Source of the DNA: Desulfurococcales archaeon
GTDB lineage: Archaea; Thermoproteota; Thermoprotei_A; Sulfolobales; Desulfurococcaceae
Length of the DNA: 64,000 nucleotides
Assembly (NCBI GenBank): GCA_015520735.1
Contig: WAPN01000002.1
Location: 1 to 64,000, forward strand
Direction: 5' to 3'
Made by a program: the position numbers and the translations under genes. The notes below the pieces were generated by a model. It did no database searches, had not been told where the DNA came from, and worked only from the letters and a program-made list of their open reading frames with translations. Below are positions 1 to 64,000 of this stretch, one piece after another (the first letter of the stretch is position 1; each line of letters begins with the position of its first letter).

Positions 1-1
1 A

Positions 2-535
2 TGGACAGGCAACACAGCATACGCCGCAGACAACAACCCACCGCCACCGATGGTTTATAACCCATTATTCTATGGTAAGGGCACTGGAAACCACACCTTC
101 GTCCTACTAGCCGCCGAATATCATCCGAGCACCAAGAACATCATTGTAGTGAGCGGCGAGTCTCCTTATGGCGACTACGAGCCTACATGGGCATGGTACT
201 ACCACGGAGTAGCACTGAGCGGACCAGAATTCGTCACTAACATGATAAGATGGTTTGTACTCAACGTATATAGTCATGCAGCTACCCCAACCACTACTAC
301 GACTACTACAACGGCAACAACTACTACCACCACGACAACTACCACTACGGTGCCGCCACAGACCACAACAACCACAACACCACCACAAACAACCACAACG
401 CCAGCAGCAACAAGCCCAACAACAACTACAACAACTACAACGACTCCACCACCGAACTATACACCGGTACTGATCGCTGCCATAATAATAGCAATAATAA
501 TCATCATAGCAGCAATAGCGCTGAGAAGAAGATAA
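2..535 (+). CDS. C-terminal part of a Thr-rich stalked surface protein (5' truncated by window edge)
   Basis: The reading frame is open from base 2 and ends with TAA at 533-535, so this is the 3' end of a longer gene. The visible part holds about 95 residues of a folded domain, in which a stretch near VVSGESPYGD followed by an Asn-rich helix resembles the end of a glutamine-amidotransferase-like fold (weak inference). It is followed by about 55 residues that are almost all Thr with some Pro, a hydrophobic C-terminal helix and a final RRR. This is the archaeal plan of an extracellular domain on a glycosylatable stalk with a C-terminal membrane anchor. The stalk DNA is nearly identical to that of the metallophosphoesterase gene on the opposite strand. 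Function of the head domain is not recognised. Confidence 0.75.
   Translation, partial: WTGNTAYAADNNPPPPMVYNPLFYGKGTGNHTFVLLAAEYHPSTKNIIVVSGESPYGDYEPTWAWYYHGVALSGPEFVTNMIRWFVLNVYSHAATPTTTTTTTTATTTTTTTTTTTVPPQTTTTTTPPQTTTTPAATSPTTTTTTTTTPPPNYTPVLIAAIIIAIIIIIAAIALRRR
293..374 (+). repeat. Inverted repeat copy A, stalk-coding DNA
   Basis: This segment encodes Thr-rich stalk. It matches the reverse complement of 1451-1532 over about 80 bp with one mismatch (near base 331) in my hand alignment. Both copies are read in the same frame, including a shared VPPQ punctuation. Synonymous sites are also shared, so the match is at DNA level and not only amino-acid convergence. Confidence 0.85.
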
Positions 536-1310
536 TCCTGAATCAACATTATGTTATCAACAAAAACACTTTTTTCCATCTCAATAAAATTATTGTTCAA
601 ACAATTCTTACCCAATATATAGTTCCTTACATTAAATACTAGGGTAATTCTGAGTACGAGCATTCAGACCATAATTACCGAGTGATAATTAAAATTAAAA
701 AGAACACAATATTAGGCCGAACCCGTGTACATCGGCTGATCTGTAAAAACAAGTAGTTGACAATGTGGACGGTTATTATGAGGAAACACGTTCTTGGGAA
801 AGTACTGCAGAAACTAGACAAGTATGATGCATAGTACTGTTTAATATTGATTAGTACTAGTAGTCAGAGAAATAGAAGTCCATTAATGGGATAAAGTAAT
901 GTAAGAGTTCACAGCTTTAATGATTCAAGTTTAATAAGTAAATATGATAAGTAAATACGTCCATTATCTTAGCGAAAACTAAAGGGGCGTCAAGCACGTG
1001 TTTTAGGGTCGGAGCTACAATTCTAGGCTGTTTTGGTTTTTACATAATTTTTAATGAGCTCTGATGACTTTTAGTTACTTGGTATTGCTTGATATGTGTT
1101 CGATGGCCAGCCCTGCGTTTAGGCATTTTGTCTCCAAATGGAAGTCGCGCGGCGTTGGGCTCGGCTAATTTAATTCTTCCTTCATTCTCATTACTGGTAG
1201 GAAGAATTATGTAAGTCGTGACTAAATCATGTGATATTGTGAGCTCTGTTAGATTATATGAGGATTAGGTCAATAAAAAAATAAATTTTATATAAACAGG
1301 TTAGCTCATC
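536..1310. other. Long intergenic stretch without a supported gene
   Basis: About 775 bases lie between the convergent 3' ends of two surface-protein genes. The sequence is mostly AT-rich with short GC-richer islands near 985-1035 and 1090-1165. Frames on both strands are broken by stops. I see no tRNA, no complete box C/D pair and no credible start with a ribosome-binding site. It could hold terminators, a small RNA or the remains of an older gene, but nothing can be supported. It is also the segment bounded by the stalk inverted repeats. Confidence 0.5.
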
Positions 1311-3470
1311 TCACTTCTTCTTTACAATAACCACAGCGATAATTATAGCTACGATGATAATTACTATTGACGCTATTATCTCTGCCGGAACACCGCCTGA
1401 TGGAGGAGTAGCCGTCGAAGTAGTTGTTGGGCTTGTTGCTGACGGCGTTATGGTTGTTGTGGTCTGTGGCGGCACCGTAGTGGTAGTTGTCGTAGTGGTA
1501 GTAGTTGTTGCCGTTGTAGTAGTCGTAGTAGTAGTGGCCGAAGTAGTAGTTGTAGTAGTGGTCGTCGTCGGCTTATATCCTGGCGGATAGAATGTTAGCT
1601 TGAAGTCATAGGTCTTGGTGTTGCCTGCCCAGTCGGATACAGTGATCTTTATATCTGCTGGTAATGGTTTAGTGCCTGACAGGGTTATAGATGCCTGGTA
1701 GGTGCCCCTACTGTAAGGCGCTAGTTTAAGTGGTTCGGTCTTTCCGTTAACGGTTATGGTTGCCTTGACGTTCTTTACTCCCCATCCCTCATCCTTGATC
1801 GTGAAGAATATTGTGTTTGCTCTGCCGAGTGTTGGGGTTGATGGTATCATTAAACCTAATTTAACTAGGGGCGGTGTGTTGTCCGGTGCGTTATAGAGTG
1901 CGAAGACTAGCTTGCTCTTGGGCTCTAACTTAATATGTAGTGCGACATATAGTCTTCCGTTGATCACCTTGTAAGTTACGATGCTGGCTGATGCATTGCC
2001 TTGTGATTCCAACACCTTTAACCCCGCAGTATCTCCTGCCCAAGGCAGTGCTAGGAGTATCGTTCTGTCAAGATGTAGTTCTGGTAGATAGTTCTCGAAC
2101 CCCATGATGTATGCGTGTGGGGCATAATGGTAGAATCCATAGTAGTACTGGTCGTCTTGTACCTTGTAGTTCCAGTTTGGAGTTATTTTAGGTAGTGTGA
2201 CTGGTATTGAATTATAAACCTGGTACCTGCTGACGTTCTTAAAGCCTACGAAAGTCGGTGGTGCATAGGGGAATGTTAGGTTGAAGGGCTTAACCTGTAC
2301 TCTGACGTACTGTAATCCCTGGTACCTCCCTGTTCCATGTGCTAGAGTGGTTGTTGTTATGAAATATGTTGTCCATCCAGTCCATGTAGAATGGTACTCG
2401 ACATACTGATCCCTATGAATGTGGCCTGCTAAAACGATGTTCACGTGGTATTCTTCACATAGTTTCAGGAAGTATCTGGCAGCTGTTAGGTTGGTTCCCC
2501 AGTAGTAGCTGATCGCGCTCTGCTTGTACTTATGGGGGTCGCCGAGTATTGGTGAGGTAGTGTTCCATGTGGTAGTTATCTGTCCCTGGTAATAGAATAC
2601 TGGGTGGTGGAACTGTATGATCTTTATAGGTATATCCTTGTATTTCTCCAAGATCTGTGTCAGCCATTTTAATTCATTCCATGAAGGATAGCCGTCCTCT
2701 CCGCGAGTGTTTAATGCTACAAGAAGTATGTTCTGGCCGATAATCCTATACCAGGTTGTCTGGCCATAGTATTTGATGAAGTTACCGTTAGGATAGTCAT
2801 GGTTGCCAGGGTTTAGGAATACAGGTAGTGGATAGAGGAACGCGTATCTAAAGGCTCTTGATTCCTGGTATTGTGTTAGTGCTTGAGTGTCGGCCTCGTC
2901 GCCGGTATTTATGACTATGTTGGGGTGCAGTAGCTGAGCTAGTATTTCGCCGGCAAACCTCCTATATTGTCCAATAGTCTCATTGGGATGTCCAGTTCCA
3001 AAGTGTAGGTCACTCATGTGGACAAATGTTAGTATCTCGAATGGGCCGCTGATCACCCATACGCTCCTAGGTATGAAGTACTCTTTCCCTCCCCCTTGTA
3101 AAACTAGATCGTAGAGAGCAGGCTTAACATCGCTTGGGAGCTTCACTGTGTACTTGGAACCACTACCGCTCACCGTGACTGTGTATTTCAGCTCTACCAG
3201 CTTATTGTCCTCGAGGACGACCGTGCTGATGTATCCCTGACTAACTGACACGCTTGTCTTGAAAGTGACACTGAAAGTTCCGCCCGGCAGTACTACAGCT
3301 GGATGACCTGGGCTAGGATCGAGTGTTGGGAGTTCTTTTACATATTTTGTTATAGGTGGCAATACATTTGTTGACTCCGCACGGGCGATTCCTTGTAATG
3401 ATGGCGATATCAGGGCGATTACCATGAGAGCGAATATTGTGATGAACAACAGCTTCTCGGTTTTAGCCAT
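1311..3470 (-). CDS. Surface-anchored calcineurin-like metallophosphoesterase with Thr-rich stalk
   Basis: A 719-residue secreted protein. Residues 1-31 form a signal peptide. An N-terminal beta domain precedes the metallophosphoesterase core, whose metal motifs are visible in order: DLH at about 154, GDEAD at about 190, GNHD at about 223, a FHHP motif near 288 and GHIH near 350. A C-terminal beta-rich domain is followed by about 55 residues of mostly Thr, a hydrophobic helix and KKK. It probably hydrolyses phosphoesters outside the cell; the substrate cannot be told. The ATG start is preceded by a strong ribosome-binding site (GGGAGAGGTG on the coding strand). It is convergent with the partial stalk protein at 2-535, with which it shares nearly identical stalk DNA. 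Confidence 0.9.
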   Translation of the reverse strand: MAKTEKLLFITIFALMVIALISPSLQGIARAESTNVLPPITKYVKELPTLDPSPGHPAVVLPGGTFSVTFKTSVSVSQGYISTVVLEDNKLVELKYTVTVSGSGSKYTVKLPSDVKPALYDLVLQGGGKEYFIPRSVWVISGPFEILTFVHMSDLHFGTGHPNETIGQYRRFAGEILAQLLHPNIVINTGDEADTQALTQYQESRAFRYAFLYPLPVFLNPGNHDYPNGNFIKYYGQTTWYRIIGQNILLVALNTRGEDGYPSWNELKWLTQILEKYKDIPIKIIQFHHPVFYYQGQITTTWNTTSPILGDPHKYKQSAISYYWGTNLTAARYFLKLCEEYHVNIVLAGHIHRDQYVEYHSTWTGWTTYFITTTTLAHGTGRYQGLQYVRVQVKPFNLTFPYAPPTFVGFKNVSRYQVYNSIPVTLPKITPNWNYKVQDDQYYYGFYHYAPHAYIMGFENYLPELHLDRTILLALPWAGDTAGLKVLESQGNASASIVTYKVINGRLYVALHIKLEPKSKLVFALYNAPDNTPPLVKLGLMIPSTPTLGRANTIFFTIKDEGWGVKNVKATITVNGKTEPLKLAPYSRGTYQASITLSGTKPLPADIKITVSDWAGNTKTYDFKLTFYPPGYKPTTTTTTTTTSATTTTTTTTATTTTTTTTTTTVPPQTTTTITPSATSPTTTSTATPPSGGVPAEIIASIVIIIVAIIIAVVIVKKK
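1451..1532 (-). repeat. Inverted repeat copy B, stalk-coding DNA
   Basis: Reverse-complement partner of 293-374, about 80 bp with one mismatch. It lies inside the stalk of the metallophosphoesterase gene. Beyond the repeat, copy A has a short extra block before both genes resume similarity over a Ser/Ala/Thr-Pro segment, which suggests an indel in one copy. Confidence 0.85.
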
Positions 3471-3626
3471 AATGGATACACCTCTCCCTTAGGAACCTCT
3501 AGTTATTTCTTGTAGCATAGAAATAAAAAGTAAATTCTTTGGTTCAAACAGTTTCGATAGCCTCCCAAAGGATTAGACGTATAAACAGATATTTTGATCC
3601 CGTCGTTACTGGGGGGTGAGCAGGGC

Positions 3627-5636
3627 ATGAAATGGACTATCATTTCATTATTCCTGCTTATGATATTGCTTGTTTCGACAACGCCTCCTGTTTTTATGGC
3701 TGGGCAACAAAGGGATTTGTTCAGCTATACATGGGTTCGGACACGGACTGTGCATGCTCCAGCAGTTACAAGCGAATATGGTCCAGGGGTAATGACAACA
3801 ATCAACGTGACAGTGGCTTATCCGGGACATGGCAATATATATTTTAGAGCATCACCACTCACCGAGCTCGACATGCAAGCGACAGTCCAGATCGCCGTCA
3901 TGGTTGCCTGCAATGTGCTAGGCCTAAATATGAACAACTATGACTTCTACGTATCGGTCAATGCCGGAAGCATTATCATTGGAGGTCCTAGTGCCGGCGG
4001 GATAATAACTGTCGCAGTAATGGCGGCACTGGAAAACGTTAGCATTAAGCCATGGATAACAATGACGGGCATGATAAACCCTGACGGAACAATAGGGCCT
4101 GTAGGCGGATTAAAGGGTAAGCTAGAAGCAGCTGCCCAGGCCGGATATAAGTACTTCTTGATCCCCATGGGGCAACGGATAATACTTGTGCCTAACATTA
4201 CGTACCAACAGTTATTTCCGGGCATATTCGTGAGTAGAGTCAATTATGAGAAGATAGACCTTATTAAGCTCGGCGAGAAACTCGGGGTAAAGGTTGTCGA
4301 GATATCAAATATCAGGCAAGCCTATTACTTTTTCACAGGAGTCAACTTGACGGTTACTGCTGAGAACATACCGACCAGTGCAGCCGAGAAAATAGTTGGT
4401 CTTGTGAAGAACAATACGCTGGAGATCATAAATGCTACAACATACTATATCAACACAACAACTAACCTGGCAAAACTCCTTCCACCCGCAGCTACGAATA
4501 TTGTTGCCGAGATGACGAACGAGGCGACCAAGTTATCAAGTGTAGCAGATAAGCTCTTAGAGGAGAAGAAATACTATTCCGCGAGAGCAGAGGCATTATC
4601 AGCACTCCAAATAGCTTCACAAGCATACCTTATCGCGAATGGATTGATGAGTAAGAACAGCTTTATCAATATAATCAAGAACGTCAACCAGAGCTTCGTA
4701 AACCTCTATAAACAATACAGCGTACTAGCCAGTAAGTCTGAGATCCCAGTACAGGGATTAGGGGCATTAATGGTTCTAGGAATAAACGTTAATGAGATAC
4801 GGCAGGATATCGAGAAAGCCGCGAAGTACCTTGGTAGAAACGATCTAAGGGATGCTGTGAACACCCTATCAGATGCTATAACGAGAAGCTACTCGGCGCA
4901 CCTCTACCTGAGAATAGCCATTGAACTAGGTGGTGGAATAACCGCTGACAAGTCAGCCCTCGAGAAAACATCACTAACACTTTATGGCGTAGCGAGAAGC
5001 ATATACGCGTACGCTTACACGCTCGCCAAAGACATAAATGCTAATCCAAGTTCTCTTCAGAAGAGCGGCGACTACCTAAACAAGGCGGCTGAAATGATCA
5101 CTTCTGGTGACTATGTGGCTGGGCTTGGATATATTATAGACTCGATAAGCTTAGGGGTAACAAGCATACATGAATTGTTCACAGTGAACAATGTTGAGGC
5201 ATTATCGGTAATCAGCAACCTAAGACTTAATGCTTTACAGAACATCAAGCAACTTATATCGCTTGGGATAACACCGTATGCGTCAATAAACTATTATCTA
5301 CTAGGTGAACAACTGGCCAGAACAAATAGTACAGCCACAATACTTTTCTGCTATATCAAATCTTCAACTATAGCAATGATACAGGATATGCTAATCACAA
5401 CATCCAAGACCAGTGCATCAACGGGGACCGTTACAGCGACGCCCACCCCAACAAGAACTCCCACCACCCCTGCAGGCACAACTACATCAGTACCTGGCAT
5501 AGCTAATATAACCATAGTCCCTAGGACAACTAATAACACGCCTTACGGCCTTATACTAGCAATAGTAGTAGTTCTCATGATCGCTGCCTTCATCGTAGGC
5601 TACGGAGTGGGCAGAGCATCTGGAAAAACACATTAG
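3627..5636 (+). CDS. Membrane-anchored extracellular Lon-type (S16) serine protease without ATPase domain
   Basis: About 669 residues. A signal peptide (MKWTIISLFLLMILL...) leads to a Lon proteolytic domain at about 85-200, with the catalytic Ser in GGPSAGG (about 122) and the catalytic Lys in GGLKGK (about 163), the S16 Ser-Lys dyad. No AAA+ Walker motifs are present. A long alpha-helical region (about 240-590) follows, then a Thr/Pro stalk and a C-terminal membrane helix. The protease therefore probably faces outward and cannot use ATP. I chose ATG 3627 because GGGGGGTGA lies 7 bases upstream and a signal peptide starts directly; an in-frame TTG at 3594 is less likely. A TATA-like GTATAAAC lies near 3580. 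A T-run follows the stop codon. Confidence 0.88.
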   Translation: MKWTIISLFLLMILLVSTTPPVFMAGQQRDLFSYTWVRTRTVHAPAVTSEYGPGVMTTINVTVAYPGHGNIYFRASPLTELDMQATVQIAVMVACNVLGLNMNNYDFYVSVNAGSIIIGGPSAGGIITVAVMAALENVSIKPWITMTGMINPDGTIGPVGGLKGKLEAAAQAGYKYFLIPMGQRIILVPNITYQQLFPGIFVSRVNYEKIDLIKLGEKLGVKVVEISNIRQAYYFFTGVNLTVTAENIPTSAAEKIVGLVKNNTLEIINATTYYINTTTNLAKLLPPAATNIVAEMTNEATKLSSVADKLLEEKKYYSARAEALSALQIASQAYLIANGLMSKNSFINIIKNVNQSFVNLYKQYSVLASKSEIPVQGLGALMVLGINVNEIRQDIEKAAKYLGRNDLRDAVNTLSDAITRSYSAHLYLRIAIELGGGITADKSALEKTSLTLYGVARSIYAYAYTLAKDINANPSSLQKSGDYLNKAAEMITSGDYVAGLGYIIDSISLGVTSIHELFTVNNVEALSVISNLRLNALQNIKQLISLGITPYASINYYLLGEQLARTNSTATILFCYIKSSTIAMIQDMLITTSKTSASTGTVTATPTPTRTPTTPAGTTTSVPGIANITIVPRTTNNTPYGLILAIVVVLMIAAFIVGYGVGRASGKTH

Positions 5637-5692
5637 TTTTTCAAATCTCTACTAAGAAACAATTAGCGGCAAATCGGTTTCGGTGAGGAGTT

Positions 5693-6223
5693 GTGTCTGA
5701 GATCAAGTATGTAGCAATAGCCGCAGTAAGCGAGGAGCCCAGCCCAACGCTCATAAAGAACGCCGATGAATTTCTCGATAAAATAGCACCCTTTAGAGGG
5801 ACTATAAGGATCATACTTGGCGGTTATTGGGGGCTAATGCGTGTGATCGCTGATAAGGCCGCCGAGAAAGGTTTTACCGTGATATTTACGTTGCCCGAGA
5901 ACCCTCCTGTAATGCCTCCTCGTAGGAAAGAATTCATACCAATCGTAACTGATCTAGGGTTCCAGTCGAGAAGCACTGTGATGTGTAGAACTTGTGATGT
6001 ATTAGTTGCTATGGGGGGTCGGATAGGCAGTATTTTAGAAGTTCTATTAGCGTATGACTTTGGAAAACCATCCGTCGTCGTGAGATCGGGGTATGATACC
6101 GATAAGCTGGAGAAATGCTTTTCCCGCTATGTGGATAAGCGTAGAAAGGCGCCTATCTACTATGTCGACTCGGGCTATGAGGCTGCTGAGAAGGTGTTGA
6201 AGCTCCTAGGTATTAACATGTAA
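5693..6223 (+). CDS. Rossmann-fold nucleotide-binding protein (TIGR00725/LOG-like)
   Basis: A 176-residue protein of the predicted Rossmann-fold nucleotide-binding group related to LOG and DprA-type folds. It shows the N-terminal strand-helix, a glycine-rich turn GGYWGLM in the place where relatives have GGGxxGLM, and a second loop VAMGGRIGSILE corresponding to the GGxGTxxE motif, although here it reads GGRIGSILE. The classical PGGxGT signature of the cytokinin-activating LOG enzymes is therefore altered and the activity is uncertain. The start is GTG at 5693 with GGTGAGGAG just upstream. It lies 56 bases after the S16 protease gene on the same strand, so co-transcription is possible. Confidence 0.75.
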   Translation: MSEIKYVAIAAVSEEPSPTLIKNADEFLDKIAPFRGTIRIILGGYWGLMRVIADKAAEKGFTVIFTLPENPPVMPPRRKEFIPIVTDLGFQSRSTVMCRTCDVLVAMGGRIGSILEVLLAYDFGKPSVVVRSGYDTDKLEKCFSRYVDKRRKAPIYYVDSGYEAAEKVLKLLGINM

Positions 6224-6522
6224 TGAACTGATTTTTATCGTTAATTTTTTATCATATTTTGTGAAAATGTATTATTATTAAGCAACAGTATCCATAGATT
6301 ACAATGATTTACCTAGTGATTATAATTTGATCAAATTATTACATATCTTAAAATAACATTATATTTTTGATCATTTCTAAAGAGTAAGTTCGCCCGAAAA
6401 AATTAAGTATGAAACTACAAAATACTTATCAGTTGAACCTAACAGTTCGGCTCCTTTGCACATACCCCTATTAGATCTCCAGCATTTAACGGCAAAACCT
6501 AATCATCTGGCTGGGTGAGATT
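6224..6522. other. AT-rich intergenic region upstream of the ABC importer
   Basis: About 300 bases without an open frame. It contains an 18-bp perfect palindrome at 6322-6339 and several TATA-like stretches (for example near 6350-6370 and 6398-6410). It should contain the promoter of the importer operon, but which AT-rich block is the TATA box cannot be decided by eye. Confidence 0.5.
6322..6339. promoter_or_regulatory. 18-bp perfect palindrome upstream of sugar importer operon
   Basis: The two 9-base arms, ATAATTTGA and TCAAATTAT, are exact reverse complements with no spacer. The site is about 180 bases before the start of the substrate-binding protein gene and about 100 bases after the preceding gene. 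It could be an operator for a sugar-responsive regulator. A terminator role is less likely because no T-run follows. Confidence 0.4.
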
Positions 6523-8187
6523 ATGAAGTATTACAGGGCATTGTCTAAGACAGCCGGTATAGTGATCGCGATCATAATCATAATAGGCATAGTCGCTGGA
6601 GCATATTACTACATTTCACAACAACAGATAACAACCACTAAGCTGATCACATTCGTACCTCTCACAGGCGATTTCAATAAGGACATCATAAACATTGGCA
6701 AAGCACTCGAACAGGACGGCATCAAGACGGTGCAGCTCAGCGTATGGAGCGGTGGAGACCCAAACAGCGTCATGAGGATCTACGGCGTAGTCGAGGCAGC
6801 ATACAGGATCAACAATATCTGGAAACAGAACAACATCAACGTAGAGATCAAGGTTACGACACGTTACGTGAGCAATCCTAATGACGTCTATGAGGACTAC
6901 ATAAACAAGTGGAGTCTAGGACAAGCACCAGATATTATGGCTAATGGGTACACTTATATCGCCAGCCTAGCCTCAGAAGGATACATACTAGACTTGACAC
7001 CGTACTTGAATAATTATACTAGCTTCCTCAACCAGTTCTATCCGACACTATTAGATGCGATGAGATGGAACGGTAAAATCTATGGCATACCACAGGATAC
7101 GGAGGCACGACCACTATATATTAGAAAAGACGTAGCAGCGTGTGCCGGCCTAGACCTAACGGGCCTCGTCGAGAAGATAGAGAACGGACAGTTCACATGG
7201 AGCGACCTATATAGGTGGGCCCTGAAGGTCAAGGAGAGCGGCTGTGCGCCATGGGGATTGATACACAGAAAAGGATCAGCACATCCTGATCTAATACAGT
7301 TCATATATGCCTTCGGCGGTAAGCTCTACGATGAGAAAACAGGCAAACTAGTGTTCGACAAAGCCGCTGTCTACAAGTGGTTTGTGGTAGAAAAGACCTT
7401 CGCCGACCACGGACTACTACCACACGACATGATGTCATGGGACTGGGCAAAGCAGATACACCCAACAGTCGTTGACGGCAAGACACTATCGTTCATCGGA
7501 GGTACATGGCACTGGTTCGAGTGGCAGACCAAGGCATACTACACTGATCCGAAGACGGGTCAGCAGAGACCCCTGACCGCTGAGGAAGTGCACAAGTTCT
7601 TCTACTACACCCTGTTCCCAAGCGGCATCAAGGGCAAGCCAGGACTAACGCTGAGCCAGCCATTCGCATGGATGATAAACAGTAAGGCTGGCGAGCAGAA
7701 CCCGAACTACGATAAGCTCAAGGACCTTTACCATGAGCTAGTATTCCTCGTTGTAGTAAAGGCCAGCGATCCCGACATCGTTGCTATCCACAGCCTGATA
7801 TCAGGACACCTACCAGTAACCAAGACCGCCGCAGAGCTCATCAAGAACCAGACATGGGTTAATGAGCTGAAGAACCTGAAGGTAAAGCTAGCCCCTGAAG
7901 TACTCAACAACATTAAGAACATCATAGAGAAAACAGTCAATCCGCTCAACGTGCAGTTCCTAGCTAACGTGACATACATGCTAGAGTACACGACGTTCAC
8001 GCCGAAGCATCCGCAGTACCCGAAGCTGGCATCATTGTTTGCCGAGGCGCTTGACCAGGTGCTCCGTGACAAGATGACGCCAGCGCAGGCGGTGAACTAC
8101 ATCGTCGAGAAGATCAATGCTGACCCGGACCTCAAGAAGAGCGTTGAGATCATTGGTGAGATACCACAGAACTGGATCTTCCCATGA
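6523..8187 (+). CDS. Carbohydrate ABC transporter, membrane-anchored substrate-binding protein
   Basis: 554 residues. A single N-terminal membrane helix (about 12-33) is followed by a long family-1 extracellular solute-binding fold, visible in segments such as APDIMANGYTYIASLASEGYILDLTPYL and NGKIYGIPQDTEARPLYIRKD. It should capture a sugar or oligosaccharide outside the cell and hand it to the two permeases downstream. The N-terminus has the charged-then-hydrophobic form of crenarchaeal sugar-binding proteins processed by a pilin-type peptidase, but no lipobox Cys is seen. Start ATG has GGGTGAG just upstream. It is the first gene of a tight four-gene operon with 18-, minus 1- and 7-base gaps. 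The substrate is not deducible. Confidence 0.9.
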   Translation: MKYYRALSKTAGIVIAIIIIIGIVAGAYYYISQQQITTTKLITFVPLTGDFNKDIINIGKALEQDGIKTVQLSVWSGGDPNSVMRIYGVVEAAYRINNIWKQNNINVEIKVTTRYVSNPNDVYEDYINKWSLGQAPDIMANGYTYIASLASEGYILDLTPYLNNYTSFLNQFYPTLLDAMRWNGKIYGIPQDTEARPLYIRKDVAACAGLDLTGLVEKIENGQFTWSDLYRWALKVKESGCAPWGLIHRKGSAHPDLIQFIYAFGGKLYDEKTGKLVFDKAAVYKWFVVEKTFADHGLLPHDMMSWDWAKQIHPTVVDGKTLSFIGGTWHWFEWQTKAYYTDPKTGQQRPLTAEEVHKFFYYTLFPSGIKGKPGLTLSQPFAWMINSKAGEQNPNYDKLKDLYHELVFLVVVKASDPDIVAIHSLISGHLPVTKTAAELIKNQTWVNELKNLKVKLAPEVLNNIKNIIEKTVNPLNVQFLANVTYMLEYTTFTPKHPQYPKLASLFAEALDQVLRDKMTPAQAVNYIVEKINADPDLKKSVEIIGEIPQNWIFP

Positions 8188-8205
8188 CCAGGGAGGTGTC
8201 GGAGG

Positions 8206-9174
8206 ATGACTAAAACAAATCTTTTTTCCAAAATAAAGAACTTCATCCATAGTGATGCGTTCATTTTCCTTCTCCCCGCAATCATTCTAATCATAGTCTT
8301 CTATCTCATACCCATCGTTGTTTCCGTTTACATGAGTTTTACTCCTTTGAAGAACTGGAACATAGCACGATATATACATGAGTTCGTGGGTTTTGAGAAC
8401 TATTGGCGTTTCCTCTACATGGTGACCCATGACCCTACGGTTAGGCCTATATTTATCACAACAGTCGTCTTCATACTCATCACACTAGCCATCAATGTTC
8501 TGGGAGGACTTGGATTAGCAATAGCGACTTTCTTCATGGGGGAACGAGAGGCTAGCTCGACCCAACTTTTATGGCTCCTACCACGTATGACCCCCATAGC
8601 AGTGTACAGTATGATATGGTACTACTTCTTTCATGGCAGTGAGATCGGTACGTTGAACTCTATCTTGATGAGCCTAGGAATCATACATAATCCGATCGAC
8701 TGGGGCCAGAGCATCATACCATGGGGGCCATGGATGATCATAATATTTGTTAACGGATTAGTAGGTGTAAGCTATGGCATGATAGTTTTCACGAGCGCGA
8801 TCAGCAATATACCTAAGGAACTAGTTATAGCAGCGAGAGTCGATGGAGCCAGTAACTGGAGCATTACGAAGAACATACTTATACCGCTCCTCAAGTGGCA
8901 CATAGTATATGTTACGACATGGCAGATGCTAAGCCTCCTCACGACATACGACCATATATTCCTGCTAGTTGAATGGGGCCTAGTCAACAGATACTATGGC
9001 ACGACATGGGCGCTCTACATCTACAACATGGCGTTCACCGCGGCAGAGAAAGATCTGGGGCTAGCAGCAGCTACGGGTGTGATACTGGTAATCGTCGGAG
9101 CGATACTAGGACTACTCGCGCTCAAGATACTTGGGTTCGAGAAAATGGTGAAAGAGCCGAGAGGTGACATATAG
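8206..9174 (+). CDS. Carbohydrate ABC transporter permease (MalF-type)
   Basis: 322 residues with about six membrane helices. The cytoplasmic EAA loop is seen at about 205-225 (ELVIAARVDGASNWSITKNILIPLL), the signature of the sugar-type ABC permeases that contacts the ATPase. The ATG start follows GGGAGGTG with ideal spacing. It would pair with the second permease to form the membrane channel for the substrate delivered by the protein encoded at 6523-8187. The stop codon overlaps the next start by one base. Confidence 0.92.
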   Translation: MTKTNLFSKIKNFIHSDAFIFLLPAIILIIVFYLIPIVVSVYMSFTPLKNWNIARYIHEFVGFENYWRFLYMVTHDPTVRPIFITTVVFILITLAINVLGGLGLAIATFFMGEREASSTQLLWLLPRMTPIAVYSMIWYYFFHGSEIGTLNSILMSLGIIHNPIDWGQSIIPWGPWMIIIFVNGLVGVSYGMIVFTSAISNIPKELVIAARVDGASNWSITKNILIPLLKWHIVYVTTWQMLSLLTTYDHIFLLVEWGLVNRYYGTTWALYIYNMAFTAAEKDLGLAAATGVILVIVGAILGLLALKILGFEKMVKEPRGDI

Positions 9175-10052
9175 TGTCGGCGGGACTACGCGACATAGAG
9201 CTGAGGAGCAGGAAAACAGAGATACTCATAGTAGCAACTGTACTGATATTTTCGATACCATTGATACTCAGTTACAGCCTCCTAGTACTCTCGAGCTTCA
9301 GCAAAGAAATGGTGACAAACCTGAATCCGAGAGACTTCATACCGACGCTGAGGAACTGGATCCTCTTCTTCGAGGGAAGGACAGCAGTATTTGGAGGTAT
9401 AAGGGTCAATATATGTCATATCGTCCTCAACACGCTCATCGTAGCCCTAGGGGTCTCGTTCCTGGTAACACTCGTAGGAAGCATGACAGGCTACGCGGTG
9501 TCAAGGCTAAGGTTTAGTGGTAGGAAGAAGTTCATGGCGCTCCTCATGCTCCTCCACGCATTCCCTGGAAGCGTGATGGTCGTAGGCATTTATTTCCTAT
9601 ACCTAATGTTCCTGCCCTCATACCAGATGGTGAGACTATACAGTTTCTTCTTCGTGATAGTGGCCCGCGCAAGCCTCGAGGTACCTATGGCCACGTGGCT
9701 GATGAAGGGCTTCTTCGACATGATCCCATGGGAGGTCGAATGGGCCGCACTAGTAGATGGCGCTTCAAGGCTCAAGGTATGGAGGAAGATAATATTGCCG
9801 ATGGTAAAGCCCGGCGTCGCGGCGGTGATGCTTTTCGGCTTCCTAGCAGGCTGGATGGACATAATCTATGTTAGGACATTCCTAGTAGACCAGACACTAG
9901 CAACGTGGATAGAGTCCAATATCAACGCCGAGTATAGCTACCTACCACTCGTAGCAGCTGCTGGAACATTCTATCTCCTCCCAACAATAATCTTCTTCCT
10001 TCTCGCCCGGAGGCTCATCTTCACGATCAGCGCGACCGGAGTTAAGGGGTGA
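9174..10052 (+). CDS. Carbohydrate ABC transporter permease (MalG-type)
   Basis: 292 residues, about six membrane helices, with the EAA loop at about 185-205 (EVEWAALVDGASRLKVWRKIILPMV). The GTG start overlaps the stop of the upstream permease (TAGTG) and has GAGGTGAC upstream, so translation is probably coupled. It forms the second half of the importer channel. Confidence 0.92.
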   Translation: MSAGLRDIELRSRKTEILIVATVLIFSIPLILSYSLLVLSSFSKEMVTNLNPRDFIPTLRNWILFFEGRTAVFGGIRVNICHIVLNTLIVALGVSFLVTLVGSMTGYAVSRLRFSGRKKFMALLMLLHAFPGSVMVVGIYFLYLMFLPSYQMVRLYSFFFVIVARASLEVPMATWLMKGFFDMIPWEVEWAALVDGASRLKVWRKIILPMVKPGVAAVMLFGFLAGWMDIIYVRTFLVDQTLATWIESNINAEYSYLPLVAAAGTFYLLPTIIFFLLARRLIFTISATGVKG

Positions 10053-10059
10053 TCATACA

Positions 10060-11178
10060 ATGGTGGTCGTAAGACTGGTGAATGTGACCAAGGTGTTCAG
10101 GACAGGTGTCGTGGGCGTTAAGGACATTAATCTAACCGTGAACCATAAGGAGTTCATGGCCCTTCTGGGGCCAAGTGGGAGCGGTAAATCCACAACCCTC
10201 TACCTCATAGCGGGTATCTATAGGCCGAGCTCTGGCAAGATATTCTTTGATGACCGCGATGTGACTAACGTGCCACCAAAGGACAGGAACATAGGGCTCG
10301 TGTTCCAGAACTGGGCCCTTTATCCTCACATGAGGGTATACGACAACATCGCCTTTCCCCTCAGGATAAAGAGGCTTCCCGAGAACGAGATAAGAAAGAA
10401 GGTTTTAGAGACTGCTAGAATGCTTAGAATAGAGAAGCTCCTCAACAGGTATCCCTGGCAGCTTAGTGGTGGTCAGCAGCAAAGAGTAGCCATTGCTCGC
10501 GCCCTTGTGAAGGAGCCTGACGTACTATTGCTTGACGAGCCACTCTCCAACCTGGACGCCCAGTTGAGAATAAGTGTTAGAGCTGAGCTCAAGAGACTAC
10601 AGAAGAAACTAGGTATAACAACGATCTATGTTACCCACGACCAGGCTGAGGCTCTGGCTATGGCGGACAGAATAGCTGTGATCAACAACGGTAGGATCAT
10701 ACAGATCGGTGCCCCTGAGCAGGTCTATACGAAGCCAGCAACAGTATTTGTCGGAGGATTCCTGGGCAACCCACCTATGAACTTTGTAGAAGGAGAAATA
10801 ATTGAGGATAAGGGTAAACTCTACATAGTCATTGCAGGCCAGAAAATCATTTCCCCCACACACTATGAGCCAATAGTCAGGAGAAGAGGATTAAGGAAAG
10901 TTATAGTTGGGTTCCGTCCCGAGGACACGATGATACTGCCAGAATGCAGGGACAGAAATGAATGTGTTAAAGGGATGGTCTATGCCGTTGAGCCCATGGG
11001 GAGAGAATACATAGTTGTCGCCGACCTTGGCGGGGAACTAGTTAAAGCAATAGTGCCCAGAACACTCGTGCTGACCGACGATCAAGAGATATGTCTTTGC
11101 CCATCCCTTGCTAAGATAGTGTTATTTGATCCTAAGACTGAAAAGAGCCTCGAATCACTAGCTGCTGAGAAGGATTGA
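10060..11178 (+). CDS. Carbohydrate ABC transporter ATP-binding protein (MalK/MsmK-type)
   Basis: 372 residues. Walker A GPSGSGKST is at about 38-46, the ABC signature LSGGQQQR at about 134-141, Walker B VLLLDEPL at about 154-161, the switch His in VTHDQ at about 191, and a C-terminal TOBE-like regulatory domain from about 240. It hydrolyses ATP to drive sugar uptake through the two permeases. The ATG start follows AAGGGGTGATC and lies 7 bases after the previous stop, closing the four-gene operon. Confidence 0.95.
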   Translation: MVVVRLVNVTKVFRTGVVGVKDINLTVNHKEFMALLGPSGSGKSTTLYLIAGIYRPSSGKIFFDDRDVTNVPPKDRNIGLVFQNWALYPHMRVYDNIAFPLRIKRLPENEIRKKVLETARMLRIEKLLNRYPWQLSGGQQQRVAIARALVKEPDVLLLDEPLSNLDAQLRISVRAELKRLQKKLGITTIYVTHDQAEALAMADRIAVINNGRIIQIGAPEQVYTKPATVFVGGFLGNPPMNFVEGEIIEDKGKLYIVIAGQKIISPTHYEPIVRRRGLRKVIVGFRPEDTMILPECRDRNECVKGMVYAVEPMGREYIVVADLGGELVKAIVPRTLVLTDDQEICLCPSLAKIVLFDPKTEKSLESLAAEKD

Positions 11179-11183
11179 GGTAA

Positions 11184-11522
11184 TTACTTCTTATAGCCAT
11201 ACCCTATTCTAGCCCATATCCTCTCGAACAAGTAGTACGCCGGTATTTTTACCAGGACTTCTAGTGCACCAAATTTAAGTCCTAGAACAGGATTTCCCGT
11301 CAACACCCATATAATCAGTGGAGATATTATAAATGACTGATAGAATCTGTATGATACTGCTTTGATAAGGCTGCGCTTGCTGTTCTCACGTGGTTTTGCA
11401 ACAATTCTCATGCTATCATCGCTGTTTACAGTCCTTAACTCCAAGCCTATTTTCTCCGCGTAGCGCCAGAGTTTTTCTATTTTTTCTCTTGAGCTGTTCT
11501 CGATAACTATTGTTATGGTCAT
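11184..11522 (-). CDS. DUF2061-like small membrane protein
   Basis: 112 residues. Residues 1-50 form a basic alpha/beta domain not typical of the family. Residues 50-112 match DUF2061: a KAVSYRFYQSFIISPLIIWVLTGN-like first helix, a second helix with GLKFGALEVLVKIPAYYLFERIW and a basic tail. The function of DUF2061 is unknown. Start ATG has AAGGGGC upstream on the coding strand. It ends 5 bases from the end of the ABC ATPase gene (convergent). Longer than ordinary DUF2061 proteins because of the N-terminal domain. Confidence 0.7.
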   Translation of the reverse strand: MTITIVIENSSREKIEKLWRYAEKIGLELRTVNSDDSMRIVAKPRENSKRSLIKAVSYRFYQSFIISPLIIWVLTGNPVLGLKFGALEVLVKIPAYYLFERIWARIGYGYKK

Positions 11523-11656
11523 TTCTTGCCCCTTTAATTATTTTTAATTAATAGCCTCTTAATTAAACTTAATTAAAAAACCATATAAAAACATAGTGTT
11601 CCTAGTATTACAAGTACAAACAATACATTATCCTTTATAACACCGAGGAATAGGCT

Positions 11657-12603
11657 ATGATTAGAAGAAAAGGTGTATTAATGATAGGAGGTAAAATTAC
11701 ACTCTACATATTATCGGCGAGAGCGATCTTGGCCGCGGTAGCCATAAGCTTATTTGCTTACAACGCATAACTAGGAACATACATAAATAAAACCAGTAAT
11801 AATATAGCCTCAACGACCAACAACAGTGAAACCTCACTGACCGGCACGAGCACTGAATTGACTGAATTGTCAGGATCCTGGCATGGAAGTTATAGTAGTA
11901 GGTTCGGGAGCGATGAATGAATGTTTACATTAACAAAAATTACAGGAATCATTACATAGGAGAACTAATAACAAATGGTCCATACTCAACACAGGGACAA
12001 AAGGTCCCAATAACAGTTCTTGTTTCAGGCGAGACAATACTCATCTATATACCGGCTCTCGAGATGAATATTACCGGGAGAATAGTTAACGGTGAGCTTC
12101 AGGGTACATGGGGCTTCTCCAATGGCGAAGACCATGGTGGATGAAGAGGAATAAGAGGTGCCACAGTAATAGCGGATACAAAGACAACTACAACCACTGA
12201 TTACACATCAAAGGAGACCAGGACAAACACGTCTAATCTCTTCAATAACGCAAAAGAAATTAACCCACCTGATCGCGAACCATATAATAAAATCGTAATA
12301 GATACGAAAAATGTATTGACGAAGATATTTGGAGGAGCAAAATTAGCCCATATGGTTTCAAGCAGTGGCGGTAAGATGTATATCGAGTACATTGTCAAGA
12401 CCGAAATAGTTCCTGGGAACTATAGCCTAGATAAAATGAGCTCAATGTACACAGAAATGGGCTACACAGTAACAATGAAAACTAATACGAACGATGAATT
12501 CGTGATCGTGCTCACATTTATGTACGAGGACAGGACAACGTATATCACAATAGCAGGTAAAATCTACCACCAGACTGTATCTTTACTAATAAACTATACA
12601 TGA
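11657..12603 (+). pseudogene. Disrupted secreted protein gene (two stops and one frameshift)
   Basis: Conceptual translation starts at ATG 11657 with a basic N-terminus and a hydrophobic segment, then hits TAA at 11768-11770. The same frame continues with Asn/Ser/Thr-rich linker to SGSWHGSYSS at about 11870-11900. A shift to another frame near 11912 continues with a beta domain (YIGELITNGPYSTQGQ... LQGTWGFSNGEDHGG), which stops at TGA 12142-12144, where a Trp codon TGG would be expected. The same frame then runs on through a Thr-rich linker and a second alpha/beta domain to TGA at 12601-12603. The parts read as one secreted two-domain protein of about 315 codons, so three lesions make it a probable pseudogene. 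Sequencing error is the alternative. Confidence 0.7.
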
Positions 12604-12678
12604 GATTAAAGCCATGAGTATCATGTGTCCCGCTACCAAAATATTTTGTTTTAGCTCTCTTCTACCATGAGAAAATTA

Positions 12679-13167
12679 TTAGATCTTCAATCCCACCCTG
12701 TACTCCTTACCCCTATATCTTACTATAAAGCCTCCTGGCACCTCCTCGATCTCGACCAGCTTTTCAACGCCTCCGACGCTGATTCTTAATTTTGCTCTAA
12801 ACGCTAATCCTGCAACGTATAATATATTCTCTAGGCCTGGGAGTTCCCTGAATACATCGATCTTTTCTAGTTTCTTCCTCTTGTACTCGAGGAAGCCGAG
12901 TACTGCTGCTGTAAGAACACTTATTTCTTCGGGAGAAAGGCCCGGTGGCAAGGCGAGTTTTTCTTCCACTGACTTAGCTTCATGGGGTTTCCTGACCTTC
13001 TCTCTAGTCTCTGGAACTATCTTTACTGGTTTGACCCTCTTATAGAATAGAGGCTTAAAGCCGGCCATTATGGCTGCAAGTATGCTTAGTATTATGAATA
13101 CTACCGTTACCCCTATCACTGTGATCTTTAGGCCTTCAAGCACTTCTGTTAAGATGGTGAGGATCAT
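12679..13167 (-). CDS. oadG: Na+-pumping decarboxylase gamma-like subunit (OadG family)
   Basis: 162 residues. One N-terminal membrane helix (about 12-35, ITVIGVTVVFIILSILAAIMAGF) followed by a charged linker and a soluble C-terminal domain with PEEISVLTAAVLGFLEYKRKK. This matches the plan of OadG/MmdC proteins, which join the beta subunit in the membrane to the carboxyltransferase. The C-terminal domain from about 95 on is more elaborate than in minimal gamma subunits. It begins 6 bases after the beta-subunit gene, so the two form an operon. The alpha subunit lies 1.5 kb further on the same strand. Confidence 0.8.
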   Translation of the reverse strand: MILTILTEVLEGLKITVIGVTVVFIILSILAAIMAGFKPLFYKRVKPVKIVPETREKVRKPHEAKSVEEKLALPPGLSPEEISVLTAAVLGFLEYKRKKLEKIDVFRELPGLENILYVAGLAFRAKLRISVGGVEKLVEIEEVPGGFIVRYRGKEYRVGLKI

Positions 13168-13173
13168 CCTTTA

Positions 13174-14301
13174 TCACCCTCCTAGAAGGCTCAAGAATAC
13201 ACCTGCGACAACCGCTGTTCCTATGACTCCGGCCACATTGGGGCCCATTGCATGCATTAGTATGTGGTTCTCGGGATCCTCTTCTAGTGCTAGTCTCTGT
13301 ACTACTCTCGCGCTCATTGGGACGGCAGATACTCCAGCGGCACCAATCATCGGGTTAATCTTCTCTCTGATAAATAGGTTCATGAGCTTAGCGAACAGTA
13401 CTCCTCCGGCAGTAGCCGATGCAAAAGCAACTATTCCTAGGCCCAAAACCATGAGTGTTTTAGGTGTTAGGAACGTTTGAGCTTGCATTGTGCTTCCGAC
13501 GCCTATGCCCAGGAATATCGTAACTATGTTCATGAGTTCTTCGCTGGCCGCTTTCCTAAGCCTTTCAACAACTCCTGATTCTCTAAATAGATTACCTATC
13601 ATTATCATCCCTATTAGTGGAGCTGCGCTCGGTACTAGGAGACCGACAACTATCATTGTGACAATCGGAAATAATATCTTCTCTTTCTTCGATACCGGGC
13701 GTAGCTGCTTCATCCTAATCATTCTCTCCTTCTTTGTGGTCAGGAGCTTGATGACGGGCGGCTGGATCAATGGGACAAGGCTCATGTAGCTGTAGGCAGC
13801 CACCGCCGTCGCTGCGAGAAGATGTGGCGCAAGCTTGATCGTTAGATATATTGTTGTAGGACCATCTGCTCCACCAATGATACCTATGCTGGCGGCCTCC
13901 TTGACATTAAACCCCAACAGCAGTGCAAGCAGCATCGCCACGAAGACTCCTATTTGTGCGGCGGCGCCGAGCAAGAGGCTCTTCGGATTAGCTATGAGGG
14001 GGCCGAAATCAATCATTGCGCCTAGGCCCAAGAATATGAGGAGCGGTACGACCTCGGTGTCTATGAGATAGTGCTTCACGAGGTACAGGAACCCTGTCGG
14101 GGGCTGCGTGAGTCCTGTTAGGGGCAGGTTTACCAGAACGGCTGTGATGCCTATCGGCAGGAGTATAAGTGGTTCATAATTCTTCTTCACCGCAAGATAT
14201 ACTAGGCCAAGGCCTATCAGGATCATCACTATATTTCCGACTGTTATGTGTAGTATACCAATATTCTGTGCTAGTGCTGTGAAGACATCCACATCGATCA
14301 C
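13174..14301 (-). CDS. oadB: Na+-transporting decarboxylase beta subunit (OadB/MmdB family)
   Basis: 375 residues with about nine to ten membrane helices. The family hallmark [20 protein letters not shown] (about 138-157) and the C-terminal [26 protein letters not shown] segment are present. In bacterial homologues this subunit decarboxylates carboxybiotin and exports Na+. The start is GTG at 14301, and a TATA-like AATATATT sits about 30 bases upstream, so the mRNA is probably nearly leaderless. Followed at 6 bases by the gamma gene. Confidence 0.92.
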
Positions 14302-14325
14302 CGTCCAATGACGTGTTGAACATTA

Positions 14326-14337
14326 ATTGAATATATT
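14326..14337 (-). promoter_or_regulatory. Putative TATA box of the oadB-oadG operon
   Basis: The coding-strand sequence AATATATTCAAT is centred about 31 bases upstream of the GTG start of the beta subunit. With the usual archaeal TATA-to-start-site distance, transcription would begin within a few bases of the start codon. No ribosome-binding site is seen, which agrees with a leaderless message. Confidence 0.5.
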
Positions 14338-14436
14338 ACGGAGAAATTAAAGCTTTGAGTTAAATCGGATCACAAATAGTTTTATCGTGGTCAAAACACA
14401 TTCTTCAAACTGGGAGACGGCGCTGGTGATCTGCTT

Positions 14437-15714
14437 ATGTTCGACCCAAAAGAAATAAGGAAGGATTTCCCCATTCTAGAAAGAAGAATACATGGTAGGC
14501 CGCTGATCTACTTCGACAACACGGCCACGACGCAGAAGCCACGCCAGGTCATAGAGGCCATAGTTGACTTCTATACTAAACACTATGCGAACGTGCATCG
14601 AGGCCTCCACACGCTGAGCCAGGAGGCTAGCCAGCTGTACGAGGAGGCCCATGAGGTTCTCGCCAAGTTCATCAATGCTTATTCATGGGAGGAAGTAGTA
14701 TTCTGTAGCAATACAACAGACGCAATAAACATTATCGCTTACGGGTGGGGCCTTAAGCATCTCCGTGAGGGAGACGAGATAGTAATAACGGTAATGGATC
14801 ACCACAGCAACATGCTTCCATGGAGGAACGTGGCAAAGCTAACCGGTGCGAAGATAAAGTATGTGGACATAACCGATGAGGGTTACCTAGACTACGAGGA
14901 CCTCGAGAAAAAGATAACGGAGAAAACAAAGGTAATGGCTTTCCCCGTCATGAGCAATGTCCTTGGAACGATAAATGATGTTAAGAGAATCGTCAAGCTA
15001 GCCCATAGTGTCGGAGCAATAGTTGTAGCGGATGGTGCTCAGAGCGTTCCCCACATGCCAACTGATGTTAGGGAGATGAATGTGGATTTCCTAGCATTCA
15101 GCGGACATAAGATGCTAGGACCAACAGGGACGGGTGTCCTCTGGGGTAGAATGGATATTCTCGAGGACATGATGCCCTTCAAGGTAGGAGGAGACACGAT
15201 CAAGGATGTTACACTGGATAACGTGATATGGCACGACCTTCCATGGAGGTTCGAGGCAGGAACACCCAACATTGCTGGCGGTATAGGGCTCGCGGCAGCT
15301 GCCAAGTACTTGATGAGGCTTGGGATGGAGAATGTTAGGGCTCACGAGAAAGAGCTCGTAGCATACACACTCAAACGATTCGAGGAGCTCGGAGACGAGG
15401 TACTGCTGAATGGGCCAAGGAACCCAGAGCACCGCGGCGGAGTAATAAGCTTTAATGTCAAGGATCTACATCACCACGTCGTGGGGCAGGCTCTCGACTT
15501 GTTCGGCATAGCTGTTAGGACTGGTATGCACTGCGCTCACCCGCTACACTATAGGCTCGGGCTGAAAGGCACAGTTAGGGCGAGCTACTATATCTACAAT
15601 ACCAAGGAGGAGATCGATATATTCATCGACGCATTAAAGGAGATCATCAAGATGAGGCCCAGCCTGAAGAAGATGGAAGAGGGGATGACCGACCTAATAT
15701 GTACCGGGACATAA
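14437..15714 (+). CDS. sufS: SufS-type cysteine desulfurase
   Basis: 425 residues, class-V PLP aminotransferase fold. Visible motifs: DNTATTQKP (25-33), MDHHSNMLPW, ADGAQSVPH (PLP-binding Asp and Gln), the Schiff-base lysine in FSGHKMLG (about K225) and the sulfur-accepting Cys in RTGMHCAHPL (about C366). It should liberate sulfur from cysteine as persulfide for Fe-S cluster assembly. It lies alone between the decarboxylase genes on the opposite strand; no sufBC genes adjoin it. GGTGAT lies 6 bases before the ATG start. A T-run follows the stop codon. Confidence 0.93.
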   Translation: MFDPKEIRKDFPILERRIHGRPLIYFDNTATTQKPRQVIEAIVDFYTKHYANVHRGLHTLSQEASQLYEEAHEVLAKFINAYSWEEVVFCSNTTDAINIIAYGWGLKHLREGDEIVITVMDHHSNMLPWRNVAKLTGAKIKYVDITDEGYLDYEDLEKKITEKTKVMAFPVMSNVLGTINDVKRIVKLAHSVGAIVVADGAQSVPHMPTDVREMNVDFLAFSGHKMLGPTGTGVLWGRMDILEDMMPFKVGGDTIKDVTLDNVIWHDLPWRFEAGTPNIAGGIGLAAAAKYLMRLGMENVRAHEKELVAYTLKRFEELGDEVLLNGPRNPEHRGGVISFNVKDLHHHVVGQALDLFGIAVRTGMHCAHPLHYRLGLKGTVRASYYIYNTKEEIDIFIDALKEIIKMRPSLKKMEEGMTDLICTGT

Positions 15715-15753
15715 AGTTTTTCACATCTAAAAACCATGAAGAGTCACAGGCTC

Positions 15754-17502
15754 TTACTCGGGCTTGATATATAGTATCGGCTGGCCAGACTCTAGGTTTT
15801 CTCCCTCCTTAGCCGTAATGGCTGATACCACGCCATCAGTAGGGGCGAGTATGTCTGTCTCCATCTTCATCGACTCGAGGACTGCCACTTTCTGGCCCTT
15901 CTTGACCTTGTCTCCAGGCCTAACAAGGATCTTCAATACTTTGCCAGCCATGGGCGATGATACTGGTTCTCCCTCGGGCTTACCCGCCGTAGTTCTCGTC
16001 TTTTCTTCCGCCTTGAGAAGCTGAGCCTGGATTGTAGGCTGTACTAGTGGTAGACTGGTCTTCACAGTCTCGAGCTCGACACCCTCTACGCCAACCCTGT
16101 ATTCTTTCCCGTTGATTACCACTGCTATTACTTTGCCGTAAAGCCTGGGTTTCTCGGGCACTTCTATCTTGCCCTGTTTACGTAGCTCGAAGAATTCTTT
16201 CGCCACCTCTGGAAATAGACAATATGTCAGTATGTCTTCTTCCTTCTCGAGGTAGCCATGGGTCTCGACCCACTCTCTGCACTTGTCCAGCATCGGCTCG
16301 AGTAGATCGGCCGGCCTAACCGTGATCGGCTCCTCGTCCCCCAGTATTAGCTTCTTTATCTCGGGCTTTATCGGAGCTGGAGGGCGGCCATAGAGTCCTT
16401 TAACGTACTTCTTGGTCTCCTCCGGGATAACCTTGTATCTCCCCATTAACACGTTAAGGACTGCTTGCGTACCTACTATCTGGCTCAGTGGAGTAACTAG
16501 TGGTGGCCATCCAAGCTCCTCCCTGACCCTTGGCACCTCCTCTAGAACCTTGTCGAACTTGTCGAGGGCATTCTGTTCCCTGAGCTGTGCTATCAAGTTG
16601 CTGAACATCCCGCCTGGGATCTGGTGGATTATCACGTCTGGGTTGGGCAGGAGTATTCTTGGGTTTAGGAGGTGGCTATAGTTCTTCTCGATTACTTCTT
16701 TGAGGTATTTCGATATTTTGTTTATGACCTTCATGTTAATGCTGGGCTTATGCTCTGGGGGCAGCGCATAGTAGACTGACTGTATTCCAGGCTGGGCCGT
16801 GCCGAATGCAAGGGGGCTTATCGCCGTATCTATAAAGTCTGCCCCTGCCTTCACGCTCATAAGATAAGTTGCTACCGCCAGTCCTCCAGTGGCGTGTGTG
16901 TGGACGTTTACGGGTACTTTAAATCTCTTCTTAAGCTCGCTGACAAGCTCATAGGCTACATGGGGCTCTAGTATCCCGGCCATGTCCTTGATCGTAATCA
17001 TGTCTACTTCTAGGCTCAGGAGCTCCTCGGCCAGCCGGATATAGTAGTCTACATTGTGGACGGGGCTTATAGTGTAGCACATAGCTCCTTGCACGAGGGC
17101 TCCCACCTTTTTCGCGGTCTTTATGCTGGCCCTCATGTTACGTACATCGTTTAGGGCGTCGAAGACCCTGAATATATCTATACCGTTCTTGTAGGCCAGC
17201 TCAACAAATTTCACCACCACATCGTCCGGGTAATGTTTGTAGCCTACCAGGTTCTGGCCTCTTAGAAGCATTTGTAGCTTGGTGCGCTTGACACGCTCAC
17301 GTATAAGCCTGAGCCTTAGCCATGGATCCTCCTTTAGGAAGCGGAGGGGTGCATCAAATGTTGCTCCTCCCCATACCTCAAGGCTATAGAAGCCAGCGTC
17401 ATCGATCATCTCTGCTATGGGTAGTAGATCACGAGTCCTGAACCTGGTAGCAAGAAGCGATTGATGAGCATCACGCATTGTAGTATCTATGATCATAACC
17501 AA
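15754..17502 (-). CDS. oadA: Biotin-dependent decarboxylase/carboxylase alpha subunit (carboxyltransferase plus biotin carrier)
   Basis: 582 residues. An HMGL-like carboxyltransferase TIM barrel (about 1-290; IIDTTMRDAHQSLLATR, metal motif NVHTHATGG at about 199) is followed by the conserved carboxylase domain, a short linker and a C-terminal biotinyl domain with the biotin-accepting Lys in ESMKME (about K546). With the beta and gamma subunits encoded nearby this would form an oxaloacetate-type Na+-pumping decarboxylase. It could also serve as pyruvate carboxylase subunit B; the beta and gamma genes favour the pump. Start is TTG at 17502 or ATG at 17496; GGGGATGA upstream spaces better with TTG. 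Confidence 0.9.
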   Translation of the reverse strand: MVMIIDTTMRDAHQSLLATRFRTRDLLPIAEMIDDAGFYSLEVWGGATFDAPLRFLKEDPWLRLRLIRERVKRTKLQMLLRGQNLVGYKHYPDDVVVKFVELAYKNGIDIFRVFDALNDVRNMRASIKTAKKVGALVQGAMCYTISPVHNVDYYIRLAEELLSLEVDMITIKDMAGILEPHVAYELVSELKKRFKVPVNVHTHATGGLAVATYLMSVKAGADFIDTAISPLAFGTAQPGIQSVYYALPPEHKPSINMKVINKISKYLKEVIEKNYSHLLNPRILLPNPDVIIHQIPGGMFSNLIAQLREQNALDKFDKVLEEVPRVREELGWPPLVTPLSQIVGTQAVLNVLMGRYKVIPEETKKYVKGLYGRPPAPIKPEIKKLILGDEEPITVRPADLLEPMLDKCREWVETHGYLEKEEDILTYCLFPEVAKEFFELRKQGKIEVPEKPRLYGKVIAVVINGKEYRVGVEGVELETVKTSLPLVQPTIQAQLLKAEEKTRTTAGKPEGEPVSSPMAGKVLKILVRPGDKVKKGQKVAVLESMKMETDILAPTDGVVSAITAKEGENLESGQPILYIKPE

Positions 17503-17680
17503 TACTATTTCATCCCCATAACCCTGTTATCAATGAAGCACGTTATTCAACATAATACTCTAAGGATTATATAATTTATTAATTGAATACATTTACCTCT
17601 CTACGAGACTATAGGTTTATTTTGGCTTTGATACAGAGGAATAGTCATACTCTTCACCTATGTATAGGGTGCAAAAAGAT

Positions 17681-18469
17681 ATGCATATTAGAGGCTTTAC
17701 AGTAGCTGTTATTGCGTTCTTAGCATTAATACTGTTATCAATAGGTACAGCCGCGTCAAGCCCACCCGTATGGGCTAAGCCTGGCGCCTTCATAGAGTAC
17801 AGACTCACAGGTATCATAGAAGCAAATCCTCCAACGAAAGATCTACCTCCACGCTACTCTGCATATAGTATTGTCAAATTTGAGATCATAAGCTTCAATA
17901 ATACGATGGCTGAGGGAAGATTCTCCGTACTAGAGAACAATGATACTCTTCACATATTCAAGTCATTCATGGGCTACGAAGGAATGGAGACGAATGGATA
18001 CATTAGATGGGATGAAAATTTCACAATAAGATTCCCGCCCCTCTATCTCTCCCCCTCAAAGCTCCCGAAGAACGGGCATGTTCATTTACAGCGCATAATC
18101 ACTGGTAACACATCAGTTACACTACAGGTCAATGATGCATGGTACGATACAAGTACAGGTGTGCTATTGAAAGCCAATTATATAATAGACACAAATGTGA
18201 CCGGGGGAGAACAAAATGGTAGATACTTTACACATATTATATTTGAACTCGTTGGCAGCAATTTCGTTCCCGGACACATAAAGAACTATACGGTAACAGC
18301 CACCACTTCAACGACCACATCCAGCCAGGCCGAAACCTCTCCAGAGCTCGTGACTACGAGTGGCTCTCATAATAATACCGTATACTACCTTATCGTGGGA
18401 TTCCTTGGACTGGGAGTTATAGGTCTCATAGTTTACTATGCTAGAGAAGGACATGGGAAGAAGAAATAA
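17681..18469 (+). CDS. Secreted/membrane-anchored protein of unknown function
   Basis: About 262 residues from ATG 17681. Signal peptide (MHIRGFTVAVIAFLALILL...), a beta-rich extracellular domain of about 185 residues with several Asn-X-Ser/Thr glycosylation sites, a short Thr/Ser linker (about 205-230), a C-terminal membrane helix and a KKK end. I do not recognise the domain. I chose ATG 17681 because GGGTG lies 9 bases upstream and the signal peptide begins there. ATG 17660 is also in frame. It has the same plan as the surface proteins at 1-5.6 kb but a shorter stalk. Confidence 0.7.
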   Translation: MHIRGFTVAVIAFLALILLSIGTAASSPPVWAKPGAFIEYRLTGIIEANPPTKDLPPRYSAYSIVKFEIISFNNTMAEGRFSVLENNDTLHIFKSFMGYEGMETNGYIRWDENFTIRFPPLYLSPSKLPKNGHVHLQRIITGNTSVTLQVNDAWYDTSTGVLLKANYIIDTNVTGGEQNGRYFTHIIFELVGSNFVPGHIKNYTVTATTSTTTSSQAETSPELVTTSGSHNNTVYYLIVGFLGLGVIGLIVYYAREGHGKKK

Positions 18470-18613
18470 CGTCGGGCTACAACACATCATCAAATATTTA
18501 GATCTAAGGGTTTTTATTCTATGATTACAATGTAATAATACATGAAACAACATTATCGCAGCATTATCAGAATAAATACAGAATGCATACATCAATCGTA
18601 TGGGTGCCTAACC

Positions 18614-19861
18614 TTGAATGCATTAGTGATTAGTTTAGCCAGTGAGCTACATAGCAGGGAATATTATTCGAAGCTGTACGAGAGCTTCAAGAGGTTCTTC
18701 CGAAGCATTGAAGAGGTCGAGATCATTGAAGAACCACAGTATGATGTGCCAGAAATACCGCGGGACGAATACGACCTAGCATTCGTGATCATACTAACAG
18801 GAGGTACCAGCAGGCTCGCCGAACGGGTAGCGAGGAAGCTGAATGTACCAATTGTACTTATAGCTCATAATAGGCATAATAGCCTGGCCTCAGCCCTGAG
18901 TGCTAGGGAGAGGATCAGGAAGCTAGGAGTTAAGGTGCTGCTTGTCCTAGCCAATGACGAATACACTCTAGCCTCTAAGCTAACACCGATAATCAAGGGA
19001 ATAAGTACGGCCATAGCGTTGTCTAGGCTCAGAGTCCTAGAGATAAACAGGGAGGGCCTCCCCAGCCCGAGGGCCAAATACTTCATGGAGGTAACTGGCA
19101 CCAAGGTAGAGGCTGTAAACTATAAAGAAGTATTGGAAAAAGCAATGAACGCTTCCGAGGAGGATCTCAAAGAGATAAGGGATTCCGTAGCATTACACAT
19201 CGATACATCGGGGGTGGACCAGGATTATCTCGACAAGGCACTCAGGATATACTATGCGTTAAGACGCATAGTCCTAGAGAAAGGATATAATGCTGTCTCT
19301 ATAGACTGCTTCCCGTTTCTCATAGAATATGGTGTAACACCTTGTCTAGCCGTGGCAATGCTTAACAATGACGGCATACCTACTGCTTGCGAAGATGATT
19401 TCTACAGCCTCATAATGTTGTTCATAAGCCTAAGCTTCACCGGTAAGCCAGGATGGATAGCAAATCCGAGCGGCGCAACCGATGAGGGATATCTCAGGTT
19501 CGCTCACTGCACAATAGCGCCGAGCCTAGGGAAGAGCTGTTACCTCGTTCCACACTTCGAGACGGGTAAACCATATGCTGTCACATGTAGGCTTTCGGGC
19601 AAGAGGTACGTGTTCGGGAGAATAACAACTAATTATACTGGTATAGTATTGTATCGGGGCAAGAAGATCAATAGCGGCCTGCTCGAGCCAGGATATTGTA
19701 GGACACAACTTATACTCGATACTGGTCCCCTCGATGCGGATAAGTTTATAGAAGGAGCCGTGGGTAACCATCACGTGTTCATGGAGTGGACCAACGATAT
19801 AATAGAGGCTTTCAAGGCCCTGGCATGGTGGATGAATTGGCGTTTAGAGATAAGAAACTAG
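18614..19861 (+). CDS. L-fucose isomerase-like protein
   Basis: About 415 residues. The order of segments resembles the fucose/arabinose isomerase-like group (COG2407): an N-terminal NALVISLASELHSREYY strand, a middle alpha/beta domain, ECF-type segments such as SIDCFPFLIEYGVTPCLAVAMLNNDGIPTACEDD with metal-type acidic residues, a FAHCTIAP segment and a C-terminal GNHHVF motif. It may act on a sugar or on a related polyol; activity is not proven. TTG 18614 has GGGTG 7 bases upstream and starts exactly at the first core strand. ATG 18542 is in frame but would add 24 residues that do not look like part of the fold. The 3' end overlaps the thiL gene. Confidence 0.65.
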   Translation: MNALVISLASELHSREYYSKLYESFKRFFRSIEEVEIIEEPQYDVPEIPRDEYDLAFVIILTGGTSRLAERVARKLNVPIVLIAHNRHNSLASALSARERIRKLGVKVLLVLANDEYTLASKLTPIIKGISTAIALSRLRVLEINREGLPSPRAKYFMEVTGTKVEAVNYKEVLEKAMNASEEDLKEIRDSVALHIDTSGVDQDYLDKALRIYYALRRIVLEKGYNAVSIDCFPFLIEYGVTPCLAVAMLNNDGIPTACEDDFYSLIMLFISLSFTGKPGWIANPSGATDEGYLRFAHCTIAPSLGKSCYLVPHFETGKPYAVTCRLSGKRYVFGRITTNYTGIVLYRGKKINSGLLEPGYCRTQLILDTGPLDADKFIEGAVGNHHVFMEWTNDIIEAFKALAWWMNWRLEIRN

Positions 19862-20856
19862 GGGAGATCGGAGAGGAAGAACTGGTAGAGATTATCATCA
19901 AGTATCTCGACCCGCCAAAGCAATATGAGCATCTCCCACCCGGAGATGACGCACGAGATTTTTTACCTACTGGCCCAAAGCTTGTTTTCTCAAGCGACGC
20001 ATACAGCTTCTCGTCTCTGAAACTGCCTTGGAGAACATGGCGTGACGCTGGATGGGCCGGAGCAGTCGGATGTATAAGTGATCACTTCTCTAAAGGATCA
20101 ATACCCTATGCAGCTATGATAAATCTAGGGCTCAGCTCGGAGATGAGGCTAGCGGATTTCATTGATCTGATCGAGGGGGTTAGGGAGGCATTATCAGCCT
20201 ATAATATAGTGTATGCTGGCGGAGACCTCAACTCGTCCAAGGATCCATGGATATCCACTAGTATAATAGGCTATACCACGGCCAAGAAGCCTCCTAGGAG
20301 AAGCGGTGCTAGGCCAGGCGACAAGATAGTGGTCACTGGCCTCTACGGAGCTATGGGCATAGTCTCACTGGATGGGATAGATGAGGCTTCAAGACATGAA
20401 TGGATCATTGAGGCTACCAGGAGGCCTAGGCCATGGATCGAGGCAAGTATAGTTGTGGCATATTATTATAGATGGATAGATGCCTCGATGGATGTGAGCG
20501 ACGGCCTATCCTATACACTATACGTGATGGCTAGAGAAGCCGGGTTATCGGTACGGTTAACCTCTCCTCCCCGATACTTCGGTGAGCTCAAAGAATACTG
20601 TAGAGGAAGGGGAGATCCGGAGAGATGTATTATTGAGAGGTGCTTGGCCGGCGGCGAGGAGTACGGCGTCGTAATGGCTATTAATGAGAAATACGTCGGG
20701 GAGGTAACCGAGATGCTCGAAAAATTTGGTGTCCCCTACGCCATTATAGGGGAGTTTATAGAGAGAGGTACCCCTGGTGAGATCTTCTGGCGCGGAGAAA
20801 AGATCGGGATTGTGAGATGGGATCAGTTCCTTGGCTGGAGGAAAAAGAATAGTTAG
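19825..20856 (+). CDS. thiL: Thiamine-monophosphate kinase-like protein
   Basis: About 343 residues of the PurM/ThiL ATP-grasp-unrelated kinase fold. Motifs: LGEIGEEELVEII at the N-terminus, PPGDDARDF (ATP/Mg2+-binding GDDA), SSDAYSFSSLKLP, YAGGDLNSS, TGLYGAMG and DVSDGLSYTL. ThiL converts thiamine monophosphate to the diphosphate with ATP. The 5' end overlaps the fucose-isomerase-like gene by about 37 bases. Start ATG 19825 or TTG 19837 (with GGTGG upstream) are both possible; ATG 19786 looks too far upstream. The end overlaps the convergent HTH gene by 4 bases. Slightly long for ThiL, and the N-terminal DAYSFSS deviates from the usual T-D motif, so another substrate is possible. Confidence 0.72.
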   Translation: MVDELAFRDKKLGEIGEEELVEIIIKYLDPPKQYEHLPPGDDARDFLPTGPKLVFSSDAYSFSSLKLPWRTWRDAGWAGAVGCISDHFSKGSIPYAAMINLGLSSEMRLADFIDLIEGVREALSAYNIVYAGGDLNSSKDPWISTSIIGYTTAKKPPRRSGARPGDKIVVTGLYGAMGIVSLDGIDEASRHEWIIEATRRPRPWIEASIVVAYYYRWIDASMDVSDGLSYTLYVMAREAGLSVRLTSPPRYFGELKEYCRGRGDPERCIIERCLAGGEEYGVVMAINEKYVGEVTEMLEKFGVPYAIIGEFIERGTPGEIFWRGEKIGIVRWDQFLGWRKKNS

Positions 20857-21266
20857 CTGTAAAACAGTATATGTCTAGGATCTATGCCCCCGAAGATTCT
20901 TGGACATATATCACAGGTTGAAGGATTAACATCATCTATCTCCGCGTGGAACTTGCATACATATTTTCTCGCCAGAACATACAGTGTGAGAGCCGATAAC
21001 AAAGCGACAACATCTTCAACCCCGATCCCGTTGTTCATAACGGAGTCCGCGATATGATCCAGAATCCTCACCACGTCGGGATATATTGAGAAATCTATGT
21101 ATTTTCCTCGTTCGCCCTTCAAGTACCTCGTCACAAGTGATCTGGATAGGCCTAGAAGCCGCGCTACTTCTGCTGGTCTAGCACCCTTGTATCTCAGCCT
21201 GACCACTAGGAGCCTTCGTAGGCTCGGATATACATATTTGTCTGCTATGGTGAAGATACTCTTCAA
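20853..21266 (-). CDS. HTH transcriptional regulator with C-terminal Cys/His motif
   Basis: 137 residues. A helix-turn-helix lies at about 29-50 (ARPAEVARLLGLSRSLVTRYLKG). A helical middle is followed by CxxH at 104-107 and CxxC at 118-121, which may bind zinc or an Fe-S cluster. This is the plan of the archaeal COG2522-type regulators. The TTG start abuts the TAA of the DUF438 gene upstream, so the two are one transcription unit. The regulator could control that unit through the GTTGACA dyad at its promoter (inference). Confidence 0.75.
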   Translation of the reverse strand: MKSIFTIADKYVYPSLRRLLVVRLRYKGARPAEVARLLGLSRSLVTRYLKGERGKYIDFSIYPDVVRILDHIADSVMNNGIGVEDVVALLSALTLYVLARKYVCKFHAEIDDVNPSTCDICPRIFGGIDPRHILFYS

Positions 21267-22571
21267 TTAGAGCACCATTATCTTCTCCTTTATCTCCTCT
21301 GGGTTTGAGACTATTTCGGTCATGTCTTCAACTATCTCTAGAGTACCCATGTATTTACCCTTATCATTCCTCACGCCGACTATTAGCACTCTTATTATTC
21401 TTCCTCCCATCCTTGTCCAGAATTCTCGATAAGTTAATCCCTGCTTCTTGAGGAGCTCGACATTCTTCATCACATACTTCTCTAGTCTCGGTGGGTGGCA
21501 GTACCCTATCTTCCTCCCGATAATGGTTTTGCTACGCGGAAATCCCATTGCGAGCTTGCTCATCGTGAAGAATCTGACCCTGTCATTGTTGTCGGCGTAG
21601 GTAATCTCGAGCGGTAAATGTTTAAATATGCTGATTATTTCTTCTCGTCGAAGGAAACCTGTCTCTAGGTCTATATCGTCGTCCCTCACAACCCTGTATT
21701 TATCCGGAATAATTTCTCCCACCACCTTCTTGATCTCCGGCGGTAGTTTCTCGAATTTATCCACTGGTATTTCTCCCGCGATCATGTATGGGTACACCGG
21801 CTTTGAACGAGGCACCCATTTCTTCCCTGATGATACTATGTATCCGAACTCCTCGGCCAGCTCATGTATTGCGGCCCACTCTCCCTCGCCTAGTAGGGTC
21901 CAGGCCGTGGGATACAGGATCTTATTCTCTCTGAACGCTATATCGGTTACATCCATGGATATTTTTACGAGGGTTTCAGCTAGCTTGTCTATTTCTTCTA
22001 CCGTCCCGGGCTTCTCGCCGAGAATCTTCCTTATCTCCATTATTACTTGGTCTTCCCTGCCCCACAATACTCTAGGGATAGCGTCTATTCCTCGTTTCTC
22101 GAGGTAGGGGAAGAGGAGCATCTGGTTCTTCCTGTAATGTTTCCTGATCATGCCTTTGAGATTGTCGAGGATATTGAAAATTATGCCGAGATACCTTTTC
22201 TTTTCAGCTATACTCTGAGTATTCTTAATGGCCGAGGCATATAGTGATAAAGCTTCCGCTGTCTTCATTATCTCTATATTTTCTCTTATTAGTAGATCGA
22301 GCGGGTGTCCTTCCGGAACCCCTTCCAGTTCCTGTGTGGCGAGATATTCTCGGAACATGTCAACGTGGATATCGCAGACTTTAAGAATGTCTTCTGGCTT
22401 TACTCCTTCACGCATGAGCTGTTGTTCAATGAGCGCTATTTCGAAGGGACTTATATCCCTAAGTATCTCCCGGTATTTCTGCTTGAGTTCCTCCGGGTCA
22501 GCGCCCATGGTTATTTCTTTGAGTATCTGTTTTACCAACTGGATTTTCTGTTCTCGAGTCATAGTTGACAC
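21267..22571 (-). CDS. DUF438 protein with hemerythrin-like and PAS-like domains
   Basis: 434 residues. The N-terminal DUF438 region (about 10-80, FEIALIEQQLMREGVKPEDILKVCD) leads to a hemerythrin-like four-helix domain (about 85-260) with HPLDLL, an H-x4-QMLLFPYLEKRG helix and a FRENKILYPTAW helix. A C-terminal PAS-like domain (about 320-425) holds KTIIGRKIGYCHPP. Such proteins are thought to sense oxygen, NO or redox state through a diiron site; none is well characterised in this group. GTG 22571 or ATG 22562 can be the start; a perfect dyad covers the GTG. It is directly followed by the HTH gene. Confidence 0.82.
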   Translation of the reverse strand: MSTMTREQKIQLVKQILKEITMGADPEELKQKYREILRDISPFEIALIEQQLMREGVKPEDILKVCDIHVDMFREYLATQELEGVPEGHPLDLLIRENIEIMKTAEALSLYASAIKNTQSIAEKKRYLGIIFNILDNLKGMIRKHYRKNQMLLFPYLEKRGIDAIPRVLWGREDQVIMEIRKILGEKPGTVEEIDKLAETLVKISMDVTDIAFRENKILYPTAWTLLGEGEWAAIHELAEEFGYIVSSGKKWVPRSKPVYPYMIAGEIPVDKFEKLPPEIKKVVGEIIPDKYRVVRDDDIDLETGFLRREEIISIFKHLPLEITYADNNDRVRFFTMSKLAMGFPRSKTIIGRKIGYCHPPRLEKYVMKNVELLKKQGLTYREFWTRMGGRIIRVLIVGVRNDKGKYMGTLEIVEDMTEIVSNPEEIKEKIMVL

Positions 22572-22579
22572 ATGTCAAC
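22564..22579. promoter_or_regulatory. Perfect GTTGACA/TGTCAAC dyad over the DUF438 start
   Basis: Arms GTTGACA (22564-22570) and TGTCAAC (22573-22579) are exact reverse complements with a 2-base spacer. It overlaps the GTG start at 22571 and lies about 25 bases downstream of a TATA-like TTTAATAG block on the coding strand. A protein bound here would block initiation of transcription or translation. The downstream HTH protein is the obvious candidate binder (inference). Confidence 0.55.
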
Positions 22580-22618
22580 ACCATGACTGACTCTATCTAT
22601 AACCCCTATTAAACATAC

Positions 22619-22642
22619 CTAAACCTATAGGTAAACCTATAG
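22619..22642. repeat. Tandem 12-bp repeat upstream of the DUF438 promoter
   Basis: Two 12-base units, CTAAACCTATAG and GTAAACCTATAG, lie head to tail and differ at one base. They contain a 10-base palindrome ACCTATAGGT at 22623-22632. The second unit overlaps the stop codon of polB2. The position just upstream of the DUF438 TATA region suggests an activator or repressor site. Confidence 0.5.
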
Positions 22643-24586
22643 AAGGAATGTGTCCCCAGGGCTTGGTAGTTCTCTGCGTGCGTTCTCAAGGAGCTCCAAG
22701 TAGTAGTCCCGATCATATGATCCTCTGTACTCGAGCGTGGGGATAAGCTTTCTTCCTGGCCCGACAATGTAGGCCGTCTCCATGGCCTTGCCCGTCATAA
22801 GTACAGTTATGCTACCTGACTGTGTTGACGGTTTCTTGGAGGGACGCGTTATCCTTCTCCTTATGACGAGCTGCCATGCTTCGACGTCTCCATTTCTTAT
22901 CTTTTCTGCATACTCGTCGAATACATGGTATGCTTCTCTCAACATACCCCTGAACGTTGCGGGATCCTCTGCTCCGCTCAGAATCCCTATTGCCTTCTCT
23001 TGGGCCTCCTTAATTATTGGTGGCGTATCCTTCCTCGCGGCCATAACCCCCTTGATCTTCACGTCGCCGTTCTTCAATGCACCATAGTACCTGTTAGCTG
23101 CTCCGAAGCCTTTCTTGGTTAGGGGTATATAGAGCCACTTATAGTCTGCCTCAACCTTTGCCTTGAAATCGGTTGCTTTGACCACTAGGTCTCTTATTTC
23201 TTCACAGCTCTTATCCTCTGGGTGTTTGACGAATAAGCTGTCGACGAGGACATGGATCACTGTGCATCCATTCTCTTCCAGGATCTTTCTGGCTGTACCT
23301 ATGATGTACCTATCCATACTGGTCACTGTCTCGTGGGCCATTATTGATCCGAACATGCTTTTCCTATAGCCAAGATAGCCGAAGCTTGCCACCAGTATCC
23401 ATTTGATAGATGACTGCCTCTCGTCCAGCACCTCTTTTAGCTTTGGATCACTTGTTCTCTTCATTTCCTCCTTTATCTTCTCCCTGAGATCCACTAGTCT
23501 CTCGAGAACAAGCGAGACTATGCCCCGGCGCTCAAAACATATCTTGTGGCCCGTGCCGGGTAGTCTGACGGCGTCACGGCAGGAGGGATCATCGACTGTT
23601 TCTCCACTAATATTATACTTGGCTATTATGCTGGGGTAAAGGCTGTTGAAGTCTATCTGGCAAATCCCCCAGTATAAGCCTGGTCGTGGGGTGTAGACTG
23701 CTCCCCCACGATCATACTGTAGTAGCTCTCGTAGGGGTCTCCAGGGCTCGACCCTGCCGTGCCCGGGGACTGCTAGGTATTTCTTCTTCCTTGCCTCGAG
23801 GGCCTCTATTGTGGTCAGTACTCTACCTATACTGGCGCCGCTGAGCATTCTCAGAGGGGTATAGCTCAACCTGCTCCACATGACAAGGCCGTGGTAACCA
23901 GTGAATGTTGTCGACCTGTCTATTCTCACATGGGATATCCTTGATGCCTCGAAGCCTCTGGATACGAGCTCCGCTATCGTTGGGGAGGAAGCTATGAGTA
24001 CATCGTAGTGTTTCCCGCTTAGATATACTGGTAGCTCTTCCACTGCTACCCTGTCTTCTCCCCATTCACCTCTTATGATGACATGTGTAGCGAAGCCGAG
24101 GCCGGGTACCTCTATCTCTCCATAAACCTCTATTATCTCGGCCCACTTGAACGGGGGGATAGACTCATCATCGAGTACCTCGGCCCTCCTACCATTGATG
24201 CTTATGAGCGAGGAGGGCTTGGCCCCGAGCCTCCACAGGGCCTCAACGAGGGGGTCTGGCACAGTATTCACGGGTTCGCCAGCCCCCAGCCTCGGGGCCT
24301 GGGAGAGCATCTTCTTCAACGCATAGTAGTCACTCGTCTCAAACACAACTATGTCTGTACCCCTACGGTAGTAGGGTGGCTCGAGCCATTCCTCAACCCA
24401 TGCCTTCCTGACGTACCGGGAGCTCATAAGGTCTCTGGCCAGGTTCTCCGGGGAGACCCATGGCCTAATATATCCTCTGAACCCTGGGTCTATTCTCGCA
24501 CGGATAATTCTATCCCTGTCTTTCAGGACTAGATCTAGTCCGCCCCCATGCAGGGGGAACGCGTCGAGGAGCCAGCCCCGGGGCAT
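22637..24586 (-). CDS. polB2: Archaeal family-B DNA polymerase PolB2 with altered catalytic motif
   Basis: 649 residues. Polymerase motif A is intact in form (IDFNSLYPSI, 311-320, Asp312). Motif B region K395...FGYLGYRKSMFG is present. Motif C reads HVLVDSLF (about 445-452) where active family-B enzymes have YGDTDSLF, so the first catalytic Asp is Leu and only Asp449 remains. No clear exonuclease motifs are seen in the first 300 residues. This fits the archaeal PolB2 group, once called inactivated but reported in Sulfolobus to act in lesion bypass. ATG start has GTGAGGA upstream. It follows the small protein and RadA-like genes in one operon. Confidence 0.85.
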   Translation of the reverse strand: MPRGWLLDAFPLHGGGLDLVLKDRDRIIRARIDPGFRGYIRPWVSPENLARDLMSSRYVRKAWVEEWLEPPYYRRGTDIVVFETSDYYALKKMLSQAPRLGAGEPVNTVPDPLVEALWRLGAKPSSLISINGRRAEVLDDESIPPFKWAEIIEVYGEIEVPGLGFATHVIIRGEWGEDRVAVEELPVYLSGKHYDVLIASSPTIAELVSRGFEASRISHVRIDRSTTFTGYHGLVMWSRLSYTPLRMLSGASIGRVLTTIEALEARKKKYLAVPGHGRVEPWRPLRELLQYDRGGAVYTPRPGLYWGICQIDFNSLYPSIIAKYNISGETVDDPSCRDAVRLPGTGHKICFERRGIVSLVLERLVDLREKIKEEMKRTSDPKLKEVLDERQSSIKWILVASFGYLGYRKSMFGSIMAHETVTSMDRYIIGTARKILEENGCTVIHVLVDSLFVKHPEDKSCEEIRDLVVKATDFKAKVEADYKWLYIPLTKKGFGAANRYYGALKNGDVKIKGVMAARKDTPPIIKEAQEKAIGILSGAEDPATFRGMLREAYHVFDEYAEKIRNGDVEAWQLVIRRRITRPSKKPSTQSGSITVLMTGKAMETAYIVGPGRKLIPTLEYRGSYDRDYYLELLENARRELPSPGDTFLL

Positions 24587-24626
24587 ATTTCTTCCTCACT
24601 GGTATTATTGATCATTCATCCTATTA

Positions 24627-24881
24627 TCATTTTTCATCAGCCATGTTAACGCCCTGAAGCCCGGCAATCCTCCTAAGCATGTGGAGGACTATTATCTCGA
24701 AGGGGTCGGGAGGAGGCGAGACGTGGAGGTAGGCCGTGATGGTCTCCTCGATACCATCGAGGAGAGATTCGAGGACTGTTGCCTCGCTGCGGGGCAGATA
24801 CCTGATCGTCTTCTTGATCCTCTCTAGCTCCCTATAGACAGCCATTCTGTAAGACGGCGTTGTACGCCCCACGGCCCCCAC
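24627..24881 (-). CDS. Small helical protein of the PolB2 operon
   Basis: Up to 84 residues, with two amphipathic helices (RELERIKKTIRYLPRSEATVLESLLDGIEETITAYL and PDPFEIIVLHMLRRIAGL). No known domain recognised. The first in-frame GTG at 24881 would overlap the RadA-like gene by 58 bases. ATG 24845 would leave 72 residues and an overlap of 22 bases. Either way translation is probably coupled to the upstream gene. It lies 40 bases before polB2, so it may be a partner or an accessory factor of the polymerase (inference from position). Confidence 0.65.
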   Translation of the reverse strand: MGAVGRTTPSYRMAVYRELERIKKTIRYLPRSEATVLESLLDGIEETITAYLHVSPPPDPFEIIVLHMLRRIAGLQGVNMADEK

Positions 24882-25474
24882 CCCTCAAGCAGTTCTAGCG
24901 GAAAAGAAGAGCAGATCCCCTCCCGTGGCCCAGGATACTTCCTCAGGTAGAGGTAGCCCCTATCACCCCTCCTCCTGAGCTCCACCAATACATGGACGCT
25001 ATGGCTATGATACTTTCCTCCCTCGGCGATTCTTCCTAGCCTGCTCCTCGTGTTAAATAATACTATTCTGAGCCCTCCCGATAATCTGCGGAGAACCCCC
25101 ACTATCCTAGTAGCTTCGCAGTAGCCTCTAATACTCTGAGCAATGAATGTGAACGGGTACTTGACCACGAGCGTCCCGGAAGCATTCTCGAGAGTCTCTA
25201 GAACGCCTATCAGGTCATTAACACGGAAAGCTCTCGAGACCATGATGTTATCGATACTGCCCCCGAGCCTCCTAGCGAGCCTGGAGACGAGGTAGGGGTC
25301 TAGGCCGCCGAAATCCGTGTTGATCACAAGATATACTGTATCATACCTGCTCCTGAACGCCACGGTATAATGCATCACTAGATCGACTATTCTATCGTCA
25401 CCGTAGAACTCTATCATCCAGTGCCTCGGCACAGGCCCTAGTGCATCATCAATGATACTGATACCTGTAATCAC
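24824..25474 (-). CDS. RadA/RecA-like protein with degenerate ATP-binding site
   Basis: 216 residues with the layout of a RadA/KaiC core: a TGISIIDDALG-type start, a position equal to Walker A that reads EFYGDDRIV with no GKT/S, and a position equal to Walker B that reads LRIVLFNT with Asn in place of Asp. It is therefore probably not an ATPase and may be a structural paralogue of the recombinase. The GTG start has GAGGGA 6 bases upstream. It is first in the operon with the small helical protein and PolB2. I recall the same partnership in other archaea, but this needs checking. Confidence 0.7.
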   Translation of the reverse strand: MITGISIIDDALGPVPRHWMIEFYGDDRIVDLVMHYTVAFRSRYDTVYLVINTDFGGLDPYLVSRLARRLGGSIDNIMVSRAFRVNDLIGVLETLENASGTLVVKYPFTFIAQSIRGYCEATRIVGVLRRLSGGLRIVLFNTRSRLGRIAEGGKYHSHSVHVLVELRRRGDRGYLYLRKYPGPREGICSSFPLELLEGWGPWGVQRRLTEWLSIGS

Positions 25475-25613
25475 AGCTTATCCCTCATTGATCATTAAAA
25501 CACTATAATAGGAGGAGAGCATGCCGAAACTATTCTTTCACTATTATTTGCATAATTAATCAGATAAATGATATAATCATCTAAAATCAAGAAGAACATG
25601 AGGGGAAACACTT

Positions 25614-26090
25614 ATGAATAGTCAGGAAATAGCGGAGCTCTTAAGGAATATGAGTGAAAAAGAGAAGAATTACTCCGAAGAACTCAATAATCTTTCGGAA
25701 AAGTTCAGGCATCCAGTCCTTCAAGCACTGATCAGAGGCATAGCCAAGGATAGTGAGAAGCATAGCATTTTCTATGCTGCACTAGCCAAACTGGTCGGGG
25801 AGATACAGCCGATGATAACCGAGGAAGAGCTAGAGATTATCAGGGAGGGACTTGAGAAACATATAGAGACCGAGACGGAAATGATCGAGTTCACACGCAG
25901 ACTAGCAGGAGAAACAAGTGATCCTAGACAGAAACTTATTCTCCTAGCCATATATGAGGATGAGGTCAAGCATCACAAGATACTGCTTGACATACACAGG
26001 AACATCGCGGAGAAAGAAGCGTTCACCGAGGAACAACTATGGGACTCTGTATGGAAGGATAGCCCATGGCACGGTGCCCCCGGGGGCTAG
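25614..26090 (+). CDS. Ferritin-like diiron protein
   Basis: 158 residues, predicted four-helix bundle. Metal-type motifs fall in the ferritin-like pattern: an early Glu in EKNYSEELNNL, DSEKHSIFY (E-x2-H type), a third-helix EKHIETETEMIEF and a fourth-helix EDEVKHHKIL (E-x2-H). It is a rubrerythrin/ferritin-like protein without a rubredoxin domain, so it may reduce peroxide, store iron or perform another oxidation. ATG start with AGGGG upstream. Standing alone, divergent from the PolB2 operon. Confidence 0.78.
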   Translation: MNSQEIAELLRNMSEKEKNYSEELNNLSEKFRHPVLQALIRGIAKDSEKHSIFYAALAKLVGEIQPMITEEELEIIREGLEKHIETETEMIEFTRRLAGETSDPRQKLILLAIYEDEVKHHKILLDIHRNIAEKEAFTEEQLWDSVWKDSPWHGAPGG

Positions 26091-26778
26091 GGTTCTAGGG
26101 CCCAGTGTCCTCCCATCAATAATTTTCATCGCTAATAAATGCTAGTAGGCAAGACCTTAAGTGCTTTTACTTGGTTTCCAATTTCTAATTCCATAAGTAG
26201 AGTAGGGCTAGCCTTGGTATGGGTACACTAGCTTCATATACACCTCATGGAGCTCAGTCAAGGACGAACCTCCTACTTCTCCCATTTGAGGGGAGATAAC
26301 TTAGCCTAATGTTTATAGCACAAATATCATTTGCCCGGAATTATCCTACTACCTAGCTTAGCTATTCTTAGCTGGATTTTTAATCGTCCTTACTTTTAAA
26401 AACGTATATCTGTGAAGGTTCGCTTGTAAATAGATCTATTGAAAAGGAAGAATTCCGATTACCTTTATTTGATTCTCTACAGTCTATTGACGAATCCTGC
26501 GCCTTGAAGTACTCTTCTTGGTCTTTTTCAACCACTTTTTCTCATAACATCTACGCGCATTCCCTATAACATAGACATAATTGCTTCTCCCTGTAACTTC
26601 CTCAATTATTTCAGCAGTTTTATAGATGATGTTACGGCTTTGAGTAGTGCTGGGAAGAGGGATGTATGGTTTGTTTCAGCCCTTACACGGTTCTTCATGG
26701 CCCTTTTTAGGGGTGGGCTCTGCCCGGGGTCCTCATCACTTTCGAGTCTATGCTATTGTTATCCTTATCCCCTGTTAT
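26091..26778. other. Intergenic region with a possible gene remnant
   Basis: About 690 bases between the ferritin-like gene and the NhaC gene. Most of it has no open frame. The part at 26484-26698 on the minus strand shows protein-like sequence broken by a frameshift and is listed separately. I see no RNA gene in the remainder. Confidence 0.5.
26484..26698 (-). pseudogene. Possible small gene remnant with a frameshift
   Basis: On the minus strand an ATG at 26698 begins MKNRVRAETNHTSLFPALLKAV. In another frame from about 26630 a continuous peptide follows, IIYKTAEIIEEVTG..., rich in basic residues near its end (KKWLKKTKK), to a stop at 26484-26486. The composition is that of a real protein and the two pieces join in a natural way at about 26630. 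I do not recognise the family; a decayed transposase or nucleic-acid-binding protein is possible. Weak evidence. Confidence 0.3.
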
Positions 26779-28509
26779 TTATGGTTCTTCTACAATGTAG
26801 TTAGGAATGATTTCTGGTAGGCTTGTTTTTGTTGCTGTTATCTTGTTCAGGATCCTATGTGTTATGACTAGTAGTGCTATTCCGATTGGTAGCAGTATTG
26901 TTGGGCTTGTGATTCCTACTGCAAATAATATATAGAGTATTATCCCTATGCATGCTGCTGTGATTGCGTATGGTATCTGCGTGTTTACGTGGTCTATGTG
27001 GTCTGCTCCGCTGAACATTGATGACATTATTGTTGTGTCGCTTATAGGGCTGCAATGGTCTCCGAAGATACCTCCACTGAATACTGCCGCTATTGATGCG
27101 TAGACTATTGTCATTATCATGGGGTTGCCTGCGTCTAGCTGGCTTGATGCTAGCTCGTAGGCCATTGTTATGGCTATGGGCATCATTATGCCGAAGGTTC
27201 CCCAGCTGGTCCCCGTTGTGAACGATATGAACATAGATACTAGAAAGATCACTAGCGGCACCAGGGGTGCTGGGAACGCTATGCTCTTAGCCGCGGCGAC
27301 CACGTAGTCGGCTGTGCCTACCGCGTCTACACCGCTCTTAATGCTCCAGGCAAGAAGCAGTATCGCGTTAGCGTATACCATGAGGTACATACCCTTCAGC
27401 GTGTACTCCATTGCCTTCTCAAAGCTAAGGCTTCTATAGAGGAGGCTGGCCGTCAACGCTAGGAGGTATGCGGCGAAACTGCCCCATAGCAGTGCTGTCG
27501 CGCTGTCGCTCTCCATCAAAGCCTCATTGAACGGTACTTGCAACCATGTAGTGCTGAGCTTTGAGGCCTGAATAACAGCCACGGCGCCAGTATACCATAT
27601 CCCTAGAAGAGTGACCGTTACCAAAGCTATTATCGACGCTATGAAGACCCATCCAGGGGTCTTCCTCGTGCCCGACACGACCTTAAGAACCTCCTCGGTA
27701 GGCATAAGCGGCTTCGCATTGTCTCTTAGCACCTTGCCTTCCTGGACGGCGCGGTGCTCAGCCTTCAACATAGGCCCTATGTGTCTTCTCGTCATAACTG
27801 CTAGGAAGACCAGTATTATCGCGAGGATCGAATAGAACCTGAAGGGTACTGATTGTAGCCATGCCGCGTAAGCCGCCATATTTACGCTGATGCTTCCAAG
27901 GCCTCCCTTGATCAAGCCGACCTCGTAGCCTATCCATGTCGAGACAAGAGCTATTCCAGCAACGGGAGCGGATGTAGAGTCGACTATATAGCTTAGGAGC
28001 TCCCTGCTCATCCTTGTCTTATCTGTTATCGGCCTAGCAGCGTTCCCAACCACGATCGTGTTTGTGTAATCGTCGAAGAAAATGACTACGCCGAGGACTG
28101 AGGCGAGAAGACCGGCCGCTCTTGAAGACCTTATCTTCGTAGATATGCTAGAGGCTAGGCTATGTATTGCCCCCGAGGCGTAAAGCACTCCCACGAAAGC
28201 ACCAATAATAAAGTCGAAAACCAGTATCGTCGCGTTCCACGAGTCAGAAGCACTCGCCACTATCCATCCAAGAGTCTTGCTCGTAGCGGCTACAGGATTA
28301 TAGCCTGCCACCATGAGACCATCGACCCATACCCCTGCAAAGAGCGCTGGGAGAACCTGCCTCGTCGCTATAGCGAGCACTATTGCTAGGAGGGGTGGTA
28401 GTAGTGGAAACAATAATGTGCCTGTAGGCCCAACCTTGTATGCGAGCAAACCGATCACGAGCACAGAAACTACTATTATAGTTTTCAAGGGCTTCTGAGC
28501 CGAAACCAT
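26779..28509 (-). CDS. NhaC-family Na+/H+ antiporter
   Basis: 576 residues with about a dozen membrane helices. The NhaC-type hallmark GDHCSPISDTTIMSSMFSGADHIDHVNTQ is near residue 490, and the symmetric half shows DDYTNTIVVGNAARPITDKTRMSRELLSYIVDSTSAPVA at about 148-185. It should exchange cytoplasmic Na+ (or a small organic ion) for H+ or another substrate. The ATG start has GGGGTGA at ideal distance. Divergent from the ACT-like gene, with which it shares a 133-base promoter region. Na+ extrusion would fit with the decarboxylase pump encoded at 12.7-17.5 kb. Confidence 0.92.
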   Translation of the reverse strand: MVSAQKPLKTIIVVSVLVIGLLAYKVGPTGTLLFPLLPPLLAIVLAIATRQVLPALFAGVWVDGLMVAGYNPVAATSKTLGWIVASASDSWNATILVFDFIIGAFVGVLYASGAIHSLASSISTKIRSSRAAGLLASVLGVVIFFDDYTNTIVVGNAARPITDKTRMSRELLSYIVDSTSAPVAGIALVSTWIGYEVGLIKGGLGSISVNMAAYAAWLQSVPFRFYSILAIILVFLAVMTRRHIGPMLKAEHRAVQEGKVLRDNAKPLMPTEEVLKVVSGTRKTPGWVFIASIIALVTVTLLGIWYTGAVAVIQASKLSTTWLQVPFNEALMESDSATALLWGSFAAYLLALTASLLYRSLSFEKAMEYTLKGMYLMVYANAILLLAWSIKSGVDAVGTADYVVAAAKSIAFPAPLVPLVIFLVSMFISFTTGTSWGTFGIMMPIAITMAYELASSQLDAGNPMIMTIVYASIAAVFSGGIFGDHCSPISDTTIMSSMFSGADHIDHVNTQIPYAITAACIGIILYILFAVGITSPTILLPIGIALLVITHRILNKITATKTSLPEIIPNYIVEEP

Positions 28510-28572
28510 GCGGTTTCACCCCTGTACTAACCATTTATTTGCCATAGGAAGCCTGTGGCAGGGTATTTACTA

Positions 28573-28595
28573 GTTTGGTATGAATAGTTCCAAAC
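28573..28595. promoter_or_regulatory. GTTTGG/CCAAAC inverted repeat between divergent genes
   Basis: Six-base arms GTTTGG (28573-28578) and CCAAAC (28590-28595) are exact reverse complements with an 11-base spacer, roughly one and a half helix turns between centres. The site lies between the NhaC and ACT-like genes and upstream of the TATA box at 28611. It may bind a dimeric regulator. Arms are short, so chance is possible. Confidence 0.3.
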
Positions 28596-28610
28596 AGATA
28601 TCCTTATGTA

Positions 28611-28618
28611 CTATATAG
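28611..28618 (+). promoter_or_regulatory. Putative TATA box of the ACT-like gene
   Basis: CTATATAG lies 25-32 bases before the ATG at 28643. A ribosome-binding site AGGTGG lies between it and the ATG, so a short leader is expected. Confidence 0.5.
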
Positions 28619-28642
28619 GACATTTTAGTCGTAGGTGGTACC

Positions 28643-29323
28643 ATGGAGTACAGCGTCGCGGAAGCCGTTAAAAAACTAGTAGATGCCGATCCTAGCCTTA
28701 AAGAGTGCCTAGAAGCAGGGATCATAAACTATACGAGGATGGCGAAGAAGCTTAAACCAATAATTGAAAAAATACTCGAAAAAGATGTTAGCGTCGAAGC
28801 GATCAAGGCTTCGCTGATAAGATACAGTAAAACGACAAGCAGGCCCAAATGGAGGCCGGGTGTACTCAGAATACTCGCGAGGAGCGTCCTAGAGATAAGG
28901 ACCGGGATAAGCGCAGTGACTGTAAGGCTTCACATGATGCCATACATAATAAACATTGTTAATAAACTACTAGGCCAAGCAAGATTCCTAGCCGTTATCC
29001 AGGGACTAAACAACGTGACACTAATAGTAAGTGATGAGCACTACGGCGAGATACTGGATAAGCTGAGCAAAGAAAACGTTGTTGAGGAAATAAGGGGGGA
29101 GTCAGCTCTAGTGATCATAAGCCCCAAAGAGATAATCAGGACGCCGGGATTTCTAGCCTACGTAATGGATCTTCTCGGTAGGAACGATATAAACGTATTA
29201 CAGGCAGTATCATATTATACCGAGACAATGATACTTGTCTCATCAAATGATCTCATGAGAGCCTTCAAGATAATATCGGACGCTATACAGCTTGCGAAAT
29301 ACTATGCTGGGCTGAACGAGTAG
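28643..29323 (+). CDS. ACT-domain-like archaeal protein
   Basis: 226 residues, cytoplasmic. The N-terminal half is helical with KASLIRYSK and KWRPGVLRILARSVLEIRTGISAVTVRL. The C-terminal half shows two beta-alpha-beta units ending in DINVLQAVSYYTETMILVSSNDLMRAFKIISDAI, the form of the paired ACT domains at the C-terminus of aspartate kinases. It has no kinase domain. It may be a regulatory ligand-binding protein for amino acids, but no substrate can be read from the sequence. The ATG start has AGGTGG upstream. The 3' end overlaps the convergent neighbour by 41 bases. Confidence 0.7.
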   Translation: MEYSVAEAVKKLVDADPSLKECLEAGIINYTRMAKKLKPIIEKILEKDVSVEAIKASLIRYSKTTSRPKWRPGVLRILARSVLEIRTGISAVTVRLHMMPYIINIVNKLLGQARFLAVIQGLNNVTLIVSDEHYGEILDKLSKENVVEEIRGESALVIISPKEIIRTPGFLAYVMDLLGRNDINVLQAVSYYTETMILVSSNDLMRAFKIISDAIQLAKYYAGLNE

Positions 29324-29927
29324 TGCTTGCATCTAGTATTGACAAGTGATAGAGATCGGCGACCGTATTCCTAAGCTCCTGGATCAACTTTTCTGGTACC
29401 TCACCGCTCGAGATAGGATTTACCATTTCGTTTAGGATATCGGCGATCCTGTTTAGATCTTCTGCGATCTTCCTGACATCGCTTGGATCAATATTTTTGC
29501 CTGCCATAAGATTACTAATCCTTATAAGACGCTCCTGCACTTCATCCACAGCAGTCATAACCTTAAACATGTCTTTCATACCTAGATCATAAAGATGATA
29601 AGCTATTGTTGAAGCCCATGTCATATCATCTACTGATCTAGTGAGAGTACCAATTGTTGTCGCATATAATCCGGGATGCATTAGTTCGAACATGGTCAAG
29701 TTACCATTGAAGGGCTTGACGCAGTATTCGTTAAGAAAAAATGCAACAGCCCCTATGTCTAGTGAGCCCTGCTTTAATGCTTTCCCAAGATCCCAGATCA
29801 GCTCCTTACGAAGAGTGTCCATCTTATCTAGGGCATTAATGTATAGGAACAATAGACTGATAGAGGATATGATCAAAGCAAGTAGAATAACTGCAATGAT
29901 CTTATCACGCCTATTCATGATAATCAC
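29283..29927 (-). CDS. Membrane-anchored helical protein, unknown
   Basis: 214 residues: a single membrane helix (about 8-32, IIAVILLALIISSISLLFLYI) and then a predicted all-helical, mostly extracellular domain. I do not recognise the family. Starts are GTG 29927 or ATG 29918; GGCGTG lies upstream of the ATG. It overlaps the 3' end of the ACT-like gene by 41 bases on the opposite strand, which is unusual but the composition and anchor are convincing. It is divergent from the large surface-protein gene at 30161. Confidence 0.65.
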   Translation of the reverse strand: MIIMNRRDKIIAVILLALIISSISLLFLYINALDKMDTLRKELIWDLGKALKQGSLDIGAVAFFLNEYCVKPFNGNLTMFELMHPGLYATTIGTLTRSVDDMTWASTIAYHLYDLGMKDMFKVMTAVDEVQERLIRISNLMAGKNIDPSDVRKIAEDLNRIADILNEMVNPISSGEVPEKLIQELRNTVADLYHLSILDASTTRSAQHSISQAV

Positions 29928-30100
29928 GCCTTGTACAGTATGAGCGGATCTCCTTATTTGGCCTCTATCTCAACTATTATTTCACTATTATATGGAGAAT
30001 GCCTTTAAAATAATGTTTGCTTTAAGAAACCTTTCTTGTTGGATCAATTAATTAAATCAAATTATATATGGTACTACCTGCTTTAGAACATTTAAGACAA

Positions 30101-30110
30101 TTTATATATA
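30101..30110 (+). promoter_or_regulatory. Strong TATA box of the large surface-protein gene
   Basis: TTTATATATA is 51 bases upstream of the GTG at 30161. The start site would fall near 30135, leaving a leader of about 25 bases that holds the GGGAGGG ribosome-binding site at 30148-30154. Confidence 0.6.
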
Positions 30111-30160
30111 CACATATCAAGTAAATCTACTATGTCAATATATTTCAGGGAGGGAGTAAT

Positions 30161-33100
30161 GTGGGTATGAAAATTATATACGTAAGTATATTTCTCCTAG
30201 TAGCAATACTATTATCATCGGTCTATGCATATGCCAATATAATACCACAGGGTCTCAGCACTATAGCCTCCTCTTCTGCAGTCCTCGCTATACCCCCTGG
30301 TTCATCTATTTATATTAAGGTAGACCCGAGAACAGGAAGCATTATCATACCGAATCAGAGCCAGCTCAAGCTCCCAAGCATAGCCTATGACGCACTACAA
30401 CATGTCCCTGCGTGGATAAGGCCTCTGCTCAAGAGACAATTCTATCTCCTCCTACAAGAAGACATGGGTGTCCCTGGAAGGAGCTATCCCTCAATACGTG
30501 ATCTCAATCATGATGGATTACCAGACATCGTCGTAGGTTCTAGGGGTGGAATAATATACGTCTACATAGATGTAGGGAAGAAATATGACCCTATATACAA
30601 GCTGTTAACAGTAATCAATGTAACAAAGGATATAGGCATAAATAGAACGCTAGACTATGTCGGTGTAGCCGCGGGCGATATCGACGGCGATGGCCTCCCC
30701 GATATAGTAGTCGGCCTGCCAAACGGGACCCTGCTCCTCTATAGGAATACCGGTACGGAGAACCAGCCCTCCTGGACTCTTGATACATCGTACTTCAGGG
30801 GAGTAAAAGTCGGCGGATACGCGGCTCCAGACATATACGATGTTAACGGAGATGGTAAAAAGGACATAGTTGTAGGCAGTAAGGAGGGGATCATCTACTG
30901 CTACCTCAACGAGGGCACGCCCGGAAACCCGAAGTGGGTTTATAACCCACAATATTTCCCGGCCTGGCTTGAGAACTGGTACGATGGACGTGGATGGCAC
31001 TATGAAGGGGTATGGATTGGAAACTATAGTGTCCCATATCTCTTCACCCATGCAGGCACACTATACATGATAGTGGGTGATTGGAACGGCACCCTCTACC
31101 TCTTCAGGAACACCGGGTACTCCAGCCACGGCTATCCTTCATGGGAGAAGATCGGGCCTCTCCCCAACCTCGGAGTATCCAGTTATAGCGCGCCAGCCAT
31201 TGGCGACCTAAACGGTGATGGACAGGAAGACCTCGTCCTAGGATCAGGTGATGGTCACTTATACTTAGTCAAGAACTTCGGCTCACCTATATATCCGTAC
31301 TTCAAGACCTGGCCCAGCGGCGCCGAGAATTACTTGCTGGCAAAGTGGTTCTGGGGACCAGCATATTATCCACTCATGGACACTATTCCGGTGTTGGGAA
31401 CCGATTACAAGTATGTCGACCTCTACGCTAAGCTCATCCTGAACACGACCGCTCCATATATAGACGAGGTGGCATACGCAATAGCTGTTGATAGACCTGC
31501 GAATCTGAAGATGCTGGCCGACAGGAATGGTAGTTGGCTATACGTGCTAAATGCTAAGAGCATATATGAGATGGCGAAGAAGCTCCCATATGTTCAGGTA
31601 GTTGACTTTAAAGACTACAGTACGCTCAAGTATAAGACCGAGGACGGCTGGAAAACACTACCTGCGAATATCTATTATAAGTACCTCGTCACGTTTAACA
31701 GGTATATTCTAGCCCCATGGGGCTGGCCGACGAGATACAATGGTAAGTTCTTCCGCACATTCCTCCCGTTCGACAATAGGTACAATGTGACTCTCTACCA
31801 GATGGTCGAAAACGCCACTACGATGTACCAAGCAGCTTACAGAATAGATTATTGGCTAAGAGCGGTGATCAAGGCATGGTGGCACATGGGGCCGAAATGG
31901 AAGCCCTGGGGATGGTACAACATATACCTTCACCTGACCGATAAGGAGTACGCGATATTATGTGGAGAATTCTCGATCATATACGAGGCGGCGGCGAGAG
32001 CTGTCCTAATACCTACGGTCGTGGTTGTGGATATAGCCGAGGACCACCAGTTCAACAACTTCTGGTACAATGGTACCTGGCACCACGTAGACGCCTCCTC
32101 CGGCTCTTCAGGACCAAACGGTACGTGGAGAGAATACTTTGACCCACCAAGAGGCCTAGCTGGATGGTATAAGAATAAAGGCTTCAGCTGGGTGATGGAG
32201 TGGGAGGAGGACGGAATGTATGATTGTCCATGGAGAAGCCCAATACCCTACGCACCAGAAGGCATGCTAGCCAATCTGACCTTCCATGTAGTCGATGAGA
32301 ACGGCAAGCCAATCGACGGTGCTAGGGTCGAGGTTTGGAGCCACTGGACGATCGAGCACCACTACGACACGGCCCCATACATAGCTGGCTTCGTGTTCAC
32401 CGACAAGAACGGCTACGCACTGTTCCCGATGCTAGGGCTCGGGAGAACCCATAACTTCACAGTAATAGTGACCAGCAGAATAGGCTCAACAATGTTCGAG
32501 ATCCACCTAACCCACGGAGGTATCTACAACTACACGGTCATAATACCCGGCAAGCTACCGGAATTCGCCGGGCCATCGAAGATCATAAGCCTAGGAACAT
32601 CAAAGAAGTACATTAAGGTCTTTGTAGGAGTGCTACACGGAGAACAGCATCCGCCGGACTGGATAGACATACTGTACAGGTACTTCGGCTACCGCTACTA
32701 CATTGAGTTCTACAAGGGAGTGTGGATAAACGCCTACATAGTGAATAAGAACGGGCTCGAGAAATACATGAAGAACACGTTCTTCCCAACATACTACGCA
32801 GCAATAAAGACCAAGGAGTTCGACACGGGCTTCCTCCCGATCAACAACACTGTCTACATTATACTCTCAAACAGGCAAAGCCTAGTAACCACAGTCTACG
32901 TCTATGTATCAGTAAGCCTCTATGAGGATAAAGTTGCTCCGAGTGTAAAGATATTATCTCCGGCGACGGGCTCGTATGTTAACTCAAGTACTGTGACGAT
33001 AAAGTATACCTCTACAGCCGAGGATGTCGCCTACTACCTTGTAAGCGTGGATGGAGGGGGCCCGGTTAAGGTATCCGGGACGTCATTTACTGCCAAGGGC

Positions 33101-33826
33101 CTCGCAGATGGAAAACACGTCATAACAGTTAGGGCAGTAGATATATCAGGAAACATAGGAGATCCTGCAACAGTAACCATAACAGTTGATACAAAGCCTC
33201 CGGTTATAGAGCTGGAGAACGTAGCTGATGGTAGCCTAGTTACAAGCCCGACACTGACTATTAATGGTAAAGCTGTAGATGCAGTAAGACTATGGGTGAA
33301 CGGCGAGCAGGTAAAACTTGAAAGTGATGGATCATTCTCCACAACAGTTAATCTCCAGACAGGCATGAACAAGATAGTATTCAAAGCCGTTGATGAGGCT
33401 GGCAATACTATTGTTAAGGATATCCGTGTCTACTACTACCCAGAGCTCGCCACGAAGCAGAGCCTAGAGAAACTAGCCAATCTTATCCTCTCATCTCTGA
33501 GCCAGGAGACCCAGAAGATACTGGGCAGCAACCAGGAAGTACTAAGCGAGATGAGCAAGGCCAACACGATGTTATCCACTATAAAGACGACGCTGACAAG
33601 CCTACAGGACACCATTAACTCTAAAACATCAAGCCTGGAATCCCTAATAAATAATGTCGCCAAGGAGATCAAAAACAATATAAAGACAAGCAGTAACGGT
33701 ATTGTTGGAAACATAACATCCAAGATAAGCGGATTAACGCCGACCCTCTATGCTGACCTGATCATATTACTGATAGTTCTAGGCCTAGCCGCCGTCTCGG
33801 CCTACGGTATATTCAAGAAGAAATGA
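30161..33826 (+). CDS. Large surface protein: FG-GAP repeats, transglutaminase core, Ig-like domains, membrane anchor
   Basis: 1221 residues. Order of parts: a signal peptide (1-25); four FG-GAP-type repeats at about 110-390, each with a DxNxDGxxD calcium loop (for example DLNHDGLPD, DIDGDGLPD, DVNGDGKKD, DLNGDGQED); a transglutaminase/protease-like core with Cys at about 601 (CGEFS), His at about 641-642 (HH) and Asp at about 644; a carboxypeptidase-regulatory-like beta domain (about 705-800); two Ig-like domains (about 925-1090); a coiled-coil region (about 1100-1185); a C-terminal membrane helix and KKK. It is probably an adhesin or an extracellular protein-modifying enzyme. GTG 30161 has GGGAGGG 6 bases upstream. 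It is the only gene of its transcription unit. Confidence 0.88.
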   Translation: MGMKIIYVSIFLLVAILLSSVYAYANIIPQGLSTIASSSAVLAIPPGSSIYIKVDPRTGSIIIPNQSQLKLPSIAYDALQHVPAWIRPLLKRQFYLLLQEDMGVPGRSYPSIRDLNHDGLPDIVVGSRGGIIYVYIDVGKKYDPIYKLLTVINVTKDIGINRTLDYVGVAAGDIDGDGLPDIVVGLPNGTLLLYRNTGTENQPSWTLDTSYFRGVKVGGYAAPDIYDVNGDGKKDIVVGSKEGIIYCYLNEGTPGNPKWVYNPQYFPAWLENWYDGRGWHYEGVWIGNYSVPYLFTHAGTLYMIVGDWNGTLYLFRNTGYSSHGYPSWEKIGPLPNLGVSSYSAPAIGDLNGDGQEDLVLGSGDGHLYLVKNFGSPIYPYFKTWPSGAENYLLAKWFWGPAYYPLMDTIPVLGTDYKYVDLYAKLILNTTAPYIDEVAYAIAVDRPANLKMLADRNGSWLYVLNAKSIYEMAKKLPYVQVVDFKDYSTLKYKTEDGWKTLPANIYYKYLVTFNRYILAPWGWPTRYNGKFFRTFLPFDNRYNVTLYQMVENATTMYQAAYRIDYWLRAVIKAWWHMGPKWKPWGWYNIYLHLTDKEYAILCGEFSIIYEAAARAVLIPTVVVVDIAEDHQFNNFWYNGTWHHVDASSGSSGPNGTWREYFDPPRGLAGWYKNKGFSWVMEWEEDGMYDCPWRSPIPYAPEGMLANLTFHVVDENGKPIDGARVEVWSHWTIEHHYDTAPYIAGFVFTDKNGYALFPMLGLGRTHNFTVIVTSRIGSTMFEIHLTHGGIYNYTVIIPGKLPEFAGPSKIISLGTSKKYIKVFVGVLHGEQHPPDWIDILYRYFGYRYYIEFYKGVWINAYIVNKNGLEKYMKNTFFPTYYAAIKTKEFDTGFLPINNTVYIILSNRQSLVTTVYVYVSVSLYEDKVAPSVKILSPATGSYVNSSTVTIKYTSTAEDVAYYLVSVDGGGPVKVSGTSFTAKGLADGKHVITVRAVDISGNIGDPATVTITVDTKPPVIELENVADGSLVTSPTLTINGKAVDAVRLWVNGEQVKLESDGSFSTTVNLQTGMNKIVFKAVDEAGNTIVKDIRVYYYPELATKQSLEKLANLILSSLSQETQKILGSNQEVLSEMSKANTMLSTIKTTLTSLQDTINSKTSSLESLINNVAKEIKNNIKTSSNGIVGNITSKISGLTPTLYADLIILLIVLGLAAVSAYGIFKKK

Positions 33827-33862
33827 TTAATCCTCACACTTTTTTCTAAATAAACACACCAC

Positions 33863-35464
33863 CTATATCCTCATGAGCTCTAATTCCTTGACAACTTTTC
33901 TCAATAACTCTCTTGCCCAGATGATCACCCTTCTTCTCTCTAGTAGATCGTTTTTGAGCTTCCTCATAAGACTCTCATCGTCGCAGTAAATATACATGTA
34001 TGGTAGCTTTAAGTTTTCATAGTACTGGGCAAGCCAAGCAATATAGTCGCTCACCTCCTCGAGTAGCTTGAGACCGTCCCCTGTATCGACCAGTATGTTT
34101 TCAGGCTTAACACCATAATACCTGATATGAGATACTATTAGATGCCATCCCCTGCTCTCCTCCTCGAACTTCTCCTCAACGAGGCCACGGTGAGTGAGTA
34201 TGTATTTAGCTGCGTTTCCCAGAGATTTCATATAGTTTCTGATCTCAATGTCTCTCTTGAACAACGTGAATGGCATAAGCTCCCTATCAATGATGGCTCT
34301 AGTGTAGTATCTCATCTTAGGATCCCTTCCCTGCCTTGATGCTCTCAGCACTATTCTCATTATGAGCTCATCTGTCATGCTCAGCGGCTGATCCAATAGG
34401 TTCTCAACGTATTTCTCCAGCAATAGCTTTCTCAGTGGTTTATCGAGCAGGTTCTTGCCTGTCCGCTCCTCATATAGAAGAGCTCTCTCGATGAGTCTTC
34501 TAAGTAGTTCTGAGTAGAGGACGACTTTGTGGTGATAGTATACCTGGCGATACATGAGGAGTCTTCCGCTCATGAAAGATTCTAGGGCTGGCAGGGCCTT
34601 GGCGTCGAAGACTATGTTTTGTCCTTCATGATCTATTCTCATCGAGTATATTATTCGTTCAAGCTCTACTTCTCCATAGCTGAGACCAGTCATTAGAGCG
34701 TCTCGTAGGAGATAATCTAGCCTATCCGCGTCCACCGGCGATGATATTATCATATGGAGCACACGGTAGGCGTTCTCATTGAACAACAGGCTTTCCCTTA
34801 GTTCTCTATACCTGTCTGGCTGTAGCACCGCGACAATGTGCTCGGGCGTCAAACCCATACCATCTTCTGTCATTATGTCTGCCTCGACAAGTATTTCCTT
34901 CAGCCTCTTCCACGAGAGGAGCAGCTTAGCCCCCATTTCTTCATGTAGTCCCTTACCACCTATCGCCTCCTCTACGGTGTGGCTGTAGGGATAATGAGCT
35001 ATGTCGTGGAGTAAGCCTGCCAGCCTCATTGTCTGGACATATATGGCTTCGAGAAAACCTTTCCAATTCCGTGCAACATATTCTCGGCCACGGAAGATCT
35101 TGTTGTCTTCAACCAGTTTTCTCAGTAGGCCCAGTTTTTTCTCATCAAATAATTTCTCTAGATCTAGGCTTCGGAGCGTAGCCTTCGCGATCATTCCTGC
35201 CACATGCATCGCTCCTAGACTGTGCTCCCACCTACTATGCTTGGCGGCAGGATAGACCATGTATGTGGCCGACAACTGTTTAATATGATGCAGCCTGTTG
35301 AAGACTGGTGTCTCTATTATCCTGTACTCTATATCGTTCACAGGTATCTCTCCATGGAGATGATCATGTATGACCGCTCTTATCTTTCCTAGGCCCACTA
35401 TGCTCTCAACATACAAGCTCTGAACACCCTGGTAGCACTGCGTCTTGTTTAATAGGTTCTTCAC
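33863..35464 (-). CDS. HD-domain phosphohydrolase (dNTPase-like, COG1078)
   Basis: 533 residues. The HD signature is split in the usual way: H-x3-EHS in HSRWEHSLGAMHVAG (about 78-92) and LLHDIAHYPYSHTVEEA (about 141-157), followed by ISSPVDADRLDYLLRDA (about 238-254). These are the metal ligands of SAMHD1/dGTPase-like enzymes, which split dNTPs or other nucleotides. The substrate is unknown here. GTG 35464 is the upstream start. TTG 35416 with AGGGTG upstream would begin with the usual YVESIVGLGKIRAVIHD segment and may be the true one. It shares a short divergent promoter (about 60 bases) with the membrane HEPN-like gene. Confidence 0.88.
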   Translation of the reverse strand: MKNLLNKTQCYQGVQSLYVESIVGLGKIRAVIHDHLHGEIPVNDIEYRIIETPVFNRLHHIKQLSATYMVYPAAKHSRWEHSLGAMHVAGMIAKATLRSLDLEKLFDEKKLGLLRKLVEDNKIFRGREYVARNWKGFLEAIYVQTMRLAGLLHDIAHYPYSHTVEEAIGGKGLHEEMGAKLLLSWKRLKEILVEADIMTEDGMGLTPEHIVAVLQPDRYRELRESLLFNENAYRVLHMIISSPVDADRLDYLLRDALMTGLSYGEVELERIIYSMRIDHEGQNIVFDAKALPALESFMSGRLLMYRQVYYHHKVVLYSELLRRLIERALLYEERTGKNLLDKPLRKLLLEKYVENLLDQPLSMTDELIMRIVLRASRQGRDPKMRYYTRAIIDRELMPFTLFKRDIEIRNYMKSLGNAAKYILTHRGLVEEKFEEESRGWHLIVSHIRYYGVKPENILVDTGDGLKLLEEVSDYIAWLAQYYENLKLPYMYIYCDDESLMRKLKNDLLERRRVIIWARELLRKVVKELELMRI

Positions 35465-35525
35465 CTGATCAAGATATTATAGTATTGAATAGAATAAATA
35501 CTGTGTAACGGAGTTGGAAGAACAT

Positions 35526-37148
35526 ATGTCGATGCTTGACAGGGTATTCGCTAATAAGTGGCTCAGGCTCTTCGAGGGGGTAGTTCTCTTCTTCTTTCTA
35601 TACATACTCGTCTATCACTCAGGGATTCTCCGGTGGGACATAGGGTTTCTTAGCCTCCTCCCGGCTACCCTTCTCATAATCTATCTGGAGACATCGTATC
35701 ATAGTCCATGGCCACGGATCATTATTCCTCTCGGCATGTTCAGCTTATCTCTTCTTGCAGAGAGGATGTTCTTCCTGACGCTCCCGATGAACACCTATAT
35801 TGCTGTCATTATGATCTATAATTTCGCGGCCCTACTTCTATTCCTTACAGTATCAAATATCACCTCTATACTGTTATGGGAAAGGAAGAGCAGGTTCGAA
35901 GACATACTGAATGGTATAAAGATAGACATGTATTTGTTCCTTGCTGTCCTACTGCTTCTATCATTGATACTACTCTACTACCACGCGGTCAAGCCCTTCT
36001 ACACCTTGGCGCTGCTAGTCCTCTCCTATCTAGCCTGGATACTGACACCCTACATCACAGACAAGTATATTATACCGCCCCTCCTTACTGGGGGCTCGAG
36101 GAGCTTCGGCTTCGCCCACCCAAAAGAGCCTGAGGCCGAGAAGCTCCACCTATCGATCTCAATGATCATAGCTTTGCTTAGTCTACTAATCCCCCTCATA
36201 TTCGCCTATACAGGCAATACCCTCGTCCGGAGAGCGTATGTTCCCCTAGCTCTCCTCACGGCATACGAGGGCTTGATAATACCCCTTTATATTGTGACCA
36301 GAATAACGGGGATGCACGGTGCTCTCCTCGAGAGCCTTATGGGGGGCAGGTTCGTCCCGATAGAGAACTATCGTGGCTTCAGGGGCTGGAGAGACATTGT
36401 ATGGTTTCTGAATAGGGGTTCAGGATATTTTCTGAGGCTTAAATACCTGTCTGCCCTCTACATGCATTTCCAGGGCCTTGAGATCCTAAGCCTAAGGAGT
36501 GGTGATAAGGATATCTACTATGGACCCATTCATCACATCCTGCATGAGGGCTACGAGTACCTTAGACAGCATCCCTCGGCTTCGAAACATGTTCCATGGA
36601 GGGTTGTGGATGATATCCTCGAGAAGTTTAATCCCGAGAATATATATGTCATCGAACCAGATACCTCCCGACTTGAGGGAACAGGGTACGAGGAGCTCTA
36701 TAAGAGAGCTTTTAGCGGAGTCATTAATCTCTATTGCAAGCTCATCGAGATACCCGAAGATGCCAAGAAGGATGCAAGAAACCTCATAATACATTCTATC
36801 GATAAGCTAAGAGTCCTCGCCAGGCGCAGCAGAGGAGAGGTGAGGCTAATAATGGACTCCACCGCGGACACGCTCGAAAAACTACTAGAGAAAACAAGAG
36901 GACATATAAGCAAGGATGACCTAGAGCCTTTCCTTGTTAAGAAGCCTCTAACCGTAAACATGCTTAGAAACTACTTGGTACATGGCCAGCTATATAAGAA
37001 CGCAATTGTCTACAGGGGCGACAGAACAGAATTCGATAGACTGATGGAGAGACCGGCGACACTTTATACGCTATACGTCCTCATCTTGTCCGCGACAATC
37101 AAGAGACACCCAGAGATCATTGAAGCAAAGATAACTGATAGGTCTTGA
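35526..37148 (+). CDS. Multispanning membrane protein with HEPN-like cytoplasmic domain
   Basis: About 540 residues. Seven or eight membrane helices occupy residues 15-255. A cytoplasmic helical region of about 280 residues follows, ending with MLRNYLVHGQLYKNAIVYRG (about 479-498). The RNYLVH (R-x4-H) motif there is the form of the catalytic motif in HEPN ribonucleases; this is my reading of a short motif and not a proven assignment. No family otherwise recognised. The chosen ATG 35526 has GGAAG 5 bases upstream, while TTG 35514 is also in frame. It is head-to-head with the HD phosphohydrolase gene and followed by the tyrosine-phosphatase-like gene. Confidence 0.6.
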   Translation: MSMLDRVFANKWLRLFEGVVLFFFLYILVYHSGILRWDIGFLSLLPATLLIIYLETSYHSPWPRIIIPLGMFSLSLLAERMFFLTLPMNTYIAVIMIYNFAALLLFLTVSNITSILLWERKSRFEDILNGIKIDMYLFLAVLLLLSLILLYYHAVKPFYTLALLVLSYLAWILTPYITDKYIIPPLLTGGSRSFGFAHPKEPEAEKLHLSISMIIALLSLLIPLIFAYTGNTLVRRAYVPLALLTAYEGLIIPLYIVTRITGMHGALLESLMGGRFVPIENYRGFRGWRDIVWFLNRGSGYFLRLKYLSALYMHFQGLEILSLRSGDKDIYYGPIHHILHEGYEYLRQHPSASKHVPWRVVDDILEKFNPENIYVIEPDTSRLEGTGYEELYKRAFSGVINLYCKLIEIPEDAKKDARNLIIHSIDKLRVLARRSRGEVRLIMDSTADTLEKLLEKTRGHISKDDLEPFLVKKPLTVNMLRNYLVHGQLYKNAIVYRGDRTEFDRLMERPATLYTLYVLILSATIKRHPEIIEAKITDRS

Positions 37149-37231
37149 TCCTAAATACTTGTCCTGAATAATTATATGGAAAACCATTATTTTGACTGCT
37201 CATCTATCCTTGAATATATGTGGTGTGATAT

Positions 37232-38197
37232 ATGGTGTTCTATGTATGGGTAGACGACCATGTAGCGGTCTCTCCGATGCCTAGTATAGGCGATATGGAT
37301 GAGCTATCACGCGTCTTCGGCGCAGTGCTGATCCTTGTCCAGCCCCATGAGTACGGCGGGTTCATAGACATGGTTATTGAGAGGTGGATGCAAAGAGGCA
37401 CGGACATTTATTATCTTCCAACACCTGATTTCCACCCTATCCAGCTTCTCGATCTGCATCGTGCCGCCGAATGGGTGCTGGCTCATGCTGAGAAAGGAGT
37501 TAATGTATTGATCCACTGCAAGGGCGGTGTCGGGAGAAGCGGGCTCGCCGCAACTGCTTATCTTCTCCTCAGGGGGATGGAGTTCTACGACGCTGTCCAG
37601 CTTATCAGGGAGAAAAGGCCCGGAGCTCTTCTTGAGGAGTGCCAGTTTCGAATGGCGGAGGACTATGCCGAGGCACTCAGCCATATCGGCAGAGAAACGC
37701 TGAACGCTATAGTTAGGGTGGGGCAGAAGCACGGATTTGGTAGAGGGATAAAGCATGCTTCAAAATCGGCTCAGCTAAGCTTAGAACTCTCACTAGTATT
37801 TGTGCCGGAGCACTCTAAACCCGTCTTCATCGCATCGGCTCTCCACGGTATCGGCTGGCCTGACAGGCCATTGTACAGGTATGCGGCAAGAGCTATTGTG
37901 GAGTCCCAAGAGCTAGGTCCTATGAGGCTCGTGGCTGCCCGTTACCTCGAAGAAATAGCTGAGAACGAGGACTTGTCGCCGGAGGCTGCACTGGTTCTCT
38001 TGGGCCATATCCTTGACGAGACCTATGATCAGAGAGTGCATTACCTCGATATAGAGAACTATCCGGGCGAGACAAAAATTGTGCTGAGGAACTGGCTTGA
38101 CGCATCACGGATTGCCAGGGATGCTTCAGAACTAGCCCCGAAGATCGAGGAGTTTACCGGGAAGAAGGCCGTGTTCGAGGAGAGACTCTATGTTTAG
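37232..38197 (+). CDS. Protein-tyrosine/dual-specificity phosphatase-like protein with C-terminal helical domain
   Basis: 321 residues. The N-terminal domain carries the P-loop HCKGGVGRSG at about 95-104 with the nucleophile Cys96 and Arg102, and an upstream Asp-containing segment LPTPDFHPIQ, so the C-x5-R phosphatase core looks complete. A C-terminal helical domain of about 140 residues (VFIASALHGIGWPDRPLYRYAARAI... NWL) has a faint resemblance to HD domains, but lacks a clear HD pair. It may dephosphorylate proteins or nucleotides. The ATG start has GGTGTGAT just upstream. It stands 84 bases after the membrane HEPN-like gene on the same strand. Confidence 0.82.
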   Translation: MVFYVWVDDHVAVSPMPSIGDMDELSRVFGAVLILVQPHEYGGFIDMVIERWMQRGTDIYYLPTPDFHPIQLLDLHRAAEWVLAHAEKGVNVLIHCKGGVGRSGLAATAYLLLRGMEFYDAVQLIREKRPGALLEECQFRMAEDYAEALSHIGRETLNAIVRVGQKHGFGRGIKHASKSAQLSLELSLVFVPEHSKPVFIASALHGIGWPDRPLYRYAARAIVESQELGPMRLVAARYLEEIAENEDLSPEAALVLLGHILDETYDQRVHYLDIENYPGETKIVLRNWLDASRIARDASELAPKIEEFTGKKAVFEERLYV

Positions 38198-38284
38198 TTT
38201 GTCTCCTATCTCTCCATCCTTACATCTTTATATCACGTTGACGAGAGAATCTAGAGTGAGACATGTATTACCCGGTGATTACTA

Positions 38285-39517
38285 TTGGAACCTACTCTCA
38301 GGCTCAGAGGAATAATAGGTAATTTAAGAGGAGAAGGAGGCTTCGCTTTCCTCGCCAAAGCACGTGAACTCAAAGAGAAGGGCAAGCCTGTCGTTAACCT
38401 TAGTATCGGCCAGCCCGATGTGCCTACGCCCGATCCAGTGATTGAGGAGGCCGTCAGGGCATTATCGGAGGAGAAATTCACCGGGTACACAGAGACGCCC
38501 GGCATACCCGAGATCAGGAAGGCTATAGCAGAGTATCTCAACGAGAGGTATGGTGCCGATGTTAGTTGGGAAGAAGTAGTGGTGACCCCTGGCACTAAGG
38601 GAGCTATATTCCTTGCCCTGTCAGCCTACCTCGACCACGGCGATGAGATAATAGTGCCCGAGCCAAGCTACCCGGCCTACCCTGAGGGGGCAAGGATACT
38701 CGGTGGAAAACCTGTATATGTGCCTTTAGAATGGAGGGGTCCGAGCAAGGGCTTCGGCCTAGACCTAGAGAAGATCGAGGAGGCCATAACACCTAGGACC
38801 AAGTTCATCGTGGTGAATAACCCGCAGAACCCGACCGGGGCCCTGTTCAGTCCCAAGGAGCTCGAGGAGCTTGTTGAGATCGCGAGGAAACACAATGTGA
38901 TGATATTGGCTGATGAGATATACGATAACTTCGTATATGACGGTGCAGAGTTCAAGAGCCTCATAAGTATGCCTGGCTGGAGGGAATGGCTGGTATACAC
39001 GAATGGTTTCAGCAAAACATTCAGTATGACGGGGTGGAGGCTCGGATACGTGGTTATCAGGAAAGAAGCGGCAGGGCTTCTAAGCAAGATCGCGGTCAGC
39101 GTCTGGGGATGCCCAGTGAGCTTTGGGCAGAAAGCAGCGGTACGGGCTCTCAGGGATCCCGAGGTCTGGAAATGGGTGAGAAAACTCTCAAAACGCTATG
39201 CGGAGATGAGGCGGATACTCTACGAGGAGCTATCCAAGACTCCCGGCGTAGAGGCTCATCTTAGTAAGGGCGCATACTACTTGTTCCCAAGAGTTAAGCA
39301 GGTCGAAGAAGAAACAGGGCTCTCTACAGAGGAGATAATCGAATATATCATTAACAATTACTACATGATCATATTGCCCGGTGGAGTATTCCCCGACAAG
39401 GCCGGCAAGGACTTCATAAGGTTCAGCTTCGCCACAAGCCGCGAAGCAGTTTCTGAGGGAGGCAAGAGGTTCAGGCAAGCCATAACGGATCTTCTTGAGA
39501 AGAAAACACGTAAATGA
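38285..39517 (+). CDS. Class I/II PLP-dependent aminotransferase
   Basis: 410 residues. Fold type I aminotransferase: the N-terminal LSIGQPDVPTPDPV, TGYTETPGIPEIRKAIAEYL, NNPQNPTGALFSPKELEEL, ADEIYDNFVY, the PLP-binding lysine in NGFSKTFSMTGWRLGY (about K244) and the C-terminal Arg in FIRFSFATS. Likely an aspartate, alanine or broad-specificity aminotransferase. The TTG start follows GGTGAT at 6 bases. TATA-like CTTTATATC lies near 38225. Not in an operon with the phosphatase gene, from which it is separated by 87 bases. Confidence 0.92.
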   Translation: MEPTLRLRGIIGNLRGEGGFAFLAKARELKEKGKPVVNLSIGQPDVPTPDPVIEEAVRALSEEKFTGYTETPGIPEIRKAIAEYLNERYGADVSWEEVVVTPGTKGAIFLALSAYLDHGDEIIVPEPSYPAYPEGARILGGKPVYVPLEWRGPSKGFGLDLEKIEEAITPRTKFIVVNNPQNPTGALFSPKELEELVEIARKHNVMILADEIYDNFVYDGAEFKSLISMPGWREWLVYTNGFSKTFSMTGWRLGYVVIRKEAAGLLSKIAVSVWGCPVSFGQKAAVRALRDPEVWKWVRKLSKRYAEMRRILYEELSKTPGVEAHLSKGAYYLFPRVKQVEEETGLSTEEIIEYIINNYYMIILPGGVFPDKAGKDFIRFSFATSREAVSEGGKRFRQAITDLLEKKTRK

Positions 39518-39682
39518 AGAATATATGTTGTTTTATTAGTTCGTATAATAGGCTGTCCAATACTCAATATTTTCTATCAAAACGATCACTTATCACAATT
39601 TGTCTGTATATCGGTTTCCAACATTGTTATAACGGTGTATCTGTATGAAGCAATTGCTGAAACGAGTGAGGTTGGGATTATC

Positions 39683-40090
39683 ATGGAGAAAGGACCACGA
39701 AACTGGTACCATTACTACGAATTAATGAAAAACAATGCCCCATTAACGATCTATTATCCTATTTGTGGCGGAGGCGAAGAATGTATTAGTGTATGCCCAT
39801 ACGCCCATGAGATATGGGAGGTCGGCCCTATGATAGCTCCCATGTTCGGCGGAAAGCCCAGAGTAAGACTTAGACCTTTCATGGCTCATCCAGAGAAATG
39901 CCGACGATGCTATCTATGTGTCCAGGCATGCCCTACTGGTGCACTACACAGATCCGATCAGGAGATCAGACACCCAATCTTCACTCTAATCAAGAACAGT
40001 GTCAAGTTGTTTTTCAAGAAACGATACGGTATTAGATGGGTTTTCAGGAGAGAGCACCGGGAAAAGTTCAGAAAGAACAATCCTAAGTAA
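39683..40090 (+). CDS. Ferredoxin-like protein with seven cysteines
   Basis: About 135 residues from ATG 39683. The first motif is C28-x5-C34-x3-C38-P and the second C73-x2-C76-x2-C79-x3-C83-P. The second is a full [4Fe-4S] motif; the first lacks the second Cys. In Sulfolobus zinc-ferredoxin the same spacing holds a [3Fe-4S] cluster with Asp at the missing position; here that position is Gly31, so a [3Fe-4S] cluster is expected. A basic C-terminal tail of about 45 residues may bind membrane or partner. A GTG 39635 is also open in frame and would add 16 residues. Isolated gene; redox partner unknown. Confidence 0.75.
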   Translation: MEKGPRNWYHYYELMKNNAPLTIYYPICGGGEECISVCPYAHEIWEVGPMIAPMFGGKPRVRLRPFMAHPEKCRRCYLCVQACPTGALHRSDQEIRHPIFTLIKNSVKLFFKKRYGIRWVFRREHREKFRKNNPK

Positions 40091-40188
40091 TATACTGGTG
40101 ATTGAGGCACTACTCATCGATATAATATAATTGTATTTCCCAAGATATTATTTAATGCAGGACATATTTCTGGCTATGGGTGTGGCTA

Positions 40189-40932
40189 TTGGATGTGACA
40201 GGCGTTATTCTTGCAGGTGGTGAGGGTAAGAGGTTTAGGCCTTATACCGAGATCGTTCCTAAGCCCATGATACCTATCGGTTGGCCCGAAAAGCCGGTTC
40301 TAGAATACATTGTCGAGTGGATGGTCAAGCATGGAATCAAGGACATAGTCCTCCTCGTCAACTACAAGTGGAGATACATAGCCAACTACTTCGGGGACGG
40401 CTCAAGATACGGTGTAAGGATAAGGTATTGCATAGATAATGAGAAATATACGAATACAGGTGGGGCCCTACTAAAAGCATACCGTGAAGGTCTCCTTGAC
40501 GAGACAGCCTTCATATGGTATGGAGACATACTAGCCCCAGTCCCGGTCAAAGAAATACTTGGGTTCCATGAGGAGACCGGGGCAGACGCTGTGCTCGTAA
40601 TAACTGATAGGTATAAGGTACCCGTTGGTATCGCTAAGCTCGACGAGGAGAACAACGTTGTTGAGATGCGTGAGAAGCCTGAGCTTAACATTCACGCAAC
40701 AATAGGTATTCTGAGCCTAAGGACTCATGTCCTGGGAGAAGCCGAGGAATCCCTTGGTACGAGATTTGATATCATGGGCGAGCTCATACCATATATGATA
40801 AAGAATGGCTGGAAGGTGAAGGCATACATCTATGAGGGGCCCTGGTACGATGTAGGAAGCCTTGAGAGGTATAAGAAGATAGATGTTAACGAGATACCTG
40901 AGCTATTCGGGCTCAGGAGGGATAGCTCTTAG
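40189..40932 (+). CDS. Sugar-1-phosphate nucleotidyltransferase-like protein
   Basis: About 247 residues. The signature VILAGGEGKRFRPYTEIVPKPMIPIG (about 4-29) and a catalytic WYGDIL (about 113-118) identify the family of glucose-1-phosphate and mannose-1-phosphate nucleotidyltransferases; it lacks the left-handed beta-helix domain of longer members. It makes an NDP-sugar from NTP and sugar phosphate, probably for surface glycans. TTG 40189 has GGGTG 6 bases upstream; GTG 40180 is the alternative. Its 3' end overlaps the convergent MATE gene by 30 bases. Confidence 0.85.
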   Translation: MDVTGVILAGGEGKRFRPYTEIVPKPMIPIGWPEKPVLEYIVEWMVKHGIKDIVLLVNYKWRYIANYFGDGSRYGVRIRYCIDNEKYTNTGGALLKAYREGLLDETAFIWYGDILAPVPVKEILGFHEETGADAVLVITDRYKVPVGIAKLDEENNVVEMREKPELNIHATIGILSLRTHVLGEAEESLGTRFDIMGELIPYMIKNGWKVKAYIYEGPWYDVGSLERYKKIDVNEIPELFGLRRDSS

Positions 40933-42282
40933 TTCTATCACTCTTATAGCCCATCTTCCCGACAACGCCCATCCTACGGTTATGATCCCGACAACAGCAT
41001 TGCTTATAGCCATAGCTATCCATATGCCGTCGGGGCCCCGCATAAGCCATATTGCTAGTATGTAGGATAACACTATTCTGAGTAGCCATAACCTTATGAT
41101 CGATAGTGTCGCGAAGAACTTGGTATGGCCTGAACCACTGGCAATTGCTCCTCCTATTGCGAACAAGCCGAAGAACGGTATGCTCCATATGAATATACTG
41201 ATTAGCCTACTACCAACCGATACGACTTTCGGGTCTGCTATGAAGAATGCAACAAGCGGTTGTCTGAACAAGTATACCATTAGTGCACCTGTTCCCAGGA
41301 GGAGAAATATTATTGTCATCGTTGTAGCAGCTATTTTCTTAGCCCTATCATACTTCTCGGCCCCTATGTTCTGCCCAATCATAACGGATGTTGCCCTATT
41401 TAGACCCCATGTGAATGAGCTCATAATGTTTATGACACGATTAGCTACACCGTAGGCCGCCACTACTGCTGAGCCATACACCGATACCAAGCTCATCATT
41501 ATGGTGAATCCTAGAGAATTGGACGATCTCTGGACGGCCATAGGGGCTCCTATGCTGACGACTTTCTTTAACCACCACTTCTCTATTCTAAGATCCTTCA
41601 TTTCTATCTTTAACCCGTGATATCCCCGTCTCAGGAGTCTGAGCCCTGCAAATGATACTATCGTCCTTGAGAGTATCGTTGCCATGGCTGCTCCTACCAC
41701 TCCCAGCATTGGTATGCCGAGCCAGCCGAAGATGAATATCGGATCTAGAACAATGTTTGTCACGGATGATATGATATTGAGTATTGTCGGGGTCCTAGTG
41801 TCTCCCAGACTATTAGCTATAGTGTTAAAAGCGAAGCCTATGAAGCTGATCGGTATCCCCGCGAATATCACTCTGAGATAAGATACCGCATAGGGGTATA
41901 TGTCTGGCGGGACATGCATTAGCTGTAAGAAAAATGGGGATAGGAAAATCCCTAGTGTACTCAGAACCACTGACATCATGAGCATGAAGGCGAGCATATT
42001 ACCCGCCGAGCGATTCGCTGATTCAAAGTCTCCTGCCCCTATGTACTGTGCGATCAGGGATATTCCGGCCATCGCAAAGCCCATCCCAAGGCTGTAGAAC
42101 AGCATCACTAGGGGGAACGAGACTGTTGGTGCTCCAAATGCTTGTCTCCCGAGTTTGCCTAGCCAGTAAGCATCCACTATATTGTATGATGTATTCACGA
42201 GATTCGCGATTATCATCGGCCATGCTAACCAGAAGAGTGTGCGTAGTATGCTGCCTGTCAATATCCTGTTCCTTAGCTTCAT
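40903..42282 (-). CDS. MATE-family efflux transporter
   Basis: About 459 residues with 12 membrane helices in two similar halves: LFWLAWPMIIANLVNTSYNIVDAYWLGKLG at the start and SIGAPMAVQRSSNSLGFTIMMSLVSVYGS in the middle. MATE proteins export cationic compounds with Na+ or H+. I chose ATG 42282, not the open frame back to 42384, because the operator dyad lies at 42311-42333 and the first 34 residues of the longer frame read as non-protein. The PadR-type repressor is encoded divergently. Confidence 0.9.
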   Translation of the reverse strand: MKLRNRILTGSILRTLFWLAWPMIIANLVNTSYNIVDAYWLGKLGRQAFGAPTVSFPLVMLFYSLGMGFAMAGISLIAQYIGAGDFESANRSAGNMLAFMLMMSVVLSTLGIFLSPFFLQLMHVPPDIYPYAVSYLRVIFAGIPISFIGFAFNTIANSLGDTRTPTILNIISSVTNIVLDPIFIFGWLGIPMLGVVGAAMATILSRTIVSFAGLRLLRRGYHGLKIEMKDLRIEKWWLKKVVSIGAPMAVQRSSNSLGFTIMMSLVSVYGSAVVAAYGVANRVINIMSSFTWGLNRATSVMIGQNIGAEKYDRAKKIAATTMTIIFLLLGTGALMVYLFRQPLVAFFIADPKVVSVGSRLISIFIWSIPFFGLFAIGGAIASGSGHTKFFATLSIIRLWLLRIVLSYILAIWLMRGPDGIWIAMAISNAVVGIITVGWALSGRWAIRVIELRAIPPEPE

Positions 42283-42310
42283 TAGGTCTTTCCTTGTTTT
42301 TCTTCTGAAC

Positions 42311-42333
42311 AATATATTCCACCGGAATATATT
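42311..42333. promoter_or_regulatory. Perfect dyad operator between MATE and PadR genes
   Basis: Arms AATATATTCC (42311-42320) and GGAATATATT (42324-42333) are exact reverse complements around a 3-base spacer ACC. Additional AATATATT-like halves follow at 42341-42349. It lies about 30 bases upstream of the MATE start and covers its TATA-like element. It is also upstream of padR. The PadR protein is the natural candidate binder. Confidence 0.65.
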
Positions 42334-42384
42334 CGGGTAAAATATATTTGAGAAGAAAATAAATATCTTACCCAGTGAACACAA

Positions 42385-42837
42385 ATGAAGACGAGAAACA
42401 GAAGGACACCAACGAGGAAAGCATATAGGAGCGCCCTAAGAATACATGTTCTAGGCATTATTATTGGGAGCAAGAGGATCCACGGCTATGGCATCTACAA
42501 GAAGATCCTCGACAATACAAGGCTTATTAAGAGATTTGGCAAACCAAGCATAGGAACAATATATAGAGTACTCAACAGCCTAGTCGAGGAGGGACTGGTC
42601 ACGAGAGAAGAAAAGAAGGTAGGTGGTAGAACTCTCTACTTCTATACACCTACGAAGAAGGGGATGGAGGAATTCGCCAAGATATGTGAAGCTTTCCTCG
42701 ATAAGGCCGCGTCCGGCACAAAGATGATCCTATCATCTCTCCCAGCACTGTACGAGTCCGGCATCGACGTGAAGGGTATTATTGAGAGACTTGAAGAAAT
42801 AGAGAAGATTATCAGGGAGTCATTGGTTAAGGAATAA
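42385..42837 (+). CDS. PadR-family winged-helix transcriptional regulator
   Basis: 150 residues. The winged helix spans about 18-95: HVLGIIIGSKRIHGYGIYKKI, the recognition-helix segment KPSIGTIYRVLNSLVEEGLV and the wing EKKVGGRTLYFYTPTKKG. A C-terminal helix for dimerisation follows. There is no ribosome-binding site before ATG 42385, and AAAATAAAT lies about 25 bases upstream, so the message is probably leaderless. PadR proteins commonly repress a divergent multidrug transporter, as here. The 3' end overlaps the convergent radical SAM gene by 11 bases. Confidence 0.9.
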   Translation: MKTRNRRTPTRKAYRSALRIHVLGIIIGSKRIHGYGIYKKILDNTRLIKRFGKPSIGTIYRVLNSLVEEGLVTREEKKVGGRTLYFYTPTKKGMEEFAKICEAFLDKAASGTKMILSSLPALYESGIDVKGIIERLEEIEKIIRESLVKE

Positions 42838-44182
42838 CTACTCGCTCGGGCAAGGGCTCCCGAAGACATTCTTCTACCATCCTACATGGGACGTTCATTA
42901 CGAATGCCCATGTTATCTTGTGTGCTGTTAACAGTCCTTTACGAGTTAGCACGATCTTATCATTCTCTTCTCTAATATCACCCGTTAGTTTAAGGGTTTT
43001 CAGAAACCACTTGAAACCTGTCTTGCCAATAAGTTTTTCAAATGATTGGTTGAACTTAAGCTCAAACATCCCCTTGTCGAGGCTACGGCATATGAATAAT
43101 CTACATGTAGTGTATCTTATTGCCCGCTCTTCCAGACTAACCGATCTTGCGAACGCAACTGGTAGTTTATTCCTCGATAAGAGATCTCCATAGGCTTCTG
43201 GGTAGCATGTGTTCTGGTACTCATAAGCACCGGTGAACCCCATAGCTCCCGCCCCGAATCCGAGGAGAGGCCCCTCCATCTCATAGTTGACGGTAACGTA
43301 TTTCCAGTCCGGATGTCTACTGTACCCATATATTTCGAGCCCTATGTAGTTTCTCTGAGGTAATAGATCCTCAGCAGCGTACATCATTTGCTTAAAAACA
43401 TTCATACTTGGTTGTTCCGGTAGTCTGCCTTCCTTAATCATCTTATAGCCTATACTGTTCTTGAGAACCAGTGTTGGATACGCAGTTATCTCGTCGGGGC
43501 CTAGATCGGCCGCCTTCTCTAAGTCTTTTATCCACTGCTGAAGACTCTGCCCCGGGATCATGTACATGAGGTCGATATTGATGTAATTAGCACCAGCGTT
43601 TTTCAGATTATCATATGCTTTGATCGAGTCTTCGACGCTATGCCTCCTGCCCAGCCTTGAGAGTAGCTCTGGGTGGAAAGACTGGAAGCCTAGGCTGAAC
43701 TCGTTTATTCCAGCATCCACCAACTCGTAGGCGATCTTTTCATCCCTGAGATCCTCAGGGTTTGCCTCAATTGCTATGGCGGATTTTGCATCAAAGGATG
43801 ATGTTATTTCTTCTATTATTTCTCTCCAGTATTTTGCAGGGACAAGGCTGGGTGTACCTCCTCCTGCATGGATATCTATTATCCTCAGATTTTTGTCCCG
43901 GAGAAGCTCGCCGTAAGTCCTTATTTCTTTCTTCAAGTACTTGACATACTTGCCTATGATCTCATTTATCTTGTTCCTAGATACCGGGTGGCGCGCATAA
44001 GGGCAGAACCAGCATGTCCCGGTGCAGTAAGGTATGTGTATGTAGGCTGCTGTTTCCCTCTCGTTAAAGGTACCGATAATATTTTTTCTTATCGATTCAT
44101 CGCTCGGCCTTGTATACTTGGCCTTGAATACTCTCCTAGATATAGTGTTCCAGAAGCCTAGGCTCCTAGGGATAAGAATCAC
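42827..44182 (-). CDS. HemN-like radical SAM protein
   Basis: 451 residues. The radical-SAM cluster motif is CTGTCWFC in YIHIPYCTGTCWFCPYARHP (about 49-68). It is followed by DIHAGGGTPSLVPAKYW, AIEANPEDL, EFSLGFQSFHPELLSRLGRRHSVEDSIKAYDNLKNAG and a HemN-like C-terminal domain from about 350. This is the HemN/HemW-related group: oxygen-independent coproporphyrinogen oxidase or haem chaperone relatives. No other haem genes are next to it, so haem synthesis is not certain. GTG 44182 has AGGGTG 7 bases upstream and a TATA box GCTATATAAGG at 44225-44235. Confidence 0.88.
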   Translation of the reverse strand: MILIPRSLGFWNTISRRVFKAKYTRPSDESIRKNIIGTFNERETAAYIHIPYCTGTCWFCPYARHPVSRNKINEIIGKYVKYLKKEIRTYGELLRDKNLRIIDIHAGGGTPSLVPAKYWREIIEEITSSFDAKSAIAIEANPEDLRDEKIAYELVDAGINEFSLGFQSFHPELLSRLGRRHSVEDSIKAYDNLKNAGANYINIDLMYMIPGQSLQQWIKDLEKAADLGPDEITAYPTLVLKNSIGYKMIKEGRLPEQPSMNVFKQMMYAAEDLLPQRNYIGLEIYGYSRHPDWKYVTVNYEMEGPLLGFGAGAMGFTGAYEYQNTCYPEAYGDLLSRNKLPVAFARSVSLEERAIRYTTCRLFICRSLDKGMFELKFNQSFEKLIGKTGFKWFLKTLKLTGDIREENDKIVLTRKGLLTAHKITWAFVMNVPCRMVEECLREPLPERVVIP

Positions 44183-44224
44183 TGGTGAGCACCCTATGCG
44201 CCGTGTAATATGTCTTGAATGTCA

Positions 44225-44235
44225 CCTTATATAGC
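44225..44235 (-). promoter_or_regulatory. TATA box of the HemN-like gene
   Basis: GCTATATAAGG on the coding strand lies about 45 bases before the GTG start at 44182, giving an expected leader of about 20 bases that contains the AGGGTG ribosome-binding site. Confidence 0.55.
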
Positions 44236-44351
44236 TGGTGCTGATGTTATTTGTTCCAGGTGCACACAACTGCATCTATGCAAACTTATAACACCAAAAA
44301 CAAAAAGTAAACTACAAGGTACATTTGTCCAAAAACGACTAGTGTTAGGAT

Positions 44352-44705
44352 CTATTTTCTAAGCTTTAACTTGAGGCCTAATCTCTGAAGTCTAATGAAG
44401 TCTTTGTCTCTTGTGACAAGTTCAAGGTTATTTGCAATGGCTGTAGCGGCTATTAATAGGTCGGCATCAGGTATAATTTCTCTACTACGTCTGAGTTCCT
44501 GGTATAACTCGCAGTACTTTAGTATGGTTTTGTTATCAATTCTCAATAAGTCAAACACGGACTCAAGTAGCTGTTTAGTTTTTTCTCTTTTCTCGGGCGG
44601 AACACCTCTGAGTACTTCTATAAGTGTTATCGTAGAGATCGCTCCTTCCTCGAACACTTCTCTTCTAAGGTCATCAATCACTATTGATGTATCTAACAGT
44701 TTCAT
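44352..44705 (-). CDS. vapC: VapC-type PIN-domain ribonuclease toxin
   Basis: 117 residues, PIN fold. Acidic residues of the metal site are seen at Asp5 (MKLLDTSIVIDDL), Glu30 (TLIEVLRG), Asp80/Asp82 (IIPDADLLIAATA) and Asp100 (VTRDKDF). VapC toxins cleave RNA, often tRNA or rRNA. The gene overlaps the end of its antitoxin by 4 bases, as is usual for these pairs, and has no separate promoter. Confidence 0.9.
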   Translation of the reverse strand: MKLLDTSIVIDDLRREVFEEGAISTITLIEVLRGVPPEKREKTKQLLESVFDLLRIDNKTILKYCELYQELRRSREIIPDADLLIAATAIANNLELVTRDKDFIRLQRLGLKLKLRK

Positions 44706-44941
44706 CTTAATCTGAACCTCTCCCTGAATTCCTCACTCGATCTCTTTATGGCTTCCAGGTCCTCGGGGCTAAGCAGTCTTCTCAGCTCTTCGAAGGCTTT
44801 TCTCTTCTTATAGATACTCGCATACCTGTATAGCTCGAGAAGGTACTCGCTCCAGTCTTTCTCCTTCTTGTCTTTCTCAAGTATTTCTTTAACTTCTCGA
44901 AGAACCGATATCGTTGCATATTTTCTCAACTTTATCACCAT
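44702..44941 (-). CDS. vapB: VapB-type antitoxin
   Basis: 79 residues: an N-terminal strand ATISVLREVKEILEK (about 9-23) with a ribbon-helix-helix-like start, and a charged C-terminal helix region that would bind VapC. Directly upstream of vapC with a 4-base overlap. It should repress its own operon and neutralise the toxin. Confidence 0.85.
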   Translation of the reverse strand: MVIKLRKYATISVLREVKEILEKDKKEKDWSEYLLELYRYASIYKKRKAFEELRRLLSPEDLEAIKRSSEEFRERFRLR

Positions 44942-44979
44942 GTAGTTATATTGCTACATCACTATATAATGATTACAGC

Positions 44980-45861
44980 TCAGTCGTTTTTCTCGGGAAG
45001 CACGTAGATAATAACCCCTATAACGGTCAACGAGACTATTGATACTAGACCAACTGGTAATGTATATATCTCGTCTAGTCCCGGATAGGTCAGCATCATC
45101 AATCCACCGAGAGCGTTAAGGGTTCCATGCATGATGGCTGGCGGTAGCAGTGATGAGGAGCGGTATCTTAGTATGTAGAGTATGAAGGAACAAGCCGTTG
45201 TGAAAGCCGTGTATGTGGCAACTCCCAGTATATCTGGATGGTGTGGGAGGCTGTATTTGAGGTAAACTATTAGGTCTGCATGCCATAATCCCCATATGAT
45301 CCCGGTTATTATTGAGGCTACTACAAGGCCATACCTGGGCGTTAAGGCCCTGTACATTAGTCCTCTCCACCCTGTCTCTTCCCCAATGGCCAGCGCTGCA
45401 TTGATAGTTAGTCCTGCTATGGATGCTGATACTAGCTGGATGATCAGGTACATTATGGGAGCTGATCTAATCATTGCCGCAGTGGCAGGCCTAACTCCAG
45501 GGAGACTCGCCATGACCAGCAGAGGATTCTCGGGCGAATATCCAGCAACGTATAGCATTGCTACTCCTAGACCATAGAGAATATATGAAACTGCAAGGCC
45601 CAGCGGGATGTATTTTATTTTTCCGAGCCTCCAGCCAAGCTCCTTCAAGCCATCAATTAGCGGTACTCCAATGATCTTGAGGGCTACAATAGAGCCTAGG
45701 AACGGCATCAACATCCTAATAGAGGCAAGCAATCCGAAGTAACTCTTAGGCAACAATCCTGTGATCAATGGGGCGTCCAATAAGTAGGCTGTGGCAAAAG
45801 TGATAGTAACATATATGGATAAAGCTTTGAGAGATACTGCTACTCTGTATTGCTGATTCAA
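44980..45861 (-). CDS. CPBP-family intramembrane metalloprotease
   Basis: 293 residues with about eight membrane helices. The CPBP/CaaX-protease-2 motifs are seen: motif 1 EETGWRG (EExxxR) near residue 165, motif 2 GIIWGLWHADLIV with its His near 200, and motif 3 MHGTLNALGG near 250. In other organisms such proteins cleave prenylated proteins or act in bacteriocin immunity; the archaeal substrate is unknown. The start is TTG 45861. A 27-base perfect dyad lies just upstream (45875-45901). The gene lies 38 bases beyond the vapB start, and both are transcribed in the same direction. Confidence 0.85.
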   Translation of the reverse strand: MNQQYRVAVSLKALSIYVTITFATAYLLDAPLITGLLPKSYFGLLASIRMLMPFLGSIVALKIIGVPLIDGLKELGWRLGKIKYIPLGLAVSYILYGLGVAMLYVAGYSPENPLLVMASLPGVRPATAAMIRSAPIMYLIIQLVSASIAGLTINAALAIGEETGWRGLMYRALTPRYGLVVASIITGIIWGLWHADLIVYLKYSLPHHPDILGVATYTAFTTACSFILYILRYRSSSLLPPAIMHGTLNALGGLMMLTYPGLDEIYTLPVGLVSIVSLTVIGVIIYVLPEKND

Positions 45862-46242
45862 TGTCCCAGCCCAGAAAATACCTCGGAGTCCGAGGTATTT
45901 TAATGTTCAGATTTCAAATGGACACCAATACGTCAGCTCCTAGATATTGATCTAGAAATAATTTATTTGACCTCCAGCATCCGGCAAAGGCTTGGTTATC
46001 TCTTATACTCTAGGCATTCCAATTAATATAGAGATTAGAAATATAACTTTAATTATCCTTTTTTCTCCCGAAAATACACGATCTCACGCCAAATCCATTA
46101 TCACCGTTAAAAGATTAATAAAAAGATAAAGTCTAAATCATAATGTATTATACGATAAATACTCAGGACTATCACCCTATTAGAAAATACTATTCAATAT
46201 CAATATGTAAATTGAATATGGGAGATCCTGGTTTGTACGTTT
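45862..46242. other. Intergenic region with a dyad at its left edge
   Basis: About 380 bases. The left part carries the dyad at 45875-45901 before the CPBP gene. The rest (45902-46242) is AT-rich, without an open frame, an RNA gene or a clear promoter, and must hold the 3' end of the transcript of the small gene at 46243. Confidence 0.5.
45875..45901. promoter_or_regulatory. Perfect 12-bp-arm dyad upstream of the CPBP protease gene
   Basis: Arms AAAATACCTCGG (45875-45886) and CCGAGGTATTTT (45890-45901) are exact reverse complements around a 3-base spacer AGT. It begins 14 bases before the TTG start at 45861. Its outer AT part could be the TATA element (TTAAAATA, about 45898-45905). As DNA it is an operator; as RNA it would be a stable hairpin next to the start codon. 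Confidence 0.6.
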
Positions 46243-46479
46243 CTAATCTCTCTCAATGATTGTTATGAGATCTCCGTGCTCGTTGAGCCAGATCTCAATG
46301 AGATGTTCCCGGCCATCTCTGCGTAAATGTGTTTTTACTCTGATCACCGTATGCCGCCCTATTTTCTCGGCGTTATGTATCCGGTGCTTCTTGAACCCAT
46401 TACCATAAGCATGTTCAAGGTGTCTCCTAGCTATCCTGTGAAGCTCATCCAAGGAGGAGTAAAGCTTCAATTCTTTCAC
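46243..46479 (-). CDS. Small basic protein, unknown
   Basis: About 78 residues from GTG 46479 (TTG at 46482 is also in frame). It has an N-terminal amphipathic helix (SLDELHRIARRHLEHAY) and a beta-rich C-terminus (HTVIRVKTHLRRDGREHLIEIWLNEHGDLITIIERD) that resembles a small antiparallel sheet. It is rich in His and Arg. No family recognised. A TATA box (GTATAAATAG on the coding strand, 46516-46525) supports expression. Its composition and the TATA box make a real gene likely. Confidence 0.6.
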   Translation of the reverse strand: MKELKLYSSLDELHRIARRHLEHAYGNGFKKHRIHNAEKIGRHTVIRVKTHLRRDGREHLIEIWLNEHGDLITIIERD

Positions 46480-46482
46480 CAA

Positions 46483-46822
46483 GTAATACTTTGTATCAGG
46501 GAAAATTAAGCCTGTCTATTTATACATGGAGCCAAATCATCAGTTTTCAAAATTGTTGTGGTTACCGATGATTTACAGTGTATCAACAAATATTTCCAGT
46601 ACTGATGTTCTTGCGTGAAATAATATAGACAACGTATAATCAAAATGTATATTGCATGGATAATATGAACACCAATAAAAATAGGTCAAAAGAACTGAGC
46701 ATACTATATGTCTGAACTTTTCAATAGGTGGGAAGACCCGATGCTATAGCAAGGTAATCTTGACGGATCCGATTCATTAAAGCGGTGATAAAAAGGTCTT
46801 TCATGATATTAGTAGAAGTTGC
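46483..46822. other. Intergenic region without a supported gene
   Basis: About 340 bases between the starts of two minus-strand units. Its left end carries the TATA box at 46516-46525 of the small gene. I see no open frame, tRNA-like or box C/D element in the rest. The GC-richer part near 46725-46800 is not explained. Confidence 0.45.
46516..46525 (-). promoter_or_regulatory. TATA box of the small basic protein gene
   Basis: GTATAAATAG on the coding strand is about 40 bases upstream of the GTG at 46479. No ribosome-binding site lies between, so a short leader without Shine-Dalgarno contact is expected. Confidence 0.5.
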
Positions 46823-48205
46823 TCACTTCCCTCGCGGATTGATCAAACGGGTCACGTTTATGATCTCATTAATCGTTGTAATGTAGTCTCTGGGGATCAT
46901 CGTCCTGGTCAAGTATTGTGCTATGAGGGTTGTAGCCAAAGCTAAGGCTGATGCTGGAACTGGTGGTGCCCCCAAGGTTGTTAGTGCGAGCGGAATAATT
47001 GGTGCAGCTTGATATGCCATGTATGTCTTGGCTGCGCCTGGAACTAGTTTTAGCCCGGCTATGGTAGGTATAAGTGTCGATAACGTGTAAGCTATTGCTA
47101 CTCCTATAGTTCCAATACGCGAGAGGACTACTCCTAGGAGTATGAGGAGACCTAATCTAAGCAGGCCCAACAGTGAAAGATCCTTCTTCCTCCCATACCT
47201 GTTGAGCCGAGCCTGGATCGTGGATAGCATTACGAGGCTGGGAGTGAAGGCGAGAAGCAGAGATAAGGCGGGGGCCGCTGCTATTAGGTCGTGGTTTACG
47301 AGGCCTAATAGCTGGGAGGAGAAGGGAATAACTGCTACAACTACTGGGAGGGTTATACCATAAGCAAGCCTGTAGGTCTCCCCATAGGGGTCACTCTGGC
47401 TTCTCGTCCCTATGGGTAGACTAGCCGCCACAACTGATCCTGCTAGGCCAGATACGGCTACGGCTACCATGAGAGATATGTATAGGCGGCCAGTATCAAT
47501 AGGGCTACCTGTAAGAAAAGCGAACAAATACACTGCCAAGGCCGTGACGAGCTGGGAGGAGGCCACAAAGGGATAGTTGGCATAGCCAAGCCTCAAGATT
47601 TCCCTGAAAACCCTGGCGTCGAAACTACGGTGGAGTAAGGGCGAGATAAGAGCAAGGCCTGAGAAAACACCAACAATGCTATAGAGGGTGAAGCCAGTAA
47701 CGGCCGACAAAGCACCTAGGCCCATTAAAGCCGAGCCAATACCAACAATAAGCTTTGAAAATGATGAAAAAACCTGGATAAGAAATACTCTACGGAACAT
47801 GGCAAGTCCCTGAAGAACACCCAACAAAACAACAAAGACAACATTAAGACCCGCATAGAGGCTCGCCAATAAGACGAGCCAACCACCAAAGCCCAGTAAG
47901 AGGCAAAGCGGGATAACCAATAGGGATGCCGCGGCTCCGAGAACAAGACCGGCCATAAGACCCGGTGGAACAGCCCCAGGGCCCTTAGCCGCCACTTCTC
48001 TCATGACACCGATATTAACGCCCGCGGACACAAGCACACCAGCTATAGCAGCAGAGCTGAAAACACTCGACGCCACACCAATACTACCAGCACCCGATAA
48101 ACGGCTAATAACAAGCCAGAAGACAAGACCCGTAAAGCTCACGGTTATGCTTCCTAGAAACAGCCAAGTCCCTGCCCTCAATGATTCCCGAACGCTAATA
48201 TCCAT
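46823..48205 (-). CDS. Polysaccharide/lipid-linked oligosaccharide flippase (MOP superfamily)
   Basis: 460 residues with about twelve to fourteen membrane helices. The start TWLFLGSITVSFTGLVFWLVISRLSGAGSIGVASSVFSSAAIAG matches the RfbX/Wzx-type flippases, with the conserved GxxxFGxxS-type run at about 35-50. It should move a lipid-linked sugar chain across the membrane. ATG start with GGAGCTG upstream. With the Thr-rich protein and the GT-C-like enzyme it forms a surface-glycan region. Confidence 0.8.
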   Translation of the reverse strand: MDISVRESLRAGTWLFLGSITVSFTGLVFWLVISRLSGAGSIGVASSVFSSAAIAGVLVSAGVNIGVMREVAAKGPGAVPPGLMAGLVLGAAASLLVIPLCLLLGFGGWLVLLASLYAGLNVVFVVLLGVLQGLAMFRRVFLIQVFSSFSKLIVGIGSALMGLGALSAVTGFTLYSIVGVFSGLALISPLLHRSFDARVFREILRLGYANYPFVASSQLVTALAVYLFAFLTGSPIDTGRLYISLMVAVAVSGLAGSVVAASLPIGTRSQSDPYGETYRLAYGITLPVVVAVIPFSSQLLGLVNHDLIAAAPALSLLLAFTPSLVMLSTIQARLNRYGRKKDLSLLGLLRLGLLILLGVVLSRIGTIGVAIAYTLSTLIPTIAGLKLVPGAAKTYMAYQAAPIIPLALTTLGAPPVPASALALATTLIAQYLTRTMIPRDYITTINEIINVTRLINPRGK

Positions 48206-48311
48206 TGCTTACACAGCTCCATTGGTACTCTCCATGCTTCACTATCAGGCCCCATAAGCTCCCTAAAGTAGGTTCCAAGAGATAATACGCGGTTTTGGGT
48301 TTCTGCAACCA

Positions 48312-49025
48312 TCAGCGCTTCTTTACGAAATATCCTACTGCCAGGCCTATTATCAGCAGTACTATTCCTACAGCCGCTATCATCGCCGTATTAGCTTGTG
48401 TGACCGTCTTAGTAACTGTGGTTGGACTGGTCTTGGTGATTGTTGTCGGCTTGTAGCTTGTCACGGTCTTATAGGCTGTCGTTGTGGACGTGCTCGTGAC
48501 TGTTTTGGTGGACATACTAGTAATTGTTGTCGGCAGGGTCGTAGTGGTAGTCTTAGTTTTTGTCTCTGTCACAGTTGTCGGGACAGTCTTCGTAGCCGTA
48601 GATGTTATGGTCTTCGTCACAGTAGTTGGGCTAGTAGTTGTCTGGGTTACAGTGCTCGTCGCTGTGCTTGTAATTGTCTTGGTCACAGTGGTAGTTGTTG
48701 TCTCGGTCACAGTATTTGTCTCTGTAGTTGTGGTTGTAGTGGTCTCTGTTACTGTCTGAGTCGAAGTAACGGTGCTGGTCACAGTTGTTGTGGTGGTATT
48801 GGTTGCCGTTGTTGTTACAGTAGAGGTGGCAGTACTGGTCATTGTCGTCGTAACTGTTGTTGTCACGGGTGTTGTTACAGTTGTTGTCACATAATAATAG
48901 TAATCATCGTTGCTAGGAGTCACGGCTGCTAGTAGCCTGGGGGTATTACCTATCAGTGATGGTATTACTACGGCAGCCACTACTACTCCAATAATGATAA
49001 TTGCTGCAATTATGTCTCTGTTCAT
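48312..49025 (-). CDS. Bare Thr-rich stalk protein with N- and C-terminal membrane segments
   Basis: 237 residues. An N-terminal membrane/signal segment (about 4-25), a short Asn/Asp/Tyr stretch (NDDYYYY), then about 160 residues of which roughly 60 percent are Thr with Val, Ser and Lys, and a C-terminal membrane helix followed by KKR. There is no globular head. The Thr-Val pattern repeats TVTTT-like units. It would present a dense array of O-glycosylation sites, so it is probably a mucin-like surface protein or spacer. It lies between a flippase and a GT-C-like enzyme, which fits with glycosylation. Confidence 0.75.
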   Translation of the reverse strand: MNRDIIAAIIIIGVVVAAVVIPSLIGNTPRLLAAVTPSNDDYYYYVTTTVTTPVTTTVTTTMTSTATSTVTTTATNTTTTTVTSTVTSTQTVTETTTTTTTETNTVTETTTTTVTKTITSTATSTVTQTTTSPTTVTKTITSTATKTVPTTVTETKTKTTTTTLPTTITSMSTKTVTSTSTTTAYKTVTSYKPTTITKTSPTTVTKTVTQANTAMIAAVGIVLLIIGLAVGYFVKKR

Positions 49026-49172
49026 AGATTTAGCTCACCTATTACAGTGTTATATGCTACATGATCAAATAAATCGTACCAAAAAATAATTCATAGAGAA
49101 TATAATAAAAATGTTATGTCAATAGCCCGGCCAATTTGTTGGTAGATATCATATGTTGTCAGAGGATGCACT

Positions 49173-50882
49173 ATGGAAAAAGATATAAAGCAAGTATTAT
49201 TAGCGCTGGCGATCGGTATAGCGACAGCTATACTAGTAGATACAACACCCTCAGTTACAAATGTACACCCATGGATAACTATTGGACGGGTCACCTACCT
49301 GGTCATGGAGCCGTATAGCTACACGGGGAGCTCATCACTAGATATATGCATAACGATAATACTCCTGTTGTCGGCTTCACTGCTCCTCGTAAAGAAAAAC
49401 CGCGTGCTCACATTGCTCCCCACAGGCTTAGCCGGCCTCATAATGGTGTATACTCAGCACGTTCTACTAGCATATATTATGGCATGGATCACAATGCTCA
49501 TCTACTCGCTCCAAGCAATCAGAATATGGGGATCGACACCAGTAACGTATGGCATAACAGGTTTGCTCGGCGGATTAGGAGCATATAAGGTATTCTACGT
49601 CCTATCAAGAATAACTACCGGCTACTATCCTATAGCCACAACTCCGGTCTGGCTCGATCTAATAATAAACTATTATTCTTGGCCCCTGATCCCGGCGAGT
49701 ATCACCGCCACAGCCCTAATATCACTATACCTAGTGCTCGCCCGTACACTAGGCCTAGACGCGCTTCCTAGGAAAATACATGGCTGGCTACACGGACATA
49801 TATGGCCCGGGAGAGCCAGGGACAGAGGAAAGCTCCTCCTGTTGTTTTCGCTCTCCCTCTCCCTATTCCTAGGGGTTATGCCGTTCATCCCCAGCATCAA
49901 CCCAGTCGGGAGGCCGATCACTACAGATTACATATACTATTATAACTGGTTAAAGGAGGCACTCCAAAACGGTGTAGGCCAGGTCATGCTAGCCCATAGT
50001 GACAGACCACTTTACATACTGTTGCTCTACACCGCCATGATAATCAGTGGTGCAAGCCCATCAACAGTATCAGCCCTACAAGATATCATCCTATTTCCCC
50101 TATATACGTTGTCAACATATCTCTTAGCGAGAAGAGCAATAAATAAGAGAATCGCGGGCTATGCCGCTCTCATGGCTGCATCATCTCCGATCCTCACGAG
50201 CTACGCTTATGGAGGGTTCCAGGCAGATCTATTCACATTATCAATAACATTCATAGCATTATCAATGATCCTAGGCGAGGAGAAGACCATGTGTGCCGTG
50301 GGCCTGGCCCTCCTAGGCACAACGATGCTCCTCCACGAGTGGACATGGACACAATACACCATAATACTCGGAGCCTACGCGGTAGCCACGGCTATCAGGG
50401 CGTGGAGGAGAAAAGAGAGTCTGGGCTGGCAGTGGAGGATGATAACGCTATACCTTGCCGTGGCCGTCCCCCTCGATCTCCTAAAAACAGCGGTTTTCGG
50501 ACTATACTCCTCAGCAAGAGTAGTAGCGATAATGTCTCATTCCTCGAGCCTAATGGGTTTTGGTGATGCCCTACACTTCTACACAACACTCTATACTGGT
50601 GGATCACTGGATAACACGTTGTTCTACATCTTAGCCCTGCCCGGTGTCTTTGTGGTTCATCCACTCATACTCGTCGCAACAGGCCTCTCCCTGATCACTA
50701 CCCTCATACCATACAATATAATGTACTATAGACTATTGCTGAACACACCGTTACCACTACTAGCCGGCTACACGGTCTCAAGAATGGGCAGGGGACTGAG
50801 GATCCTTGTATCACTTGAAATGATCGGCCTAGCGCTCCTCAGAATACTAAGTTTTATCCCCGGCCTCAGTCTCACCTGGTGA
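49173..50882 (+). CDS. GT-C-like multispanning glycosyltransferase (putative)
   Basis: 569 residues with about twelve to thirteen membrane helices. An acidic motif GRPITTDYIYYYNWLKEA (about 248-266) in the first large loop after membrane helices has the position of the catalytic Asp of GT-C enzymes such as PMT or ArnT relatives, but it is not a classical DxD. It is assigned only by topology and loop. It probably transfers a sugar from a lipid donor on the outer face. ATG 49173 has GAGGATG upstream. Its 3' end overlaps the convergent membrane gene by 36 bases. Confidence 0.6.
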   Translation: MEKDIKQVLLALAIGIATAILVDTTPSVTNVHPWITIGRVTYLVMEPYSYTGSSSLDICITIILLLSASLLLVKKNRVLTLLPTGLAGLIMVYTQHVLLAYIMAWITMLIYSLQAIRIWGSTPVTYGITGLLGGLGAYKVFYVLSRITTGYYPIATTPVWLDLIINYYSWPLIPASITATALISLYLVLARTLGLDALPRKIHGWLHGHIWPGRARDRGKLLLLFSLSLSLFLGVMPFIPSINPVGRPITTDYIYYYNWLKEALQNGVGQVMLAHSDRPLYILLLYTAMIISGASPSTVSALQDIILFPLYTLSTYLLARRAINKRIAGYAALMAASSPILTSYAYGGFQADLFTLSITFIALSMILGEEKTMCAVGLALLGTTMLLHEWTWTQYTIILGAYAVATAIRAWRRKESLGWQWRMITLYLAVAVPLDLLKTAVFGLYSSARVVAIMSHSSSLMGFGDALHFYTTLYTGGSLDNTLFYILALPGVFVVHPLILVATGLSLITTLIPYNIMYYRLLLNTPLPLLAGYTVSRMGRGLRILVSLEMIGLALLRILSFIPGLSLTW

Positions 50883-51536
50883 AGACTCCCTCAGACCAGC
50901 TAGTGCAAGCGACACAGCGATCACGAGACTGTAGTAGCCGAGCTCCGCCAACTTGTTTGCCAAAGCCTCATTCCCTACTGCAAGGTAGATGGCCGCAGCC
51001 ACAAGCAAAGCCATGAAGAGTATTGCCGGGAAGGCCTGCTGGTTCTCGTTAAAATAACGGGCTATCCTTGAGCTGTGGAACCATGGATGCTTGAAGATCG
51101 TTAGTACAAGGACAACGAATAGAAGGACAATATGGATCCCCATGAGCTCATATTGTCCCCGAGAGACATATTGAGCTAAACAGCCAATATACCCCTGAAC
51201 ACCGATCGTGTAACCAAGAACATAATATGTCACAAGACTCGACAAAATCGTCCCCAAGAAGAACAAGTACCTCCTAGAAAACACTGTATCGAGTAGGAGA
51301 TCGATAACCAGTATGATCATGGAGGCTCTGCCAAGACCCGCAAGACCTAATCCAATAGAAGCCCCCAACAACACCGAGTGAAAAACATCCCTCCTACGTA
51401 GGAGGAACAACAAGTAAGCACTTGCAAGAACGGATACCAATGGATAAAGAGGAATAATCACAATGAGGAAGACCAGGAAATACCTCTCAAAATCACTCCT
51501 AAGCAAGAGCTTGCCGCTCAAACCACGGAGATCCAT
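50847..51536 (-). CDS. Multispanning membrane protein, unknown
   Basis: 229 residues, about six or seven membrane helices with a short acidic C-terminal tail. I do not recognise the family. It lies next to the GT-C-like gene and the flippase, and its form (six helices, short loops) could fit a membrane scaffold or transferase of the same surface module. The gene's 3' end overlaps the GT-C-like gene by 36 bases. Confidence 0.6.
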   Translation of the reverse strand: MDLRGLSGKLLLRSDFERYFLVFLIVIIPLYPLVSVLASAYLLFLLRRRDVFHSVLLGASIGLGLAGLGRASMIILVIDLLLDTVFSRRYLFFLGTILSSLVTYYVLGYTIGVQGYIGCLAQYVSRGQYELMGIHIVLLFVVLVLTIFKHPWFHSSRIARYFNENQQAFPAILFMALLVAAAIYLAVGNEALANKLAELGYYSLVIAVSLALAGLRESSPGETEAGDKT

Positions 51537-51648
51537 GATCCATCATCGCCATACAACTAGTCAGAGAAAAATACCATGGTTTATCTTAGGGGACCAAATT
51601 TTTTAATAATATTCTTCATGGACACCAGTAATAGGGATTAAAGTAGAG

Positions 51649-51660
51649 TTTATTTAATAT
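51649..51660 (+). promoter_or_regulatory. Putative TATA box of the small membrane-protein gene
   Basis: TTTATTTAATAT lies about 32 bases before the ATG at 51691. A purine-rich GGTGGTG stands 3 bases before the ATG, so the leader would be very short. Confidence 0.45.
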
Positions 51661-51690
51661 GATGACCCAAATCCTTCTCTGGTGGTGTTC

Positions 51691-52014
51691 ATGGTTAACG
51701 ACCGTGTTGTAGGTGGCGGACTCGTCGCAGTATCTGTTATAGTCATCATAGTCTATAACGCGTTATTGTTCCTCCCCATGTTCAAGGGAATAGACATATT
51801 GCTCCTCAAACTAACAGCAGCCGTAGCAGTGACAGCGGCATTCGCATTGCTTGGATGGATAGGATACACTCTAGCAACAACCCCTCCGCCAAAGCCGATA
51901 GAGGAAATAGAGAAAGAGCTTGAGGAGGAGCTCAAGAAGCTCGAAGCAGAGATCAAGAAGGGCGAAGAGAAAGAGGAGGCAAGTGGGAAGACAGGAGAGT
52001 CTGCCCAGCAATAA
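51691..52014 (+). CDS. Small two-helix membrane protein with acidic coiled-coil tail
   Basis: About 107 residues. Two membrane helices (about 8-28 and 36-60), a Pro-rich hinge (TTPPPKPIEE) and a C-terminal charged helix EEIEKELEEELKKLEAEIKKGEEKEE with heptad-like spacing. No family recognised. ATG 51691 has GGTGGTG just upstream; GTG 51682 and GTG 51685 are also in frame. The topology places the charged tail in the cytoplasm if the positive-inside rule holds, but this is uncertain. Confidence 0.65.
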   Translation: MVNDRVVGGGLVAVSVIVIIVYNALLFLPMFKGIDILLLKLTAAVAVTAAFALLGWIGYTLATTPPPKPIEEIEKELEEELKKLEAEIKKGEEKEEASGKTGESAQQ

Positions 52015-52105
52015 TTGTTATGATCGAGAGACACTATAGGCGAAGATAGAGGTTTTGATGCTAGAACAATAATTATTTTATGGCGGTAACCTTCAATCTA
52101 ATCTA

Positions 52106-52765
52106 TCATAACAGGTTCTTGAGCTCGTTTATCTCATCTATCATGACGTCGGGCCTACATCTTGCCGGGTTTCCAGGGCCCCAAGGTCTTTTGATAAGTA
52201 TGAATCTCATCCCAGCATTCTTCGCAGCCAGACAATCGACAAGGGAGTCACCAACATAAAGTGCTTGGCTGGGCTCTACATTAAGTTTCTCGAGGGCTCT
52301 CAGGAGCAAATATGGATCCGGCTTACCAGGCGCTCCCTCCTCATAGCACTGGATGACGTCGAAATACTCTCTTATACCGAAGTACTCGAGGAACTCATGA
52401 GTTCTATTGGCATGAGATGATGTGACGAGGCCGAGCCTATATCCCTTGTTTCGGAGATAATTTAGAGTCTCTTTGACCCTAGGGTAGAGCTTCACGTCTT
52501 TGCGCCATGTCTTCTCTCCACAAACTCTAGCCAGCCTATAAACTTCCGCCAATAGTTCACGCTCCTCCTCAGAAGAAGCGATCCTTGCCATTATATCATC
52601 AGCTGTCCTGCCAAGATAGCCATATATCTGCTCCCGCGTCACAGGTATGCCTTTCTGCCTGAAAGCCCATACCCAGCAACGAACAATATTGTCAACACTA
52701 TCAATGATCGTACCATCCATATCAAATAATACAGCTCTAACGCCATCAAGCATCGCTTCAATCAA
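52106..52765 (-). CDS. HAD-superfamily phosphatase
   Basis: About 219 residues. HAD motif I FDMDGTIID (about 14-22), motif II TSS, motif III GKPDP and motif IV VGDSLVDCLAAKNAGM are visible, with a small helical cap between I and II. It resembles phosphoglycolate phosphatase or beta-phosphoglucomutase-like members; the substrate is not deducible. TTG 52765 has GAGGTG upstream; GTG 52777 and ATG 52753 are other possible starts. Confidence 0.85.
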   Translation of the reverse strand: MIEAMLDGVRAVLFDMDGTIIDSVDNIVRCWVWAFRQKGIPVTREQIYGYLGRTADDIMARIASSEEERELLAEVYRLARVCGEKTWRKDVKLYPRVKETLNYLRNKGYRLGLVTSSHANRTHEFLEYFGIREYFDVIQCYEEGAPGKPDPYLLLRALEKLNVEPSQALYVGDSLVDCLAAKNAGMRFILIKRPWGPGNPARCRPDVMIDEINELKNLL

Positions 52766-52875
52766 TCCCGCATACACCTCTATAGCATTGGATGATTAGT
52801 ACAGGATAATATTAAGCCTACGGGAGGCCATTATATATTAGAATGTCTAGCAATATCCTTTGACGAGGAGCAGCC

Positions 52876-54153
52876 TTGACGAGCATCAGTGCTGGATATG
52901 CGGAGAAAACAATAACGCCCAGGGATAACAACCACTATCTAGCGGGCTATATAGTACGAGACAAGCCGATGAAGGGCGTCCATGACGACATCTATGTCCG
53001 AACACTTATCCTGGACGGGGGCTGGCCCCCTCTGGTCGTAATGGAACTCGACCTGCTCTGCATAGACAAGAACATATACATGGACACCAGGAGGAGGGCC
53101 GAGAAGATCCTAGGCAAAAACCACTTGGTACTAGCTGCTTCACACACTCACTCAGCGCCATCAACAATTTACCGTGATCCTCTTCACAGGATAGGGATGG
53201 GGGAATTCCGTAGAGACTACTACGACTACGTCATGGAGAGAATCGGGGAAGCCCTAGAGGAAGCAGTCTCGACGGCCGAGCCCGTCCATGCATGGTTTAC
53301 CTCTACAGTGATAAGAGGAGTCGCCACCGACAGGAACACGCCGAGGAAAAAGATCGACCAGAAAGCCGTGATTCTAGGCCTAGACATGAGGAGTAAAAAA
53401 GTACTAGTCATAAACTACCCGGTTCATCCTACCGTCCTAGGCCCAGACAACCTCTACGTAACAAGGGACTTAGTAGGCGCTCTACAGGACAGGGTAGAGG
53501 AACTCACGGGCTATAAGACAATATATCTCAACGGAGCAGCAGCCAATATCTCGACGAGATTCACGAGAAGGAGCCAGAGCTTCGAAGAAGCAGAGAGACT
53601 GGGCCGGCTCGCGGCGGAACAGATCATTGACGCCATGGTCCTAGGTAGAAAGAAAGAGCTCGTCTTCGATGATATGAGAGTATGTATTGACAGGGTCGAC
53701 CTGGAGGCTAGAAACCATGACGAACTACTAAGACTAGCAGTGCTCATAGAAACCTCGATAAAGCTCAAACTAAAGGAAACAAGGGAGCCCGGGAAACGCA
53801 GGGCCCTAGGAGCCCAACTGGAAGCAATTAGGGCTATCAAGGGGTTCTCACACATGCTGAAAAACATCGGAGACATAGGGATAATCCTCACAGCTATAAG
53901 TATTGATAATGTGCTGGGAATGGTGACTTGGCCCGGCGAAATAGATAGCATGGCGTCCCTACTGCTACGCGGCACGACCGGGTACGATGAGGTGATGCTT
54001 ATAGGATACACGAACGAGTATACGGGGTACCTCGTACCCGAAGATAAGGGTGAGATAACCTATGAGTCTCTAATGCAATTGTTCAGGCCCGATGCATTTG
54101 AAAAAGTAGTGGAGAAAATGAGAAACATACTGGGAATAGAGTGTAGAGAATAA
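52876..54153 (+). CDS. Neutral/alkaline ceramidase-like hydrolase
   Basis: 425 residues. The N-terminus (SISAGYAEKTITPRDNNHYLAGYI) and the metal-binding HTH in VLAASHTHSAPST (about 95-107) match the neutral ceramidase family. LNGAAANISTRF (about 219-230) stands where the family has the catalytic serine motif NxGDxSPN. It lacks the signal peptide and the C-terminal Ig-like domain of secreted ceramidases. Archaeal lipids contain no ceramide, so the substrate must be another amide. TTG start has GAGGAG 5 bases upstream. Confidence 0.75.
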   Translation: MTSISAGYAEKTITPRDNNHYLAGYIVRDKPMKGVHDDIYVRTLILDGGWPPLVVMELDLLCIDKNIYMDTRRRAEKILGKNHLVLAASHTHSAPSTIYRDPLHRIGMGEFRRDYYDYVMERIGEALEEAVSTAEPVHAWFTSTVIRGVATDRNTPRKKIDQKAVILGLDMRSKKVLVINYPVHPTVLGPDNLYVTRDLVGALQDRVEELTGYKTIYLNGAAANISTRFTRRSQSFEEAERLGRLAAEQIIDAMVLGRKKELVFDDMRVCIDRVDLEARNHDELLRLAVLIETSIKLKLKETREPGKRRALGAQLEAIRAIKGFSHMLKNIGDIGIILTAISIDNVLGMVTWPGEIDSMASLLLRGTTGYDEVMLIGYTNEYTGYLVPEDKGEITYESLMQLFRPDAFEKVVEKMRNILGIECRE

Positions 54154-54167
54154 GGCAATACAATATA

Positions 54168-55109
54168 TCACCTTGATCTTCTAACCAGATATTTTCTACC
54201 CATGTATTCGATGATAGTCGCTAATCCCTTTGAGACCAGTTTATCGACAACATCCATACCTGCACCACGCTTCTCAAGGATCTCGACTACCTGGTCAAGC
54301 CTAAGGGGATGCACCGATATAATTGATAAAACCTCTCTCTCAGCGCTACCTAGAGCAGTAAAAGAGCCCTCCTCCGGATCCGTTAAGTAATAAACCTTAT
54401 CACCGATCCTCTCCCTGAACCTTTCATAAACACTTAGCACAGTCTTGGTACTAGGAGGCTCAACATACTGCTCGGCGGGCGGCCTTACCGGTACCATGAT
54501 GTATACCCTGCTTGGCCTGAGGGAAGCTATTGTCTCCGCTAGGAGTTTAGCCTCTATCGCGTAGTCAATGTTATTAATTAGCATGGTCTCGGTCAATAGT
54601 TCTCCGCTAAAAGTTTCTGAGAATGCTTTCATCCCATTGATGATCTCTTTGATTGATAGGTGTAGATAGGGCCTGTTTATGATTCTCCATAATCGGGGGG
54701 TTACAGCGTCGAGTTTAACAGAGACAAGATCAAATACTCCCAGATCACTTCTTACATCATCCATCCATAAGAGACTACCATTACTTATGATCGCTACTCT
54801 GAGTCCGGCCTCCTTGATAGCGGAGGCTTCACGACCAACATTTATATCTAAGGATGGCTCTCCATTAGGAACGAAGGTGACATAATCTATTTTCTCGCCC
54901 TGCTTCTCGAGCTCATCCACCCTCCTGAGCACCTGGTCTATAAGCCATTCCGGGTCATAGAATCTCCTCCTACGGATCGTTAGATCCTCCGTTCTTCCCG
55001 CCTGACAGTAGACACAGTTGTAGGTGCAGGTCTTACCTGTAACGTTGTTTACTCCAAGGCTTCTGCCAAGCCTTCTCGAGGGAACAGGGCCGAAAACAGG
55101 GCTGCTCAT
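54168..55109 (-). CDS. Radical SAM protein (COG0731-like)
   Basis: 313 residues. The radical-SAM motif is CTYNCVYCQAG (about 28-38) after a FGPVPSRRLGRSLGVN start. A glycine-rich segment NGEPSLDINVGREASAIKEAGLRVAIISNGSLL follows, as does a C-terminal region with a helical wing (about 250-313). The fold belongs to the COG0731 group related to wyosine synthesis, but lacks a clear TYW1 flavodoxin domain. Its substrate is unknown. It overlaps the DUF89 gene by 4 bases (ATGA), so the two are a co-translated pair. Confidence 0.8.
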   Translation of the reverse strand: MSSPVFGPVPSRRLGRSLGVNNVTGKTCTYNCVYCQAGRTEDLTIRRRRFYDPEWLIDQVLRRVDELEKQGEKIDYVTFVPNGEPSLDINVGREASAIKEAGLRVAIISNGSLLWMDDVRSDLGVFDLVSVKLDAVTPRLWRIINRPYLHLSIKEIINGMKAFSETFSGELLTETMLINNIDYAIEAKLLAETIASLRPSRVYIMVPVRPPAEQYVEPPSTKTVLSVYERFRERIGDKVYYLTDPEEGSFTALGSAEREVLSIISVHPLRLDQVVEILEKRGAGMDVVDKLVSKGLATIIEYMGRKYLVRRSR

Positions 55110-56002
55110 AATGTACCGCCACTCGACATCCTGACAACTATCGTGCCCTTAGCTCCACCCGCTGCTACTGCTACTGGTCTGCACTTGGGTACGAGGATGT
55201 AGGATATAGTCTTAATCGGGATCTTGTTTTTGACACTAGATATGTACTCGAAGTGAGCCATCCCCTTAGCTATGATGAGGTCTGACCGTTTAAGCCTGTC
55301 CATGAACTCCTCGCTGATCTCGTCGATGAATATTGATGAGGAATTAGAGCCTGTAGAAATGAGCTCGTCGGCTGCACGGTTTATTCCAGCGTATATAGCA
55401 TCATCGATAGTCAGGTCATTCTGGAATCCCGGCTCCTCCTTAGCAACGGCTATGACCTTGTTCCCATACCTCCTTAGAAGATCCATGAATATGGTGTCGA
55501 GAACGGCTTCGCTAGCATTATCCAGTAAGTACATTATGGTTAGGCCGCCGTTCTTAACTAGGCTGTAGAGCTTTTTGGTGTGATCCATGCTTATCCTCGT
55601 CTGCAAGATATCTTCTATACTCAGATGCTCCGGTGCCTCGTGCTCCATTACGCCTGTGTCGAAGAGATTTCCGAGAGCCGCTATCTTCACTGCCATTCTG
55701 AACTCATCGTATCCCTCCAGACCTTCTAGCAACCCCTCATATACGGGCAGCGATTCCATCGCATGGTTGATCATTTCAAGCTTTAGTTTCTTATAATACT
55801 TCACAACCTCAGGCACTCTCTCGATCAACCAGTTATATAGCATTGAAGAAACAATTGTCCCCTCATCAATCCCTTTACGCAGTATCTCGGCGAAATACTC
55901 CATCAGCTCTAAGGCTATTCTCCTATCCCTTCTGCCCGCACCGATCATCTCCTTGATCCTTACGCCAAGTATACATGGTATACACTCCGGATAAATCCTC
56001 AT
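55106..56002 (-). CDS. DUF89-family metal-dependent phosphatase-like protein
   Basis: 298 residues of the DUF89/ARMT1 type. The N-terminus has MRIYPECIPCILGVRIKEM, with a C-x2-C pair typical of archaeal members. A characteristic NLFDTGV and LLDNASEAVLDTIFM (about 140-175), and a C-terminal DLIIAKGMAHFEYISS (about 243-258) form the metal site. Such proteins are damage-control phosphatases or pantetheine-phosphate phosphatase relatives. It sits upstream of the radical SAM gene with a 4-base overlap. Confidence 0.85.
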   Translation of the reverse strand: MRIYPECIPCILGVRIKEMIGAGRRDRRIALELMEYFAEILRKGIDEGTIVSSMLYNWLIERVPEVVKYYKKLKLEMINHAMESLPVYEGLLEGLEGYDEFRMAVKIAALGNLFDTGVMEHEAPEHLSIEDILQTRISMDHTKKLYSLVKNGGLTIMYLLDNASEAVLDTIFMDLLRRYGNKVIAVAKEEPGFQNDLTIDDAIYAGINRAADELISTGSNSSSIFIDEISEEFMDRLKRSDLIIAKGMAHFEYISSVKNKIPIKTISYILVPKCRPVAVAAGGAKGTIVVRMSSGGTL

Positions 56003-56148
56003 ATCAGATATCCTCGAACATACGTCCTTCAGTTTTATCTATCATGTCGTCCAGTACCTAATTAAAGAAGAGGTAGAAGAGCAAAGAAAACATAGATCCT
56101 ATAGTCTTACTCTATATACTCTATAGCCGAAATACTCCTGCATAATCT

Positions 56149-57486
56149 TCACGATCTAGCGTAGCGTTTATCAATATATTTACCCAGACCCTTATTGGCC
56201 ACAAGATTTCTCTCTTTGATCACGACTTCACCATTGACAAGCAGGTGTAGCGGATATCCATAAAGCTCCATTTTCTCCCATGGTGTCCAGTCGACCTTAT
56301 GGTGGTGCTCTGAGGCAGATATCTTCCTGGCAACACGTGTCTCGAGCACGACTAGGTCAGCATCCGCGCCCACGGCGAGTGCTCCTTTGCGGGGATATAT
56401 TCCCATGATCTGGGCCGGGTTCGCGCTGAAAACCTCTACGAACCTCCCAAAACTGATCCTACCCTTGAGGACACCGTAGGTAAAGAGATAGGGGCCCATG
56501 ATCTCTAGTGTCGGGATGCCTCCCCATGCACGCCATACATTCTTCTCCTTATCAATCCTGGGGGCGGGCGCGTTATCACTCACATAAGCATCTATCGTAC
56601 CATCAGCTAGTGCATGCCATAGAGCTTCTCTATCCTCCGCGGTCTTGAGTGTTGGTGCTAGCTTCAGGTATGGACCGTACTTTGCGGAATCGTCGCGGGT
56701 GAAGTGTAGATGGTGGGGGCAGACCTCTACTGTTAATTTGACTCCACGGCTCCTGAGATACCTGACTGCATCCACTCCCTCCTTGCTACTTATATGGCAT
56801 ATGTGTAGAGGACCCTTAGTCTCCCTAGCATAGTATCCGAGCCTCATGATCGCTGCGGCTTCAGCGTTATCACTCCTGCTCATATGATATGCGACAATAT
56901 CGTCTAGATCCTTGTGTTTCGACTCACCATAATCTATCAGCGCGTCATCCTCGCTGTGTGCGAGAACCACTCCATCAACATCTCTCACCAGCTCCAGTAT
57001 TCTTACGAGAGCCTTATCACTGGCCATGAATGGCCTGCAGGTGAATACCTTGAAGCCTTTAACGCCTTTCTCGGCGAGCTCGGGTATCATGCTATAGTTG
57101 TTCTCGGTCATGAAGCCCGCATGTATCCCGAAGTTGATGTAGGCATTCTTCTTCCCCGCCTCTATCTTCTCCTTGAGTATCTTCGGGTTATCCACATTGA
57201 CACGTAACGGCATATCGTAGACCGTGGTGACCGAGCCGAAGGCCGCCGCGAGTGTCCCGGACTCCCAGTCCTCATTAATAGTGTACTCTGGGTCATAGAC
57301 GTGTGCATGGATATCTATTCCTCCAGGAATGACGGGCTGGCCATAAGCATCCAATATAATGTCAACGTTCTTGAATTGTTTCTTAGAAATACCCGCGATA
57401 ATGCCGTCCTCGACAAGAATATTAGCCTCGGTAAAGCCGTCGCCGATCCATATTTTGGCATTCCTTATCATTATAGAGCCTACCAA
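56149..57486 (-). CDS. Cyclic amidohydrolase (allantoinase/dihydroorotase-like)
   Basis: 445 residues. The metal-dependent amidohydrolase core shows GIDIHAHVYDP (about 55-65) and a likely carbamylated Lys in GVKGFKVFTC (about 142-151). Later ligands are a His in VLAHSED, a His in ICHISSKEG and the Asp in YVSDNAPAPR where most relatives have TDHAP, so the latter is altered by one residue. It hydrolyses cyclic amides such as hydantoin, dihydroorotate or allantoin; the substrate is open. TTG 57486 has GAGGTG 7 bases upstream; ATG 57471 is the other possible start. No pyrimidine genes adjoin. Confidence 0.85.
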   Translation of the reverse strand: MVGSIMIRNAKIWIGDGFTEANILVEDGIIAGISKKQFKNVDIILDAYGQPVIPGGIDIHAHVYDPEYTINEDWESGTLAAAFGSVTTVYDMPLRVNVDNPKILKEKIEAGKKNAYINFGIHAGFMTENNYSMIPELAEKGVKGFKVFTCRPFMASDKALVRILELVRDVDGVVLAHSEDDALIDYGESKHKDLDDIVAYHMSRSDNAEAAAIMRLGYYARETKGPLHICHISSKEGVDAVRYLRSRGVKLTVEVCPHHLHFTRDDSAKYGPYLKLAPTLKTAEDREALWHALADGTIDAYVSDNAPAPRIDKEKNVWRAWGGIPTLEIMGPYLFTYGVLKGRISFGRFVEVFSANPAQIMGIYPRKGALAVGADADLVVLETRVARKISASEHHHKVDWTPWEKMELYGYPLHLLVNGEVVIKERNLVANKGLGKYIDKRYARS

Positions 57487-57567
57487 ATAAGCACACCTCA
57501 GGAATATATTATTGTTAGAACCATTTTAAGAAAGAGCACTAATCCTTAGCCAAACTAGTTAATAGGA

Positions 57568-58521
57568 TTACCACGGCTTTTTAAAACGCTCTTCAAGCCA
57601 GGGACTGCCACGCTCATGGTAGCCAAGGCTCTCCCAGAAACCATCCAAGTACCTATCAAGGAGAAGTATCCTTGAGACCCATTTCACACTCTTCCAGCCA
57701 TAAAGGGCCGGGACAACCAGCCTTACCGGGCCACCATGCTCGGGAGCTATTGGCTCTCCCTTCATATGGGTTGCAAGAAGAGCCTGTTCATCAAGCAGGT
57801 ACGGGAGCGATATTATGGCTGAATACCCATCGAGACCATATACAAGACCATATCTCGCATCCGGCCTGACCCTTGCATCATCCAAGACATGTTTCAGAGG
57901 CACTCCTCTCCACTCAATGTTCTTCACAGTCCAGCCGGTCACACAATGGAGGTCCGCCTTTATTGTCTTCTGCGGGTATCGTTCGAGGTCTTCGGGGCCT
58001 AGCTGTAACGGCTTCTCTACAAGGCCCGCTATGATTATGCCCGTGTCACTACAGTCTAGGCATGGCTGCCCCAGTATTCGGTATATGATCGGGGAAGATA
58101 CAATGTACTGGCCCGGAGGCAGCTCCTCCTTGGGCCCAACATAATCTGTGGGCTCGGTTCTCGGCCTATATGATTCGGGCTCAGCATTAATCTTATTGGC
58201 TAGGGCCTCGGGTATGGTTACCACTGCTATCTCTCCATGCTTCTCTCTGGAAACTATTCTAAGGGACAAGTACTGCTTGTCAGCGCTCATCCTATACCTG
58301 TAGATCATGTGGGTTGTCCCTATAGGCTCGTTCTCAATGAATATGGGCGGGGATACCTTTAGGAATTGTTTGTTCCACTCCCATATCTTCAACGCGACGC
58401 GGTGGGCGTCCCTGATTGTCTCTATATCGTCGTCTAGCCTGCAGAGAACAGTGTAGGCTATGTTTTTGGGCTGGAGAGCAGGAGAGCTATAGATCCTGCA
58501 GTTCAACAGGGATGGCCTCAC
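57568..58521 (-). CDS. Molybdopterin-dependent oxidoreductase (sulfite-oxidase fold) with extra N-terminal domain
   Basis: 317 residues. The C-terminal two thirds (about 150-317) match the oxidoreductase molybdopterin-binding domain: the LHCVTGW Cys that ligates Mo (about 195), the WRGVPLKHVL segment and HGGPVRLVVPALYGWKSVKWV. The first 130 residues form a separate domain that I do not recognise, with a CLDC pair near 155-160. There is no Tat or Sec signal, so it is cytoplasmic, unlike MsrP/YedY. It follows the SufBD-like gene with a 4-base overlap; the GTG start is in the overlap. Confidence 0.82.
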   Translation of the reverse strand: MRPSLLNCRIYSSPALQPKNIAYTVLCRLDDDIETIRDAHRVALKIWEWNKQFLKVSPPIFIENEPIGTTHMIYRYRMSADKQYLSLRIVSREKHGEIAVVTIPEALANKINAEPESYRPRTEPTDYVGPKEELPPGQYIVSSPIIYRILGQPCLDCSDTGIIIAGLVEKPLQLGPEDLERYPQKTIKADLHCVTGWTVKNIEWRGVPLKHVLDDARVRPDARYGLVYGLDGYSAIISLPYLLDEQALLATHMKGEPIAPEHGGPVRLVVPALYGWKSVKWVSRILLLDRYLDGFWESLGYHERGSPWLEERFKKPW

Positions 58522-59582
58522 ATAACTATTTTTCCAGCCATCATATTGATGATTCTATCCATGTAGCTTTTAACCTGCGGCGGTAATCCCTCCATTGCGC
58601 CCCTCAGGAATCCTCCCACTATGAGCCTTACTGCCTCTTCCTCTGTCAAGCCTCGTGTCATCAAGTAAAACAATTGTTCACCTCCTATTCTCCCTATGCT
58701 GGCCTCGTGGGTTAGTGTTGCGTTTTCGACGCTCGTCTCGAGGACTGGGAGCGTCCTCATCACTCCTTCGCCCAGTACTAGTCCCATACACTCCATGTGG
58801 CCTTTGACATTGTTGGCTTGAGCATTCATTTTAAGCTCGTTTACCATGAAACCACCACTCTCCACGACTCCTCTTGTCACGATTAGGCCGCTGCTGTTCC
58901 TTCCCCTGAGATTGATCACAGCTGTTGACGCTACTCTTGTGTCGCGGGGAGCTGTTGATGCCTTGTGCACTTCTATCCGTGTAGCCTCTTCTGCTTCGAC
59001 TTCCTCGTAGCTACCTATCGACCTGACAGGTGTTGTTTTGACATAGTAGCTCCTGTAGAAGCTGTTCTTGCCTACTCGGGCATAGGTGGCGCTGGAAACA
59101 TCTATTCCTGGTCTCCAATTATGGATCATTATGCTCGTGAACCTGGCGTTGTCGCCGATTTCTATGAGGCTCATAGCCTTATGTGCCCCTGTCGGGACCA
59201 AGGCCGCACATCCCTTTGCAAGCGTTATCTCGGCCCCATCCTCGATCTTTATCACATTTATTATCCGCTGGTAGAATCCCTTCTCGCCAAGCAGAAAGCA
59301 GGCATAGATGGGCGTCTCTATTCTTGTTCCCCGGGGAACGTAAACGAATACTCCTGGGGTCTTGGCCGGGTCGAAAACCTTCCTATCTCCCTGCCGTGAT
59401 ATTATCTCATCTATAATGTCCCTGTACTTGTCGACCGCTCGTCTTATATCCATCAAGACGACGCCGAACTTCGAGAGGTAGGAGGCATACATCCCTGCTA
59501 GGAGCTTCTCGTTCAGTATGCTGGCAACATGCCCCTCCATAACAGGTAATCCTGCCTTAGCAATAATCGATTGATCATCCAA
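58518..59582 (-). CDS. SufB/SufD-family protein
   Basis: 354 residues. The family C-terminus is clear: GHMECMGLVLGEGVMRTLPVLETSVENATLTHEASIGRIGGEQLFYLMTRGLTEEEAVRLIVGGFLRG (about 262-328). SufB and SufD form a scaffold with SufC for Fe-S cluster assembly. There is no SufC gene next to it here. It may be the archaeal SufBD-like variant linked to the molybdenum enzyme downstream, with which it overlaps by 4 bases. TTG start. Confidence 0.85.
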   Translation of the reverse strand: MDDQSIIAKAGLPVMEGHVASILNEKLLAGMYASYLSKFGVVLMDIRRAVDKYRDIIDEIISRQGDRKVFDPAKTPGVFVYVPRGTRIETPIYACFLLGEKGFYQRIINVIKIEDGAEITLAKGCAALVPTGAHKAMSLIEIGDNARFTSIMIHNWRPGIDVSSATYARVGKNSFYRSYYVKTTPVRSIGSYEEVEAEEATRIEVHKASTAPRDTRVASTAVINLRGRNSSGLIVTRGVVESGGFMVNELKMNAQANNVKGHMECMGLVLGEGVMRTLPVLETSVENATLTHEASIGRIGGEQLFYLMTRGLTEEEAVRLIVGGFLRGAMEGLPPQVKSYMDRIINMMAGKIVM

Positions 59583-59691
59583 TGTTCCTGCACCGCGGCA
59601 GACAAGTTATTACGGGCTATCGTTATTCTCTAGACATGCTCCCCTTATAATGGTAATCATGAAGAAACATGTATCCATGGGATTGATAAGT

Positions 59692-60636
59692 ATGCCTAGA
59701 GGTAAGTGCAGAGTATGTGGCCGAGAAGCAGAGTACTGGGTGCCATGGGCTAACGCTTGGTTTTGCCACGACCACTTCATAGAGTACTATGATAAGCGTG
59801 TCCGGAGGGTCTGGGAGAAGTATTTTCCACGTGGCCACCGCAAAGTGCTGGTAGCTGTTAGCGGGGGGAAAGATAGTGTGGCGCTTCTATATAGTATTTC
59901 AAAGCTACTAGGTGATAGCGGACTATATTACCATGCTCTCTTCATAGACTTGGGCATTCCTGGCTATAGCCGAGAATCATTGAGGATCGTCGAGAAGAAT
60001 GCTGGGCGCCTAGACATAGAGGTGGAAGTAGCTCGGCTCTCTGATTATGGTTTCACCATGGAGGATGTATACCGCCTGGTCAGGGCGAGGAGGATAAGGA
60101 GGCCTGTATGCAGCATTTGTGGCATGGTCAAGAGGTACTTAATGAACAGATACGCTTATGAGCACGGCTACGATCTTGTACTGACAGGCCATAACCTTGA
60201 CGATATGATTGGCTTCACTCTGTCAAGCATCGTCTCTGGCAGGATAGAAGACCTGGTCAAGCTCAAGCCCTACGTGGAGGGCTCAGGAAATCTCGTGGCT
60301 AGGGGGAAGCCTATCCTCTTCATGTATGGTGTTGAGAATAAATGGTATGTCGAGGCCGTCGATGCAGAGATCGTGGGGGGACAGTGTCCATTCAGAGCCG
60401 GTGAGTCATCGATTAATGTCGAGCTTAGAGACGCCGTTCTAGCCGCTGATAAGAAACACCCTGGCCTAGCCATATTGATGGCCCGAAACATCGTGGATAA
60501 GCTCATACCGAGGATAAGGGCTCCTGAGAAGAAGCTTAAGAGTTGTAGCGTGTGCGGGTACCCCTCAAGCACCGATCCATGCGGCTTCTGTAGGCTTAGA
60601 GAAAGAGTCTCTGCACTACTATCCTCCCAAGAATAG
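59692..60636 (+). CDS. ttuA: TtuA/Ncs6-like tRNA 2-thiouridine synthetase
   Basis: About 314 residues from ATG 59692. An N-terminal zinc ribbon (CRVCGREAEYW... CHDHF), the PP-loop SGGKDSVALLYS (about 56-67), the central CSICGMVKRYLMNRYA cluster-type cysteines and TGHNLDDMI, and a C-terminal ribbon CSVCGYPSSTDPCGFC are all in the order of TtuA. TtuA transfers sulfur to U54 of tRNA in thermophiles. ATG 59650 is also in frame and would add 14 residues. The 3' end overlaps the convergent AEC transporter gene by 18 bases. Confidence 0.88.
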   Translation: MPRGKCRVCGREAEYWVPWANAWFCHDHFIEYYDKRVRRVWEKYFPRGHRKVLVAVSGGKDSVALLYSISKLLGDSGLYYHALFIDLGIPGYSRESLRIVEKNAGRLDIEVEVARLSDYGFTMEDVYRLVRARRIRRPVCSICGMVKRYLMNRYAYEHGYDLVLTGHNLDDMIGFTLSSIVSGRIEDLVKLKPYVEGSGNLVARGKPILFMYGVENKWYVEAVDAEIVGGQCPFRAGESSINVELRDAVLAADKKHPGLAILMARNIVDKLIPRIRAPEKKLKSCSVCGYPSSTDPCGFCRLRERVSALLSSQE

Positions 60637-61512
60637 GATCCCGACTACTATCGCCATGCTCGCCATGGTCAGCACGAAGGTTGTGCTCGCGGTAAACTCG
60701 GGTTTCCAGCCATAGATTCTTGCGATCACCGTGTTGAATACCGCTGGTGGCATTATGCTTAGAACCATTATTTCTGCCTGGTAGAGGCTCGGCATGGGAA
60801 ACACGTGTAGGAGGGCATAGTGGATCAGGGGGGATGCGAGGAACCTCCAGAATGTTACTGTTAGGAACTGGGGCTTGTAGACAAAGATATACTTCATGGT
60901 CAACGGTATCGTGTAGCCGAGTATGAATATTGCTCCGTAGCTGAGCATGCTATGTGTTGGGGTGAGAATTGGTGCTAGGTAAGGATAGATCGATGGGACG
61001 CCGTAGTGGATCAGTATACCGCCAGCGAAACCATAGATTATAGGTAGCTTCAATATCTTTACAACGAGGTTTTCGCCTCTTCTCCCAATTAGTCCTGGGA
61101 CGAGTACGTTGAAGATGAACGTTATGAGAGAATAGGTTGCGGCCGCATCGATGTTTCCGTAGAGGAGCAGGAGCACGGGGAAGCCAAGGAACACGTTGTT
61201 CTGGAAGGTACTGATTATTATCGAGCCATAACGTACCTCCGGCTCTCCCTTCAGGGTCGGGATTTTGAAGAGTACTGCGAAGCTTACGAGTATGTATATG
61301 AGGCATGTCATGGCTATCGATAGATCAGCAACCACTATCCCTCTCCGAGCGAAAATATCAAAGTATACTGCTGGTAGGAGGATATAGTAAATGAACTTAT
61401 TGAACAAATGAACAGCTTGGTCGACAAGCTTGTACTTGCCAAGAACACTATGCACCAGCATGCCTAGGCCCATGAAGCCAAAGAGAAGTATCATCGTTAG
61501 CACTGGCTCCAA
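60619..61512 (-). CDS. AEC-family auxin-efflux-carrier-like transporter
   Basis: About 297 residues with ten membrane helices in two halves, of the form of the AEC/bile-acid-like transporters. The central segment FQNNVFLGFPVLLLLYGN (about 108-125) is the usual crossover signature. It probably carries an organic acid or other anion; the substrate is unknown. I favour TTG 61512 because GGTGAT lies 7 bases upstream; GTG 61524 is in the same frame. Confidence 0.8.
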   Translation of the reverse strand: MEPVLTMILLFGFMGLGMLVHSVLGKYKLVDQAVHLFNKFIYYILLPAVYFDIFARRGIVVADLSIAMTCLIYILVSFAVLFKIPTLKGEPEVRYGSIIISTFQNNVFLGFPVLLLLYGNIDAAATYSLITFIFNVLVPGLIGRRGENLVVKILKLPIIYGFAGGILIHYGVPSIYPYLAPILTPTHSMLSYGAIFILGYTIPLTMKYIFVYKPQFLTVTFWRFLASPLIHYALLHVFPMPSLYQAEIMVLSIMPPAVFNTVIARIYGWKPEFTASTTFVLTMASMAIVVGILFLGG

Positions 61513-61638
61513 GTGACATATCACCGTTTTCGTTATGACGATGTTTTACCACATAAATACATTACTTGAGAACATAGAATCTATTGAGACTAAACAAGGA
61601 ATTGTCGAGACACAAAAAACCTTATATAAATATATATG

Positions 61639-61656
61639 AGGAGAACACGAACTCCT
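61639..61656 (-). terminator. Possible hairpin terminator after the Lys/Gly-rich gene
   Basis: Five-base stems AGGAG and CTCCT (61639-61643 and 61652-61656) with an 8-base loop stand directly beside the stop codon of the small minus-strand gene. On the coding strand they are followed by AT-rich sequence and a run of six T (near 61611-61620). The stem is short, so this is weak. Confidence 0.3.
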
Positions 61657-61764
61657 TTATTGCTTCTGTTCTTCACCCTCACCTTTTGGCTTGGGTTTTC
61701 TACCCTTCTTACCCTTGCCTTTGGCCATGACTAGTCCCTCGCCACCCATTGTTTGGGCGGCCAT
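61657..61764 (-). CDS. Tiny Lys/Gly-rich protein
   Basis: 35 residues from ATG 61764, or 23 residues from ATG 61728, which has a clean GAGGGA ribosome-binding site 6 bases upstream. The core reads MAKGKGKKGRKPKPKGEGEE with basic then acidic end. The composition resembles a nucleic-acid-binding or ribosome-associated peptide. The start with GAGGGA and the following hairpin support expression. No family recognised. Confidence 0.5.
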   Translation of the reverse strand: MAAQTMGGEGLVMAKGKGKKGRKPKPKGEGEEQKQ

Positions 61765-61894
61765 CTATCTGTGTATGTTTGGTTGGATATTGTTTATCCT
61801 CGCACTCGGTGATGATAATTGACCGGTACTTGCCAATGATGATCACGTAGTAGTGGATGAGACAATATCATCAGTAGTGTTTTTAAACCTGGCC

Positions 61895-62602
61895 CTACTG
61901 GTTAAAGCCAACTATTTGTTCGAGGGATAATATTTTGGGGTTGTCGGGCATTGGCGTTCCATACAGATCGCTCGTTGATCCAAGGATGGTTGTTATCGCG
62001 GTTATACGTGCTTGGAGCCTATAGTGTATGAGCCTACTGAGAGCCTCAACCACTTGTTTATCCGGGTTCTCGACAAGCACGACTGTCTTGCTACCCTTAG
62101 GGAGACACGTTCTTGGAAGATATATTAGCGATGGGTATCCATGCCCGTCGATGAAGTGCTCGACAGCGTAAACCTGTGATCTACAGAGCTTGTTGCTTGA
62201 TGCGACACATAGTTTCTTCTTTAAGAGCCTTGACAACGATATACCTATCCCCATGAGCTTCTCTGGATAAACCACTATTGCGTCGGGCTTCAAGAACTGC
62301 AGTTTCTCGTAGAGGAGGTAGCCCGCGAGGTCACAGTATCCTGTCCGCCAATAACTCCTCCACTCCTCGCCTATCCTAATATACTGTATCATCGATGCCA
62401 CGGCTTTCTCGATGACCTTCTTACTCCTTATTTCCTCATAGATCTTCTTAGCGGTTGGCTCCTCAGGAACCATTGATAGGCTGACGTATTTCCAGAGATT
62501 ATTCTGGGGCACACCAGTCACTGCTTCTAGTTCTCGGAAAGTATAGATGTCCTTGAGGGATACCAGGAGGTTAACCAGCATACTCCTTATTCCTTTCTCC
62601 AT
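61895..62602 (-). CDS. HTH/phosphoribosyltransferase-like regulator (COG0856-type)
   Basis: About 235 residues. The N-terminal HTH-like part TFRELEAVTGVPQNNLWKYVSLSMVPEEPTAKKI (about 21-55) is followed by a phosphoribosyltransferase-like fold (about 85-235) with KTVVLVENPDKQVVEAL and SLIYLPRTCLP. The usual PRPP loop (VVVDDVxTTG) reads VVLVENPDKQV, so enzyme activity is unlikely. It belongs with the archaeal PRTase-type regulators that sense nucleotides or sugar phosphates. The TATA-like TTTTTAAATAGC lies about 50 bases upstream. ATG 62602 or TTG 62605 is the start. Confidence 0.75.
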   Translation of the reverse strand: MEKGIRSMLVNLLVSLKDIYTFRELEAVTGVPQNNLWKYVSLSMVPEEPTAKKIYEEIRSKKVIEKAVASMIQYIRIGEEWRSYWRTGYCDLAGYLLYEKLQFLKPDAIVVYPEKLMGIGISLSRLLKKKLCVASSNKLCRSQVYAVEHFIDGHGYPSLIYLPRTCLPKGSKTVVLVENPDKQVVEALSRLIHYRLQARITAITTILGSTSDLYGTPMPDNPKILSLEQIVGFNQ

Positions 62603-62805
62603 CAAGGATCACTGTATTTAGCCATACCACTACTTTCTACTATGTATGATGCTATTTAAAAACAAGGCATTGCCACGTTTATCATCATATAAGCAGAAGA
62701 AACTATGGAGGCTCATCACCTGTTTTTCTCCGTATATGGTCAACTATAATCCTAAATCCCATTAATGACTCGTTAATCGTTGAAGACAATATGGAGTGAC
62801 ATGGT

Positions 62806-63837
62806 TTGGGCCGAGACCCCTACCTGGTAGAACCGGTCAAGACAATTGTTCCCGGCAGGAAAACCGTATCAGAGCTATTGGAAGCCATGGCTGACACTGC
62901 TTTCCAGGGAAGAGCGCTCGGGGAAGCCTATAGGATCATCAAGAAAATGATCCGAGAGCTCAAGAACACTATATTCTTAGGCCTAGCTGGCTCGCTGAGC
63001 ACTGCCGGCATGTGGAGGCTCGTAAAATGGCTGGTCGAGAACAGGTATGTCGATGTACTGGTCTCGACGGGGGCCAATATCTCGGAAGATATTCTCGAAG
63101 CAATGGGATACAAATACTATAAAGGCTCACCACTAGTTGATGACGAAGATCTCTTGAAGCATAAGATCGACAGGTTCTACGACACGTATGCTTCAGAGCT
63201 AGAATACCGGGAAATGGAGTCACTGATCAAGGACTTCATCGAATCCCTGCGCGGCGACACCTGCTATTCTACCCCTGAGTTCCTCTACTTGTTCGGTGAA
63301 TACCTTGACGATCATGGAATAGACTCAATAATCTCCGCGGCTTATCGGGCAGGAGTTCCGGTCTTCTCGCCGGCTCTAGTTGATAGTGGATATGGTATTG
63401 CGGGTATAACGGCCTCTCTCGAGGGTAGGAGTGTCTGCGTGGATATGATGAGGGATTTCAGGCAAATTGTTGAGATCGGCCGTAGATCCAAGAACATAAG
63501 CGCGATATATATCGGTGGAGGTGTTCCTAAGGACTATGTAAATCTTGTAGCTGTAGCACAGACGATCATGAAGCTCTACGAGGAGGGCGAAGACTATTAT
63601 AAGCCATTAAAATACGTTGTACAGATAACGACTGATGCACCACAATGGGGTGGACTAAGCGGAGCGACACTCGAAGAGGCTGTGAGTTGGGGAAAAGCGA
63701 TGCCCGGCCCCAACAAGAGGACTGTCTACTGTGATGCCACAATAGCGCTACCATTGATCGTGCACGGCCTAGTTGATGAGGGGATCAAGAGGGGGGAATA
63801 CCCTGATCTAAAATGGGTTTTCGAGGGGATCATGTAA
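62806..63837 (+). CDS. dys: Deoxyhypusine synthase
   Basis: 343 residues, typical length. GSLSTAGMWRLVKWLVENRYVDVLVSTGANISED (about 65-98) holds the NAD-site loop, followed by SPALVDSGYGIAG, YIGGGVPKDYVN, TTDAPQWGGLSGATLEEAVSWGKAM with the catalytic Lys (about 300), and the CDATIALPLIVHGL end. It transfers the aminobutyl group of spermidine to a Lys of aIF5A. TTG 62806 has GGAGTGA 6 bases upstream. The stop overlaps the start of the SAM decarboxylase gene by one base, which links the polyamine supply to its use. Confidence 0.95.
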   Translation: MGRDPYLVEPVKTIVPGRKTVSELLEAMADTAFQGRALGEAYRIIKKMIRELKNTIFLGLAGSLSTAGMWRLVKWLVENRYVDVLVSTGANISEDILEAMGYKYYKGSPLVDDEDLLKHKIDRFYDTYASELEYREMESLIKDFIESLRGDTCYSTPEFLYLFGEYLDDHGIDSIISAAYRAGVPVFSPALVDSGYGIAGITASLEGRSVCVDMMRDFRQIVEIGRRSKNISAIYIGGGVPKDYVNLVAVAQTIMKLYEEGEDYYKPLKYVVQITTDAPQWGGLSGATLEEAVSWGKAMPGPNKRTVYCDATIALPLIVHGLVDEGIKRGEYPDLKWVFEGIM

Positions 63838-64000
63838 TGAGTCTCGGGAGAGGTAAGGACTCCGTGGTTGGTAAACACGTATTTGGAGACCTATACGGCA
63901 TTGATGAGAAGACTGGATATGATGAGAAACTACTTCGTGACGCAGTGGTTAAGGCGGCCGAGATAGCGAACATGACGCTCTATGACGTCAAATCATGGAG
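63837..64000 (+). CDS. speH: S-adenosylmethionine decarboxylase (3' truncated by window edge)
   Basis: 54 codons are visible. VVGKHVFGDLYGID (about 10-23), AVVKAAEIANMTLYDVKSW (about 36-54) match the N-terminus of the prokaryotic pyruvoyl SAM decarboxylase. It makes the aminopropyl donor for spermidine, the substrate of deoxyhypusine synthase. In crenarchaea this family also includes arginine decarboxylases, so the activity is not final from this fragment. The autocleavage Ser lies beyond the window. Confidence 0.8.
   Translation, partial: MSLGRGKDSVVGKHVFGDLYGIDEKTGYDEKLLRDAVVKAAEIANMTLYDVKSW

Follow-up and report, generated by a model that had tools for sequence, protein, structure and literature searches.

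A PolB2 mutasome-type operon of a Desulfurococcales archaeon with a predicted clamp-binding tail and a docking arm read from the same bases

Introduction

What does a RadA-like protein without an ATP-binding motif do in one operon with a B-family DNA polymerase that has lost a catalytic aspartate? The question is raised by a locus in the window, which is the whole stretch of 64,000 nucleotides from a Desulfurococcales archaeon that we analyzed. The original prediction described a three-gene operon encoding a RadA-like protein, a small helical protein without a known role, and a polymerase of the PolB2 group, and suggested a dedicated lesion-bypass complex linked to DNA damage tolerance. The gene identities, the operon, the damage-tolerance link and the dedicated complex all stand, but the set is not unusual. 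Makarova et al. 2014 (PMC4104785) had already noted an operon of the same three genes, and Timinskas et al. 2025 (PMC11791011) name the proteins iRadA, PPB2 and PolB2 and model them as a translesion "mutasome", so that names exist for both the ATP-dead RadA and the small protein as subunits. Judged by its sequence, the window operon is a further member of this known system and not a new one. It very probably encodes a PolB2 mutasome, in which the three proteins would make up one translesion polymerase for primer extension past lesions.

Results

The operon and its genome

The listing of open reading frames gave three minus-strand ORFs at 22637–25474 of the window in the order iRadA-PPB2-PolB2, with the first two overlapping, as originally described. 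The features discussed below are as follows.

25475–25541, minus strand: upstream block kept in four relatives, putative promoter
24824–25474, minus strand: iRadA gene, 216 aa, GTG start, RadA/Rad51-family protein (ORF, family profile, fold match, RadA alignment)
24824–24872, minus strand: 49-nt iRadA/PPB2 overlap, the iRadA 3' end and the PPB2 5' end in two frames
24839–24862, minus strand: iRadA PIP-like (predicted clamp-binding) motif QRRLTEWL, within the overlap
24843–24872, minus strand: PPB2 arm MGRTTPSYRM, same bases as the iRadA tail in the other frame
24627–24872, minus strand: PPB2 (arCOG07300) gene, 81 aa from GTG 24872 (36-sequence alignment, helical model)
22637–24586, minus strand: PolB2 gene, 649-aa DNA polymerase (Pfam DNA_pol_B, clusters with PolB2 of the order)
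23231–23254, minus strand: PolB2 motif C HVLVDSLF (alignment with 50 PolB2 and the genome's two other B-family polymerases)

The source genome is 1.53 Mb in size and near-complete, and its closest named relatives are Desulfurococcales/Thermoproteota metagenome genomes. It encodes three B-family polymerases, among which the operon PolB2 has the lowest Pfam-model score, together with one active RadA, two Cdc6/Orc1-type genes and three PCNA genes. No Y-family polymerase was detected in the genome, leaving PolB2 as the sole evident translesion polymerase there. Outside the operon, the gene at 21267–22571 (minus strand), which lies downstream and encodes DUF438, hemerythrin and PAS domains, is followed by a small HTH gene (20853–21266), and a 439-aa protein without a Pfam match (18542–19861, plus strand) overlaps an AIR-synthase-like gene at 19786–20856.

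iRadA is a RadA relative without an ATP site

On its own, iRadA matched no Pfam or NCBIfam family significantly, and only profiles of the family and the comparison of folds revealed its relation to RadA. In the PDB, a profile built from 34 homologues detected archaeal RadA/Rad51 chains (best E value 3.1e-07), and the genome's own RadA aligned along the core with iRadA at profile positions 4–196. An AlphaFold model from a five-sequence input was of low confidence (pLDDT 58) and resembled Rad51 paralogues, RecA and Rad51 with E values of about 1e-07. The protein starts directly with the core domain, without the N-terminal domain, and its start codon is backed by an ATG at the same codon in a close relative (L038). 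Aligned with the RadA of the same genome, iRadA has lost the Walker A motif GEYGTGKTQ and carries VKYP for the Walker B motif IIDS, with loss of the Asp, confirming for the window protein the predicted absence of Walker A and of the Walker B acidic residue. The claim holds only in part for the family: GK[ST] is absent at the Walker A place in the 34 homologue sequences, whereas several relatives keep the Walker B Asp, in the form IDPY. The RadA-like protein is the iRadA of Timinskas et al. 2025.

The C-terminus of iRadA carries the PIP-like motif QRRLTEWL (residues 205–212, including Q205, L208 and W211) in the tail peptide QRRLTEWLSIGS, and no PIP motif was found in the tail of the window PolB2. 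A strict PIP motif occurs within the last 30 residues in 20 of 49 iRadA proteins versus none of 53 PolB2 proteins (chance about 0.4% per tail), and nearly all of the 20 come from loci in which iRadA and PPB2 overlap. The iRadA tail alone gave no useful match against PDB sequences. According to PMC11791011, a clamp-binding motif is present at the iRadA or PolB2 C-terminus in a fraction of mutasomes.

A rival reading is a mainly recombinational complex, in which iRadA would sit at the end of a RadA filament, as in the Rad51-paralogue or RecA-Pol V systems, and PolB2 would extend recombination intermediates. The best fold match of the low-confidence iRadA model is a chain of a Rad51-paralogue complex that caps the RAD51 filament, and the genome has one active RadA. 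We nevertheless consider this reading unlikely, for iRadA has neither the N-terminal domain nor the ATP site, and in PMC11791011 the models that combine PolB2 with active RadA are very poor (ranking score 0.28), those with iRadA good. The translesion mutasome is the reading that we carry forward.

PolB2 lacks one motif-C aspartate as a rule

PolB2 matches Pfam DNA_pol_B (E value 3e-31), its palm resembles archaeal B-family structures, and it groups with PolB2 proteins of the same order. Motif C reads HVLVDSLF, in which the first Asp is replaced by Leu, as originally observed, and the second Asp is present. The replacement is not an oddity of this protein, since that position holds Ile in 37 and Leu in 13 of the 50 aligned PolB2 sequences of the order and Asp in none, making the substitution the rule for PolB2. 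With this one exception, the catalytic residues are retained in the 50 sequences. In the window protein, motif A (DFNSLYPSI), motif B (IKWILVASFGYLGY), the second motif-C Asp and the His at the start of motif C are all kept, and the D(K/R) motif before the palm reads QYDRGG, i.e. DR.

Nor does the loss abolish polymerase activity. Sulfolobus Dpo2, in which the corresponding Asp is Ile, is active and extends mismatched and lesion-opposed ends (PMC8764526), and S. islandicus requires it for the targeted mutagenesis that DNA damage induces (PMC7390963; PMC11791011). It is therefore most improbable that PolB2 is dead and the operon a scaffold regulating replication or stalled forks, a proposal that predates the activity measurements and draws on the inactivation predicted by earlier authors (PMC4104785) and on the Asp replaced in 50 of 50 sequences, because Dpo2 works with the corresponding Asp replaced and the remaining polymerase motifs are retained.

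The small protein is PPB2 and most likely starts at 24872

PPB2 alone gave no significant match in Pfam and NCBIfam scans. Its AlphaFold model is all-helical (pLDDT 85), and a fold search with the five-sequence monomer model returned no significant PDB match and did not reproduce the published likeness to a three-helix sigma-factor structure. In an alignment of 36 homologues, M1, G2 and R3 are invariant and are followed by T, P and S in most sequences and by R9 in many. The mechanical ORF starts at the first GTG, at 24881, and would give an 84-aa protein beginning with MGAVGRT. From the sequence, the start is most likely the GTG at 24872 (81 aa) instead, because MGR is invariant in the 36 homologues and the spacing of the GAGGGG sequence fits 24872 only. 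The N-terminal arm from 24872 reads MGRTTPSYR, with both R3 and R9 present. In L038, the upstream codon is ATG, which on sequence alone leaves some probability for the longer form. The correction is of consequence, as what the arm is proposed to do hinges on the precise N-terminus. The small protein is PPB2 (arCOG07300), and the view that it has no known role is outdated, as PMC11791011 gives it a name and a proposed architecture.

The three genes occur together across the order

Among 197 genomes of the order, in which a clear score gap set PolB2 apart from other polymerases, PolB2 was found in 75 and iRadA and PPB2 each in 73, the last two in identical sets. All three occur together in 72 of the 197, and the association on which the original prediction depended was borne out. 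Three genomes have PolB2 only and one has iRadA/PPB2 only. In the three PolB2-only genomes, PolB2 lies at the extreme start of its contig in an orientation that cuts away the upstream genes. Nearly all fetched PolB2 loci that are uncut by a contig end have both partner genes nearby, and two genomes, G181 and G087, are split. In G181 (L081, L074), the split is evident from iRadA-PPB2 and PolB2 lying on different contigs with ABC transporter genes upstream of PolB2.

The gene orders seen were iRadA-PPB2-PolB2, iRadA divergent from PPB2-PolB2, and PPB2-iRadA divergent from PolB2; in the Sulfolobaceae-like family, PolB2 precedes iRadA. These varied orders agree with the published tight association in several arrangements. 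An overlapping iRadA-PPB2 pair without an adjacent PolB2 was observed in a genome that is 63% complete (L080, G053:C4:12500-21500, positions 4973–5824), adjoined by a convergent gene and apparent CRISPR-associated genes. Outside the order, a 365-aa ORF that matches both the iRadA and the PPB2 profiles and overlaps a 725-aa polymerase (L094, G503, positions 2680–5909) is probably an iRadA-PPB2 fusion.

Y-family polymerases (PF00817) were found among the 197 genomes only in the Sulfolobaceae-like family f11, which comprises 30 genomes. PolB2 is present without a Y-family polymerase in 47 genomes, and two f11 genomes (G059 and G179) have the reverse combination. Many genomes of the order appear to lack both, and the PolB2 complex would therefore be dispensable in general.

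The iRadA tail and the PPB2 arm are read from the same bases

With the PPB2 start at 24872, the iRadA/PPB2 overlap is 49 nt long. In this segment, the iRadA frame reads W-G-V-Q-R-R-L-T-E-W-L, carrying the clamp-binding pattern QxxLxxWL, and the PPB2 frame reads M-G-R-T-T-P-S-Y-R-M. Overlaps of 37, 40 or 49 nt with this frame relation are present in 26 loci from five families (f1, f2, f5, f6 and f9) and 16 genus-level groups, which are non-independent and not to be taken as 16 separate origins. Two of the 16 are second lineages inside a labelled genus, and one more, L037, is closely related to the genus of the window.

The iRadA tail motif might be a by-product of the conserved PPB2 arm. This was rejected, as the core pattern Q-L-[WYF]-[L-type] was seen in the iRadA frame of 13 of the 16 groups against 0.23 of 16 expected, an expectation conditioned on each PPB2 amino-acid sequence and on local codon usage. 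The codons of the arm are restricted as well. At PPB2 codon 4, 14 of the 16 overlapping groups use ACA or TCA, as against a mixture of codons elsewhere, and at codon 9, 15 of the 16 use AGA. Residue 10 is Met in 10 of 16 overlapping groups versus 0 of 20 non-overlapping genera as counted, with the exception of a non-overlapping locus (L087) that has Met there; Met is expected in the overlapping groups because ATG followed by G is needed for the iRadA Trp. These codon patterns indicate that synonymous freedom has been surrendered in the overlap across a long divergence, and because freedom in one frame is sacrificed for the other, they are independent evidence, from sequence, for the importance of the iRadA tail as well as the PPB2 arm. 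In two loci of genus g37 (L046 and L048), the overlap is kept at 37 nt and the iRadA-frame clamp motif is degenerate (GGLSPHLGLL).

The overlapping loci are spread over several deep branches of the PolB2 tree and require 4 changes under a midpoint root, and a recent shared accident was accordingly discarded as their origin. The overlap is probably one old state with losses, on a tree whose root is the midpoint and with horizontal transfer possible. On balance, we favor the view that a dual-coded clamp tail and arm of about 33 nt is under selection in a large share of the non-Sulfolobaceae lineages of the order, and that the canonical Gln of the clamp motif is mostly gone where the two genes lie apart.

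The upstream region holds a putative promoter

Four relatives share a conserved stretch of about 65 nt that precedes the iRadA start, and farther upstream the sequences of L037 and L038 fail to align. The conserved block reads GAATAGTTTCGG...TCCTATTATAGTG...GAGGGATAAGC and holds a TATA-like sequence, CTATTATAG, and one copy of ANTTTC (AGTTTC at 25526–25531), the damage-response element bound by Orc1-2 in Sulfolobus (PMC9738581). ANTTTC is not enriched in the window (99 found versus 116 expected). A lone copy is often expected by chance, which makes damage induction a hypothesis here. By analogy with Sulfolobus, DNA damage is the probable inducer of the operon.

Discussion

The complex proposed for this operon follows published models and Sulfolobus experiments. 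PolB2 would be the catalytic subunit, with the motif A Asp, the motif B Lys and the second motif-C Asp retained, and would extend primers beyond lesions without proofreading. iRadA, having lost its ATP site, would act as a structural adaptor that docks on PolB2 in the way a Rad51 protomer docks on its neighbor, and its C-terminal QRRLTEWL tail is the probable tether to PCNA in this lineage. PPB2, probably as a trimer, would reach with one MGRT arm into the space between PolB2 and iRadA, close to the DNA. The stoichiometry modelled in PMC11791011 is one iRadA, three PPB2 and one PolB2. As for the original suggestion that translational coupling of the first two genes fixes their stoichiometry, coupling is no demonstration of a ratio, and the modelled ratio is unequal. 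The low-confidence iRadA model, the general dispensability of the complex and the iRadA-PPB2 pair of G053 without an adjacent PolB2 count against the mutasome explanation.

The window operon shares with the PolB2 mutasome of PMC11791011 the three families and their order, the MGRT arm with R3 and R9, the D(K/R) motif, the C-terminal clamp motif of iRadA and the loss of the first motif-C Asp. It shares the polymerase group and the partners with the Sulfolobus Dpo2 operon, which is damage-inducible in Sulfolobus according to the literature and whose polymerase is about 540–610 aa long as compared with 649 aa here. The Sulfolobaceae-like family differs further from the window operon in that iRadA follows PolB2 or lies on the opposite strand, no overlap exists, and the genomes usually encode a Y-family polymerase as well. 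The E. coli Pol V mutasome (UmuC-UmuD'2-RecA) likewise combines a polymerase, a small subunit that inserts an arm and a RecA-family partner (PMC11791011). However, Pol V pairs a Y-family polymerase with an active RecA, whereas the PolB2 complex pairs a B-family polymerase with an inactive RecA homologue, and the Pol V small subunit is unrelated to PPB2. The window system is thus not a Pol V member.

The 49-nt overlap with both binding motifs inside is where the window departs from the published description. The main text of PMC11791011 covers iRadA clamp motifs, iRadA-PPB2 fusions and the MGRT arm, and contains no word beginning "overlap". A clamp tail and a docking arm that share their DNA letters in two frames are thus apparently the sole unreported detail.

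With this operon, the range of a known damage-tolerance complex comes to include a lineage where no Y-family polymerase could be found. If the dual coding is indeed selected, the same bases would weld PCNA recruitment to mutasome assembly, and the translation of PPB2 would hinge on a start codon within iRadA.
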